A stretch of DNA of 52,222 bases from Phycisphaerae bacterium (GTDB taxonomy: Bacteria; Planctomycetota; Phycisphaerae; JAJVII01): the NCBI GenBank assembly GCA_022072085.1, contig JAJVII010000026.1, positions 1 to 52,222 on the forward strand, in the 5' to 3' direction. The notes beneath the pieces were generated by a model. That model saw only the letters and a list, made by a program, of their open reading frames with translations. It was not told the DNA's origin and ran no database searches. Position numbers and translations under genes: made by a program. Shown piece by piece: positions 1-52,222 of the stretch. How positions within the stretch are numbered: the first letter of the stretch is position 1; the number at the start of each line of letters is the position of its first letter.

Positions 1-468
1 CGCGTGCCGACGGCCGGCGGCGGCGCGGCCCCGGCGTGGCTGCTGCTGGGCTGGACGGCGCGCGGGGCCGCGGACTCCACGCTCTACGCCTGGCTGGTCG
101 CGCCGCGCGGCCGGCGGCTGGCCGTGGCGCAGGTCAGCCTGTCCGGCGGGGCAGGGCACACGCGGATGATCTGGATGCCGGCTAGCGGGCGGCTGGGCCT
201 GTTCCTGCCGCAGGACCCGGCGCTGCGAGCCGGCTGCAAGGCCAACGTGGCGGGGCGCGAGATTCCGCCGGCGGACCTGGCGGCGTCGGCCGTCGCGCCG
301 CCGCAGCGGTCCGGGACGTGGTACGCCCGCGACCGTTTGGTGGGCGAGGACCCGGGCCCGGGCTCGGTCTGGTGGGTCGATCTGTCGGCGCTGCTGGCCG
401 ACATGCCCGCGGAACTGCTGACCCGCCCGCAGCCGGCGACCCAGCCGACGACGGCGCCTGACCGGTGA
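1..468 (+). CDS. hypothetical protein, 5'-truncated by the window edge
   Basis: The frame is open from base 1, so the true start lies upstream; an internal GTG at 4 is only a fallback. The visible 155 residues are rich in Ala, Gly, Pro and Trp, contain a hydrophobic stretch near the beginning (AWLLLGW) and end in a Pro/Thr/Gln-rich tail typical of secreted or membrane proteins in this genome. I recognise no family. It ends 22 bases before the RimK-like gene on the same strand, so the two may be co-transcribed. Confidence 0.5.
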
Positions 469-490
469 CATTCACACGCCGGGTGCAAGC

Positions 491-1390
491 ATGAAGATCG
501 CCATCCTGACGCGGAACCCGACGCTCTATTCTTCGATCCGCCTGCGCGAGGCGGCCGTAGCACGCGGGCACGAGGTCCACACCGTCGACTATCTGCGCTG
601 CTTCCTGGACATCACGTCGCGCAAAGGCCGCGTGTTCTACCAGGGACAGGTGCTCGAGGGCTACGACGCGGTCATCCCGCGGATCGGAGCGGCTCACACC
701 TTCTACGGCACTGCGGTCGTGCGGCAGTTCGAGACCACCGGGACGTTCGTGGCCAACGGCTCCGAGGCCATCGCCCGTTCGCGCGACAAGCTGCACTGCA
801 TGCAGGTGCTCGCGGAACGCGGCATCGGCCTGCCGGTGACGGCGTTCGCCCACTCGACCAAGGACGCCGAGGGCGTCATCCGCGCCGTCGGCGGATCGCC
901 GGTAGTGATGAAGCTGCTGCGCGGCTCGCACGGGCGCGGCGTCGTGCTGGCCGAGACGCGCAAGGCGGCCGAGACCGTCTACGAGGCCTTCCGCGGGCTG
1001 GACGCGCAAATCCTCGTGCAGGAGTTCATCAAGGAGGCCGGCGGGTCGGACCTGCGCTGCCTGGTCGTCGGGCGGCGCGTCGTCGCGGCGATGAAGCGGC
1101 AGGCGCCCGAGGGCGAGTTCCGCTCCAATCTCCACCGCGGCGGGCAGGCCCAGCGCGTGCGCATCAGCTCGCGCGAGCGGGAGGCGGCGGTCCGGGCGGC
1201 TGCGGCCATGGGGCTGCCGATCGCCGGCGTGGACCTGCTGCGCTCGCGGCGCGGGCCGCTCGTGCTGGAGGTTAACAGCTCGCCGGGCCTGGAAGGCATC
1301 GAAGGGGCCACCGGCGTGGACGTCGCCGGCCAGATCATCGCCCTGGTCGAGCGTTGCGCCCGCGCCAACCGCCGCCCGCGCAGCAAATAG
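491..1390 (+). CDS. rimK: RimK-like ATP-grasp glutamate ligase
   Basis: A 299-residue protein of the length expected for RimK, the cytosolic ATP-grasp ligase that adds glutamate to the C-terminus of ribosomal protein S6 or to related acceptors. The N-terminus ([15 protein letters not shown]) and the middle part ([16 protein letters not shown]) match the family's pre-ATP-grasp and ATP-grasp folds. The C-terminal [13 protein letters not shown] around residues 259-271 carries the metal-binding Glu and Asn of ATP-grasp enzymes. The start follows a weak GGGTG ribosome site. The acceptor cannot be told from sequence: RimK relatives also modify F420, lysine-biosynthesis carriers or other peptides. 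None of those pathways is visible nearby. Confidence 0.88.
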
Positions 1391-1461
1391 AATGCGCCCC
1401 AGTCGCCGGCGGCGGCGACCGGTTTGCGTCGCTTCTCTGTCATGGGGAGGTCGCCGAGGCG

Positions 1462-1737
1462 CTACGCCTTGATGATCGCGACCGAGTTCAGCGAGCCGTA
1501 GCAGTTGGGCGTGCAGACCTCGTTGTCGGGGTCCGTGATCCACTGGCCGTCGATAAGAAACTTATACTGATAGCTCCCGGCCGCCAGCGTCTGGACCGAG
1601 ACGAACTTGCCGTTGCGACGCTGCATCTGCTTGGGACGCCACTGCGTGAAATCGCCTGCCAGTTCGACCGTCTTGGCGCCAGCCGGGGCGGCTAGCTCGA
1701 ACCGAACAGTCCCCTTGCGTCCTCCTTTGGCGATCAT
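1462..1737 (-). CDS. small CBM48 (AMPK-beta/isoamylase N-terminal-type) glycogen-binding protein
   Basis: A stand-alone carbohydrate-binding domain of 91 residues. It has the signature of the CBM48/AMPK-beta glycogen-binding family: GDFTQW at 28-33, then YQYKFLIDGQW near 56-66 and the DPDN turn. No catalytic domain is attached, so the likely role is binding glycogen or targeting a partner to it. The start was set at ATG 1737 because AAAGGAAG lies 4 bases upstream; an earlier in-frame ATG at 1797 has no such site. It is transcribed alone, convergent with the RimK-like gene, from a promoter carrying a perfect palindrome. Confidence 0.8.
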   Translation of the reverse strand: MIAKGGRKGTVRFELAAPAGAKTVELAGDFTQWRPKQMQRRNGKFVSVQTLAAGSYQYKFLIDGQWITDPDNEVCTPNCYGSLNSVAIIKA

Positions 1738-1832
1738 ATCGACTTCCTTTCTCCCCTCCCGGGCGTGATCGACGCCGACTTTCGTTGCGGAATGCACAGG
1801 CCCGCGGCCTACTGAGGCGGGTCGACCCCTAT

Positions 1833-1860
1833 AGCATATCTGTGTGACGCGTCACAATAA
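1833..1860 (-). promoter_or_regulatory. promoter of the CBM48 gene with a palindromic operator
   Basis: On the minus strand, TTATTG (1860-1855) and TATGCT (1838-1833) are 16 bases apart. A perfect 14-base palindrome, TGTGACGCGTCACA at 1843-1856, fills the spacer and touches the -35 box, the usual place for a repressor. Its half-sites look like CRP sites, but the spacer is 4 bases rather than 6. The rest of 1738-2068 holds nothing else I can support. Confidence 0.5.
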
Positions 1861-2068
1861 AGTCAAGTTTGCGCTGAGCCGGCATGCGCAGGCCGTTGCT
1901 TGACCGCAAGTGCATTGAAAAGCCTATGTTGCAGGCGTTGGGTGGACAGGCCCCGCCAGCGATGCGATGTCGGATCGGCTTGCGGCGACGCGGTCGCACG
2001 CCACTTGGCCGATACTGCCCGCCGACACGGTCGGTTGCTCCTGGATCGCCCGCGAACAACGCCGGGCG

Positions 2069-4189
2069 CTACGTCGATCCCAGCACCCGCGCCAACTCGT
2101 CGGGCGACTGCACCGGTGGGCGGCAGCTCGTGCCCTGGCAGACGAACGCGGTCGCCTGGCCGGGCCGGACGCCCGGCAGGTAATTCATCGCCGCCAGCCG
2201 GGCGGCGGCGTGCGGGTCGGCCGGGTCCAGCGGCTCGGTCAACGCGGCGCCCAGCGTCGCGGACCAGGCGGCGCGGGCGAAGGCGTCGGCCTGCCCCGGC
2301 CGAGCCACGATGACCACACGCGGCGGGGGGCGGATCGCTCGGTCGGCTGCCAGTGCCCAACCCGCGACGAACAGGCCCATGTCCGCGCCGATTGCTCCGG
2401 CGAAGCCGGCCAACGCCCGCCGGGCCGCCTGGTCGAAGTCGTCGCGCCCGGCCAGCTCCGCCGCCTCCAGCAGCGCCAGGCAAGCCAGCGAATTGGGCGA
2501 CTGTGTCGGCGAATCCTCCCACGACTTCTGCGGCGTGCGCAGGATGTCCGCTTCGTCGGCCGGCCGGTCGGCGTCGATGAACCCGCCATGCTCACGGTCC
2601 TGGAGATGGGCGACGACGTGGTCGAGCAGCCGGACCGCTCCGTCGAGGTATCGGGCCCTGCCGGTGGCGGTGTAGAGCCCCAGCAGTCCGTATGCGAGCC
2701 CGGCGTGGTCGGCGAGTTGGCCGAAGACGCGGCACGCGGTCGAGCCGTGGGCTGCCGGTCCGTCGGCGGGCAAATAGTGGGCGAGACGGCCTTCGGCGTC
2801 GAAGGCCTCAGCCAGCAGGCGGTCGGCCGCCCGGGCGGCGTCGTCCAGCCAGCCCTCGCCGCCCAGCAGCTTGTGGGCGTCGGACAAGGCGCGGAGGTAC
2901 AGGCCGTTCCAGTCGGTGAAGATCGTGCGGTCGATCCAGGGCGTTGGCCTGGCGTCGCGGGCCGCCAGCAGCTTGCGTCGGCCGGCGTCGATCCGCCGCT
3001 GCAGCGTGGACGCCTCGACGCCCATCAGTCTGGCCAGTTGCTCGACGCTCTTGGCGACGTGCAGCACGTTGCGGTCGGGCGCATGGTGCATGTCGCCGGT
3101 CTCGCTGACACCGTAGTATTGGCGGACGGCCTCCAACTCGTCGCCGGACAGCAAGGCCTGCACCTCGGCCAGCGTCCATGTGAAGTAGTCGCCGTCGTCA
3201 TCGATGGTGATGTCGGCGTCCTGGCTGCCGTAGAAGCCGCCGCGTTCGCGGTTGCAGAGCACGCCCCGCGTGAAGCGGGCGACGCCCTCGGCCGTCTCGC
3301 GATGCAGGGGTTCGCCGGTCAGCGCGAACGCCCGCGCGTAGTTGCCCAGCAGGGGGGCGTTGTCGTAGGCCATCTTCTCGAAGTGCGGCACCCGCCAGTA
3401 GGGGTCCACGCTGTAGCGGTGGAAGCCGCCGCCGAGGTGGTCGTGCACGCCGCCGCGGGCCATCGCCTCCAGCGTGCCGACGGCGACGCGGCGCAGGGCG
3501 TCGGCGTCCGGCCCGCCGCGCGCCGAGCGGATCAGCAGCAGGTCGACGGCCGACGGGTGCGGGAACTTGGGCCCCGACCCGCTGCCGAACCCGCCGAAGT
3601 TGGGGTCGAACTGCCGCACGATCCCGCCGAGCACATCGGTGATGCGCTCCTCGGTCACCTGGCCGGGCTTCTCGGCGAGCTGGGCGAAGTGGCGGGCGGC
3701 CTCCTGGCCGATGCGTCCGCCGGCGGCGTCGAACTCGCCGCGGCGACTCTGCCAGAGCTGTTCGACGCGGGTGAGCAGGTCGAGCATGCCTAGGCCCGTG
3801 CCGAAGCGGTTGTCCGCGGTCGGCGGCAGGTAGGTGGCCTTGAACAGCACGTGGCCGGCGGGGGTGAGCAGGACGGTCAGCGGCCAGCCGCCGCCCTGGC
3901 TCTGGATCATCGGGACGGCCCGCTGGAGGCGCGAGTCGATGTCAGGCCGCTGGTCGCGGTCGACGCGGACGGCGACGAACCGTTCGTTGACCAGCCTCGC
4001 GACCTGCTCATGGTCATAGGTCGTGCGGTCCATGACGTGGCACCAGTGGCACCAGACCGCCCCGACGTCGACGAGCACGAGCTTGTCCTCGCCGACGGCG
4101 CGGGCGAAGGCGTCGGGCCCCCACTCGGCCCAGTTCACCCGTCCGTGATGCAGCGCGGGCGGCGTCGGGTTGGTCTGCGTTTCGCTCAT
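2069..4189 (-). CDS. DUF255 / YyaL-type thioredoxin-like protein
   Basis: A 706-residue protein of the YyaL/SPATA20 family. It has an N-terminal thioredoxin-fold domain with the family motif VWCHWCHVM (Cys47 and Cys50), followed by an (alpha/alpha)6-barrel-like region recognisable from GGGFHRYSVDPYWRVPHFEKM and KSWEDSPTQSPNS. The precise biochemical role of the family is unsettled; a redox or sugar-epimerase-like function has been suggested. Full length for the family. The start ATG is preceded by GGAG at 5 bases. It is divergent from thiE, with which it shares a 95-base intergenic region. Confidence 0.9.
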   Translation of the reverse strand: MSETQTNPTPPALHHGRVNWAEWGPDAFARAVGEDKLVLVDVGAVWCHWCHVMDRTTYDHEQVARLVNERFVAVRVDRDQRPDIDSRLQRAVPMIQSQGGGWPLTVLLTPAGHVLFKATYLPPTADNRFGTGLGMLDLLTRVEQLWQSRRGEFDAAGGRIGQEAARHFAQLAEKPGQVTEERITDVLGGIVRQFDPNFGGFGSGSGPKFPHPSAVDLLLIRSARGGPDADALRRVAVGTLEAMARGGVHDHLGGGFHRYSVDPYWRVPHFEKMAYDNAPLLGNYARAFALTGEPLHRETAEGVARFTRGVLCNRERGGFYGSQDADITIDDDGDYFTWTLAEVQALLSGDELEAVRQYYGVSETGDMHHAPDRNVLHVAKSVEQLARLMGVEASTLQRRIDAGRRKLLAARDARPTPWIDRTIFTDWNGLYLRALSDAHKLLGGEGWLDDAARAADRLLAEAFDAEGRLAHYLPADGPAAHGSTACRVFGQLADHAGLAYGLLGLYTATGRARYLDGAVRLLDHVVAHLQDREHGGFIDADRPADEADILRTPQKSWEDSPTQSPNSLACLALLEAAELAGRDDFDQAARRALAGFAGAIGADMGLFVAGWALAADRAIRPPPRVVIVARPGQADAFARAAWSATLGAALTEPLDPADPHAAARLAAMNYLPGVRPGQATAFVCQGTSCRPPVQSPDELARVLGST

Positions 4190-4226
4190 GTCGCTCCGAT
4201 CCGGGGGGATGCCCCCGCGTCGCGAT

Positions 4227-4256
4227 ATGATAGGCGCCGGCCAGACGGCGATGCAA
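4227..4256 (-). promoter_or_regulatory. promoter of the DUF255 gene
   Basis: On the minus strand, TTGCAT (4256-4251) and TATCAT (4232-4227) are separated by 18 bases, about 38 bases before the start codon. The site is divergent from, and close to, the -10 of thiE. Confidence 0.4.
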
Positions 4257-4272
4257 TCGCGTCGCGCGGACG

Positions 4273-4278
4273 TATAAT
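4273..4278 (+). promoter_or_regulatory. -10 box of thiE, suggesting a leaderless mRNA
   Basis: A consensus TATAAT is followed by only six bases (GCCCCC) and then the thiE ATG, so transcription would begin at or next to the A of the start codon. There is no Shine-Dalgarno sequence in between. The -35 region (around 4250-4256) is weak. Confidence 0.5.
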
Positions 4279-4284
4279 GCCCCC

Positions 4285-5346
4285 ATGGACCGCGACGTGG
4301 GACGCATACTGGACGCCAACTTCAACCGGGCCCGCGAAGGGTTGCGGGTGGCGGAGGAGTTCGCGCGGTTCGTCGCCGAGGACCGCCGGCTGGCCGAGCA
4401 GGCCCGCGGCTTCCGGCACGCGCTGGCCGACGCGGCCCGGCGGCTGGACCCCGACGGCTGCATGCTGGCGGCCCGCGACACCGCCGGCGACCTGGGCACG
4501 GCCGCCCCGCCGAGCGAAGGCGGACGCCGGGCGTCAGCCGGCCAGGTTGCGACCGTCGCCGCCAAGCGAGTCGGCGAGGCGCTGCGCGTGCTCTGCGAAT
4601 ACGCCAAGGTGATCGACGCCGCCGTCGCCGCCGATCTGGAGCGGCTGCGCTATCGCTTCTACGACTGGGAGAAGAGCCTGGCCGGCGCCACCGACCGCGG
4701 GCGGTTCGCCCGCGTGCGGGTCTACCTGCTGGTGACGGCGGAATACTGCCGCGGCGGGGACTGGGAGTCGGCCGTGCGGGCCGCCATCGCCGGCGGCGTC
4801 GATGCGATCCAACTTCGCGAGAAGAACCTGCCCGACGGCGAACTGCTGGCCCGGGCCCGTCGGCTGGTCTCGCTCTGCCGCGAAGCCGGCGTGCTCAGCG
4901 TTATCAACGATCGGCCGGACATCGCCCGGCTGGCTGACGCCGACGGCGTACATGTCGGCACGTCCGACCTGCCCGTGGCGGCGGTGCGCGAGATCGTCAA
5001 GAGCAGCCAGTTCGTCGGGACCAGCACGCACAACGCGGACGAACTGGAGCGGGCGATCGCAGGCGGGCCCGACTACGTCGCCGCCGGGCCGATGTTCGCG
5101 ACGGCCATCAAGCCGGAGTATGGCGTGAGCGGACCGGCCTACGCCCGTGCAGCGATCGCCCGGCTGGACGCGGAGGGCATTCCGCACGTGGCCATCGGCG
5201 GCATCACGCTGGAGAATGTAGGCGAGCTGGCGGCCGCCGGCGTTCGCCGCGTGGCCCTCTGCCGCGGCATCCTGGAGGCCGACGACGTGGCCGCCACGGT
5301 GAGCGCGTTCTCCGAAGCGATGAGCGGGGCAGGCGACGCGCGGTGA
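4285..5346 (+). CDS. thiE: ThiD2-ThiE fusion: thiamine phosphate synthase with N-terminal ThiD2-like domain
   Basis: A 353-residue two-domain protein. Residues 1-135 (beginning ILDANFNRAREGLRVAEEF) match the ThiD2 domain, known in other bacteria as an HMP-phosphate kinase fused to ThiE. Residues 146-350 are thiamine phosphate synthase, which joins HMP-PP and the thiazole phosphate to make TMP. Visible synthase motifs are VDAIQLREKN, VINDRPDIARL, GVHVGTSDLP and YVAAGPMFAT. The fusion would supply the substrate of the second step locally. It appears to be transcribed without a leader. The remaining thiamine genes seen here, thiS and thiG, lie 27 kb away. Confidence 0.92.
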   Translation: MDRDVGRILDANFNRAREGLRVAEEFARFVAEDRRLAEQARGFRHALADAARRLDPDGCMLAARDTAGDLGTAAPPSEGGRRASAGQVATVAAKRVGEALRVLCEYAKVIDAAVAADLERLRYRFYDWEKSLAGATDRGRFARVRVYLLVTAEYCRGGDWESAVRAAIAGGVDAIQLREKNLPDGELLARARRLVSLCREAGVLSVINDRPDIARLADADGVHVGTSDLPVAAVREIVKSSQFVGTSTHNADELERAIAGGPDYVAAGPMFATAIKPEYGVSGPAYARAAIARLDAEGIPHVAIGGITLENVGELAAAGVRRVALCRGILEADDVAATVSAFSEAMSGAGDAR

Positions 5347-5352
5347 CGGGGG

Positions 5353-5571
5353 TCACCCGGCCTGGTAGATGGCGGGGCGGTAGCGGGGCTCGGGGATGGG
5401 CTTTCCGTTGGCCCGGGCCGACTGGAGCCAGGCCTCCTTGGCAATCTGGACCTGGGCCACTGCCTCTTCGGGCGTCTTGCCGTGGGCGGAGCAGTATTTC
5501 AGGTCCGGGATGTCCGCGATGTACGCCCCGTCCTCTTCGCTCCAGAACACGCTGATGAAGTAGTCCTGCAT
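5353..5571 (-). CDS. hicB: HicB-family antitoxin
   Basis: A 72-residue HicB-like protein: DYFISVFWSEEDGAYIADIP and the GKTPEEAVAQVQIA helix are the usual partial RNase-H-fold antitoxin signature. It lacks an obvious C-terminal DNA-binding domain, so any autoregulation would need another factor or the short form of the family. It starts 3 bases after the hicA stop, forming a two-gene toxin-antitoxin operon with the toxin first, the common order for hicAB. Confidence 0.85.
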   Translation of the reverse strand: MQDYFISVFWSEEDGAYIADIPDLKYCSAHGKTPEEAVAQVQIAKEAWLQSARANGKPIPEPRYRPAIYQAG

Positions 5572-5574
5572 GGC

Positions 5575-5826
5575 CTAGTCTTTCAGTTCGAGGTTGTAGT
5601 CCTCGACCAACTGGAGCAATTGCCGCACCTGGTATGGCTTCGCGTCCTTGCCTTCCGGCTGGAGATTCAGCAGTTCGTCAACTCCCGGATGAACGAACAA
5701 TCGGTGACTTCCCGCTTGCCGATCGAACACGAACCCGAAGCCCTCCACCAGGGCAACCAGATCGGCGAACCGGATGTTCTTCAAATTTCCGTTTGCGATC
5801 CGTTGCAGCAACTTCCTGCGGTTCAC
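5575..5826 (-). CDS. hicA: HicA-family mRNA interferase toxin
   Basis: An 83-residue YcfA/HicA-like protein with the dsRBD-fold signature: the catalytic His41 sits in AGSHRLFVHPG, followed by LNLQPEGKDAKPYQVRQLL. HicA toxins cleave mRNA and are neutralised by HicB. The start is GTG at 5826, with GAGGGG 8 bases upstream. The gene begins 52 bases downstream of the 3' end of tRNA-Thr on the same strand. Confidence 0.85.
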   Translation of the reverse strand: MNRRKLLQRIANGNLKNIRFADLVALVEGFGFVFDRQAGSHRLFVHPGVDELLNLQPEGKDAKPYQVRQLLQLVEDYNLELKD

Positions 5827-5840
5827 TCTTCCAACCCCTC

Positions 5841-5846
5841 ATTATA
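5841..5846 (-). promoter_or_regulatory. -10 box upstream of hicAB
   Basis: A perfect TATAAT on the minus strand lies between the tRNA-Thr 3' end and the hicA GTG. No convincing -35 hexamer is seen at 16-18 bases, so a weak or activator-dependent promoter, or read-through from the tRNA, are both possible. Confidence 0.35.
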
Positions 5847-5877
5847 GCGGGTTCCAAGGGAATTCCGGGAAGACGAT

Positions 5878-5949
5878 AGCCAGCGGTGGGACTTGAACCC
5901 ACAACCGCGGCTTTACAAAAGCCGTGCTCTGCCGTTGAGCTACGCTGGC
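5878..5949 (-). tRNA. trnT: tRNA-Thr (anticodon TGT)
   Basis: A 72-base cloverleaf on the minus strand. Acceptor arms GCCAGCG and CGCTGGC pair fully, with discriminator T. D-arm: GCTCAACGGCAGAGC. Anticodon arm: CGGCT with loop TTTGTAA. T-arm: GGTTCAAGTCC. The anticodon TGT (complement of 5915-5917) reads ACA threonine codons. CCA is not encoded. Confidence 0.95.
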
Positions 5950-6020
5950 GGCGGCGACATTGTAGCATACATCGGCCCGGGCGGGGCCGGCAGCGACCAA
6001 ATTCGGGCGGCGCGCAGGGG

Positions 6021-7079
6021 TCAATGCTCGTGCGGGGCCGGCGGCGGCGGGGGCGGGGCGGCTGTGAGCCAGGCCTGTCGCGGCGGGCCGATCAGCAGCG
6101 GCTCCTCCGTGCTCGCGGGCGGCACGAGCGGCGGCAGGGCCAACTCGGCTTGCAGCTTCTGCGTCTGCGGGTCGATCGCCGGCGCCCGGATTCCGGGCGG
6201 CACGATCCTTGGCAGCGGGAGGGGTTCGCCCTTGACCACGATGACCTGCTCGATCGGGCCCGGGGCCGGCCACTCGATCGGCTGGGCGTAGGGCGGCGGC
6301 AGTGCTCCGGCCAGGTCCGGGACCATGTTCAGCCGCCAGCCGGGCTTTTCATTGGCGGCTAGGTTGGCCAGCTCGGGCAGGTCCAATTCCTGGGCCACCT
6401 TGCCGTAGTAGTCCGCGATGTCCTGCTCGGTCCAATACTGATAGATCAGCCGCATGGAATAGATTCGGTCCGGTCCGGGCCGGTCGGCCGCCGGCGTCAC
6501 GCGGACGTTCAGCGACACCAGCAGCAGCACGGGCGAAAGGAACCGCGTCCGCGAGTAGATCTCGACGCTGCGGATCCGCCCGTGCGCGGCGATCCAGCGG
6601 CTCCACGTCCAGTTCCAGTAGGCCGACGGGACCTTGTCGCGGAGTTCCGGCGAGGCCTGGGCGAAGATCGCGTCCCACTGCTCATGCTCGATCCAGCCGG
6701 AACACTCGCGGGCCAACTCCGCGACGGCGGCGATGTCCTGCTGGCGGTCGCGGTAGGCCTTAAGCTGGATGATGGCGGCCGACCCGCCGACGGCGACCGC
6801 GAGGATGACCGCCGCCAGCGCGACCCGCCGACCGGTCAGCGTGCCGGCGCTGGTCGCGATGTAGTAGAGCGACAGGGCGGCCAGCGCCACCGCGATGGCC
6901 GGGGCGACCAGGCCCCAGGTCCAGATCAGCCCCAGCCAACTGAACAGCGCGGCGACGACAGCCGTGACGGCCAGTCGGCTGATCGCGGCGTAGTCGCTGG
7001 GCGAGGCCCCGGCGATGCGCGAGAAGGCGAACTCGCGGCGGGGCACGGGCGTTGCGGCATGTTCGGTCGGCTGAGCCAT
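6021..7079 (-). CDS. hypothetical membrane protein with Pro-rich C-terminus
   Basis: A 352-residue protein I cannot assign. Residues 1-30 are cytosolic-looking. Three hydrophobic segments follow (about 32-50, 53-75 and 85-106), then a globular region of about 140 residues (QWDAIFAQASPELRDKVPSAYW) that could be a NTF2/DUF4864-like fold, and then a long proline-rich tail ending in a poly-Pro stretch (PPPPPPAPHEH). It ends 71 bases from the tRNA and starts 18 bases after the stop of the phosphatase gene on the same strand, so it is probably co-transcribed with that gene. Confidence 0.6.
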   Translation of the reverse strand: MAQPTEHAATPVPRREFAFSRIAGASPSDYAAISRLAVTAVVAALFSWLGLIWTWGLVAPAIAVALAALSLYYIATSAGTLTGRRVALAAVILAVAVGGSAAIIQLKAYRDRQQDIAAVAELARECSGWIEHEQWDAIFAQASPELRDKVPSAYWNWTWSRWIAAHGRIRSVEIYSRTRFLSPVLLLVSLNVRVTPAADRPGPDRIYSMRLIYQYWTEQDIADYYGKVAQELDLPELANLAANEKPGWRLNMVPDLAGALPPPYAQPIEWPAPGPIEQVIVVKGEPLPLPRIVPPGIRAPAIDPQTQKLQAELALPPLVPPASTEEPLLIGPPRQAWLTAAPPPPPPAPHEH

Positions 7080-7097
7080 GGGGCGGCGAAATCTCCT

Positions 7098-8369
7098 CTA
7101 TACCTTACGTATCAGAACCGCGGTCAGATCGTCAAGCTGCGGGGCGCCGTTGGCGAAATCCTGCACGCGGTCGCGCAGGTCCAGGATCGCCTCGCGCGGC
7201 GGCAGGTGGCGGGTCTGGCGGATCCAGTCGGCGACTCGCCCGTCGCCGAACTGCTCGCCCGCGACATTGGGATACTCGGTGAACCCGTCGGTCATGATCA
7301 GGAACTGGTCGCCCGGGGCCAGGTCGATCGGGTCGGCCGCCGGGATCGGCATGTCCTCCATGATCCCCATCGGCAGGCCGGTCGCCGGCAGTTCGACGAT
7401 GCTGTCGTCGGCTGCCCGGTAGAGCAGCATCGGCCCGTGCCCGCCGCTGGCCCAAGTCAGGCGGCCGCACCCGGGCTCGATGATGCCGAAGAAGGCCGTC
7501 ACGAACTTGTCGTCCGGCAGGTCGGCGGTGAGGATGCGGTTGACCGCGTCCATCGTGACGCCCAGGTGGGCGGCGTCCACGGCCGTGGCCCGGAACAGCG
7601 CCCGGGCCTCGGCCACCACCAGCGCCGGGGCGATGCCGTGCCCGGTCGCGTCTGCCACCAGCACGCCCAGCGCCCCCGCGTCGCCGGGCAGCGCGAAGAA
7701 GTCGTAGCAGTCGCCGCCGGTCTCGTCGGCCGGCTGGTTCCACCCCGCGATCGCCAGGCCCGCAAGCGTCGGATCCTCCGACGGCAGCAGGTTCTGCTGG
7801 ATGTCGCGGGCCAGCGACAGCTCGCGTTCCAGCCGCTGCTTCTCGATCATCGCCACCAGCAGCCGCCCGCGCTGGAGGGCGACGCCGGCCTGGGCGGCGA
7901 GCATCTCGGCCAGCGCGGTGTCGTAGTCGTCGAACGGGCGGCCGCGCTTGTTGAGCACCTGGAGCACGCCGACCAGGTCGCCCTCGTAGTCGATCAGCGG
8001 AACCGAGAGGATGCTGCGCGTGCGGAAGCCGGTCTTGCGGTCGACCTCCGGGTTGAAGCGGTCGTCGGCGTAGGCGTCGGGAACGTTGACGATCTCGCGC
8101 GTGCGGGCCGACGCACCGGCGATGCCGCGGTCGATCGGCACGCGGAGCGACTCGACGCCGGTGGCCAGCCGGATGAACAGCTCCTCCGCCGCCGGGTCGT
8201 AGAGGAAGATGCTGGCCCGCTCGGCGTCGAGGATGCCGCGGGCGTGGTCGAGGATCATCGCCAGCAGTTCGTCCAGGTCGCTGGTGGCCGCCAGGCGGCG
8301 CGACACCTCCAGCAGGCGGAGCAGGTCGCTCTGCTGGGCGGCGGTCGACTTGCCTGCCTTCTCGCCCAT
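7098..8369 (-). CDS. GAF domain plus SpoIIE-type PP2C serine phosphatase
   Basis: A 423-residue signalling phosphatase. Residues 30-170 form a GAF sensor domain (ILDAERASIFLYDP, SILSVPLIDYEGDLVGVLQV). A coiled-coil linker at 172-195 (IEKQRLERELSLARDIQQNL) leads to a SpoIIE/RsbU phosphatase domain at 200-423. Metal-binding acidic residues are visible at Asp220 (ETGGDCYDFF), Asp240 (VLVADATGHG) and in MTDGFTEY. The family dephosphorylates anti-anti-sigma factors in partner-switch pathways; no anti-sigma partner is encoded here. Confidence 0.9.
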   Translation of the reverse strand: MGEKAGKSTAAQQSDLLRLLEVSRRLAATSDLDELLAMILDHARGILDAERASIFLYDPAAEELFIRLATGVESLRVPIDRGIAGASARTREIVNVPDAYADDRFNPEVDRKTGFRTRSILSVPLIDYEGDLVGVLQVLNKRGRPFDDYDTALAEMLAAQAGVALQRGRLLVAMIEKQRLERELSLARDIQQNLLPSEDPTLAGLAIAGWNQPADETGGDCYDFFALPGDAGALGVLVADATGHGIAPALVVAEARALFRATAVDAAHLGVTMDAVNRILTADLPDDKFVTAFFGIIEPGCGRLTWASGGHGPMLLYRAADDSIVELPATGLPMGIMEDMPIPAADPIDLAPGDQFLIMTDGFTEYPNVAGEQFGDGRVADWIRQTRHLPPREAILDLRDRVQDFANGAPQLDDLTAVLIRKV

Positions 8370-8449
8370 AATCAGCCGACGGCTAAAGATTTCGACCCCC
8401 GAACGCCGATGAACAGCAAGCCCGATCGCCGAACCGCGGGAGACCTGAC

Positions 8450-8728
8450 ATGCGGAAACATGACCTGATCGATCGCATCCAGTCGATCAACGCGACCGCC
8501 TCCGAGGCGTTCCTCACGCAGTTCGCCGAGTCCGACCTGCGCGAATACCTCGACCATCTCCTGGAGGTCCAGCTCGCGCCGCATCCCACCGCCCGGGCGA
8601 TCTCGCTCAGCGAACTGCCGGTCTGCCGCCCGGCCCAGGTTCCCGTCGTGTCCGCCGCCGCCGCCGAGCGGATCGGCGACGCCGTCGACCTGAGCCTGGG
8701 CGGACAGCAGATGGCCCTGGCGTTCTAG
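8450..8728 (+). CDS. small conserved-looking hypothetical protein
   Basis: A 92-residue acidic, mostly helical protein (MRKHDLIDRIQSINATASEAFLTQF). Its start lies 7 bases after CGGGAG, a good ribosome site, which is the main evidence that it is real. It has no signal peptide and no motif I recognise. It is divergent from the GAF/SpoIIE phosphatase, with 80 bases between them. Confidence 0.55.
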   Translation: MRKHDLIDRIQSINATASEAFLTQFAESDLREYLDHLLEVQLAPHPTARAISLSELPVCRPAQVPVVSAAAAERIGDAVDLSLGGQQMALAF

Positions 8729-8951
8729 GCTCTTTTCGTTCGCCCGTCAGATTGTATCGACTTGCCGAGGCGCTGTCACGCACCGCGCGTCTGCCCGTCT
8801 TTTCCCGCATTCTCTTTCGAGCCGCGACCGAAAGCACACGCTTTGCCGGCATGGGGATCCCCCTCGACTCGGCCGAAGGCCGTCCCCGTCTGCGAACCCA
8901 CATGCGCGGAAAGAACTGGATTCGCCTGCCGCGCCCGGTCCGGACCGACCG

Positions 8952-8979
8952 TTGAAACTCCGCCCCTATCGGCTATGCT
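8952..8979 (+). promoter_or_regulatory. promoter of the tandem AAC(3)-like genes
   Basis: TTGAAA (8952-8957) and TATGCT (8974-8979) are 16 bases apart and end 31 bases before the GTG at 9011. The -10 covers an upstream in-frame ATG at 8975, which rules that codon out as the start. Upstream, 8729-8951 contains no gene that I can support. Confidence 0.6.
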
Positions 8980-9010
8980 ATTCGACTTTGCCATACCGTG
9001 CGGAGTAACA

Positions 9011-9949
9011 GTGTTGGACGAGCAGCAGACATCCGGGCCCGCGACCGTCAGCGTGACGCGGCGGCAGTTGGCCGACGCTGTCGGCAGCGCCGGCGTTGCG
9101 CCCGGCGACACGCTGTTCGTCCACTCCAGCCTCTCGAGCCTGGGGCACATGGTCGGCGGCGCCCCGGCAGCGGTCGAGGCCCTGCTGGATGCCGTCACGC
9201 CGACCGGCACGGTGGCTGTGCCGACCCACAGCAGCAACCTGGCCGACCGGCTGGCCGAGAACGGACCTTACGATCCGGCGGCGTCGCGCAGCCGCATGGG
9301 GGCGATCACCGAGGCCCTGCGCACTCGGCCTGACGCCCATCGCAGCGCCCACCCAACCCACTCGGTCGCGGCTGTGGGCCCGCGGGCCGGGTGGCTGGTC
9401 GAGGGCCACGAGCCGACCGGCGACACGCTGAGCCTTGCCGGTCCGCACGGGCGGCTGGTCCGTTCCAACGCGGTGATCCTCTTCCTGGGCGTCACGCTGT
9501 CCAGCAACACGACCTTCCACGCCGCCGAGAGTTGGCTGGGCTACCCCTGGATGCCCGACCGCGACGTGGCGATCCTCGGGCCCGACGGGCAGCCGAGGAT
9601 CGTCACGACGCACTTCTCGCCCTCGGGCCATCGCAATTTCTACCGCAACCAGACGATGGGCGTGCAGCCGCCGATCGACCGGCTCTTCGAACGCGGGCTG
9701 GTCCGCGAGGTGAAGCTCAACGACACGCCGCTGCGAGCCGTCCGGGCCCGCGACGTCATCCGCGAGGTCTGCCTGATGGAGGTCGAGGCCCCGGGCGCGG
9801 TGCTCTGTCGCGATCCGGCGTGCGACTTCTGCGTCTCGGCAATGCACAAGTCGACCGCCCAGCGGGCCCAGATCGTGGCTCGGGCCCGGGAACTGCTGGC
9901 CCGGCCGGAGTTGTGCGACCCGCAGGCCGATCCCGTCTACGAGGACTGA
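9011..9949 (+). CDS. AAC(3)-family acetyltransferase, copy 1
   Basis: A 312-residue member of the aminoglycoside 3-N-acetyltransferase/YokD family, which uses acetyl-CoA. Family motifs are present: DTLFVHSSLSSLG near 33-45, VAVPTHSS, RSAHPTHSVAAVG and NTTFHAAESWLG. The start is GTG 9011, with GGAG 5 bases upstream and the promoter ending 31 bases before it. Near the C-terminus there is a cysteine group, LCRDPACDFC. It is followed after 2 bases by a paralogue. Substrate unknown: many members act on non-antibiotic amines, so resistance should not be assumed. Confidence 0.85.
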   Translation: MLDEQQTSGPATVSVTRRQLADAVGSAGVAPGDTLFVHSSLSSLGHMVGGAPAAVEALLDAVTPTGTVAVPTHSSNLADRLAENGPYDPAASRSRMGAITEALRTRPDAHRSAHPTHSVAAVGPRAGWLVEGHEPTGDTLSLAGPHGRLVRSNAVILFLGVTLSSNTTFHAAESWLGYPWMPDRDVAILGPDGQPRIVTTHFSPSGHRNFYRNQTMGVQPPIDRLFERGLVREVKLNDTPLRAVRARDVIREVCLMEVEAPGAVLCRDPACDFCVSAMHKSTAQRAQIVARARELLARPELCDPQADPVYED

Positions 9950-9951
9950 CG

Positions 9952-10866
9952 ATGAGCGGCGACGCCGCCAGTTCGCCTGTCGCGACCCGCGGGCAGTTGG
10001 CCGATGCCCTGGCCCGCGCAGGCGTAACGCGCGGCGACACGCTTCTCGTGCATTCCAGCCTCAAGAGCCTTGGCCGAATGGAGGGCGGGGCCGCGGCCGT
10101 CGTGGAGGCGCTGCTGGACGCCGTCGGGCCAACCGGCAACGTGGCGGCCCCCACGCACACCTGCTACGCGGTGCGCGAGTTCGACACGCACGTTTTCGAC
10201 CCGGCCACTTCGCCCAGCGAGGTCGGGGCGATCACCGAGGCGCTGCGGCTGCACCCGCGGGCCCGGCGGAGTTTCCACCCGACGCATTCGGTCTCCGCGA
10301 TCGGCCCGGACGCCGAAGGGCTGACCGCCGGGCACGACGTGGACGGCCGGACGCTGAGCCGGTGCGGCCCGCACGGCCGACTGGTCCGGGCCAACGCCCG
10401 CATCGTCTTCATCGGCTGCGGGCTGGTTGCCAACACGACCTACCACGCCGCGGAGGACTGGCTGCGGCTGCCTTTCATGCCGACGGTGTCCGTGCGCGTG
10501 CGGCGGGGCGGGGAAGTCGCGACGGTGCAGGTGGCCGGCTACCCGTCGGGCCACCGCAACTTCTACCGCGGTTCGCCCGACCCCAGGCCGACGCTTCGGC
10601 TGGCCGGCCGCGGGCTGATCGTCGAGACGACGCTGAACGCCGCGCTGATCCAGGTGGTGCGGGCCCGCGACGTGATCCGCGAGACCTGCGCCCTGGAGAT
10701 GGAGCATCCCGGCGCGACGCTGTGCGACAGCCCGGCCTGCGATTTCTGCCGCGAAGGCCGCCGGGCCTGCCTGCGCGAGCGGGAGGCCATCGCCGCTCGC
10801 GCCCGCGAGATCATCTCGACGCCCGCCCTGAGCGACCCGGCTGCGCCCACGGAACTCCCTGAGTGA
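9952..10866 (+). CDS. AAC(3)-family acetyltransferase, copy 2
   Basis: A 304-residue paralogue of the preceding gene, in tandem and 2 bases downstream. The two proteins align over their whole length (for example VHSSLKSLGRMEGG against VHSSLSSLGHMVGG) and share the late cysteine motif, here LCDSPACDFC. Catalytic-region motifs RSFHPTHSVSAIG and NTTYHAAEDWL are intact, so both copies look functional. It ends convergent with the cupin gene. Confidence 0.85.
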   Translation: MSGDAASSPVATRGQLADALARAGVTRGDTLLVHSSLKSLGRMEGGAAAVVEALLDAVGPTGNVAAPTHTCYAVREFDTHVFDPATSPSEVGAITEALRLHPRARRSFHPTHSVSAIGPDAEGLTAGHDVDGRTLSRCGPHGRLVRANARIVFIGCGLVANTTYHAAEDWLRLPFMPTVSVRVRRGGEVATVQVAGYPSGHRNFYRGSPDPRPTLRLAGRGLIVETTLNAALIQVVRARDVIRETCALEMEHPGATLCDSPACDFCREGRRACLREREAIAARAREIISTPALSDPAAPTELPE

Positions 10867-10920
10867 TCTTCGGAGAGAGAAACTCACGCGCAGATGGGCG
10901 AGTCAGGCGAGGCGCAAGGG

Positions 10921-11286
10921 CTACAGGTCGGATTCCATGATGGTGCGGCGGTCGGGGGCGCTGAAGGCGATGACGCAGAGGGCGTCCTGGTCGCCGACAG
11001 CGCGGGCGTTGTGCAGCACGCCGGTGGGGATGCTGATCGTGTCGCCCGGGCCCATCGGGAATGACTCGTCGCCCAGCGTGTGCTCCAGCCGCCCGGAGAG
11101 AACATGCAGCACTTCGTCGCAGTTGGGGTGCATGTGGCGCGGGTTGGCCTGCCCGGCGCGGATGAGCACGCGGCCGAAGGTCATCGTGTCGCTGTTGCCC
11201 AGTTCGCCGCTGACCAGCCAGGTGATCGTCCCCCAGTCGAACGCCGCCTCGGCCGCCCCGTCCAGTAACTTGAGCCTGTCTTCCAT
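10921..11286 (-). CDS. single-domain cupin protein
   Basis: A 121-residue cupin. The metal-binding motif 1 is visible as PRHMHPNCDEVLHVLSG (His, His and Glu ligands), and motif 2 as MGPGDTISIPTGVLHNA. Such proteins may be enzymes or small-molecule sensors; which is not clear. The start was set at ATG 11286, with GAGGAA 4 bases before it, rather than at the much longer upstream frame that would overlap the TOPRIM gene. It lies 26 bases after the TOPRIM stop, so it may be the last gene of that operon. Confidence 0.85.
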   Translation of the reverse strand: MEDRLKLLDGAAEAAFDWGTITWLVSGELGNSDTMTFGRVLIRAGQANPRHMHPNCDEVLHVLSGRLEHTLGDESFPMGPGDTISIPTGVLHNARAVGDQDALCVIAFSAPDRRTIMESDL

Positions 11287-11312
11287 CGTTTCCTCACACA
11301 GCCAATTGCCGG

Positions 11313-11924
11313 TCACGAACGTCGCAGTTTCTTGTTGAGGACACGCGCGATCCGCTCGAAGGCAGGAAGATGTCTGCGGAGTTCTTGCGGGTTCAACTTC
11401 CCGACGATTTCGAACGATCGTCTGCCCTTGGCGTAAGGGGCGGCACAGTTGCGCGTCGCATGTGCCAGCGCGTCCTGGATCGCCTCCCGGGTCCGCGACT
11501 CCATGCCGTTGACCGCGGGCAGGGCGGATTCCTGCAAGTGCTGGTCGAAGTTCTCCCGAAGCGTTGCGCGGTCGGTCGCGATCCAGGTTTCCATACAGGT
11601 AACCATCAGCAGGGCCTGCTCGTCCTCGACGTCTGTGGGGCGGTCCCAACCGTCACGGCCCTTAAGGTGCGCCCAGGGCCTTTCGTTGTCCGCGACGGGA
11701 ACCTCGCTGTCGACGAGCAGGGCGACGAACTGGCCCGCGTGAGACGTACGATGTGCCGTTCGGAACATGTCAAAGGTCTTATCGCGTCCGCCGCCCGGGA
11801 CGGCCTGGGGCAACCTCCCCACAAGTCCCATGCGTTGAAACAGTTCCCTGAAGGCTTTTCGCAATCTTGAGTGCAACTCTTTCGAGTCGCCGCCGCCCTC
11901 GATATAGATTCTTGAGCCTACCAA
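11313..11924 (-). CDS. DUF4276-like TOPRIM-type protein, partner of ATPase module 1
   Basis: A 203-residue protein with a TOPRIM-like layout: an early Glu in RIYIEGGGDSKEL (Glu9) and a DxE in FVALLVDSEVPV (Asp72, Glu74), then METWIATD. This matches the DUF4276 family, which is commonly encoded next to AAA ATPases and is proposed to be a nuclease. The start is TTG 11924, overlapping the ATPase stop (TTGGTAG), which implies translational coupling; an ATG 60 bases upstream, inside the ATPase gene, is the alternative. Nuclease activity is inferred, not shown. Confidence 0.72.
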   Translation of the reverse strand: MVGSRIYIEGGGDSKELHSRLRKAFRELFQRMGLVGRLPQAVPGGGRDKTFDMFRTAHRTSHAGQFVALLVDSEVPVADNERPWAHLKGRDGWDRPTDVEDEQALLMVTCMETWIATDRATLRENFDQHLQESALPAVNGMESRTREAIQDALAHATRNCAAPYAKGRRSFEIVGKLNPQELRRHLPAFERIARVLNKKLRRS

Positions 11925-13090
11925 CGCGTGCCCCCGATCTGGCCGCGCGTCCACAGTTCGCCCAGACGGTACTTCTCCAGCCAAGCTGCCAGTTCCTTCG
12001 CGTCAAGCCGGCGCATCGTCGTCTGCCCGCCGTGCTTCTCGACGACGACGACAGACTCGGGCTGTTCGGTCAGGGCGTCCACGAGGATGTCGGAGTGTGT
12101 GGTCACGACAAGTTGGGTCCGCGCGGAGGCGGCGATCATGAGGTCAGCCAACTTGGGCAGCATGTCGGGGTGGAGCCCGAGTTCTGGTTCCTCGATGCAG
12201 ATCAGCGGCGGCGGCTCCGGGTCGCAGAGGATGGCCAACAGGCAGAGATACCGCAGCGTCCCATCGGACAACCGCCCGGCCGGGATGATGAAGTCCCGCT
12301 CGGTGAGGAACAACTCGACGGTCCCGCCCTTGACCCGTACGTCGAAATCCTCCAGTCCTTCGTAGAGGTCGCGCAGCCGTTCGATGATGACCTTCTTGGC
12401 TGCCGGGAGGCTTCGTAGATGGTTTAGGTAAAGTCCCAGATTGGAGAAGTCTTCCTCCAGTCGGCTACCGGGCAAGTCGGCCGCTTGTGGCATCCGGAAG
12501 ATCGGATTTCGCCCGAAGGCCCAATCTCGGTAAAGCATGAGTGTTGGATAGAGGGTAGAGAGGTAGAAGAGATCAGGGTATAGATAGGGGTCTCTCAACT
12601 GGGAGACAATGGATTCATCATGATCAAGCCCCTCGGCATGCAAACTAAGGACGTGTCGGCGCCCCCGCTTGTCCACGCGATCAAGGACTGGCTCGCCTTG
12701 GGGAAGTCTGTGAATGCGGCGAGGCAACTCGGAGGAGGTGGTCCTAATCTGTTCGTCCACCAATTTGAATTGGCCTCGGTTTTGACGGAACTCGATCAAA
12801 TGATCCAGCATGGCTTCAGTCTTCGGCCCTTCTAATGTGGCCTTGATGCTTCCCGTTCCAGACGGCGCGCCCTTCCATATCCACTCACTGATTCCTCCAC
12901 TTCCTTTTCGACGGATTGGGTTAGCGAGTTTCGTCGCCGACGAGCGCAGTAGATCGATAGCCTCAACAAGGTTCGATTTCCCCGAGCCGTTGGGGCCGAT
13001 CAGGACGTTCAGGGGACGCATCTGGAGCGGGGGCGTCTCGGGGCCGAAGGAGAGCAGGCCACGCAGCGTCAGTTCGTGGATCAGCGGCAT
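11918..13090 (-). CDS. AAA_21/RecF-like ATPase of module 1
   Basis: A 390-residue SMC/RecF/OLD-type ATPase. Walker A GPNGSGKS is at 32-39, an ABC-like signature SDGT at 275-278, Walker B LICIEEPELGLHP at 296-308 and the H-loop TTHSD at 330-334, so all catalytic parts are intact. The inserted middle is helical. It is coupled to the DUF4276-like gene by a 7-base overlap. ATPase plus TOPRIM-type protein is the architecture of OLD-like, PARIS and similar anti-phage systems; that role is inferred here. It starts 14 bases after the CvpA-like gene. Confidence 0.85.
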   Translation of the reverse strand: MPLIHELTLRGLLSFGPETPPLQMRPLNVLIGPNGSGKSNLVEAIDLLRSSATKLANPIRRKGSGGISEWIWKGAPSGTGSIKATLEGPKTEAMLDHLIEFRQNRGQFKLVDEQIRTTSSELPRRIHRLPQGEPVLDRVDKRGRRHVLSLHAEGLDHDESIVSQLRDPYLYPDLFYLSTLYPTLMLYRDWAFGRNPIFRMPQAADLPGSRLEEDFSNLGLYLNHLRSLPAAKKVIIERLRDLYEGLEDFDVRVKGGTVELFLTERDFIIPAGRLSDGTLRYLCLLAILCDPEPPPLICIEEPELGLHPDMLPKLADLMIAASARTQLVVTTHSDILVDALTEQPESVVVVEKHGGQTTMRRLDAKELAAWLEKYRLGELWTRGQIGGTRW

Positions 13091-13104
13091 GCCGTTGCCT
13101 CCGC

Positions 13105-14889
13105 TCAGGGCAGGGTGACTTTCAGGGATCGGCCTGCGCCCAGGGTGACGGTGAAGATGCGGTCGCCGGGGGGCAGGCCGACGATCAGGCCCAGCCGGGC
13201 GATGCCTCCCGCGCCGGACAGGCCGGACAGGTCCACGTCCGACGAGAAGAAGCCCGGCGTGTAGCCCCGGTCGTAGAGCAGGGCCCAGTAGGTTCCGTCG
13301 GCGTTGGCCATGTAGCAGCCGGCCAGCGGACCGGACTTGCCGCTGTCATATGTGACCGTTGCGCCGGAAAGGGGCAGGCCCTCCAACAGCGTGCGGAAGC
13401 CCGACACGTCGCGGGCCCGGGCCTCGATGAGGACCACCCGCTGGCCGGACGGCTCGGCGAACGCCGTCACGTCCACGCCGCCGGGCATGAAGCCGAACTG
13501 CCGCCGCTCGCCCCACAGCTTGGCCTGCACCAGCCTCGGGCCTTCCAGTTTCACCCGCTTGCCGGGGATGCCGGTCTTCGGGTCTGCCTGGTCCTTCTCC
13601 ACCCGCAGGATCAGCGGCAGCGAGCTGCCCTCGACGATCTCCCAATCCGCGGCCGGCCAGTTGCCTTCGGGCTCGAACTTCACGGCGGTCTGGCCGGCGG
13701 CGGGGAGGGCGATCCGCTCGTTATGGTCTTTGTCTTCGTTGAGCGTCCGCACCGCGACCCGCGTGTAGGTGAGCAGGCGGACGAACGACGGCTCGTAGCC
13801 GTCGGGCACGGCGAAGACGAAGCCGACCAGCATCGCCGCGGCGGCGGGCTTGTCCGATGCCGCGTTGCCCTGCTTCTTGGGGGAGCCCAGTTGCCACGCA
13901 TGGCCGACGCCGAACGGTTCGCTGCGCTGCGGGTTCTGCGGATCGGTGGCGATCCAGGCAGCCAGCGACAGGTCGGCCGGGGCGTCGGGCTGATTGGCCG
14001 GCGGCTTGCTGACCAGTTGCACCTGCCCGCCGGTCAGCCTGAGCACGTTGTCGGAGTCGAACACCTTCGAGTTGAGGCTCAGCTGGACGCAGTAGAACCG
14101 CTGGCCGTCGATGACGATGGGTTTGCCGGGCTCGGCGTCGGCGGGCATCCGCTCGTGCAGGGCGACGGGCAGGTCCTCCGCGGCGGTGATCCAGCGGCCC
14201 GGGGCCAGGGACTCGCCGACGTTCTTCATTCGGCCGGTTTCCGCGTCGGGGGCGACGATCTTGATCGGGGACAGGGCGTCGTCGGCGACGCGGCCGTTGC
14301 TGCCGACCAGGACGGTGCGGGAGAAACCGGCGAGTTCGCGGAGGTAGTCGGGATGCGTGCGGTCGAACCGCTGGCTGCCCGAGAGGGCGCCGTTGCTGAG
14401 CCGGTTGACCATGCCGACGGTGAAGCGGTCAGGCCCCAGCCACAGGGATTGCATCGCCGGGTGGCTGCCTTCGGCGTCGGCGGCGAACCGGTCGAAGCCC
14501 ATCATCGATCGGCCGAACGGCATGAGCTGCCAGCCGATGACCAGTATGCCGACGATGATCAGCGAGGCGACCAGCCCGAACGCCCCGCCGACGGCGCGGT
14601 CGACCAGGTAGGGAAAGTGGACCATGCCGGGAAGGAAGCGGTCGGCCAGGATGCGCAGGGCCAGCATGCAGACGCCGAACATGATGAGCAGGATGAGGGG
14701 CAGGGCGAAGTCAGTCGACGGCCCGCTGGGAGCGATGAACCCGTGGGCCAGCGGCTCGGCGTAGTTGAACGCGAGGGTGGCCGAGAAGATGGCGCACAGG
14801 GCCATGATCAGGGCGCTGTAGAGGCCCTGGACGGCCAGGAAGGCCGTGAGCCCGCCGATCAGCAACAGGATGACTACCTGGTAGAACAT
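13105..14889 (-). CDS. CvpA-like membrane protein with large C-terminal domain
   Basis: A 594-residue protein. The first 130 residues contain four hydrophobic segments in the pattern of CvpA (colicin V production family): VVILLLIGGLTAFLAVQGLY, ALIMALCAIFSATLAF, FALPLILLIMFGVCMLALRI and a fourth around 115-130 (GLVASLIIVGILVIGWQL). The remaining 460 residues are not recognised and look extracytoplasmic, rich in beta structure. Length far exceeds the usual 160-200 residues of CvpA. It lies 10 bases after the PilB-like gene and 14 bases before the ATPase of module 1, so it belongs to one long transcription unit. Confidence 0.7.
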   Translation of the reverse strand: MFYQVVILLLIGGLTAFLAVQGLYSALIMALCAIFSATLAFNYAEPLAHGFIAPSGPSTDFALPLILLIMFGVCMLALRILADRFLPGMVHFPYLVDRAVGGAFGLVASLIIVGILVIGWQLMPFGRSMMGFDRFAADAEGSHPAMQSLWLGPDRFTVGMVNRLSNGALSGSQRFDRTHPDYLRELAGFSRTVLVGSNGRVADDALSPIKIVAPDAETGRMKNVGESLAPGRWITAAEDLPVALHERMPADAEPGKPIVIDGQRFYCVQLSLNSKVFDSDNVLRLTGGQVQLVSKPPANQPDAPADLSLAAWIATDPQNPQRSEPFGVGHAWQLGSPKKQGNAASDKPAAAAMLVGFVFAVPDGYEPSFVRLLTYTRVAVRTLNEDKDHNERIALPAAGQTAVKFEPEGNWPAADWEIVEGSSLPLILRVEKDQADPKTGIPGKRVKLEGPRLVQAKLWGERRQFGFMPGGVDVTAFAEPSGQRVVLIEARARDVSGFRTLLEGLPLSGATVTYDSGKSGPLAGCYMANADGTYWALLYDRGYTPGFFSSDVDLSGLSGAGGIARLGLIVGLPPGDRIFTVTLGAGRSLKVTLP

Positions 14890-14899
14890 GCGACGTTCC

Positions 14900-16666
14900 T
14901 CACTTGCTCTCGCGGAACACGCGAAGCACCTCGTTGATGCTCGTCTCGCCGGCCATCACCTTTCGCAGGGCCTCCTCCTGGAGGTAGAGCATCTTCTGCG
15001 AGCGGCAGTACTGCTTGATCTCGGAGGCCGGGGCGTTGCTCACGACCAGCCGGCGCAGTTCGTCGTCGATCACCAGCGTCTCGTAGATGCCGGTCCGTCC
15101 GCAGTAGCCCGTGCCCTGGCACTTGGGGCAGACGACCGGGTTGCCCTTCTCGTCGACCAGCGGCTTGCTCGGCGGGCGGTAGAGCCGCTCGATGCGATCA
15201 GCCGGCAGGTTCAACTTTCGCAGCAGTTCCGGGTCGGGGCGGTAGGCCTCGCGGCACTCGGGGCAGATCTTGCGAACCAGCGTCTGGGCGAAGATCAGCC
15301 TCAGCGGCGCCATGGCCAGTTTCAGGTCGCCCACCAGCGCCGCCCAGCGGGCCAGCAGGGTGAAGGTGTCCTTGCCGGCCATCTGCACGTAGTACTTCGT
15401 GTGCTCCAGCGCCGACTGGGCGATGAGCTGGGCCGTCTCCTTGTCCTTGCACAGGCTCACGCCGACCACGTCGGGCCCGCGGCGGACGATGGACTGCATT
15501 GCCCGGGCGAACGATACGCTCTCGTCGCTGTCGTTGGCCTCGTAGTGATGCTGTGTGATGTTCTCCAGGTCGGCCTCGGGCTGCTGCTCGAGGGTCTGGA
15601 TGTTGGTCATGAACGCGTCGTGAGCCCGCAGCATGTGGTAGAAGCTCGTCGTCGAGCCCGCGGCGGCGGCCGCCCCGGTGATCAGCACGCCCCCCTCGCT
15701 GCGGCGAAATTCCTTGAGCGCCTCCTGCTGCCGCTCGGTCATGCCCAGGGTTTCCAGGGTCAGCCGCTCGGCCAGGTTCTCGATCAGCACCACCAGCGAC
15801 TCGCCGGCGCGCGAACCGCTGGTCTTCACCGTTATCGTCAGCCGACGGCTCGGTTCCTGCACCTTGAGCATGCCCTCCTGCGGCCGGCGGCGGTCGGCGA
15901 CGTCCAGGCCCGCCGACTGCTTGACGTAGGCGATCACCAGTTCGCCCACGCGGCGTTCGAGCTGCTGCGGCTCGCTGGTCACCCCGTCGGTGGTGTACTG
16001 GAGTGCGATCGCCTGCCCGGCCGGCAGCAGCGTCAGCCTCTCGGCCCGCCGCTCGATGGCCGTGAGCAGGACTTCCTGCCCCGTGACGTAACCCTCGTAG
16101 AGGGGGTCCTCGGAGGCCAGCGGGGGAATCTCCAGGTCGCTTCCGCGCGTGCCGGCGCCGGGGCGGAGCAGGTGGATCGACTCGGGAACGCTTTCGGGCT
16201 CGCGCGAGCGGCGCGAGAACAGACGGGCCATGTGCTCGCCGGTCAGCACGCGGCTGTTGGGCGAGACAAGCGGGTTACGCAGGTAGACATAGGTGTATCC
16301 CGCGCCGAAGGCGGTGATAGCGAACGCGAGCAGGCCGATGAAGAACCAGGGGATGACCAGCCACAGCAGGACGCCCAGCGCCCCCGAGCCGACGATGACG
16401 CCGTTCCAGGTGAAGCGGCGGAGGTGCAGGCGCATGCAGTCCTTGTCGACCCACTGGCAGATCGCCAGCCAGGCGATGACCATCAGGGCCATCACGATCC
16501 ACTTGAAGAGGGAGAAGTAGCCGCCCTGGGCGGGCAGGTCGCCCGCGGCGGCCAGGACGGCCGACAGCGATGGGATCGTTGTGATCACGTCCAGTTGCCT
16601 CAGGACCGGGACCGGGACGCGCCGGCGCCGCGCTCCGCCCGATGCGGACGCGCCCGCGGCCGTCAC
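14900..16666 (-). CDS. membrane-anchored GspE/PilB-like protein with degenerate ATPase motifs
   Basis: A 588-residue relative of the type II secretion/type IV pilus assembly ATPases. The tetracysteine zinc site is kept (Cys468, Cys471, Cys513, Cys516, followed by GYCGRTGIYET). The nucleotide site is not: Walker A reads GAAAAAGST at 331-339, with Ser in place of the essential Lys, and the usual GEIRD Walker B reads GVSLCKD at 402-408. Three hydrophobic segments (about 53-73, 90-106 and 107-126), absent from normal PilB, precede the domain. It overlaps the PilT-type gene by 4 bases (ATGA). It is probably a non-hydrolysing scaffold or regulator. Confidence 0.8.
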   Translation of the reverse strand: MTAAGASASGGARRRRVPVPVLRQLDVITTIPSLSAVLAAAGDLPAQGGYFSLFKWIVMALMVIAWLAICQWVDKDCMRLHLRRFTWNGVIVGSGALGVLLWLVIPWFFIGLLAFAITAFGAGYTYVYLRNPLVSPNSRVLTGEHMARLFSRRSREPESVPESIHLLRPGAGTRGSDLEIPPLASEDPLYEGYVTGQEVLLTAIERRAERLTLLPAGQAIALQYTTDGVTSEPQQLERRVGELVIAYVKQSAGLDVADRRRPQEGMLKVQEPSRRLTITVKTSGSRAGESLVVLIENLAERLTLETLGMTERQQEALKEFRRSEGGVLITGAAAAAGSTTSFYHMLRAHDAFMTNIQTLEQQPEADLENITQHHYEANDSDESVSFARAMQSIVRRGPDVVGVSLCKDKETAQLIAQSALEHTKYYVQMAGKDTFTLLARWAALVGDLKLAMAPLRLIFAQTLVRKICPECREAYRPDPELLRKLNLPADRIERLYRPPSKPLVDEKGNPVVCPKCQGTGYCGRTGIYETLVIDDELRRLVVSNAPASEIKQYCRSQKMLYLQEEALRKVMAGETSINEVLRVFRESK

Positions 16667-17799
16667 GAACTGCTGGTTCGGATGCCCTTGAGCCGCATTT
16701 GAAGCTCGTTGGGGTTGGGCGAGTTGGCCATCGCTTCGCTCAGCGAGACCATCTCCCGCTCGACCAATTCCTGGAGCGCCGCGTTGAAGTCCTGCATGCC
16801 GCCCTGGCGGTCGGAGCGGATCACGTCCAGCAGTTCCTCCTCGCGGCCCTCGGCGATCATTTTGCGGGCCGACGCGTTGACAATCAATACCTCAACCGCC
16901 GGAACCCGCGAGATTCCCTCGGCGATGCTCGGCAGCAGCTTGAGCCCGATCACCGCCCGCAGGTTGAACGTCAGTGCCTGGCGGACCAGGTCGCGGCTGG
17001 CTTCGGGGAACAGGTCGAGCACGCGGCTGAGCGTGCTGGCGCTGCCCGAGGCGTGCACCGTGCCGAAGACCAGGTGTCCGGTCTCGGCTGCGTGCAGCGC
17101 CGCCTCGAACGTTTCGCGGTCGCGCATCTCGCCGATCAGCACGACGTCGGGGTCTTCGCGCATCAGGAACTTGAGCGCCGCCTGGAAGTCGGCCACGTCG
17201 ATGCCGATCTCCCGCTGGTTGACGAAGGCCTTCTTGTCCTCGTAGAGGTACTCGATCGGATCCTCGACGGTGACGATGTGGCACGCCCGCGTCCGGTTGA
17301 TGTGCTCGATCATCGACGCGATGGTCGTGCTCTTGCCCGAGCCGGTGATGCCGCTGACCAGGATCAGCCCCTGCCGCAACTGGGCCAGCCGCTCGACCAC
17401 CGGCGGCAGATGCAGGCTGGCGAAGTCCGGGATATTCCGACTGACCCGCCGGGCCGCGACGCTGGTCAGCGCGCGCTGGCGGAAGATGTTGATGCGGAAA
17501 CGGTCGCCGCCGGGAACCTGGTGGGCCAGGTCCAGTGCTCCGTTGCGGCGGTAGTAGTCCTGTTGCTCGGGCGTGGTGATCTCGAAGATGAGTTCCTCGA
17601 CCTGCTTCTGGCTCAGCGGGGTCGTCCGCAGCGACTGGATGTCCCCGCCGATGCGCAGCCGCGGCGACGAGTTGGCCTTGAGGTGCAGGTCCGACGCGTT
17701 GACCTTGCTCACCTGGCGGAACCACTCGTTGATCTTGGGCTCGGCGTCGCGAGGCCGGTCCTGGTGGTGATCGATCGGAGGCGGCGGTTGCTCGGTCAT
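16663..17799 (-). CDS. pilT: PilT/PilU-type twitching motility ATPase
   Basis: A 378-residue hexameric retraction-ATPase type protein. Walker A GITGSGKS is at 150-157, Asp boxes include VEDPIEYLYEDKK, Walker B VLIGEMRD is at 220-227, and the His box is HLVFGTVHASGS. All catalytic residues are present, unlike in the adjacent PilB-like protein. PilT depolymerises the type IV pilus; no pilin is encoded in the window, so it may serve a distant pilus or secretion apparatus. The start is ATG 17799, and it is the first gene of a five- or six-gene minus-strand run. Confidence 0.88.
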   Translation of the reverse strand: MTEQPPPPIDHHQDRPRDAEPKINEWFRQVSKVNASDLHLKANSSPRLRIGGDIQSLRTTPLSQKQVEELIFEITTPEQQDYYRRNGALDLAHQVPGGDRFRINIFRQRALTSVAARRVSRNIPDFASLHLPPVVERLAQLRQGLILVSGITGSGKSTTIASMIEHINRTRACHIVTVEDPIEYLYEDKKAFVNQREIGIDVADFQAALKFLMREDPDVVLIGEMRDRETFEAALHAAETGHLVFGTVHASGSASTLSRVLDLFPEASRDLVRQALTFNLRAVIGLKLLPSIAEGISRVPAVEVLIVNASARKMIAEGREEELLDVIRSDRQGGMQDFNAALQELVEREMVSLSEAMANSPNPNELQMRLKGIRTSSS

Positions 17800-17820
17800 G
17801 TGCGTTCACCCGGCCAGTTC

Positions 17821-17837
17821 TGTCAACGCAGTTGACA
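17821..17837. promoter_or_regulatory. perfect inverted repeat (operator-like) at the small RNA promoter
   Basis: TGTCAAC-GCA-GTTGACA, with seven-base arms and a three-base centre. It overlaps the -35 hexamer of the plus-strand promoter and lies 22 bases upstream of the pilT start on the other strand, so a bound protein could affect both. No known regulator is assigned. Confidence 0.5.
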
Positions 17838-17859
17838 AACGCGGCAAATAGGTCATACT
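17832..17859 (+). promoter_or_regulatory. promoter of a candidate small RNA
   Basis: A perfect -35 TTGACA (17832-17837), a 16-base spacer and CATACT (17854-17859) point on the plus strand, away from pilT and into a region with no plus-strand gene. Predicted start of transcription is near 17866. Confidence 0.6.
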
Positions 17860-17865
17860 TGAGTC

Positions 17866-17942
17866 AGTTCTCTGTAGGTGAGAGTCGGCTTCATGCCGTG
17901 ACGTCGCCAAAAGCGACCTGGCCTACAGAGGGCTTATTTTTT
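17866..17942 (+). ncRNA. candidate structured small RNA, three-way junction
   Basis: A closing 9-bp helix (CTCTGTAGG 17870-17878 with CCTACAGAG 17922-17930) encloses two hairpins: CGGC-TTCAT-GCCG (17886-17898) and GTCGC-CAAAA-GCGAC (17903-17917). The helix is followed by GGC and a T-rich run at 17934-17942, so the structure would also work as an intrinsic terminator. With the promoter just upstream this is a complete transcription unit of about 77 bases. It matches no riboswitch or standard small RNA that I know (not SRP RNA, 6S, tmRNA or TPP). It lies between pilT and the TOPRIM gene of module 2, on the opposite strand to both. Confidence 0.6.
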
Positions 17943-17972
17943 GTGCAAGTCTTCCTTCGCTCAAGCCATTTC

Positions 17973-18683
17973 TTATCCCGGCAAGCCTTTCAGTGCTACG
18001 AGGAATTCGACCTCAAACCTCTTGGCTTCTCCAAACCTTCCGGCCACACGCGGCCACGCATCCTCAAGTCTAGCCTGGTGATCCAGGTAGTCTCTCTGCG
18101 ACTTGCGGATTCGGATGCGCTTGGGTTGCTGGCCGAGCCGTGATTCGGGATTGGGCAGGCACTCTCCGGCCCTCTGCATGATCCTGTCGTTTGGGAACAG
18201 ACTTGCCACGACCCAGGCCTCCGTGCTCTTGGACGGCATGCAGATGACGGCCTTGGCAGGGGACGCTACCTCCCCGCACCAACTAAGCAGAACAGCACGC
18301 AAAGCATCAGTCGTATTGCCTGCCGGCGGACAAGGGCGTTTGCACGGCAACTTGCCGTCCTCAGGCTCCGGATCAAGTGATGAATCGTCGCTGTATTTCT
18401 TGTCTGCCACGTCCGCGTCAAGGTGAAGGAGCAGCAAGTCGTGATTCTCAAAGAGCAGGGCGTCCTGACTCAGACGTCCCGATCCGCGAACCGCAGCCTG
18501 CTTGCACCAGCGGTAGACGCCGGTCCACCCGGCCCCAAGAGGGCCGAAAGCCACAGAGCCCTCGGGCTGCAACTGCTGAATCACAAAGGGACGATCTTCC
18601 AACAGGCTCTGGAGGGCCGCCTGGATCACGATTCGATCCGTCGGGCCTTCCGCGACCAGGGCGATTCGGAGCGGGTCAGACAT
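17973..18683 (-). CDS. TOPRIM-like protein of module 2
   Basis: A 236-residue protein with TOPRIM hallmarks: Glu12 in IALVAEGPTDRIVIQAAL, the DxD in LLLLHLDADV (Asp89, Asp91) and a later KSTEAWVVASLF resembling DUF3226/DUF4276-type proteins. The start ATG 18683 overlaps the ATPase stop by 8 bases (ATGTCTGA), so the pair is translationally coupled. Base composition is visibly lower in GC than in the pil genes. A nuclease role is inferred from the fold and from partnership with an SMC-type ATPase. It is only weakly similar to the TOPRIM protein of module 1, so the two modules are not a recent duplication. Confidence 0.72.
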   Translation of the reverse strand: MSDPLRIALVAEGPTDRIVIQAALQSLLEDRPFVIQQLQPEGSVAFGPLGAGWTGVYRWCKQAAVRGSGRLSQDALLFENHDLLLLHLDADVADKKYSDDSSLDPEPEDGKLPCKRPCPPAGNTTDALRAVLLSWCGEVASPAKAVICMPSKSTEAWVVASLFPNDRIMQRAGECLPNPESRLGQQPKRIRIRKSQRDYLDHQARLEDAWPRVAGRFGEAKRFEVEFLVALKGLPG

Positions 18684-19875
18684 TCGGAACGCCCCCCAAC
18701 AGACCATTCATCCACATTCGAGACAACGTCCAATCCTTATCCGGCCTTCTTGCAATTGCCGTCTGGAGGTCGATGGATCGAACCACCGTGTGTCCCTGAT
18801 TGTCTCGATCCACGGCAAATAGCCGGACATCTGGTTGGTCCAGGGGAATTCCGTCTAGGACGGCCGGGTTGTGGACCGTCAGTAGCCACTGCCGAGCGTT
18901 GCGACTACCGCTAGTCCATGAACACAGTCGGGTCATGATGCGTTGCGCCAGCCGTGGGTTGAGGGCCTGATCCACATTGTCCATGGCCAGACAGCGGGGG
19001 GATTTGGGATGCAACGCAAGCACGGCGCAGTAGAGGATGTAAAGGGCACCCTCGCTGGCGTCGTACCCGGTGAGGCGATTGCGCCGTTTGGCCATGAACC
19101 TGTCAACGAATTGAATCACGAGGCGCGAACGGGCTGCCGACGGTGAGAGCGGGACGCCCACAGACGGTTCTGCTGAGAAATCATTGGCCCAGTCGATGAG
19201 TTCCCTAACTTCTTCCAAGGACTTAGCGAGAGGCGAATCCTCTTCTTCTTGTGCATCCAGGAGTTCTTCAATCGCCTCCGGCAGACGCCCCCCCCCAAGC
19301 CCTACTGGTTCCCGTGTCTGAAGGTCCTGCACGAGCCCTCGGAGGGAAGGTGTGTTGGGGCAGTGGATGCTGTAATGGCGAAGCTCATCCATTAGGAGCA
19401 AGGCCGAATCGTTTGGCTTGAGATCCACCGTCTTTAGCGCTGCCAGTCCTTGCTCCTGATTGTGCTTTCCGGCGCTTGTTGTCGAACGAGTGACGACCTG
19501 ATCCTTCGGTTTCGGGCCTCGCCGGAAATTCTCAGTCTTGAATCGCCAAGCTGGGCTGGGGTTGTTGAGAGGATTCCAGAGCGTCACTTCATACGCCGCG
19601 CCAGCGGTGCTCTCAGCTCCAAAAAAAATGTGCGGTGAAGCCGGACTCTTCGGAAATGCGGACTTGTAGAGCCTTGGAACCCCGGGGCGAACGCCGCGAC
19701 GGAGCAGAGTCTCGTCATCGACACGCCCGAAGGCGGCGGCTCCAAGCACTCCAACCGCCTCCAGAAGATTGCTCTTCCCACTCCCATTGGCGCCGACAAA
19801 TACGTTTATCCGCCCCAAATCAAGTTCAAGCTTCAAGAGCGACTTGAAACACTCGATCCTCAGTTTCTTAAGCAT
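18676..19875 (-). CDS. AAA ATPase of module 2, containing a G9 tract
   Basis: A 399-residue SMC/RecF-like ATPase. Walker A GANGSGKS is at 28-35; the Walker B region is CLAMDNVDQALNP (about 295-307), with Asn in the place of the usual catalytic Glu; the H-loop is TVHNP (333-337). The start was set at ATG 19875, with AGGA 4 bases upstream. It begins 20 bases after the hisF stop. A run of nine G (complement of 19288-19296) and a run of eight T (complement of 19621-19628) lie in the coding sequence. GC is lower than in hisF, suggesting acquisition. Confidence 0.85.
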   Translation of the reverse strand: MLKKLRIECFKSLLKLELDLGRINVFVGANGSGKSNLLEAVGVLGAAAFGRVDDETLLRRGVRPGVPRLYKSAFPKSPASPHIFFGAESTAGAAYEVTLWNPLNNPSPAWRFKTENFRRGPKPKDQVVTRSTTSAGKHNQEQGLAALKTVDLKPNDSALLLMDELRHYSIHCPNTPSLRGLVQDLQTREPVGLGGGRLPEAIEELLDAQEEEDSPLAKSLEEVRELIDWANDFSAEPSVGVPLSPSAARSRLVIQFVDRFMAKRRNRLTGYDASEGALYILYCAVLALHPKSPRCLAMDNVDQALNPRLAQRIMTRLCSWTSGSRNARQWLLTVHNPAVLDGIPLDQPDVRLFAVDRDNQGHTVVRSIDLQTAIARRPDKDWTLSRMWMNGLLGGVPNV

Positions 19876-19895
19876 GGCGTCCTGTTCCTTTCCTC

Positions 19896-20663
19896 TCACA
19901 GCCGCACGGGCACGCCGCGGTCGGCCAGGTAGCGTTTGGTCTGCTCGATGCTGTAGGTGCCGAAGTGGAAGATGCTCGCCGCCAGCGCCGCGTCCGCGCC
20001 GCCGCGGGTCAGCACGTCGTGCATGTGCTCCGGTCCGCCCGCGCCGCCGCTGGCCACCACCGGCACGCTCACCGCGTCGGCCACCGCGCGGGTCATCTCG
20101 ATATCGTAGCCGTCCTTCGTTCCGTCGGCGTCCATGCTGGTCAGCACGATCTCGCCGGCGCCGAGTTGCTCGACCCGCCGGGCCCAGGGGACCGCCTCCA
20201 GCCCCGTCGGTACGCGGCCGCCGTCGATGAACACCTCCCACACCGTCCGCCCGTCGCGCTGCACCCGCCGCGGGTCGATGTTCACGACGATGCACTGTCG
20301 GCCGAACTTCTCGGCCGCCTGCCGCACGAAGTCCGGCGTCCGCACCGCCGCCGAGTTGATCGAGACCTTGTCGGCCCCGGCGTTGAGCAGCTTGCGCACG
20401 TCCGAGAGCGTGCGGATGCCCCCGCCGACCGTCAGCGGCATGGCCACCTGCTCGGCCGTCCGGGCCACCACGTCGATCATGATGTCGCGCTTCTCGTGGC
20501 TGGCGGTGATGTCGAGGAAGACGACCTCGTCGGCGCCGGCCTTTTCATAGCCGGCTGCGATCTGCACCGGGTCGCCCGCGTCGCGGAGGTTGATGAAGTT
20601 GACGCCCTTGACCACTCGGCCGGCGTTTACGTCCAGGCAGGGAATGATTCGTTTGGCCAGCAT
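19896..20663 (-). CDS. hisF: imidazole glycerol phosphate synthase subunit HisF
   Basis: A 255-residue TIM-barrel cyclase of histidine biosynthesis, which with HisH converts PRFAR to IGP and AICAR. The catalytic Asp of IIPCLDV (residue 11) and the second Asp in VVNIDPRR are present, with VVASGGAG and the phosphate-binding motifs intact. It is full length. The start has no Shine-Dalgarno, and a -10-like TAAGAT sits 7 bases upstream. It is the only his gene in the window and is followed directly by the ATPase-TOPRIM module. Confidence 0.97.
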
Positions 20664-20670
20664 CGCGGCT

Positions 20671-20676
20671 ATCTTA
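20671..20676 (-). promoter_or_regulatory. -10-like box immediately upstream of hisF
   Basis: TAAGAT on the minus strand, 7 bases before the ATG, with no ribosome site between; this fits a leaderless transcript like the one proposed for thiE. The -35 is weak. Confidence 0.35.
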
Positions 20677-20857
20677 GCAGATTTCCGCTGACACGCTACG
20701 CCCTGTGACCGCTACGGGTTACAATCCGTCCCGGCCTGGCGGCCCGCCTGCCCCGGTTCCCTGAAATAACCGCTTGCCGCAGGCGTTCTTTCTTTAGATA
20801 TCCAGCCTCTGGGGTACTCTATTCTCTTGAGCCGGCGTTGCACTAGGAGGCAACCAC

Positions 20858-21997
20858 ATGCGCAAACTGATTTGTCTCTCGGCCGCCGTCCTGATCCTCA
20901 ATCTGGCCCTGGCCCTGCTGGCCGAAGACGTGCAGGTCAAGGTGATCAACCCTGACGGCGCCTCACCGACGACCCAGCCGGACAACACCTCGGCTGCGCC
21001 GGCTTCCACCACGCCCAAGCCCACCACGCCCACGCCCGGCCCGCGGCCTGCCTGGACGCCCGTGGGCGGCGACTGGATGATCAGCAACGCCTTCTCGACG
21101 GCCAAGGTTACCGACGACCAGAAGGCCAAGCTCAAGGACGTGCTGGCCGAGATGGAGGCGGCAGCCAAGGCGGACCAGGACAAGACGACCGAGTTGTGGA
21201 AGAAGGCCCGGGATCTTGGCAAGGCCGCCAAGGACGCTGGCAAAGACCCGGCCAAGGACCCCGACGTCCGGGCGGCGGCCGAGGAGATTGGCAAGCAGTG
21301 GCAGGAGAACGCCAAGGCCATGGCCGCCCGCCGCGAAAAGCTGCTGGCCAGCCTCGACGGCGTACTGTCGGCCGACCAGATCGAAAAGATCAAGGACCAG
21401 TTCGATCTCTTCAGTCCCGACCTGGCGACGCGGAACAAGCCGCTGGCCAAGGGGTGGATCAGGAGCAGCCTGCCCGGCGTGACGATCAGTGACGAGCAGG
21501 AGGCCCAGATCATCGCCAAGGTCGCCCCGATTCAGGAGAAGTACGGCGCCCAGTTGGCCGATCTCCGCAAGACCCAGAACCAGCGGCTCCAGGATCTCTA
21601 CAAGGAGAACCCCAAGGAGTGGCAAGCCAACTACAAGAAGGTCAACGAAGAGTTCGGTCCCAAGATGGACTCCCTCAAGCTCGAGTTGGCCAAGGCCCTC
21701 AATGAGACCATCGAGTCGATGTTGACGCCCGAGCAGAAGGCCCAGATGGTCTCCGGCCGCCAGGAGGCCTGGAAGAAGTCGGTGCAGGGCTGGGTCGAGG
21801 GATCGGTCAAGTCGTTTGACGCGGCAAAGCCGACCGACGAGCAGAAGGCCAGGATCAAGGACTTGGCCGAGGCCGCCGGGCAGGCTATGCTGAATACGGA
21901 AATGTATGACAACGCGGGACGGGCCGAGCTGGCCAACAAGTTCCGCGAGGACGCCAAGAAGCTGTTGACCGAAGAGCAGTTGAAGAAGGTCCGCTAG
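20858..21997 (+). CDS. secreted helical protein, Spy/periplasmic-like
   Basis: A 379-residue protein. It has an N-terminal signal peptide (MRKLICLSAAVLILNLALAL), then a Pro/Thr-rich linker (residues 30-65), then about 300 residues of charged, Lys-rich helices with repeated patterns such as KVTDDQKAKLKDVLAEM, TISDEQEAQIIAKV and KPTDEQKARIKDLAE. These repeats, of the form T-D-E/D-Q, resemble the helical repeat of LTXXQ/Spy-type periplasmic proteins. The start follows AGGAGG by 7 bases. Function unknown. It is divergent from hisF and heads a set of three secreted-protein genes. Confidence 0.7.
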   Translation: MRKLICLSAAVLILNLALALLAEDVQVKVINPDGASPTTQPDNTSAAPASTTPKPTTPTPGPRPAWTPVGGDWMISNAFSTAKVTDDQKAKLKDVLAEMEAAAKADQDKTTELWKKARDLGKAAKDAGKDPAKDPDVRAAAEEIGKQWQENAKAMAARREKLLASLDGVLSADQIEKIKDQFDLFSPDLATRNKPLAKGWIRSSLPGVTISDEQEAQIIAKVAPIQEKYGAQLADLRKTQNQRLQDLYKENPKEWQANYKKVNEEFGPKMDSLKLELAKALNETIESMLTPEQKAQMVSGRQEAWKKSVQGWVEGSVKSFDAAKPTDEQKARIKDLAEAAGQAMLNTEMYDNAGRAELANKFREDAKKLLTEEQLKKVR

Positions 21998-22043
21998 ACC
22001 GGGCCGGAACCGAAGAAATCCAAGGCGCCATAGGGAGCGTATC

Positions 22044-22352
22044 ATGGCCAAGATTCTTGCGGCTGTGGCGGCGGTCGTGCTGGTGTGCCTGCTGATGCAG
22101 TCGCCGGCCGGCGCGGAAGAGGGCGTCGTGGTCGTCAACGGCGACAGCGGCGGCGGCCAGGTGATCGTGATCGGCGAGGGCGCCGGCGGCAGCGTGGCGA
22201 CGTTCAATATCCCGCTGGGGGCGGTCGTTCCGACGCCGCCCGGGGTCATCGGCCCTTACGGCCAGATTCCCTGTGCCACGCCCTACGTCGCCCGGACCGG
22301 CGGCGTGCCCGTGGACTATGTCATCCGCGAGTTGAATGAGGACGCTGATTGA
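22044..22352 (+). CDS. small secreted protein with PTPPGVIGxYxQxPC motif, copy 1
   Basis: A 102-residue protein with a signal peptide (MAKILAAVAAVVLVCLLMQS, cleaved near AGA-EE) and a Gly/Val-rich middle. The C-terminal block, PTPPGVIGPYGQIPCA followed by YVIRELNEDAD, recurs in the next gene. GGGAG lies 7 bases before the start. I do not recognise the family. A single conserved Cys in the block could anchor a dimer or a cofactor. Confidence 0.65.
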   Translation: MAKILAAVAAVVLVCLLMQSPAGAEEGVVVVNGDSGGGQVIVIGEGAGGSVATFNIPLGAVVPTPPGVIGPYGQIPCATPYVARTGGVPVDYVIRELNEDAD

Positions 22353-22442
22353 ACCGAACCGTCGCCGCGGTAGCGGCGGTTAACCTTGTTACAATGGATC
22401 GAAAACCGATCGAACAAACATGGTCCCAAGGAGGACACGTCG

Positions 22443-22742
22443 ATGAACAAGTTCGTGGTGATTGCCGTCGTGCTGCTGGTGGGCCTGGTGGCTGTCCAGA
22501 CGCTGCTGCTGGCCGGCGAGCGGGGAGACGCACAGGTCAACAAGGTTGCCCCGGGCGGGTCGCCCCAGGGCGGGGAAGGGGTCTACGCCTACGCCTACGT
22601 CCCGGCCGTCCCGACTCCGCCGGGCGTGATCGGCCAGTACAGCCAGCTCCCCTGTGCCGTCGAGATCGGCGGGACGCGGAGCGTGAACGTCGAGAACCTG
22701 GTGCACGAGCTGGGCGAGCGCGGCTGGCAGCAGCAGCAGTAA
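22443..22742 (+). CDS. small secreted protein with PTPPGVIGxYxQxPC motif, copy 2
   Basis: A 99-residue protein with a hydrophobic N-terminal segment (FVVIAVVLLVGLVAVQTLLL) that may be a signal peptide or an anchor. It then has a Gly-rich region and PTPPGVIGQYSQLPCA, followed by NLVHELGERGW, aligned with the end of the preceding protein. The start is ATG 22443, with AAGGAGG about 8 bases upstream. It ends just before a strong terminator. Clearly a paralogue of the gene 90 bases upstream; function unknown. Confidence 0.68.
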   Translation: MNKFVVIAVVLLVGLVAVQTLLLAGERGDAQVNKVAPGGSPQGGEGVYAYAYVPAVPTPPGVIGQYSQLPCAVEIGGTRSVNVENLVHELGERGWQQQQ

Positions 22743-22774
22743 GCCGCCGGCAGGCAATTTCAAAGACACCGAGC

Positions 22775-22806
22775 AGGCCGTCCGCCCCGCCGGACGGCCT
22801 GTTTCC
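22775..22806 (+). terminator. intrinsic terminator
   Basis: An 11-bp perfect stem (CAGGCCGTCCG with CGGACGGCCTG) with a six-base loop is followed by TTTCC. It lies 32 bases after the second small secreted-protein gene and closes that unit. Confidence 0.75.
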
Positions 22807-22826
22807 TGTACCGACGTTCCTCTTTT

Positions 22827-22881
22827 CAGCCCCGCCAAGGGCTGCATAGTGTAGCCCAGGTGCAGCGAAGCACAACCCATG
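22827..22881. repeat. REP-like intergenic repeat
   Basis: The stretch reads CAGCCCCGCCAAGGGCTG, a hairpin, then TAGTGTAGCCCAGG and TGCAGCGAAGCACAACCCA. Elements of this wording recur between genes in many planctomycete genomes (from memory, not searched). It sits between the convergent small secreted-protein and YfhO-like genes. Confidence 0.4.
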
Positions 22882-22971
22882 GTCTCGGCCATGCCCGTCC
22901 ATCTCCCTCCTCCTTGAAGACGAGGGCAAGGGGGAAGAGACGGACGACGTTGCGGGCGTTCGCCGCGATTC

Positions 22972-25449
22972 TCAATCTGCGGAGTCGGCGTAATCTGCGG
23001 ACGAGTTCGGCTTCACCGTCGTTCCCCGAAGTCTCGCGACAGCCGCAAGCGCCAGCAGCACCAGCGCCGCCAGCCAGGCCGTGCCCGTCATGGCTGCCCC
23101 GGCGTAGACGGCCGGCGGGCGGTAGCGGTATTCGATCCGGTGCTCGCCGGCCGGCAGGGGGATCGCGGAGATGATGTAGTCGGCCTGCTCCAGCTTGACC
23201 GGCTTGCCGTCCACCGTCGCCGACCAGCCGGGGTAGAACTGCTCGCTCAGCACCAGGTAGCCGGCTCGCGACGAGTCGGTCTGAATCTCCAGCCCGGCCC
23301 CGGGCAGGCGGCGGATCTTCGTCACGCGGCCGGGCGGCTGGCCCGTGCCGTCCAGCTTGATCGACGGCTCAGCCGTCAGCAGGACCGACCGCAGCGGGTC
23401 CCACGCCAGCCGGCGCATCCGGGCGATCGTCGCGGCGTCGCAGGGCAGGACTTCGGCCGAGTCGACCAGCCAGGCGCGGGGGACGTATTGGCCGGGGGCG
23501 GCGTAGACGATCTGCCAACCGCCCTCGCGGGTGAAGTGCGACGCGGCCCGGACGTTCATCACCCGCATCCAGAAGGGGTCGGAATCGTAGAGCCGGTCCT
23601 GGAATTCGTGGCGGCGGCGCGGGTCCAGCCAGGTGTCCTGCATCGCGTGGCCGAAGCGGTAGTATCGGCCGAACGAGATCGGCCAATAGGCGTTGACGTT
23701 TTCGACGCGGGCGTAGAGCGATGCGTCGGGCGGGAACTGCCGCGTGCAGAAATTGACGCGGTAGAGCGGGTCGGGGTCGCCCGGGGCCGTCAGGCCGTCG
23801 GCGGCGCGGATGTGGGCGTTGATGGCCCGGAGCTGGACGACGCCCGGGCAGCCGTCGCGGTCGTAGCCGTCCAGCGGGTAAACCGGGGCCGAGAGCATCA
23901 TGTCGGCGACGATCAGACCGGCCGCCAGCGCGAGGAACGTGCGCCGGCTGGTCCAGCCGGCGACGGCGGCCAGGGCGACGGCGGCCAGGATCAGCAGCAC
24001 CGGCTCGCCCAGCAGGGGCGTAGCCAGCGTGACGCGCGTGTTGGGCATCGAGCGCGGCATGGGAAGGCGGATCAGCCAGCCGGCCGACGTCCAGACCACC
24101 GCGGCCGTGACGATGGACAGGCCGACGGCCGTGACGACGATCCGCCATCGCCCGCGGGCGACGCGGGCCCAGTCGGCGGTGGCCAGCCAGTGCAGTCCGA
24201 ACGCGGCCATCACGCACAGGCACCAGGAGACGACGATGACCGCCCGGCCGGGGATGCGGAAGGTCTTCATGCCCGGCAGGTGGTAGAGCAGGCGGAAGGC
24301 AGGGGTCGAAGAGCCCAGCATGACCAGCACGAACAGCGGCAGCAGGATGCGCATCGCCAGCAGGGGGGCGCGGCGTCGGACGTGGAAACTCAGGCCGGCG
24401 GCGACGAGCGTGAAGATGCCCACGTAGCCGGCGTATTCCCAGTCGAGATCAACCGTGCCGGGCACGCCGTTGACCCACACGGCCCACAGGTCGCTGCGCC
24501 AGTGCAGCAGGTAGCCGGCCAGCGACTGGAACGGCATCGAACCGTACGCGGCGAAGCCGTAGCCGTTGGCGCTGCGGTCCGAGAGCATCGCGAACTGCGC
24601 CGTCGGCAGCAGTTGCACCCCGCCGGCCAGGGCGGACACCGTCGCGATCACCGACATGCGTCCGACCCACGGCAGCCAGCCGCGCGGGGCGTACCAGCGA
24701 ACCCCGGCCGGCCGGTCCAGCAGCACCCGGATCAGCCCGTAGAAGCCGACCAGCAGCACGGTGTAGTAGCAGATCTGGTCGCCGCCGCCGGTAAGCTGCA
24801 CGCCCAGGGCCAGCCCGGTCCAGAACGCCCATCGCGCGGCCCGGCCGGCCCCGCGTGACTGGAGGCAACGCTCGAAGCAGTAGAGCACAGCCGGGATCCA
24901 ACTGCCGGTGATCAGCAGCGTCGGATGGCCGATCGTGCCGCGGGCCGCGAAGTAGCTGCCGAACATCCAGCCGGCCGCCGCCAGCGTGCAGGCCAGCTTG
25001 CCCAGTTGCAGCCGGCGCAGGAACAGATACATGAACGCGCCGGTGAAGTAGACGTGGGCCACGATGATGAGCTTGAGCCCCTCGTCCGCGCCCAGCAGCA
25101 GCAGCGCCGCCCAGGTCGGGGGGTAGAACGTCGTGGTCTGGGGGTTGGCCGCGAACGCCACGCCCCCGTAGATGTAGGGCGACCAGAGCGGCAGCCGCCA
25201 GGCCGACAGCTCCTGCCGCAGATACTCGTGCGACCACTGGAGGTAGTTGGTCACGTCCCCGGTGTGGATCATCAGCCGCGGCGAGGAGAACAGAAGCTGG
25301 GCGAAGAACACGGCCGTCAGCCCGGCCAGCACGGCGAACGGCCAGGCCGCCGCCGCGAACGACCGCGCCGCCACCCGCGCATGCCCGAGGGCCCCCGTCC
25401 CGGCGGGCCGTTGCGTCGGTCGCTCTGCGGTCTGTGCCAGATCGGCCAT
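22972..25449 (-). CDS. YfhO-like multi-spanning membrane protein (GT-C type)
   Basis: An 825-residue integral membrane protein. A short cytosolic head is followed by 12 or more hydrophobic segments (for example FAVLAGLTAVFFAQLLF and TLLITGSWIPAVLYCFERCL), then a periplasmic C-terminal part with YPGWSATVDGKP, the typical YfhO/GT-C end motif, and one last helix. The early loop with HTGDVTNYLQW resembles the acidic site of GT-C glycosyltransferases. The family glycosylates cell-envelope polymers. The start was set at ATG 25449. The last residues, SADYADSAD, are encoded by an 18-base direct repeat and are probably not functional. Confidence 0.85.
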   Translation of the reverse strand: MADLAQTAERPTQRPAGTGALGHARVAARSFAAAAWPFAVLAGLTAVFFAQLLFSSPRLMIHTGDVTNYLQWSHEYLRQELSAWRLPLWSPYIYGGVAFAANPQTTTFYPPTWAALLLLGADEGLKLIIVAHVYFTGAFMYLFLRRLQLGKLACTLAAAGWMFGSYFAARGTIGHPTLLITGSWIPAVLYCFERCLQSRGAGRAARWAFWTGLALGVQLTGGGDQICYYTVLLVGFYGLIRVLLDRPAGVRWYAPRGWLPWVGRMSVIATVSALAGGVQLLPTAQFAMLSDRSANGYGFAAYGSMPFQSLAGYLLHWRSDLWAVWVNGVPGTVDLDWEYAGYVGIFTLVAAGLSFHVRRRAPLLAMRILLPLFVLVMLGSSTPAFRLLYHLPGMKTFRIPGRAVIVVSWCLCVMAAFGLHWLATADWARVARGRWRIVVTAVGLSIVTAAVVWTSAGWLIRLPMPRSMPNTRVTLATPLLGEPVLLILAAVALAAVAGWTSRRTFLALAAGLIVADMMLSAPVYPLDGYDRDGCPGVVQLRAINAHIRAADGLTAPGDPDPLYRVNFCTRQFPPDASLYARVENVNAYWPISFGRYYRFGHAMQDTWLDPRRRHEFQDRLYDSDPFWMRVMNVRAASHFTREGGWQIVYAAPGQYVPRAWLVDSAEVLPCDAATIARMRRLAWDPLRSVLLTAEPSIKLDGTGQPPGRVTKIRRLPGAGLEIQTDSSRAGYLVLSEQFYPGWSATVDGKPVKLEQADYIISAIPLPAGEHRIEYRYRPPAVYAGAAMTGTAWLAALVLLALAAVARLRGTTVKPNSSADYADSAD
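22974..23001. repeat. short direct repeat overlapping the 3' end of the YfhO-like gene
   Basis: AATCTGCGGA occurs at 22974-22983 and 22992-23001, in register with an 18-base unit. The unit encodes Ser-Ala-Asp-Tyr-Ala-Asp on the coding strand and straddles the stop codon. Confidence 0.6.
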
Positions 25450-25500
25450 GAGGCTGCTTCTCGCCGCGTTCCGAAGGGGCCCCCGCCCCCAGAAGCCGGG

Positions 25501-25509
25501 ATGATAGCA
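25501..25509 (-). promoter_or_regulatory. extended -10 promoter of the YfhO-like gene
   Basis: TGCTATCAT on the minus strand, an extended -10 with no clear -35, lies 52 bases before the start codon. Confidence 0.4.
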
Positions 25510-25599
25510 AATCGCCCCCCGCCCCGGTAGGCACAAAGTCCCCCGCGTCGCCTGCGTGAGGGGCAAACCCCGCCCTTACCGGAGTTTAACGGAATTCCC

Positions 25600-25625
25600 G
25601 GAACATTTTCCCCGCTCGTGCGTTA
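25600..25625 (+). promoter_or_regulatory. possible ECF-sigma type promoter before a zinc-ribbon gene
   Basis: GGAAC (25600-25604) and CGTTA (25621-25625) are separated by 16 bases, the layout of many ECF-sigma promoters. An overlapping TATATT at 25624-25629 could instead serve as a sigma-70 -10. The start codon is 50 bases downstream. Confidence 0.3.
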
Positions 25626-25675
25626 TATTACTCGGAGTCCATGATGCAAGCCTTTGCCACGAGGGGGAGAACACC

Positions 25676-25894
25676 ATGAGTAGACTTTACCGAAGAGCCG
25701 ATTTCTCGCTGGATGTCCGGACGCTGCCCCAGAGCGGCGGGCCCGTGGCCGCGTCGCCGGTTGCGCAGCGGATGTTCGTTTTCCGCTGCCCGATTTGCGC
25801 CAAGCGGCTGCGGACGACGGCCGGCCGAGTGGGCCTCAACGGCCGCTGCCCGGCCTGCCGCCACGAGTTCCCCATCCCCGGCGTCGGCGCCTGA
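25676..25894 (+). CDS. small zinc-ribbon protein, copy A
   Basis: A 72-residue protein. The second half is a zinc ribbon with two knuckles, FRCPICAKRLR and GRCPACRHEF, ending in PIPGVGA. The N-terminal 35 residues are unlike anything I know. A GGGGGAG ribosome site lies 5 bases upstream of ATG 25676. A related protein is encoded 3 kb downstream. It probably binds nucleic acid or a protein partner; not more can be said. Confidence 0.7.
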   Translation: MSRLYRRADFSLDVRTLPQSGGPVAASPVAQRMFVFRCPICAKRLRTTAGRVGLNGRCPACRHEFPIPGVGA

Positions 25895-26055
25895 CCCGCC
25901 CGGGACATGCCGGGACGCGTTGATCGCCCGCGTCCGCGCCAACCGCCTGCTGCGTTCCGGGGGCATGCAGGAGCGCCGCGCCATCGTCAACGCCCCCACC
26001 ACCGGCGGCCGGGGCCGGTCTCAGATGCGTGCATGCGCATGATACGGGTAGACAT

Positions 26056-26556
26056 ATGATCACGATCGAGTTCGACCACCGGCCGGACGAACACCAGAGA
26101 GCCAGGCGCCTCTACTACAGGAAGAAGTCCTGGTTTGCGCACGGGGACAAAGTCGTCGCAAGTTTCCTGTTAGTGGGCGGTGTAGGCTTGGTGTCGGTCA
26201 TTGGCCTGCGTTGGTGGACCGTCATCTGGTTTGGGCTGGCGCCGCTCGAATGGTTCAATGTCCTTTCCCTTGAACCGCTCGTCGTGCGCTACAAGTTCAA
26301 GCGATCCGCGAAGTTCCGGGATCGCTCCACTCTTTCCTTCTCCGAGGAATGCATCCATTACAAGACTCCGTCAATCGATTCCACGCTCGACTGGAGCCTT
26401 TTTGTCGGGTTCATCGAGGACGATGAGCTGTTCCTTCTGCTCTATGCGTTGCCACGGGCCTACGCCGTTATTCCGAAACGAGCGTTCCGCTCTGACGAGG
26501 CAAGGGTCGAATTCCGCGAGCTGGTCGGTAAGAAAGTAACCCAAGCCTCGCCGTAG
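26056..26556 (+). CDS. YcxB-like membrane protein
   Basis: A 166-residue protein with the YcxB-like layout: a short polar start (MITIEFDHRPDEH), one or two hydrophobic segments (about 38-70: VASFLLVGGVGLVSVIGL, then WTVIWFGL) and a C-terminal soluble domain with STLDWSLFVGFIEDDELFLL and YAVIPKRAF, the family's conserved end. Function of the family is unknown. GC is lower than that of the flanking genes. The start at 26056 is preceded by GGGTAG; an ATG 27 bases upstream is the alternative. Confidence 0.72.
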   Translation: MITIEFDHRPDEHQRARRLYYRKKSWFAHGDKVVASFLLVGGVGLVSVIGLRWWTVIWFGLAPLEWFNVLSLEPLVVRYKFKRSAKFRDRSTLSFSEECIHYKTPSIDSTLDWSLFVGFIEDDELFLLLYALPRAYAVIPKRAFRSDEARVEFRELVGKKVTQASP

Positions 26557-26566
26557 ACCGTTCGGT

Positions 26567-26686
26567 GGAGAGAAGGAAAGGGAGAGGAGAAGAAGAGGGG
26601 GCACGTGTTATTAGTATGGAGCATGCGGCTCTCCAGAAAGAATTGCCCGCGACCCCTCTTCTTCTCTGACCCCTTTTCTTCTCTCC
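26567..26686. repeat. 34-bp near-perfect inverted repeat (MITE/REP-like element)
   Basis: The left arm (26567-26600) is purine-rich, beginning GGAGAGAAGGAAAGGG and ending GAGAAGAAGAGGGG. The right arm (26653-26686) is its complement with about five mismatches, including a perfect 14-base inner part. A 52-base centre separates them and contains a smaller GGAG/CTCC hairpin. It lies between the YcxB-like and lipoprotein genes. The right edge, read on the minus strand, resembles the end of the transposase remnant at 27.4 kb. Confidence 0.6.
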
Positions 26687-26706
26687 TATATGAGGAGGCA
26701 AGCGAA

Positions 26707-27312
26707 ATGAATTCCTTGGGAATGATGCTCTTCTCTGGTCTCGTCGGGATGATGGCGCTGACGGGGGCGGGTTGCCAGGGGCCGACAGGCCGAGGCAAGC
26801 CGCCCACAGCAAGGGAAGACATGGTGGCCAGCTTGGAGGAATTCCGCCTCGACCACCAACACCCGCCGCGCTCATACCGCGAGATCAAATCGGCCAAGGA
26901 GGACCTGGAACAGTTGGGCGTCTTCCTTGGGGAGAGGGATCCCAAGGCATTTGCGCAGGCTATCTGGGAGGTGCTCGGCCGCGGCGACGTTCTGACCTAC
27001 GCGGACTATCTTATTCTGTGGAAGCTGTGCCCGTGGCAGATGGAGTACGCTCCGGAAAGTCAGGAAGCGGTTATGGGAATGTGCGCGAAAATAGACAACC
27101 GGGGCAGGTCCGAGTTACCCCGTGAGCCGCTGGAAGAGGGTTGTGCTATGATCGTGGAGACACTGTCTCGCCACATACACGTGGCGGCGCCTGCGGTCTT
27201 GGAGAACACCGAAGTGCATTGGGATCGTTGGCCGGCATGGAAGGCGGCCGTGAGCAACTGGACGCCGGAGAAGGCGACGCAAGCCACATCGGAACCGGAC
27301 AGCGGCCAGTGA
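26707..27312 (+). CDS. putative lipoprotein of unknown function
   Basis: A 201-residue protein with a lipoprotein signal peptide: MNSLGMMLFSGLVGMMALTGAGC, where LTGAGC is the lipobox and Cys23 would be acylated. The mature part is helical and polar (EDMVASLEEFRLDHQHPPRS) with no domain I know. The start ATG 26707 has GAGGAGG 9 bases upstream. Codon use is less GC-rich than in neighbouring genes, and the gene lies between an inverted-repeat element and a transposase remnant, so it is likely acquired. Confidence 0.65.
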   Translation: MNSLGMMLFSGLVGMMALTGAGCQGPTGRGKPPTAREDMVASLEEFRLDHQHPPRSYREIKSAKEDLEQLGVFLGERDPKAFAQAIWEVLGRGDVLTYADYLILWKLCPWQMEYAPESQEAVMGMCAKIDNRGRSELPREPLEEGCAMIVETLSRHIHVAAPAVLENTEVHWDRWPAWKAAVSNWTPEKATQATSEPDSGQ

Positions 27313-27375
27313 CGGAATGTCCTGGCGAGGCCTGCAATCGAAAGGATCCTCCATGACGACGCGGGGCAATGGGCG

Positions 27376-27527
27376 GCGAGGGAAAAGAAACGGGGTCACG
27401 CGTGCTCCTTGGAAGACCTGTGAATTGAGGCCCGAGGATCATGAGGTTGTGGATGATGGCGCGCAGGAACATCTCGCGGCACGGGGACCAGTAGCCGGCC
27501 GCGCCCAACGACGAGCCCTTCTTCCCC
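27376..27527 (-). mobile_element. remnant of an insertion sequence (transposase C-terminus and terminus)
   Basis: Minus-strand translation gives AAGYWSPCREMFLRAIIHN then LMIL, wording typical of the C-terminus of DDE (IS4/IS5-like) transposases. A possible terminal sequence, GAAACGGGGTCACGCG, lies at its 3' side. No more of the transposase is present, so the element is dead. The family call is from memory and needs a search. Confidence 0.4.
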
Positions 27528-27730
27528 ATCCGTGTCCATCTGTGGCAAGTCTCTCCCCGGGGCGAGGGGGGCAGGTCCCCTTTTCACGAAGACGCGAAAA
27601 GCGGACCAGTCCCCTGAGAGGCCCTTTCTCCCCTTCGTGGCCCTTCTGCCCCCTTCGCGATCCTTCGTGTTGAACCGGCTGCGAAAATCCGTCCGAAATT
27701 CTGAAAATCTTTCGCCGGGCCAAACGCCGG

Positions 27731-27773
27731 CCGGGCCGATGGATGGGCCGGCGGCCGGAATCGGCCCGGTTTT
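27731..27773 (+). terminator. possible intrinsic terminator
   Basis: CCGGGCCGA pairs with TCGGCCCGG across a 21-base GC-rich loop and is followed by TTTT. It is 420 bases downstream of the lipoprotein gene, the nearest plus-strand gene. Confidence 0.3.
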
Positions 27774-28226
27774 CGCGGCTTTCGTAAGTCCCGTTTTCGA
27801 CCGGCCGCGAACCTATATGTGGAGGGACCGCGCGATTCTAGAGCCCGCGTCCCCTCCCCCGTCAGCGCTGGCGGGATCGTCGCACCGGCGGCCGCCGGGC
27901 GATGACGCGACAACGACACAAACTTTCAGCGGCCTTGCGGACGGCAGCTCTCGGAAACGGGCAGGAGGTAACGCCATCAACCCGGGCCGAGGTGGGCGCC
28001 TCAGTCACTGTGGCCCATGAAAGGCGACGCGGCCGCGGACACCCAACCCTGTCCGGTCAGGGACCTCCGCGGAACCGGCGCGGGACATCGCGCCGCAGGC
28101 CGGGGGGCCGGCCGTGGAGCGCCGGGTCCTCCTGCCGCGGGGCAGGGGCAGCCGGGCGCGGCGAAGCGGCGGCCATTCGGCCAGTTCGTGCAACGCGTCG
28201 TGGAGCGCGCCGTTGAGGTGCGTGAG

Positions 28227-28249
28227 GAAGTTAAAGTTGAAGTTGAAGT
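28227..28249. repeat. TTGAAG-type hexanucleotide tandem repeat
   Basis: GAAGTTAAAGTTGAAGTTG then AAGT: about three and a half imperfect copies of a six-base unit, encoding alternating Val/Glu or Phe/Asn depending on the strand. Confidence 0.5.
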
Positions 28250-28367
28250 GATTGTGTAGCTGATCGAACCGAAGACGGCGCCTTCTGCAACCACAGGCAG
28301 GTCCGCCCAGGAACGACCCTGCATGCCCATCGGCATGCGGGGCGTTTCTCGCGGGGGAGGGAACGTC

Positions 28368-28495
28368 GCAGGCCGGGCGGCCGTCCAGGCAGATGACGGC
28401 GCCCGAGTCGGTCGTCGAGCGGATCAGGCGGCCGAGCCCTGCTTCAACTTCAGGAGAGTTTCGGGGAGTGGGATCGGAACTTTCCAAGCCACGGC
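28368..28495 (-). pseudogene. decayed fragment of a DinG-like helicase 3' end
   Basis: Read on the minus strand this segment encodes LPETLLKLKQG, then, in another frame, [19 protein letters not shown]. The intact helicase 0.5 kb downstream has [11 protein letters not shown] and [19 protein letters not shown]. The DNA is close to 80% identical by eye. A one-base loss after GCCGAGCCC explains the frame change. Nothing upstream or downstream of this region of helicase motif VI is present. Confidence 0.7.
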
Positions 28496-28644
28496 TTGCG
28501 CCCCATCCCGGGTTCCGGCGGCGGTTTGACCCGGGGCGGTGGCAGGGGAATAATTCATTGTCGCATGTCTGCATGATGGCCGCCATGGCGGGGGGGAATG
28601 CAAGTCTGACAATTTCAACATTCGGGTGCGGGAAGGAGGGCGAC

Positions 28645-28878
28645 ATGTCTCCGAAGCGTGTTCGTCCGGCGGTCTCGCCGGATTTCCTGTCGCGTCCAGC
28701 CGGGCGGGCCGGGCCGCCCGGCGGCCATTTGCACGTGATTCTGTTCAACTGCCCCGCCTGCCACAGCCGGGTGCGGGCGACGCTGGCCGATGCCGGCCAG
28801 ATGGGCGCCTGTGCCTTGTGCGGCGCGACGTTCACCATCCCCGACCCGGGCGTGCCGCGCGCGGAGGCGGCCGAGTAA
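28645..28878 (+). CDS. small zinc-ribbon protein, copy B
   Basis: A 77-residue paralogue of the protein at 25.7 kb. The zinc ribbon is FNCPACHSRVRAT and GACALCGATFTIPDPG, aligned cysteine for cysteine with copy A and sharing the FxIP ending. The N-terminal part differs. A strong GGAAGGAGG site lies 6 bases before ATG 28645. It converges with the helicase gene (18 bases between stops) and follows the helicase remnant, so helicase end and zinc-ribbon gene seem to have been duplicated or rearranged together. Confidence 0.7.
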   Translation: MSPKRVRPAVSPDFLSRPAGRAGPPGGHLHVILFNCPACHSRVRATLADAGQMGACALCGATFTIPDPGVPRAEAAE

Positions 28879-28896
28879 TCGGCCGCCGGCGATTGC

Positions 28897-30888
28897 TCAT
28901 TCGTGCCATTCGACGTTGCAGGGGGGCAGGGCTCGCAGGAAGCGGCGGCCGTAGGGCTTGGCGGCCAGGCGGCCATCCAGGCAGACGACGATCCCCGAGT
29001 CGGTCGTCGAGCGGATCAGGCGGCCGAACCCCTGCTTGAATTTCAGGATGGCCTCGGGAAGCTGGTAATCGAAGAATGCGTTGCCGCCGGCGGCCTTGAT
29101 CTGCTCGATGCGGGCCTCGATCAGCGGGCGGTCGGGCACGGCGAACGGCAGCTTGACGATGATGACGTTGCTCAGCGCCTCGCCCACCACATCCACCCCC
29201 TGCCAGAAACTGTCGGTCCCCAGCAGCACCATCGCCCGGCCGGCTGACGGGCCCTCGCGGAAGCGCTCGAGCATCTGGCCTCGCGGCATGCCGCCGCCCT
29301 GCACGAGCATCTCCATCCCGTCGGCGGCGAGCTGCGGGCCGATGAGGTCGGCCACCTGCCGCATCTGGCGGTAGCTGGTGAACAGGACGAACGCCCGGCC
29401 CGCGGTCTGGCGCACGTAGCGGGCGACGGCGTCGGCGGCGGCGGGGGTGAAGGCGTCGGAGTTGGGGTCGCCCAGCGCGGTCTCGACGTGCAGCGTCGCC
29501 TGGCGGGCGTAGTCGAAGGGCGAGCCGAGGATCACGCCGGGCGTCGCGGCGTCCAGGCCGAGGCGGCGGCGGAGGTAGTCGAAGCCGTCGGCTTCGGCGT
29601 CGCTGTCGGCGCCGGCGGTCGCGAGCGTCGCGGAAGTCATCACCACCGAGGGCACGACGCCGAAGAGGAACTGTTGCAGGCAGGGCCCTACGTGGATCGG
29701 CGCCGAGGCCAGTTCGACCCGCGCCGGGCGGCCGCGCACGCGCGACGCCTCGGTCTGAACCCAGTAGACGTGGCCCTCGTGCTGCTGGCCGACCAGTTCG
29801 TCGGCGGCGGCGGCCAGGTTCGCGGTGCGGTCCATGTAGCCGTTCAGTTCGAGCTTGTCGTCCTCGTCCTTGACATCGGTGCGGAGTTTCCGCAGTCCGG
29901 CCGACAGCTCGCCCATCGCTGGCGACAGGTCGTTGGGCACGACGCCGGGCGATGCGACGCGGCCGTTGCCGCCTGCGGCGCGATGCCACTGGGCCAGGCC
30001 GCGGAAGAAGGCGTCGGCTGCCCGCCGGGAGCGCTCGACCTGCGTGGCCTGGTCGGCGGCGTCGAATCGGCGGAGCACGCCGCGCCGCGTCCGCGGCTGG
30101 CTCAGCCGCGAGAGCAGGTAGCCGACCTGGGCGTTGCTGATCGACTGGCCGAAGTGGTCGCTGGCGACCTGCTCGATGGTGTGGGCCTCGTCCAGGACGA
30201 CCAGGTCGTAGTCGGGCAGCAGCCCCTTGCCGCCGGTGGACCGCAGGGCCAGGTCGGCGAAGAACAGGGCGTGGTTGACGACGAGCAGGTCGGCGTTGTG
30301 GATGCGGCGGCGGGCCCGCTGGTAGAAGCACTTGTCGTAGTATTCGCAGTTGCGGCCCTTGCAGTTGTCGGCGTCAGAGAGAACCATCTCCCACACGCCC
30401 GGATCGGGCGTGAAGGGCAGCTCGGCCAGCGAGCCGTCGGCGGTCTGCATCGCCCAATCGCCGATGTCCCAGAGCTGCTGGTGCTGCTCGGGCTTGTCGA
30501 ACAGGCCGGTCATCCGCTCGGTCGCCAGCTTCAGCCGCCGGATGCCGAGGTAGTTCCTCCGCCCCTTGACCAGGACAGCCTTGAACGGCGCGGGCCAGAC
30601 CTCGCGGAGGAACGGGATGTCCTTGCCGATGAGCTGTTCCTGGAGGCTGATCGTGTAGGTGCTGACGACGACGCGCTGGCGGTTCTCGGTGATGCGCATC
30701 AGCGCGGGGACGAGGTAGGCGAAGCTCTTGCCGACGCCGGTGCCGGCCTCGGCCAGCAGGTGGTGGCGGTCGGCGAAGGCCTTGGCGACGGCGTCGGCCA
30801 TCTCGATCTGCTGGGGGCGCGGCTCGTAGCCGGGCAGGCGCTGGGCGATCAACCCGCCGGGGCCCAGGATGTCAGCGATCGACGGCAT
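28897..30888 (-). CDS. dinG: DinG-family (XPD-like) superfamily 2 helicase
   Basis: A 663-residue DNA helicase. Walker A GTGVGKS is at 49-55, DEAH at 233-236, and motif VI is [11 protein letters not shown]. DinG/XPD enzymes hold a 4Fe-4S cluster through four cysteines. Three are visible here (Cys176, Cys181, Cys187, with the normal x4 and x5 spacing), but the first, expected in KGRRNYLC, is Gly115 (KGRRNYLG). It starts inside the 3' end of the upstream membrane protein gene (17-base overlap). A fragment of a second copy lies nearby at 28.4 kb. Confidence 0.9.
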
Positions 30889-31456
30889 TGAGTTCCGGGG
30901 CGGCGGGAAGTTTCAGTTGCAGTTGCGAGGCCGATGCAATCACCCGGTAACGAGGCGCGGGAGCCATCGTGGTGGGCTGGCTGGTCGGCGGCAGGCCGGT
31001 CCAGGGCCGGCCTGCGGCGTCGACCTTCTGCGGGTTCTTCATCTTGTACTTGAAATCAAGCATGAAGTTCATGCTCACGAAGACGACCCAGACGAAGACC
31101 ACGAATGCGAAGACGTGGACCAGGGCCCGGCCGAGCCCTTCGCTCATCGCGTTGACGATGTGCTCCTTGGCCAGCGTGAGCATCGCCAGCAGGACTGCGG
31201 CACAGGTGACCCAGATGGACATGGAGTGCACCGCGCTGTAGATGAACCAGCCCTGGGCGACCTCCTTGCCGGCGCGGTTCTCCTTGTCGTCCTGGCGCAT
31301 CACGACGTAGTAGTGGACCTGACCCGAGGGCATTTCGCGCGTGATGTAGCCGTTCTTGGCGTCTCCGCCGATGGCGAACCAGACCAGCGTGAACAGCAGG
31401 AAGTTGACCAGCCCGCCGGCGATGATCCAGATGCAGATGCGTGTGCGGCGATCCAC
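30872..31456 (-). CDS. membrane protein of unknown function
   Basis: A 194-residue protein with three or four hydrophobic segments ([57 protein letters not shown]) and a Thr/Pro-rich tail. The start was set at GTG 31456, with GGGAGG 6 bases upstream, rather than at TTG 31474, which lies in a repeat. It overlaps the helicase start by 17 bases. No family recognised. Confidence 0.65.
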
Positions 31457-31471
31457 GATGGGCCTCCCGGC

Positions 31472-31576
31472 CAATGTCGAATGTCAAATGTCGAATGTCG
31501 AATAAATGACGAATGCCCGAATTTCAAATGAGCGGGGGTTCTGTCTCTTCCTTCGTCATTCGCGTTTCGACATTCT
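31472..31576. repeat. AATGTCGA repeat with hairpin potential
   Basis: Four tandem-like copies of AATGTC(G/A)A occur between 31473 and 31503, then AAATGACGAATG. Inverted copies follow at 31552-31575 (TTCGTCAT, TTCGACATTC), so the whole can fold back. Phrases of this type are dispersed intergenic repeats in planctomycete and verrucomicrobial genomes (from memory). It fills the space between thiG and the membrane protein gene. Confidence 0.6.
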
Positions 31577-31581
31577 TCCAC

Positions 31582-32370
31582 TCACGTTCCGATCACGCCC
31601 TCGACCGGCGAACTGGCGGTGGCGTAGAGCTTGCGCGGGATGCGCCCGGCCTGGCGGGCCAGGCGGCCGGCCTCCAGCGCGTGCCGCATCGCGGTCGCCA
31701 TCTTCACCGGGTCCTTGGCGCCGGCGATGCCGGTGTTCAGCAGCACGCCCTCGGCGCCCAGTTCCATCGCGATGGTTACGTCGCTCGCGGTGCCGACGCC
31801 CGCGTCCACGATGATCGGAACCGTCGCCTGCTCCAGGATGATGCGGATGTTGTTGGGATTCAGCACGCCCTGGCCGCTGCCGATGGGCGAGCCGGCCGGC
31901 ATGACACTGGTCGCCCCGGCCTCTTCCAGCCGCTTGGCCATCACCGGGTCGTCACTGGTATAGACCAGCACGGCAAAGCCCTCGGCCACGAGGGTCCTGG
32001 CCGCCTCCAGCGAGCCCAGCGGATCGGGCAGCAGGGTCTTCTTGTCGCTGAGCACTTCCAGCTTGACCCAGGGCACGTCCAGCAACTCGCGGCTGAGCCG
32101 GGCCGTCCGCACGGCGTCTTCGGCGTTGAAGCAGCCCGCGGTGTTCGGCAGCAGGATGTATCGCTTGGGGTCGATGTAGTCGAGGATCGATTCCTTCGAG
32201 CGGTCAGACAGGTTCTCACGCCGGACCGCGACGGTGACCACCTGGCAGCCGGAGGCCTCCAGCGCCTCGGCCATCAGAGAGAACGTCTTGTACTTGCCCG
32301 TGCCGACGAACAGCCGGCTCCTGATTTCCAGCGGTCCCAGCTTCAGCACGTCCTCGCTGCCTGCGATCAT
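31582..32370 (-). CDS. thiG: thiazole synthase ThiG
   Basis: A 262-residue TIM-barrel enzyme that makes the thiazole phosphate of thiamine from deoxyxylulose phosphate, dehydroglycine and ThiS thiocarboxylate. The Schiff-base lysine is Lys103 in [11 protein letters not shown]. Other family motifs: [34 protein letters not shown]. The start ATG follows the thiS stop without a gap (TAGATG), so translation is coupled. The product would feed the ThiD2-ThiE protein encoded at 4.3 kb. Confidence 0.96.
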
Positions 32371-32571
32371 CTATCCGCCTCCGACCAGGGTGACGATTTC
32401 CAGACGGTCCCCCTCGGCCAGCACGGTGCAGCCGAATTCCGCCCGCGGGACGACCCGCCCGTTGCGCTCGACGGCGACGCGCTGGCGGGCCAGCTTGTGC
32501 CGCTCGATCACGTCGGCCAGCGTCGCGCCGGCCGGCAACTCAGCGATCTTCCCGTTGATCTCCAGCCGCAC
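32371..32571 (-). CDS. thiS: sulfur carrier protein ThiS
   Basis: A 66-residue ubiquitin-like sulfur carrier. The fold is recognisable from [14 protein letters not shown], and the C-terminus is TLVGGG, the glycine tail that is adenylated and thiocarboxylated. The start was set at GTG 32571, with GGGAGG 8 bases upstream. An ATG at 32598 overlaps the -10 box and cannot be used. It is directly upstream of thiG. Confidence 0.93.
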
Positions 32572-32596
32572 GGCTGCTGCCTCCCGCAAAGAGGCC

Positions 32597-32624
32597 ATTA
32601 TACCCAGCCGACGGGTCCGGGCAA
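32597..32624 (-). promoter_or_regulatory. promoter of thiSG
   Basis: TTGCCC (32624-32619), a 16-base spacer and a perfect TATAAT (32602-32597) on the minus strand. The predicted leader is only about 20 bases, too short for a TPP riboswitch. Confidence 0.6.
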
Positions 32625-32733
32625 CGGCGGGCCATTGCAGGGCCGCGGCCGTTCGCTTAGGCTGACGCGTCCTTCGCCGGCGGCGGGGCCATGGTGGTCC
32701 GCCGGTCCGGCGGACATCACAGCGAGAAACCCC

Positions 32734-35616
32734 ATGGCACGACGCTCTTCCGGTTCGGCCCCGACGTTCGCCGCCCGCGCCCGCGAGATTCTCAACCTGC
32801 CCGTCGCCCACCCGGTCAACCGCCTGGGCGGCTACGGCGCCGCCGGCGAGGCGATCTACCGCGCCCTGCCGACCGGGGCCCCCTCGGTGCTCGTCGACAG
32901 CCAGGGCCCAGCCACCGCGACCTTCATGAGCAACGGCTCGGTCGCCTTCACCGTCAAGCTGCCCGAGGGGATGGAGGTCCCCGTCCTGGACGCGAGCTTT
33001 GACCCCGTCGAGAAGCGCGAAACCGGCGTGCCCAGTCAGAACGTCTGGCTCGAGTTGGCCGTCGGCCGATCGGGCCGCCGCGTCGCGTCGCTCATCAACC
33101 CCAACGCCAACGTCGGCTGCCCCGCCGACTCGATCCGCGTGGTCAAGCTCGGCGACCCGGAGCGGTCGATGTGGTTCTGCGCGACTTTCCGGCCGGCGCC
33201 CGGCGTGGCCGTCGAGTCGGCGGTGCGGTTCGCGCTGGTGGCCACGCCGGCCGGCCCGGCGCTGCTGCGGCAGGTCTGCCTGCGCAACGTCGGACGCAGG
33301 AAGCTGACCGGTAATCTCTGGACGCTCTTCCACATGCACGGCACGCAACGGTTCGTCTACAACAAGCAGCTCTGGTACGATGCCGGCCTGCCCGTGACGC
33401 TGCGCGACACGGTCGTCAGCGCCCGCGTGCCCTACAGCCGGATCGTCCAGCTCAAGCGGATCAGCTCGTCGCCCGCGAACCTCAAGCCGGTCGACGCGAC
33501 CTGCGACTACGCGACCTTCGTCGGCGACACGGGCGTGCTGTCGGTGCTGCCGGCGGCGGTTCGCGGCGGGGCGATGCTCTCGGGCCCGGGCACGGCCGGC
33601 CGAAAGCTCAGCCGATTCGCGACGGCCCAGATCGCCGCCGGGCAGTTCGCCCTCGACCTGGCGCCGGGCAAGGTCGCGACGCTCGACCAGTCGCTGCTCT
33701 ACGTGCTGGACGGACGGATTTCCGAGCGGTTCATCAAGTCGGCCCAGTGCCCCACGCCGCGCTATCGCGAGATCGCCGTCGCGTTCGCCAAGGCGGCGAC
33801 GGGCCTGATCCGCTCGACGCCGGGCGCGGGCGAGGCCGCGAAACTGATCGGCGGGGCCGCGTCGGCCAGCCACGCCCCGGCCTTCCGTGTCGAGATGGCG
33901 GCGGAGCCGGTCGCGGCGATGTACGCCAACAGCGCCTGGTCCACCGTTGAGGAACTCTACGAGAACTGCCGCGCCCATGGCGCGAAGATGGCCGAGGGCA
34001 TCGAGCTGGGCACGCGCGACCGCGGGCAGGACATGTGGCCGAAGATGAAGGAAGACCCCGGCCGCGTGCGGGCCGACCTGGTCCACGCGATGGGCTTCAT
34101 GTACGTCACCTGCGACGCGACGCCGCGCGTCGGCCGCCGTCCGCTGACGCTGGTGCAGAAGCTGCACGGCATGTGGCCGCGGCAGTTTCCCAGCCGCTGG
34201 GACCACCGCGATCAGGAGGTCCTCAACGACAACCGTCCCTACACCGACAGCCCGTTGTGGCTGGTCGATTCGCTGAACATGTATATCCGCGAGACGGGTG
34301 ATGCGTCGATCCTCGGCGAGCGGGTGACGACGATCCGTCTGACCCACCCGGACGACCCGATCCACAGCGGGATCGTCGGCTGCGAGCGGACGCAGACCGT
34401 GCTCCAGGCAGTGCTGGAAATGTTCGACTGCTTCGCCCGGCACGTGGCCGACTCGCCCTACGGCATGGCCCAGATCCTTTACGGCGACTGGTGCGATCCG
34501 ATCGACATGATGGGGACCAAGCCGGTCGGCGACGCCACGACGCGCGGCCACGGCCGCGGCACGCAGGTGCGGCTGTCGCAGCACCTGTTTGATTGCCTCG
34601 TGCGGACGATCGACCTGCTCGAAACGCCCGCCGGCCGATCGGTCGACGCGCGGCGGCTGGCCGGGCTCAAGCGGTTCGCCGACGCTCTGCGGCTGAGCAT
34701 CGTCAAGTGGGCGTGGGAAGACACCTGCAAGCCGGGTTTCCACGCCGGCTTCCTCGACTGCATCCACGAGCTGCGGGCCGACGGTCGCGTGCCGCGCTAT
34801 GCCAAAGGCGAAGCCGGCTACACGCTGGGCTCGATGACCGGCCGCGATTTCGACGGCCTGACCCGCCGCATCCTCGGGCCCCAGGCCTACGGGCTGAACA
34901 TGCTCCGCACGCGGCGCGACTGGCTGACGCCGGTGGCCAGCGCCGACGCGATGTGCGCGAAGATCATGCGGACGATGGACAAGCTCTTCTACCACCCCAA
35001 GCTCGGCCTGCTGCTGTTTACCACGCCGGTGGCCAACGACCAGCTAGGCGTGGACCTGGTCGGCCGCATCGGCATGTTCCCCGTCGGCTGCGGCGAGAAC
35101 GGCGAGTATCACCACGGCCAGATGTTCATGCACCGCTTCCGCATCGAGATCCCCGGCCAGGCCGACACCGTCTGGCGGCAGTTCAAGCCGATCATGTCGG
35201 CGATGCGTGACGATTCGGTCGCGGGCCCGTTCGAGACGCCCTGCACCAGCTACGCTTCGGACCGGACCGACCCGCACTTCGGCAAGGCGATGTACTTCGG
35301 CCTGTCCGGCTCGATCGACTGGATCGTCGAGACCTACCAGCGCATGGCCGGCGTTCAACTCGCCCTGCACGATGAGCGGCAGCCCGACCTGCGGATCGAC
35401 CCGCGGCTGCCCGCGGCGCTCGACGGGGCGATGACCTTCCAGCGGATCGTGCACGTCGCGACCGGCCCGGGCCGCTACCGCCAGGTGCCGCTGACCGTGC
35501 GGGTCCGCCGCGGCGCGTCGGCGGGGGTGAAGATCAACGGCAGACCCGCGCCGGCTGCCGAGGTGCAGTCGTTGCGCGGGATGAAGAAGGTGGACGTGGA
35601 AATCGTGACTGCGTAG
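32734..35616 (+). CDS. GH94-like glycoside phosphorylase
   Basis: A 960-residue protein resembling the GH94 inverting phosphorylases (cellobiose, chitobiose or cyclic glucan phosphorylase families), which split a glycosidic bond with phosphate. The catalytic-acid region is [13 protein letters not shown], with the candidate acid Asp429; YGDWCD (584-588) and the C-terminal beta-sandwich are also present. Glucan-binding RDxxQD and GDWxD patterns fit the family; substrate unknown. Only a weak ribosome site precedes ATG 32734. It is divergent from thiS and followed by HAD and DHS-like genes. Confidence 0.72.
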
Positions 35617-35656
35617 GCAGGCGGTTCGCCGCAACCGACGAGTGGAATCGAGTCTC

Positions 35657-36652
35657 ATGGCGATCCTGGACGACAGCGACATTCCGCAGCGGACCGAGCG
35701 GTTCGAACTGGTCCGCCGGGCCGGGCGGCGGCGCATCACGCACGCCTTCCACGACGTGGACGGCACGCACAGCCGCATCCGCGACTGGCCGCCGGTCATG
35801 AGCCGCTGCCTGCACTACGCGATGACCTGCGGCCTGGGCGAGGACTTCGACAGCTCGGAGAACCTGCCCAGCGTGACCGATCGCGTCGGCGTCGAGCCGC
35901 TGGAGGAGACCGACCGGTTCTGCGTCGAATCGGCCGGCCTGTCGGCGATCACGCAGATGGAGTGGGCCATCCGCCGGGCGGTGCAGGGGGGCTGCGTGCC
36001 GCGGAGCCTGGAACTGTCGGATGAGCAGCGGGCCGCAAACGACGAGATCGTCCGGCGGATATGGGCCGGGCAGGAGCGTTACGGCGACCTGCCGCGTGCG
36101 GAGGCGCTTCAGGCGTTCATCGACGAGCGGGCGCCGCGGCTGTTCCAGTTCTACGAGCAGGTGCTCAACGCGGCGTCGCGCGACCGCAACACCGCGGCAG
36201 CGCGGCGGGACCCGGCGGCGTGGCGGTTCCCCGGCTCGCTGGAGTTCCTCGAACGGCTGCGGGCCTGCGGTTGCGTGAATTACATGGTCACCGGCACGGT
36301 GATCTACGAGGGCGGGGGGATGCTGGACGAGGTGCGGGCGCTGGACATCGAGATCGGCCCGGGCAGGCTGGTAGAGGCCCTGCACGGATCGGCTTGGGAC
36401 CGCAAGATTCCCAAAGACGAACTGATGGGCCGTGTGATGCGGGAACTCGGCGTCCGCCCGGAGCACGTGCTGGTCGTCGGCGACGGGCGGAAGGAGATCG
36501 AAGCCGGGGCGGCCATGGGCTGCGTCGTGCTCAGCCGACTGGACGCCGCCGCCGCGCGGCCGCGGCAGATGCACCGCGAGCTGGGCGCCCACTACATCGT
36601 CACCGACTACACCGACCCGGTGCTGCGGCAACTGATCCGCGAGGACGACTGA
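35657..36652 (+). CDS. HAD-superfamily hydrolase
   Basis: A 331-residue HAD-fold protein. Motif I is HDVDGTHSR (Asp33 and Asp35); the Lys motif lies near WDRKIPKDELMG; motif IV is VVGDGRKEIEAG. A large helical cap lies between residues 50 and 200. The start was set at ATG 35657 over a GTG 15 bases upstream. It is followed after 1 base by the DHS-like gene, so the two products are probably made in step. Possible sugar-phosphate phosphatase, given the phosphorylase upstream; this is inference. Confidence 0.75.
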   Translation: MAILDDSDIPQRTERFELVRRAGRRRITHAFHDVDGTHSRIRDWPPVMSRCLHYAMTCGLGEDFDSSENLPSVTDRVGVEPLEETDRFCVESAGLSAITQMEWAIRRAVQGGCVPRSLELSDEQRAANDEIVRRIWAGQERYGDLPRAEALQAFIDERAPRLFQFYEQVLNAASRDRNTAAARRDPAAWRFPGSLEFLERLRACGCVNYMVTGTVIYEGGGMLDEVRALDIEIGPGRLVEALHGSAWDRKIPKDELMGRVMRELGVRPEHVLVVGDGRKEIEAGAAMGCVVLSRLDAAAARPRQMHRELGAHYIVTDYTDPVLRQLIREDD

Positions 36653-36653
36653 C

Positions 36654-37751
36654 ATGGACTACCGCGGCGCGTATCCGATCTTCGACCTGTCGCACATGCG
36701 GACCTATCCGCTCAAGGGCAGGCACTGCAAGCGCGAGGTGGACGGCTTCGTGAACGTCGCGGCCCTGGCGGCCGGCGAGCCGGCGGCGCCGGCGATGCCC
36801 TGGTTCCGCAACGGGCAGCCCGGGCCGGGCGCGGACCAGTCGGCCGGGCTGGCCGAGCTGGCCGACTACGTCGTCCGCTGCCGCCGCGAAGGCCGACCGG
36901 TCATCGCGATCTCCGGCGCCCACCCGATCAAGAACGGCCTGAGCCCGATCTACTGCGACCTGATCGGCCGTGGGCTGATCTCGCTGCTGTCGACCAACGT
37001 GGCCGCGACGATCCACAGCTTCGAGCTGGCGCTGCAAGGGGCCAGCAGCGAAGAGGTCCGCGACGCGCTGCCCCGCGGCCAGTTCGGGATGGCCTTCGAG
37101 ACCGGGCACTACCTCAACTACGCGTTGAAACTCGGGGCCGAGCGCGGGCTGGGCTACGGCGAGTGCGTCGGGCGGCTGCTGTGCGACGCGGCGTTCCGCC
37201 GGGCGGTGATCGACGCGGTCTTCGCCGACCACGCCGACACGGGGGGCTACTACAAGCCGTACGAGGGGTTCGAGTTCGCCGACAGTTGCGTCTTCGCCGC
37301 GGCGCACCGGGCGGGCATTCCGATCACGGTTCACGCGTCGCTGGGCTACGACATCATCGACCAGCACGACAGCTTCGATGGGGCGGCCAAGGGGGCGACC
37401 AGCGGGGCGGACTTCCTGGTCTTCACCGAGCACGTCGCGGGCATGACCGGCGGGGGTGTGATCCTGAACTTCGGCAGCGCGATCATGGCGCCGGAGGTGT
37501 GCCTCAAGGCTGTTGCGATGGCCGCCAACAGCGGCCGCCCGCCGGCGGGATTGTGGACGGGCAACTTCGACCTCCAGCCGTTCGGCTACGCCCACGACGA
37601 GACCCGGCCGGCCTATTACCGGCGCGATCAGAAGTCGATCAGCACGCGGATCCCCGGGGCGTTCGGCGGGGCGGGGTTTTATTTCCAGGGCCCGCACGAC
37701 GTGACGATGAGCGCGTTCTACCAGCACCTCTTGCGGGCGGCGCAGCGGTAG
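36654..37751 (+). CDS. deoxyhypusine-synthase-like protein
   Basis: A 365-residue protein. The early RTYPLKGRHCK and the core SGAHPIKNGLSPIYCDLI, then STNVAATIHSFELALQGAS, resemble the bacterial branch of the deoxyhypusine synthase family (NAD-dependent, Rossmann-like). Bacteria lack eIF5A, and members of this branch act on polyamines or are uncharacterised. I see no equivalent of the catalytic lysine motif. It starts 1 base after the HAD stop, and its stop is 3 bases from the UMF1 transporter's stop on the other strand. Confidence 0.5.
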   Translation: MDYRGAYPIFDLSHMRTYPLKGRHCKREVDGFVNVAALAAGEPAAPAMPWFRNGQPGPGADQSAGLAELADYVVRCRREGRPVIAISGAHPIKNGLSPIYCDLIGRGLISLLSTNVAATIHSFELALQGASSEEVRDALPRGQFGMAFETGHYLNYALKLGAERGLGYGECVGRLLCDAAFRRAVIDAVFADHADTGGYYKPYEGFEFADSCVFAAAHRAGIPITVHASLGYDIIDQHDSFDGAAKGATSGADFLVFTEHVAGMTGGGVILNFGSAIMAPEVCLKAVAMAANSGRPPAGLWTGNFDLQPFGYAHDETRPAYYRRDQKSISTRIPGAFGGAGFYFQGPHDVTMSAFYQHLLRAAQR

Positions 37752-37754
37752 CCG

Positions 37755-39146
37755 TCACGCGGCGAAGGCCCGGGCCTGCTCCTGGCCGCGTTTGACGCGG
37801 ACGGTCAGCAGCATCGCGAACCCCAGCAGGAAGAAGACGATCAGGAACAGGATGCCGATGCGCATCGAGTGGGTGACGTCGCGGGCCACGGCGAAGACCA
37901 GCGGGCCGGCGAACGAGCCGACCTTGTTGAAGATCGAGAAGAACCCGTAGAACTCGGCGCTGCGTTCAGCGGGCACCATCGTGCCGAACAGCGACCGGCT
38001 CATCGCCTGCGTGCCGCCCTGCACCAGCGCGACCAGCACCGCCAGCAGCCAGAACAGCCCCCGCGTGGTCAGCACGCGCCCGCCCGGCAGGGAGACGGCC
38101 ATGCCCGGCCGCAGCCAGTAGGCGTAGATCACCACTCCGGCGTAGACGGCGATGCCCAGGAAGATCGAGGTCTTGGTGCCCACCTTGCGGGCCAGCCAGA
38201 TGAACGCGAACGCCGCCGGCAGGCCGACGAACTGCACCATCAGCAGGGCGGCGATCACGTCGCCCTGTTCCAGGCCCAGCCCGCCGTTGGCGGTCGTGCT
38301 GGTCGCGTAGAGCCCGGCGATGACGAACAGCGTGCCGATGCCCGTGTTGTAGAGCAGGAAGGCGACGAGGAACTTGCCCATCTCCGGCAGCCGCCCGACC
38401 TTTCGCAGCGTGGTCCTGAGCTGGCGGAAGCCCGCGCTGACAAATCGCCAGCTTCGACCGACGGCTGCGGCGGCCGGTCCGACACGCGGCGATTCCTTCA
38501 CCCACAGCAGCAGCGGCACGGTGAACGCCGCCCACCAGATGCCCACCAGCACGAACGACCAGCGCACCGCCGCCGACACGCCCGGCAGGCCGAAGGCCGC
38601 GGGCTTCTGGATCATCATCACGTTCAGCAGCAGCATCAGCCCGCCGCCGAGGTAGCCCCAGCCGTAGCCCGCGGAGCTGATCGCGTCCATCTCCTCGCCC
38701 TTGTCGGTCAGCTCGGGCAGGAAGCCGTCGTAGAAGGGGTTGGCGGCGGTCCAGAGGAAGTTGGCCGCTGCGAAGATGACCGAGGCCAGCACCCACTGGC
38801 CGCGGGTCGGCCAGGCCAGGGCGATCGTCAGCCCGGCGCCGATGATGGCGAAGAAGCCGAGGAACTTCTTCTTGCTCCGCCCGGCGTCGGCGATGGCCCC
38901 CAGGACCGGGGCGGCCACCGCAGCCAGGATCATGTAGGCCGCGTTGATGTAGCCCCAGATCGCGTCGGCGCTGCTGTTCCACGCGAACAGGCCGAGGTTC
39001 AGCCGCACGTGGGCCGGGTCGTTGAAGAAGGCCCTGTATCCGCCGGTCGGCAGGATCGCGACGACGATGCTGGTGATGAAGACGGAGTTGGCCCAGTCAT
39101 AGAGGCACCAGCTCACCACGTCGCGGCGTTTGAGGATCGATTGCAT
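37755..39146 (-). CDS. UMF1-family MFS transporter
   Basis: A 463-residue, 12-segment major facilitator of the UMF1/Atg22-like branch. The start SWCLYDWANSVFITSIVVAI is the family's usual N-terminal motif, and a middle loop (KESPRVGPAAAA) joins the halves. Substrates in bacteria are not known; some relatives export amino acids or sugars. The start ATG 39146 has GGGGAG upstream. It has its own promoter and is convergent with the DHS-like gene. Confidence 0.85.
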   Translation of the reverse strand: MQSILKRRDVVSWCLYDWANSVFITSIVVAILPTGGYRAFFNDPAHVRLNLGLFAWNSSADAIWGYINAAYMILAAVAAPVLGAIADAGRSKKKFLGFFAIIGAGLTIALAWPTRGQWVLASVIFAAANFLWTAANPFYDGFLPELTDKGEEMDAISSAGYGWGYLGGGLMLLLNVMMIQKPAAFGLPGVSAAVRWSFVLVGIWWAAFTVPLLLWVKESPRVGPAAAAVGRSWRFVSAGFRQLRTTLRKVGRLPEMGKFLVAFLLYNTGIGTLFVIAGLYATSTTANGGLGLEQGDVIAALLMVQFVGLPAAFAFIWLARKVGTKTSIFLGIAVYAGVVIYAYWLRPGMAVSLPGGRVLTTRGLFWLLAVLVALVQGGTQAMSRSLFGTMVPAERSAEFYGFFSIFNKVGSFAGPLVFAVARDVTHSMRIGILFLIVFFLLGFAMLLTVRVKRGQEQARAFAA

Positions 39147-39169
39147 AGGGCTCCCCAAAATCGTGCCAG

Positions 39170-39198
39170 AGCATAGCACGGCGGCGGGCGAAAGTCAC
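39170..39198 (-). promoter_or_regulatory. promoter of the UMF1 transporter gene
   Basis: GTGACT (39198-39193), 17 bases, TATGCT (39175-39170) on the minus strand, 24 bases before the start codon. The -10 is the same hexamer as at the CBM48 and AAC(3) promoters. Confidence 0.45.
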
Positions 39199-39384
39199 CG
39201 GGGCGGCGGCCGGGCGAGGTCCGGACAATGGCTCTTGCCATCCGACGTTCCGCCGTCAGAATGGAGACCGTCCCGCGATTCCTTTGGCCGCGAGGTGCAC
39301 GATGACCGGACGCGAACGAATCGGCGTGAACGTGGACGCCGCCACGCCGGCCGACACGCCCTGCTGCCACATCCCGGGGGCCGC

Positions 39385-40497
39385 ATGAACAGCACGCAAC
39401 GCCTGCTGGCCGTCCACCGCGGGCAGCCCGCCGACCGCGTCCCCGTGAGCGCCTACGAACTGGTAGGCTGGAACGGCGACTCGTGGGAGAACCGCGAGCC
39501 GAGCTACGTGTCGCTGATGGATGCCGTTCGCGAGCGGACCGACTGCCTCTACATGACGCACGTCCAGGTGCCCAACGCCGACGCCGGGCGCATCAGCCGC
39601 ACGCGCGAGCGGTGGGACGAGGGCGGCCAGCACCTGACGCGGACGACGATCCGCGCCGGCGGGCGCAGCCTGGTGTCGGTGCAGTCGTTCAGCGACGACG
39701 TGCACACCGTCTGGACGCGGGAGCATCCGCTGAAGGACCTGGAAGACCTGGCCGCCTGGATGGCGCTGTCCTGGGCGCCGGGCGAGGCGGACTTCGCCGG
39801 CCTGCGGACGGCGTGGGAACGGCTGGGCGAGGACCGCGGCCTGCCGCTGGTCAGTTTCGCCGACCCGATCTGCGAACTGGCCGAGGCGTTCGAGTTCAGC
39901 CAGTTCATGGTCTACGCGATCACCGAGACCGAGACGATCGCCCGGGCGATGGACGCGCTGCACGAGCGGCGGGTCGAGATGTTGCGGCGGGTGCTGGCCG
40001 GGCCGGTCCGCAACGCCGTCTTCCGGCTGGTCGGCGCGGAATACGCGACGCCGCCGTATCTGCCGCCGGAGCTGTTCCGGCGGTTCGTGACGCGCTACAA
40101 CGCCGAATACGCCGCGATGATCCGGGCCGCCGGCGGCTTCCCGCGGCTGCACAGCCACGGCAGGATCGGCCGCGTGATCGACCAGATCGCCGGGATGGGC
40201 CTGGACGCGCTGGACCCCTGCGAGCCGCCGCCGGACGGGGACATCTCGATCGCGGAGCTGAAGGCGAAAATCGGCGGCCGCGTCACGCTGACCGGCGGGA
40301 TCGAGCTGAAGCACCTGGAGCACGCCGACGGCGAGTTCATCGAGCGGCTGGTCCGCGAGACGATGGCCGCGGGCAAGCCCGGCGGGCGGTTCATCATCAT
40401 GCCCACGGCCGCCCCGATCAACGTTCCCCTGGCCCCGCGGACGCGCGACAACTACCTCCGCTACATCGACACGGCGCTGGAAGCGGGCGTGTATTGA
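39385..40497 (+). CDS. URO-D-like (uroporphyrinogen decarboxylase family) protein, probable methyltransferase
   Basis: A 370-residue TIM-barrel protein of the URO-D/MtaA superfamily: STQRLLAVHRGQPADRVPV at the start, FPRLHSHGRIGRVIDQIAGM in the middle and RVTLTGGIELKHLEH near the end. The true decarboxylase motifs of HemE are not seen, and the size and start fit the large environmental group assumed to be corrinoid-dependent methyltransferases. No corrinoid protein is encoded in the window. The 238 bases upstream hold nothing I can call. Its stop abuts the stop of a pseudogene. Confidence 0.75.
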   Translation: MNSTQRLLAVHRGQPADRVPVSAYELVGWNGDSWENREPSYVSLMDAVRERTDCLYMTHVQVPNADAGRISRTRERWDEGGQHLTRTTIRAGGRSLVSVQSFSDDVHTVWTREHPLKDLEDLAAWMALSWAPGEADFAGLRTAWERLGEDRGLPLVSFADPICELAEAFEFSQFMVYAITETETIARAMDALHERRVEMLRRVLAGPVRNAVFRLVGAEYATPPYLPPELFRRFVTRYNAEYAAMIRAAGGFPRLHSHGRIGRVIDQIAGMGLDALDPCEPPPDGDISIAELKAKIGGRVTLTGGIELKHLEHADGEFIERLVRETMAAGKPGGRFIIMPTAAPINVPLAPRTRDNYLRYIDTALEAGVY

Positions 40498-40894
40498 TCA
40501 CGCCTCGGCCGGCTGCCCACACCAGATAGGGCTGGACCCTGCGGCCTGGCCGTTGGCCTGCTGGACCTTTGGCAGATACCAGTCGCGCTCGCCCGGCGCC
40601 AGGTCGGTCCACTCGGCGGCCAGCCCGTCCGCGAGCCGGCCATGCCCGTCTGCGACCGCTGCACGCCGCCCATGGAATGGGCCACAGCGTCGACACGTTG
40701 AACTCAGCCTCCATGCCGCAGCCGTGCTCGCTGAACACGTCGATCGCCGGCGATGCGTCGGATCGGAAGGTCCGCCAATTGGCCCCGCGTCAGCCCGGGC
40801 GGTAGCCGATGTGATGGGGGACCATGATCGCGGCGGCGGCGTAGGCGATCTCGTTGTGGTTGTGCAGGTCGGCCCAGTAGATCGGATCGCTCAT
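40498..40894 (-). pseudogene. wrecked PHP-family (DUF3604-like) metal-dependent hydrolase gene
   Basis: Four collinear pieces of one family can be read in three frames on the minus strand: DPIYWADLHNHNEIAY at the start (the PHP DLHNHN metal motif), VPHHIGYRPG, then after a one-base shift RGANWRTF and VFSEHGCGMEAEF, then after another shift HSMGG, and finally RDWYLPKVQQANGQ with SSPIW at the end. Most of the catalytic middle is missing. The start lies 4 bases after the nagB stop, so this was the last gene of that operon. Family naming is by memory. Confidence 0.65.
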
Positions 40895-40898
40895 CGGC

Positions 40899-41684
40899 TC
40901 ACCGCGTCCCCGACGCTCCCGGCGCCGCCCAGAGACTGGACGACTCGACGTCGAGATAGAGCGTTGCGCCCGGGTGCGTCTTGAGGATCGTCGCCGGCAG
41001 CGACTCGCGGACGCCCGGCGCGAGCAGGTCGCGGATGATGCCGGCCTTGATGCGGTAGGGTACGCAGCAGAGGATCGTCCCGGCCGACATCAGCGTCGGG
41101 ACGGTCATCGTGATGCCGCGCGCGGGGATCGTGCCCAGGGCGGCGAAGTTGGGGTCGGCCATGAGCTGCCGCTTGGACGACTCGGCCACATCGACGACCT
41201 TGACGGCCTGCGGCTCGTCGAAGACGCCCGGGCCGGGCTCGTTGAATGCGAGGTGGCCGGACACGCCGACGCCCAGGCAGGCGAGGTGCAACGGGCGGTG
41301 GGCGATGGCGGCCTGGAAGCGGGCCCGCTCGGCCTCCGCGTCGGGGGCCGCGAAGTCCGGCATGGTGACGCTGCGCAGGGGCACGCGGCTGTAGAGGTCG
41401 CGCCGCGGCTGGGCGCAGACGGCCAGCTCCGGCGGGATGCCCGGTGCGTGGAATTCGTCGACGGAGATCGCGTCGATCCGCGGCCAGGGGATGTCGCGAC
41501 GGGCGACCAGCGCGGCGTGGAAGGCCATCTGCGACTGGGCGCCGGCGAAGACGACATTGGCGGCGTCGCGCGTCCGCAGCAGGGCGTTGACGGCGGCGGC
41601 GAAGTCGGCGGCGGCCGTGGCGGCCATTGCCTCGACCGAGTCGAACACGCGGACGGTCAGGCGGTCTGTCGTGAAGGACTTCAT
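40899..41684 (-). CDS. nagB: NagB/6-phosphogluconolactonase-family sugar-phosphate isomerase
   Basis: A 261-residue protein of the NagB family, which includes glucosamine-6-phosphate deaminase. Motifs: ISVDEFHAPG (family Asp-Glu pair) and LGVGVSGHLAFNEPG (catalytic His). The family is well matched in length. Whether it deaminates GlcN6P or acts on another amino sugar is not certain. The start ATG follows the stop of the (alpha/alpha)6 gene without a gap (TAGATG). Confidence 0.82.
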   Translation of the reverse strand: MKSFTTDRLTVRVFDSVEAMAATAAADFAAAVNALLRTRDAANVVFAGAQSQMAFHAALVARRDIPWPRIDAISVDEFHAPGIPPELAVCAQPRRDLYSRVPLRSVTMPDFAAPDAEAERARFQAAIAHRPLHLACLGVGVSGHLAFNEPGPGVFDEPQAVKVVDVAESSKRQLMADPNFAALGTIPARGITMTVPTLMSAGTILCCVPYRIKAGIIRDLLAPGVRESLPATILKTHPGATLYLDVESSSLWAAPGASGTR

Positions 41685-42875
41685 CTACTTCGGTCCCCAG
41701 CCCAGCGTGGTGTAGGTGGACGCGCGGCGGCCGCTCAGCCGCAGCCACAACTGCAGCGCGTAGGCCGTGTCGCGCCCATGCACCACGTCGCGGGCGTGCG
41801 CGTAGTTACTCTGGCCGTAGACCCCGCCGAGCATGTAGCGGTTCTCGTTGGTGCGTTCCTGGAGCGTCAGGCCGAAGCGGGCGGCCCGCAGCAGCGGCCC
41901 GACGATCTCCTCCGGCGGCACGACGACCACGCCGGCGTCGGCCAGGTCCAGCGCCTCCAGCAGTTCCAGGGCCGTAACGAACGTGCCGCCGTAACCGGGG
42001 AACGCGCCGCGGTCGTCCTGGCGGGCGAGTTCGGCTCGCAGCCGCTCGGTTGCCAGGTCAAGGTATCGCCGCCGGCCCAGAAGCTGGTGCCCGGCCAGCA
42101 GGGCGGTGTTGGCGAAGTCGTCGTTGCCGATCGAGAGCACGCAGTTGCCGTGGAAGTCGTAAGGCGTGTCGGCGCCGGGGGCGGCCGCGACGATTCGTTC
42201 GAGGGAGTCGAGCACCTTGCCCAGGGCGTCGGCCCAGCGGGCGTCGCCGGTGAGGCGGTGGAGCTGGTAATAGACCAGCCCGCCGCCGGCCTGCCAGTCG
42301 CCGCGGACGTTGCTGGTGGTGCCGAGGCCGGCGGCCAGGTCGAAGTCGTCCCATGGGTAGCCCTCGTCGTCGCTGCCGAAGGTGGAGTACCACTGGCCGA
42401 AGCGGACGGCGCGGTCGAGGTGCGATTTCTCGCCGGTGAGCAGGTGCAGCGCGATCAAACCCATCGCGCCGGTGGCGGCGTCGCGCGGGGCCGAGTAGCT
42501 GTGGCCGGGGTAGAGCTCGTGAAAGCCGCCGATGCCCCGAGGCCAGCGGCTGTCGAAGCATTGCAGCGCCAGCAGGTACTTCGAGCCCAGTTCGACGGCG
42601 CGAGCGTAGAGCTGGCGGTCGAGCACGGGGGCGGCCATCAGATCGGCCAGCCCGGCCAGGTAGAGCCCCGTCAGCCAGACGCCGACCGGCTTGACGTAAT
42701 TGCGCGAGGGGCAGCACTTCTCGATGAATCGGCCGGCGTCGATGGAGTCGGCGACGTTGTAGTTGCCCCACGGCCGCTCGGGCGTGTTCTGGCTGTTGAC
42801 CAGCCAGTAGCCGCACAGGCGTGCGGCTTCGAGGAACTGCGCCTTCTCGCTGTCGGACAGTTGCAGGTCGAACAT
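41685..42875 (-). CDS. (alpha/alpha)6-barrel protein, possible glycoside hydrolase or epimerase
   Basis: A 396-residue protein with an (alpha/alpha)6-toroid look: repeated aromatic-rich helices (LCGYWLVNSQ, GVWLTGLYLAGLADLM, RWPRGIGGFHELYPGHSY, GTTSNVRGDWQAGGGLVYYQ). No signal peptide. I cannot name the exact family: GH88/105, GH76/127-like or N-acylglucosamine epimerase-type proteins all have this fold. It heads the operon with nagB and the PHP pseudogene, consistent with an amino-sugar or oligosaccharide pathway. Confidence 0.6.
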   Translation of the reverse strand: MFDLQLSDSEKAQFLEAARLCGYWLVNSQNTPERPWGNYNVADSIDAGRFIEKCCPSRNYVKPVGVWLTGLYLAGLADLMAAPVLDRQLYARAVELGSKYLLALQCFDSRWPRGIGGFHELYPGHSYSAPRDAATGAMGLIALHLLTGEKSHLDRAVRFGQWYSTFGSDDEGYPWDDFDLAAGLGTTSNVRGDWQAGGGLVYYQLHRLTGDARWADALGKVLDSLERIVAAAPGADTPYDFHGNCVLSIGNDDFANTALLAGHQLLGRRRYLDLATERLRAELARQDDRGAFPGYGGTFVTALELLEALDLADAGVVVVPPEEIVGPLLRAARFGLTLQERTNENRYMLGGVYGQSNYAHARDVVHGRDTAYALQLWLRLSGRRASTYTTLGWGPK

Positions 42876-42914
42876 GAGTAGCGTCCCTTTCGATTGGTTG
42901 GGTGCGCAGGGACG

Positions 42915-42943
42915 ACTATATGCCGTGCGCGGGACGGTGGAAA
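42915..42943 (-). promoter_or_regulatory. promoter of the (alpha/alpha)6-nagB operon
   Basis: TTTCCA (42943-42938), 17 bases, TATAGT (42920-42915) on the minus strand, 39 bases before the start codon. Confidence 0.5.
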
Positions 42944-42956
42944 GCCCCGCGCGGGC

Positions 42957-45326
42957 TCAGTTGCTCAAAGCGTAGAGGATGACGTTGGTTGCGATGCGGT
43001 AGGCGTCCTTGATCGTGTACCCGCGGCTGCCGAAGGCCTTCTGCTCGTTGAGCTCGACGGTGAGTGAGTAGCGGCTGTAGACGATGACCAGGCGGCCGTT
43101 GACGACGACGCCCTCCAGTTGAAGGTCGTGGGAGTGGGCGGGGTCGGTCTTGTCCAGCTTGGCCTGGAGCAGCGGGCGATAGCTGACCTGGGCCAGCGGG
43201 AAGTACCCCGGCGCTCCGCCGCGGATGGGGTGGTCGTCCGGCAGCCTGGTCAACTGCCATTCCGGGTGGTCCTTGGTCGGGTAGAGCTGCTCGACGAATT
43301 CGCGGAAGCTGGCGCCGAAGTCGTTGATGAGCTTGCGGTCGCCGGGCAACTGGTAGTTGGCGTTGTCGCGCCCGCAGCAGGCGCTGGCGAAGAGGAACCC
43401 GCCGCGGTCCAGCCAGGTGCGGACGGCCTTGACCTGGTCATCGCTGTACTTGAACCCGTCGTGGCCGGTCATGTACATGATCGGGTGGTTCAGCAGTTCG
43501 GGGTCGGTCGGCTCGATGATCTGGAGCCTGGTCACGACGTCGATCTTGGCCTGGTCGCGGAGGAAGTCGCCGAACTTTACCAGCGCCGGCGGGTTGGTCA
43601 TGTTCTCCAGCAGCCGCGGGCTGTGCTTGAGCACGCCGATGTGCAGGGCGCCGCGGACTATGTCGCCGGGCTTGTCGCCGTCCTTGTCGCTTTCGGCGAC
43701 GCGGGCGCGATCGAGCTTGTCCTTCAGGCGCTCCAGGCCGGTGGCATAGGCGCAGATGTTGGCGCCGATCCTGAAGGCCTCCTCGGTTTCCGGGAGTTTG
43801 GGGTCCTGCTTCTCCCACAGGCAGTTGAGGTCCTTGGGCGAGAAGATCACCGACGTGCGGCAGCCGACCTGGAGGCCCTTGAGCCCGCGGGTGTTCTTGT
43901 CCAGCTTGTAGAACGCCCCGAAGATCGGGTGGTCGTCGGGCAGTTCCTCCAGCGGGTAGTCCGGCCAAGTCTGCTCGGCGAACCGCTCGAAGCCCACCTT
44001 GAACCCCATCTGCCCGCAGCAGGCGACCGCGAGGATCGTCCCGCCCTGGTCCACGTATTCCTTCAGCTTGTCGCGCTGGGCCTGCGTGAACTGCGGGAAG
44101 TCGTATCCGCTGATGTAGAGGATCGGCGCGTCCAGCAGGTCCACCAGCTTGGCCTGGAGGTTCACGACCTGCCAGGCCAGCGGCTGTTCGCTGAACGGGG
44201 CGCCGGCTTCGTTCCGGGCCTTGGTCAGGTACTGCACCAGGTGCTCGCAGTCGTAGTGCACGGGCGACCAGGCGTCGTCGCGGCTCCAGCGCAGCTTGCT
44301 GATGATGACCGGCTTGTTCCCCTTGGCCAGGAACAGCAGGGCGAACGCCGTGTCCACCGGGTTGTTCCATGTCCCGTCGTCGCGCTGCGAGCGGACGAGA
44401 TACTCGGCGCCCTCGCGGTACCAGTCGTGCTGGCCGAAGAACTTCAGCCCGCTGATCATCCCCACGCGCTCCATCGCGTAGAGGTAGTAGAGGTGCCACG
44501 ACTGCGGGCCGTTGGGGTGCTGCTCGACGCTGAAGAAACGGTCCAGCCACGTCAGGCCCTTGGCGATCGCGTCGTTCTGGAGGTACTCAACGCAGCGGCT
44601 GGGGTTGGTGCTCGGCCGACCGACGTTGAGCTGGTTGCCGGTGATGTAGAGGCTCGCCAGCCCGGCGCAGGCCATCGACCCGCGTGCGGCCTGGCGGCGG
44701 TTGCCCATGTCGGCGCGATATTGCCAGCCGCCGTCGGCGAGCTGGCTGTTGACGTAGAGGTCCTCGCTGAGCTTCCACACCTTGGTGGGGATCTCGAACC
44801 CCGCTTTGGACGCCTCGTGCAGCCCCAGCAGGGCGAACTGGGAGTTGGAGTTGTCGCCGATGGTGCTCCTGGCGGCGCCCTTCATCATGTTGTAGCCCCA
44901 GGTCCCCGACCCGAGCTGGGCGTCCAGCAGCCACTTGACCACGTCCTGGTAGTTCTTGTCGCCGGGCCCGCGGCCGGCGTAGTGATAGACCTGCGACTTG
45001 AGCCCGACCACGTACGTGTCGCTGTTGGCGACCTTGTCCAGGGCCGCCAGCCCCTTGACGACGACCGGGTCGTTGGCCGGCACGCCCGCGTTCAGCAGCG
45101 CCAGCAGGTTCAGCGCCGTCACGCCGCCGGCCCGGGTGTAGTCCCGCCAGCCGCCGGTGGGCAACTGCGAGTTCTTGATCTCGTTGATCGCCTTGCTGAC
45201 CGCCACCTTGACCTGGTCGGCGGTCACTTCCGCCCGCGCCGTCGCCGGGCGCAACAGCAAGCCGCCGGCGAGAACGCATGTCAACAGGGCCGCGATGGCC
45301 ATGCCCGCCCCTGGCTTGCTCTTCAT
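42957..45326 (-). CDS. secreted protein with terpene-cyclase-like repeats and two DUF4159 domains
   Basis: A 789-residue protein with a signal peptide (MAIAALLTCVLAGGLLL, cleaved near ARA). Residues 35-340 contain four repeats of the prenyltransferase/squalene-oxidase type (QLPTGGWRDY, QLGSGTWGYN, QLADGGWQYR, QRDDGTWNNP). Two DUF4159 domains follow: one around 380-520 (PILYISGYDFPQF, VACCGQMGFK, LPDDHPIFG), the other around 610-789 (PIMYMTGHDGFKY, SACCGRDNAN, LPDDHPIRG). The repeats bind or pack as a toroid; no active site is evident. Role unknown. Confidence 0.85.
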   Translation of the reverse strand: MKSKPGAGMAIAALLTCVLAGGLLLRPATARAEVTADQVKVAVSKAINEIKNSQLPTGGWRDYTRAGGVTALNLLALLNAGVPANDPVVVKGLAALDKVANSDTYVVGLKSQVYHYAGRGPGDKNYQDVVKWLLDAQLGSGTWGYNMMKGAARSTIGDNSNSQFALLGLHEASKAGFEIPTKVWKLSEDLYVNSQLADGGWQYRADMGNRRQAARGSMACAGLASLYITGNQLNVGRPSTNPSRCVEYLQNDAIAKGLTWLDRFFSVEQHPNGPQSWHLYYLYAMERVGMISGLKFFGQHDWYREGAEYLVRSQRDDGTWNNPVDTAFALLFLAKGNKPVIISKLRWSRDDAWSPVHYDCEHLVQYLTKARNEAGAPFSEQPLAWQVVNLQAKLVDLLDAPILYISGYDFPQFTQAQRDKLKEYVDQGGTILAVACCGQMGFKVGFERFAEQTWPDYPLEELPDDHPIFGAFYKLDKNTRGLKGLQVGCRTSVIFSPKDLNCLWEKQDPKLPETEEAFRIGANICAYATGLERLKDKLDRARVAESDKDGDKPGDIVRGALHIGVLKHSPRLLENMTNPPALVKFGDFLRDQAKIDVVTRLQIIEPTDPELLNHPIMYMTGHDGFKYSDDQVKAVRTWLDRGGFLFASACCGRDNANYQLPGDRKLINDFGASFREFVEQLYPTKDHPEWQLTRLPDDHPIRGGAPGYFPLAQVSYRPLLQAKLDKTDPAHSHDLQLEGVVVNGRLVIVYSRYSLTVELNEQKAFGSRGYTIKDAYRIATNVILYALSN

Positions 45327-45339
45327 GGTCGCCCTTCCA

Positions 45340-45368
45340 TTGGAATGTGACGCCGTGTTAATTATACT
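45340..45368 (+). promoter_or_regulatory. promoter of the Fur-family gene
   Basis: TTGGAA (45340-45345), 17 bases, TATACT (45363-45368). Surrounding bases (GTTAATTATACTAC) are AT-rich and could host a Fur/PerR site for autoregulation, but no full consensus box is present. Confidence 0.55.
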
Positions 45369-45404
45369 ACTCCCAAGCTCCGCGACTTACAAGGAAGACA
45401 GCCC

Positions 45405-45836
45405 TTGAGCCCCGCCCGACGCGAGCAGATCGGCCAACGCAAGACCCAGCAGCGGGACGCCATCGCCGCGGTCATTCGACAGTCCGACGGGCCGCTGACC
45501 ATCGTCGAAATCCACCTGCGGGCCCGCCGCCGCGTCGCCGGCCGGCAGCTCGGCATCGCCACCGTCTATCGCACCGTCAACCTGCTGCTCCAGCGCGAGG
45601 TCATCCACTCCGTCATCCTGGGCGACGGCCAGACGCGCTACGAGTCGGCGGGCCTGGACCATCATCACCACTTCCGCTGCCGCGTCTGCCGCACGGTCTA
45701 CGACCTGCCCGGATGCATGCTCGACCCGCCCGCCGGCGCCAGGCTGCCCGCGGGCTTCCGCGTCGAGACGCACGAGCTGACCCTTTACGGCACCTGCCCG
45801 CGCTGCTCGCGCCCGCCGCGCCGGGCCAATCGCTGA
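45405..45836 (+). CDS. fur: Fur-family metal-dependent transcriptional regulator
   Basis: A 143-residue Fur/PerR/Zur-like repressor. An N-terminal winged helix has the family's DNA-reading helix ATVYRTVNLLLQREVI. The dimerisation domain follows with DHHHHFRCRVC (metal and structural zinc ligands) and a second CPRC near the end. TTG 45405 is the start, with AAGGAAG 8 bases upstream. Which metal or signal it senses cannot be told from sequence. It is divergent from the DUF4159 gene. Confidence 0.88.
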   Translation: MSPARREQIGQRKTQQRDAIAAVIRQSDGPLTIVEIHLRARRRVAGRQLGIATVYRTVNLLLQREVIHSVILGDGQTRYESAGLDHHHHFRCRVCRTVYDLPGCMLDPPAGARLPAGFRVETHELTLYGTCPRCSRPPRRANR

Positions 45837-45950
45837 CGGGCAGCCGGCCAGCCGGGCAGGGCCCCCGCAACCGCTGCGCCCCCTGAGGGTTTGATGGCGC
45901 AGGGGAACGCTTGCGACCGTGACCTCCGCATTCCCGGATCAGGTGCAGCG

Positions 45951-48473
45951 ATGGCCCATCGCCTGTCGGTCCTGGCCGCCGTGCTCTGGGTGATCGGCGT
46001 CGCGTTGGCCGGCTCAGCCGTCGCCGCGGACGCGCCTGGGCCCGTCAGCGTTCAGGTTCACCCCCCAGCCTCCCAGCCCGACGGGCCGTGGTCGGCCGAC
46101 GGTTGGCCGACGACCCGCCCCGACCGCAAGACCTCCGTCCCGCCGCGTCAATGGGGCGTGCTCTGGGGCGAGATCGAGTACGGCCACAAGGTCGAGCACT
46201 GCGCCCTGGCCGCCGACGAAATCACGACGCGTGTCGGCCGCATCGTCCCCGACCACCCGCGGCTGCTGATCCGCTCGCGGCCCTGGGCGGGCGGGCTGTC
46301 GGTCGCCCAGCTTCGCGAGCGGGCGAGGCAGGAGCCGTGGGCGAAGAATTTCAGGGCCCCGCCCAAAGGCCGCGGCCGCGAGCTGGACACGGCCCTCTAC
46401 TACCTGGTTACCGGTGACGAGTCGGTCATCGGCCCGCTGGTCGAATATGTCCTGTCGGCCCGGGCGCAGGACAACTGCGGCGGCGGCATGCTCGGGCCCT
46501 GCCGCGTCTACGACTGGATCGTCAACTGCCCCAGCCTGACCGACGCGCAGAAGCGGAAGATGCGCGACCACCTGGCCGCGACGGCCCTGCGCTGCGCCGC
46601 CGCCCAGCAGTCGGCCGGCGTGTTCGACATGTTCCACCACCGCGGCTCGTGCGGCTGGATGGCCGACACGCTGGTGACCGGGCTGGTCCTCTGGGGCGAG
46701 CACGCCGACGCCGAGAAGCTCGTGCGGCTGGGGGCGGGCTACTTCCTGAAGAACTACTTCCGCGGCTGGCAGCGTCTGGGCGGGCGATGGAGCGACTACT
46801 TCATCGGTTCGAAGATGATGCCGTTGGCGATCGCCTGCTGGGCCAGCGCGGTCGAGCAGCCGGACGTCTTCGAGACGATCCGCCGCGACTGGGGCGACTG
46901 GCTCCAGGGGCACATGTATTTCCTGATGGCCGCCCGGCTGCCGAGCCAGACCTGGTCGGCGCCGGCAGCCGGGTTCATGCACGACGAGCGGCAGTGGCTG
47001 AGCCCGGCGGCCGACTACATGCTCATCGCCCGCGGCTACCGCAACCCCGACGCCTACGCGTTCCTGCGCTGGCGCGGCGTCGAGCCGAAGAACGACATCC
47101 TGCTCTACGACGAAGCGACCGACCGCAGGCCCTCGGCGTTCGCGTCGGGGCCCTCGCTGGCGTGGGTGTGGGGGCGCGACGGCAACGGCTACGCCCAGTT
47201 CCGCAGGGGCGGCTGGGGGCCGGACGCGACGGTCGTCGAGTTCAAGTGCGGCGATTACTTCTGGAGCCACGACCTCAACTGCAACAACAACTCCTTCTAC
47301 ATCTACCACAAGGGCCACCTGGCGATTCAGAGCGGACTCTACAGCGACTACTATCGCGGCGAGCACTGCGAGCACTACTACCCGCAGACGGTTTCCTCCA
47401 ACAGCATGCTGATCTGTCAGCCGGGCGAGATCTTCTGGCCCGGGCGCGGCACGATCCCCTCGCACGGCAGCCAGCGGCTGCCCTACTACGGCGGGTCAAC
47501 CAACTTCACCTTCGACGAATACCTCAGCCGCCTGGACGCCAAGCGGCATTACGAGATGGGCGAGATCCCGGCGTTCGAGTCGGCTCCCGACCGCAGTTGG
47601 AGCTACATCTGCGGCGACGCGACCGACGCATACAACAACCCGAAGTTCTGCGACAACGGCAAGGCCTCGAAGAACACGCCGAAGATCGACCGGTTCACCC
47701 GCTCGCTGGTCTACCTGCCGGCGGCCGGCAACCTGGTCGTCTTCGACCGCGTCAGCGCGACCGACCCGGCCTATCGCAAGGCGTGGCTGTTGCACACGGT
47801 CGGCCGCCCGGAGGTCGGCGGGCGTCTGATCGCCGCCGAGGTCGCCGGCCACGTCGAGACGTTCGACGGCGACACGGCGCAGGCGACCTGGACCGGCGGG
47901 GTCATCCCCCCGCCCGATCCGTCCGACCCCGGGAGGTTGCTGGTGCGCAGCCTGCTGCCGGCGGAGCGGACGATCCGCCGCATCGGCGGGGAGGGCTACG
48001 AGTTCTACGTCGATGGGAAGAACCGCCCGATCGACCACTACGCCGAGTGCATCAAACCCGGCACGCCGCACCCGATCGAAGCCGGGAAGTGGCGCATCGA
48101 GATTTCGCCGGCGCGCCCGTCCGCGTTCGACAACTTCCTGACGCTGATCCACATCGCCGACACGAAGACCGCAGCCGCGCCGCCGGCTGACCTGGTCCGC
48201 GCCGACGACGGGCGGATGCTCGGGCTGTCATGCGGGGGCTGGGTGGTCATGTTCGGCGCCCGCGGGCCGGCGGATGGGGCCGTCCGCTACCGTGCCCCGG
48301 CTGGGCGGGCCGAGCACCTGGTCGTGGACCTTCAGCGCGGCGCGGCCTACCGCGTCGAGGGCGCCGCCGGCGGCGTCACGCGACTGACGGCCAGCGCCGA
48401 AGGCGTCGTGCGGTTCGCGACCGACCGCGCGGGCCCCGTCGCGCTGACGCCGCTGCCGGTTGCCGGTCGGTGA
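45951..48473 (+). CDS. secreted heparinase II/III-like protein
   Basis: An 840-residue exported protein. Its signal peptide is AVLWVIGVALAGSAVA, cleaved near ADA. It has an alpha-toroid region (HPRLLIRSRPWAG, TALYYLVTGDESVIGPLVEY, then VFDMFHHRGSCGW) and a C-terminal beta-sandwich of the heparinase II/III type, with DYFWSHDLNCNNNSFYIYHK and FTRSLVYLPAAGNLVVFDRV. The family cleaves acidic polysaccharides by beta-elimination or has non-lyase relatives; the exact substrate is not known. ATG 45951 was chosen because the signal peptide begins there; ATG 45894 is possible. Confidence 0.75.
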   Translation: MAHRLSVLAAVLWVIGVALAGSAVAADAPGPVSVQVHPPASQPDGPWSADGWPTTRPDRKTSVPPRQWGVLWGEIEYGHKVEHCALAADEITTRVGRIVPDHPRLLIRSRPWAGGLSVAQLRERARQEPWAKNFRAPPKGRGRELDTALYYLVTGDESVIGPLVEYVLSARAQDNCGGGMLGPCRVYDWIVNCPSLTDAQKRKMRDHLAATALRCAAAQQSAGVFDMFHHRGSCGWMADTLVTGLVLWGEHADAEKLVRLGAGYFLKNYFRGWQRLGGRWSDYFIGSKMMPLAIACWASAVEQPDVFETIRRDWGDWLQGHMYFLMAARLPSQTWSAPAAGFMHDERQWLSPAADYMLIARGYRNPDAYAFLRWRGVEPKNDILLYDEATDRRPSAFASGPSLAWVWGRDGNGYAQFRRGGWGPDATVVEFKCGDYFWSHDLNCNNNSFYIYHKGHLAIQSGLYSDYYRGEHCEHYYPQTVSSNSMLICQPGEIFWPGRGTIPSHGSQRLPYYGGSTNFTFDEYLSRLDAKRHYEMGEIPAFESAPDRSWSYICGDATDAYNNPKFCDNGKASKNTPKIDRFTRSLVYLPAAGNLVVFDRVSATDPAYRKAWLLHTVGRPEVGGRLIAAEVAGHVETFDGDTAQATWTGGVIPPPDPSDPGRLLVRSLLPAERTIRRIGGEGYEFYVDGKNRPIDHYAECIKPGTPHPIEAGKWRIEISPARPSAFDNFLTLIHIADTKTAAAPPADLVRADDGRMLGLSCGGWVVMFGARGPADGAVRYRAPAGRAEHLVVDLQRGAAYRVEGAAGGVTRLTASAEGVVRFATDRAGPVALTPLPVAGR

Positions 48474-48486
48474 CCGCCCGGCAATG

Positions 48487-51087
<2,601 letters not shown>

Positions 51088-51148
51088 CGTTGACTCCGTG
51101 GAACGGTTGCCATGCCTCCCCACAGCAGAGCAGAAGGCGCGCTCTCTT

Positions 51149-52222
51149 TCAATCCCTCGGAGCGCGGCGGTTCAGGTAGTCGATGAGCTGGTCGGCCAGT
51201 TCGATGTTGTGGGCGCCGCCGTGGCGGAGGTCGCGCAGCAGGTCGGCCGGCGCGGGCTGCCCCGCGGGCGGCGGGGTCTGGAGGTCCAGGCGGGCCGCCA
51301 GGTCGTTGGCCGATCGCGTCACATGCTGCGCCCGATCGCGGCCGAGTTCGCGGTAGATGAACCGCAGGCCGCCGGCCGGGTCGGCTTCGGTGGCCTTATG
51401 GCAGGTCGCGCACAAGTCGGTCGGCGCCGTCCAGCGGTCGGCGGCTGCGTCATATCGGTGGCACTGGGCGCAGCGGACCTGGCCGCTCATCGGGTCGGCC
51501 CGGACCGTCAGCTTGAGCGGCTCGTAGCGCCCGGCAAACATGGCCGCCTCGGTCGCGTGGCAGCGCAGGCAACTCGCGTCCAGCGCCGGCGGCTGAGGCC
51601 TGGGCTCGAACGCCCGGCTGCCCGACGCGGGCGTGACGGCCGGCGACTCGGCCCGCCACAGCGCCTGAACTGCCGGCGTCGTCTGCTCGACGTGGTGGCA
51701 GTGGGAGCAGTCGGCCTGCGTCACGCGGAGTCGGCTGACGCGGTTGGGACGGTCGAAGTGCGTCGTGTGGCAGCTCGCGCAGGCCACGCCGGCCAGCCGG
51801 TGAGAGCGGTGGGCGGCGCGGTAGCGGCCGTTGAAGCTCGCGGCGATCGCGTCGCTGTCGCGATGGCAGACGCGGCAGTCGATGGCGGCCCAGTCACGCG
51901 TATCGACCACGGTCGTCACGCCGGAGCGTCCCTTGTGCTCGGTGTGGCAGTCCAGGCAGTCCAGCCCCGCGTCGAGGTGGTGCGACTTGAACCGGCCCGC
52001 CGGCCAGGCGGCGGCCGCCCCGTCCGGGCCCGTGTGGCAGCCGGTGCATCGCTCGTTGACCACGCCGTACTGGTCGTTGTGGCAGGCGGCGCAGTCGGCC
52101 TCCAGCCAGGCGTGCCGGTCGCTCAGCTTGCCGGGCATGACCACCCCCTGGACCTGTCGGCGGATCGTCTCGCCGCCGCCGCCGGCGAAGACCAGCGAGC
52201 CCAGCACCGCCGTCACCACCCA
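51149..52222 (-). CDS. multihaem cytochrome c, 5'-truncated by the window edge
   Basis: The frame is open to the last base, so the true start is beyond it. The visible 357 residues begin with a hydrophobic segment (TAVLGSLVFAGG), probably part of a signal or membrane anchor. Nine CxxCH haem-binding motifs follow: CAACH, CTGCH, CLDCH, CRVCH, CASCH, CSHCH, CLRCH, CAQCH and CATCH, placed in a pattern that fits a tri- or tetrahaem-repeat electron-transfer protein (NapC/NrfB or cytochrome c3-like). The C-terminus is polar, with DLQTPPPAGQPAPAD. It acts in the periplasm; electron partner unknown. Confidence 0.9.
   Translation of the reverse strand, partial: WVVTAVLGSLVFAGGGGETIRRQVQGVVMPGKLSDRHAWLEADCAACHNDQYGVVNERCTGCHTGPDGAAAAWPAGRFKSHHLDAGLDCLDCHTEHKGRSGVTTVVDTRDWAAIDCRVCHRDSDAIAASFNGRYRAAHRSHRLAGVACASCHTTHFDRPNRVSRLRVTQADCSHCHHVEQTTPAVQALWRAESPAVTPASGSRAFEPRPQPPALDASCLRCHATEAAMFAGRYEPLKLTVRADPMSGQVRCAQCHRYDAAADRWTAPTDLCATCHKATEADPAGGLRFIYRELGRDRAQHVTRSANDLAARLDLQTPPPAGQPAPADLLRDLRHGGAHNIELADQLIDYLNRRAPRD

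What the first reader, a model, noticed from the sequence alone, without database searches (positions are those of the whole stretch)
17821..17942. Free-standing structured small RNA gene with its own palindromic operator, promoter and terminator
On the plus strand, a perfect TTGACA / CATACT promoter with 16-base spacing runs into a 9-bp closing helix enclosing two hairpins (three-way junction), and ends in a T-rich run. A perfect palindrome TGTCAAC-GCA-GTTGACA overlaps the -35. No plus-strand gene follows, so it is not a riboswitch in cis. It lies between pilT and an ATPase-TOPRIM module and would be antisense to neither. I know no described family of this shape. Seen: promoter, helices, T-run, palindrome. 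Inferred: that it is an expressed RNA.
Basis: partly seen in the sequence, partly recalled or inferred. Interest (0 to 1): 0.7.

Follow-up and report, generated by a model that had tools for sequence, protein, structure and literature searches.

The report
Orphan DUF3800-linked small RNA gene
The stretch is a real small-RNA gene with its own promoter and stop signal, from a previously uncatalogued RNA family that normally sits tail-to-tail with a defence-type protein (DUF3800) in bacteria, while viruses of bacteria carry the same RNA without the protein beside their tRNA genes, which suggests an RNA that keeps the protein in check and that viruses copy.

Summary
17864-17941(+) is a free-standing small RNA gene with a promoter, a three-way junction and a U-run. 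It is not unique to this genome: a one-sequence covariance model found relatives, and the refined model finds 43 of 397 genomes of the class. In the 47-sequence alignment 21 of 23 base pairs show compensatory changes. Rfam 15 has no match. In 33 of 42 bacterial copies a DUF3800 gene (one subfamily) converges on the RNA, usually with its stop codon about 20 nt inside the RNA's 3' end; none lies on the same strand. A cyanobacterial plasmid has the same pair. Thirteen viral contigs carry the RNA without DUF3800; 10 of 14 copies lie within 250 nt of a tRNA, and one contig also carries Rfam's DUF3800-VIII RNA. In this window the DUF3800 gene is missing and its place is taken by a two-gene candidate defence module (PDC-M31), inserted between hisF and pilT. 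The palindrome is not a conserved operator. Best explanation: the RNA binds and restrains a DUF3800 effector (AbiF/type III-like), phages carry it as a mimic, and the window copy is an orphan. Family and architecture are shown; function is inferred.

The parts
17832..17859 (+). sigma-70-type promoter, TTGACA-16-CATACT; -10 ends 4 nt before the RNA model's first position
   Evidence: promoter-like hexamers at the same place in 23 of 41 copies
17864..17941 (+). small RNA gene (covariance model R2 span), three-way junction with its own terminator
   Evidence: (75.2 bits)
17866..17879 (+). P1, 5' strand; pairs with 17921-17934; doubles as terminator stem
   Evidence: covariation
17886..17898 (+). 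P2 hairpin CGGC-UUCAU-GCCG, the most conserved sequence of the family (YCGGCUYCAUGCCGUG)
17903..17917 (+). P3 hairpin GUCGC-CAAAA-GCGAC, variable in length, covarying in relatives
17921..17934 (+). P1, 3' strand
17935..17941 (+). U-run of the intrinsic terminator
   Evidence: T-rich tail in relatives
17923..17949 (-). reading-frame end ...LAQKISPL* with its stop 18 nt inside the RNA, where the DUF3800 stop lies in L162 and L163; RNA conservation alone would explain it, so only a weak hint of a lost DUF3800 gene
   Evidence: sequence; compare
17973..18683 (-). PDC-M31B (TOPRIM-like) gene, convergent with the RNA, in the place where relatives have DUF3800
18676..19875 (-). PDC-M31A (AAA_21 ATPase) gene
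19896..20663 (-). hisF; directly upstream of pilT in nine relatives, so the segment between them is an insertion here
16663..17799 (-). pilT, the other border of the insertion
17821..17837 (.). 7-3-7 palindrome over the -35; present but not conserved

Best explanation
The element is an orphan copy of a small-RNA family whose normal partner is a DUF3800 protein. In the complete module two convergent genes overlap by about 20 bp: a protein of the DUF3800 family (reported RNase H-like fold, probable nuclease) and, on the opposite strand, a 75-90 nt RNA transcribed from its own promoter and ended by its own closing helix plus U-run. Most likely the folded RNA binds the DUF3800 protein and holds it inactive until phage infection disturbs the balance, in the manner of AbiF or type III RNA antitoxins. 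Phages carry the RNA alone, beside their tRNA genes and in one case beside a known DUF3800-VIII RNA, as a mimic that silences host DUF3800 effectors. In this window the effector is gone and a PDC-M31 ATPase/TOPRIM pair sits in its place. The RNA gene keeps its fold, promoter and terminator, so it may still protect the cell against incoming DUF3800 modules, or be a young remnant. Shown: RNA family, fold, promoter, terminator, convergent pairing with DUF3800, phage orphans. Inferred: expression, binding, inhibition, phage counter-defence.
For: Covariation: 259 compensatory cells against 78 in shuffles, 21 of 23 pairs. DUF3800 gene convergent in 33 of 42 bacterial copies, never on the same strand, stop mostly 18-24 nt inside the RNA end (in L207 by a 75-nt overlap, and in L201 the farther of two tandem copies lies 119 nt away). 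The same pair on a cyanobacterial plasmid, L230. All 12 partner proteins tested match Pfam DUF3800 and PADLOC DUF3800_VII, with invariant acidic residues. 14 copies on 13 viral contigs, no DUF3800 there, 10 of 14 within 250 nt of a tRNA. Contig L184 carries Rfam DUF3800-VIII RNA on the same strand about 510 nt from this RNA. Precedents: AbiF toxin neutralised by RNA RCd22 through direct binding (PMC12373285); phage PhiTE evades ToxIN with pseudo-ToxI RNA (PMC3475682). DUF3800 has an RNase H-like fold and is linked to ncRNAs (PMC10910872).
Against: No expression, binding or toxicity data. In this window there is no DUF3800, and the two DUF3800 proteins elsewhere in the genome are of other subfamilies, not recognised by the partner profile. 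In type III systems and AbiF the RNA lies upstream of the toxin on the same strand; here it is convergent. Several viral matches are weak (20-26 bits) and were found with the conserved motif itself. Most viral copies lack the U-run, so their maturation would have to differ.
Confidence: 0.55

Rival explanations
1. The RNA is a cofactor or guide of the DUF3800 nuclease (as in other RNase H-fold, RNA-guided enzymes) and activates it rather than restraining it; phage copies would then be decoys.
For: RNase H-like fold reported, with suggested roles in interference or crRNA handling (PMC10910872); the invariant P2 hairpin and the CCUAGCC strand look like a protein-binding core.
Against: No guide-like variable segment: the RNA ends at its own terminator and the variable part is a base-paired P3. 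RNA carried alone by phages fits an inhibitor at least as well.
Confidence: 0.22
2. The RNA works as an antisense regulator of the convergent DUF3800 mRNA (type I-like).
For: Tail-to-tail overlap of about 20 nt in most copies.
Against: The overlap is only the 3' end of the RNA; some copies barely overlap (-2 to +3) yet keep the whole fold; phage and orphan copies have no such mRNA; the most conserved part (P2) is outside the overlap.
Confidence: 0.08
3. In this window the RNA belongs functionally to the PDC-M31 ATPase/TOPRIM module.
For: It sits convergent to M31B where DUF3800 sits elsewhere, and the whole block lies between hisF and pilT.
Against: R1 finds no clear copy in 81 PDC-M31 loci and R2 none in the 61 of them searched; no DUF3800 of this subfamily there either.
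Confidence: 0.06
4. The window copy is a dead remnant left when the DUF3800 gene was replaced (a statement about this copy, compatible with the best explanation for the family).
For: Effector absent; other copies without a partner also occur (L189, L200, L211, L213-L215).
Against: All helices are intact, the model score of 75 bits is among the best of the family, and promoter and terminator are kept.
Confidence: 0.3
5. A riboswitch or attenuator, a REP/REPIN-type repeat, or a plain terminator.
For: P1 is followed by a U-run; both halves begin CTCTGTAGG like an inverted REP pair.
Against: No downstream plus-strand gene here; the conserved partner is convergent, not downstream; single copy in the genome; compensatory changes in three helices.
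Confidence: 0.02

Closest known systems
DUF3800-associated RNAs in Rfam (e.g. DUF3800-I RF02969, -VIII RF03075, -IX RF02968; described by Weinberg et al. 2017, cited from memory)
   Same: Structured small RNA genes beside DUF3800 genes; a DUF3800-VIII RNA occurs in the same phage RNA/tRNA cluster (L184) as this RNA.
   Different: No Rfam model matches this RNA. It is a distinct three-way junction with its own conserved P2 and a convergent overlap with one DUF3800 subfamily. The 2017 paper was not held and could not be read.
AbiF/Abi_2 with RNA RCd22 (abiF motif RF03085)
   Same: Small RNA with own promoter and terminator, paired with one effector family and shown to neutralise it by direct binding (PMC12373285).
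   Different: Different effector family (Abi_2, linked to Cas13 ancestors), RNA upstream and co-oriented, different RNA structure.
Type III toxin-antitoxin ToxIN and phage pseudo-ToxI of PhiTE
   Same: RNA restrains a nuclease; a phage carries an RNA mimic without the toxin (PMC3475682).
   Different: ToxI is a tandem-repeat pseudoknot upstream of the toxin; here a single three-way-junction RNA converges on the gene.
Retron type VII (RT-DUF3800) in PADLOC
   Same: Partner proteins match the DUF3800_VII profile, 12 of 12, best E 1.3e-24.
   Different: No reverse transcriptase seen beside the RNA in the loci read (motif scan; none among the 25 families listed).

Membership tests
DUF3800-associated small RNAs (as a kind) | Conserved structured RNA with covariation | tested here: met
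   21 of 23 pairs with changes on both sides
DUF3800-associated small RNAs (as a kind) | DUF3800 gene next to the RNA across the family | tested here: met
   33 of 42 bacterial copies; also plasmid L230
DUF3800-associated small RNAs (as a kind) | DUF3800 gene next to the RNA at this locus | tested here: not met
   no match in the window; PDC-M31B instead
Rfam DUF3800-I to -XI families | Match to the covariance model | tested here: not met
   window, E<=10: none; L164: only a chance lncRNA match; nine loci: none
Type III toxin-antitoxin | RNA neutralises a toxic nuclease by binding | not testable with these tools
   needs co-expression and binding assays
Type III toxin-antitoxin | RNA encoded upstream of, and co-oriented with, the toxin, usually as tandem repeats | tested here: not met
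   always convergent; a single unit in nearly all copies
Retron type VII | Reverse transcriptase plus msr-msd RNA with DUF3800 | tested here: not met
   no RT motif found in flanking ORFs; none among the 25 Pfam families listed
REPIN/BIME repeats | Many copies in the genome | tested here: not met
   single copy
PDC-M31 (PADLOC) | RNA conserved with the ATPase/TOPRIM pair | tested here: not met
   no clear match by R1 in 81 loci, none by R2 in 61

The most novel reading that the evidence does not exclude
A new RNA-effector immune module (DUF3800 nuclease plus a convergent three-way-junction RNA) that phages defeat by collecting the cognate RNAs of several DUF3800 types in their tRNA arrays, so that phage tRNA clusters double as libraries of RNA antitoxin mimics; solo chromosomal copies such as this one would be immunity RNAs kept by the host.
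Probability: 0.35. Interest if true: 0.85.

Novelty: new variant of a known kind. Interest (0 to 1): 0.68.

Why it matters
DUF3800-linked RNAs have been catalogued, but the open literature searched here shows no tested function for them. This family adds a sharply defined partner subfamily, a fixed convergent architecture, and phage copies without the protein beside tRNA genes and a second DUF3800-type RNA. That makes a concrete hypothesis testable: DUF3800 proteins are RNA-controlled antiviral effectors and phages counter them with RNA mimics. It also suggests looking in phage tRNA arrays for other RNA inhibitors of host defences.

Tried and rejected
BLASTN of the region against 150 relatives gave only short matches and was first dismissed; two of them (in G099 and G140) later proved to be true copies, so 'no homologue' would have been wrong. 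R1 over 61 nearest relatives found nothing clear; the wider class search did. Exact-pattern scans built on the window's own P1 found nothing, because the P1 sequence varies. pilT-upstream regions of relatives: no copy. PDC-M31 partnership: rejected. REPIN/BIME idea: rejected by copy number. Regulon operator idea for the palindrome: rejected. Hfq-dependent sRNA: no Hfq found in this genome. Low-scoring model hits in L177-L181 were treated as noise; L217 and L219 are doubtful. L228 lies inside a coding stretch and gave no model match. INPHARED phages and PLSDB gave no further RNA copies by BLASTN except the Annamia plasmid. A solved structure of the partner was sought: none convincing. Structure prediction of the partner was not run, because the tool does not take proteins from these loci.

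Full report
What is at the place. On the plus strand at 17832-17941 there is a TTGACA-16-CATACT promoter, then a folded stretch closed by a 14-bp helix with two inner hairpins, then a U-run. The fold is 4.8 standard deviations better than shuffled sequence. In a 68% G+C window it is the only promoter followed closely by a long-stem terminator, and 734 kb of background sequence gave one such arrangement. No Rfam family matches, even at E<=10. The palindrome over the -35 is real but ordinary: such palindromes occur at chance frequency in the window, it has no genome-wide counterpart above control, and it is absent from nearly all relatives.

Homologues. Sequence searches failed at first. A covariance model from this one sequence, run over 397 genomes of the class, found full-length relatives down to E 6e-10. 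A model rebuilt from 14 of them finds 43 of 397 genomes, in many families. In the 14-sequence alignment 21 of 27 pairs carry changes on both sides; slid controls give 6-13. In 47 sequences 21 of 23 pairs do, with 259 compensatory cells against 78 in shuffles. These alignments were fitted to the model, which leans towards the structure, but RNAalifold, predicting on its own on the 14 sequences, gives the same three helices. The conserved core is GGYGAAnGYCGGCUYCAUGCCGUG and CCUAGCC; P1 and P3 vary freely in sequence while keeping pairing. Promoter-like hexamers sit at the same distance upstream in relatives: 23 of 41 score 9/12 or more, against 2.3% of shuffled upstreams. So the free-standing RNA gene is established by conservation, although no transcript was observed.

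The conserved neighbour. In the relatives a gene on the opposite strand runs towards the RNA, and its stop codon usually lies 18-24 nt inside the RNA's 3' end. Of 42 bacterial copies 33 have it, counting L207 (75-nt overlap) and both tandem copies in L201; none has it on the same strand. The protein is DUF3800 in 12 of 12 tested, a subfamily with FVDEAGDLTLF, which also matches the PADLOC profile DUF3800_VII of retron type VII. A cyanobacterial plasmid (Annamia, AP025634.1) carries the same pair in the same arrangement, so the pairing crosses phyla. Other flanking genes vary; restriction genes recur (ResIII 4, N6_Mtase 2 of 67 neighbours). A published AlphaFold analysis found an RNase H-like fold in a DUF3800 protein and noted the link to ncRNAs (PMC10910872). 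Rfam holds several DUF3800 RNAs, none of which matches this one.

Viral copies. Scans of IMG/VR with the conserved motif gave 14 RNA copies on 13 contigs scored by the model. Four score 50-56 bits, two 34-43, the others 20-26. None of these loci holds a DUF3800 gene of this subfamily. Ten of 14 copies lie within 250 nt of a tRNA gene, a zone that covers 6.5% of these loci (binomial p about 1e-9). In L226 two copies alternate with tRNAs; in L186 the RNA abuts tRNA-Glu; in L225 it abuts tRNA-Leu. L184 also has an above-threshold match to Rfam DUF3800-VIII on the same strand, about 510 nt away. L184, L186 and L222 share a further small structured unit (ATCCGAAACC...AGGAC) next to the RNA. The binomial figure treats copies as independent, although L220/L229/L224 and L184/L186 are related contigs, so it is only indicative.

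This window. The hisF and pilT genes are direct neighbours in nine relatives. Here a block with PDC-M31A, PDC-M31B and the RNA lies between them. M31B converges on the RNA where DUF3800 does elsewhere, but R1 finds no clear copy in 81 PDC-M31 loci and R2 none in the 61 searched. No piece of DUF3800 is detectable in the window. A stop codon and a KISPL* reading-frame end remain at the DUF3800 position, but they lie within the RNA's own conserved helix and U-run and are not independent evidence. The genome has two DUF3800 proteins of other subfamilies. The window copy is therefore an orphan with an intact fold.

How it most likely works. Shown: an RNA gene family, its structure, its promoter and terminator, its convergent pairing with one DUF3800 subfamily, and phage copies without the protein. 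Inferred: that the RNA binds the DUF3800 protein and restrains it, like RCd22 with AbiF (PMC12373285) or ToxI with ToxN; that phages use the RNA as a mimic, as PhiTE does with pseudo-ToxI (PMC3475682); and that the orphan here either protects against DUF3800 modules or is a young remnant. The cofactor/guide alternative cannot be excluded. I put 0.55 on the inhibitor model. The identification of the RNA gene and of its family is far more certain than its function.

Novelty. It works like an RNA antitoxin module, but membership in type III systems fails on architecture (convergent, single unit). It is of the kind 'DUF3800-associated RNA' but belongs to no family in Rfam 15. The 2017 paper that described those families was not held, so a mention of this motif in work that could not be read cannot be excluded.

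Noticed in passing
window 17973-19875 (-): Two-gene PADLOC candidate defence module PDC-M31A/B (AAA_21 ATPase, TOPRIM-like) inserted between hisF and pilT, which are neighbours in nine relatives.
   Followed up: partly
window 11918-13090 (-): A second AAA_21 ATPase strongly matching PADLOC HEC-01A (E 1e-154) in the same window.
   Followed up: no
L184 4303-4368 (-): Rfam DUF3800-VIII RNA on a viral contig, same strand and about 510 nt from the new RNA, without a DUF3800 gene of the partner subfamily.
   Followed up: partly
L184, L186, L222: A further small structured unit (ATCCGAAACC-stem-...-AGGAC) next to the new RNA on three viral contigs; by eye it resembles DUF3800-VIII.
   Followed up: partly
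L226 1319-2054: Phage tRNA cluster in which two copies of the RNA alternate with tRNA-Met, tRNA-Phe, tRNA-Ser and tRNA-Tyr.
   Followed up: partly
L201 1353-1442 and 1501-1581 (G140): Two tandem copies of the RNA in front of one DUF3800 gene.
   Followed up: no
L189 498-1232 (+): An RNA copy without the usual partner has another protein with a DUF3800-like start (VFLDETTR) a few hundred bases away, convergent.
   Followed up: no
L230 (AP025634.1): The plasmid record annotates only short hypothetical proteins over the DUF3800 match; the gene may be interrupted there.
   Followed up: no
L114 2892-2984: A Pseudomonas REPIN gives a weak hit to the single-sequence model, a reminder that GTAGG...CCTAC helices mimic P1.
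   Followed up: yes
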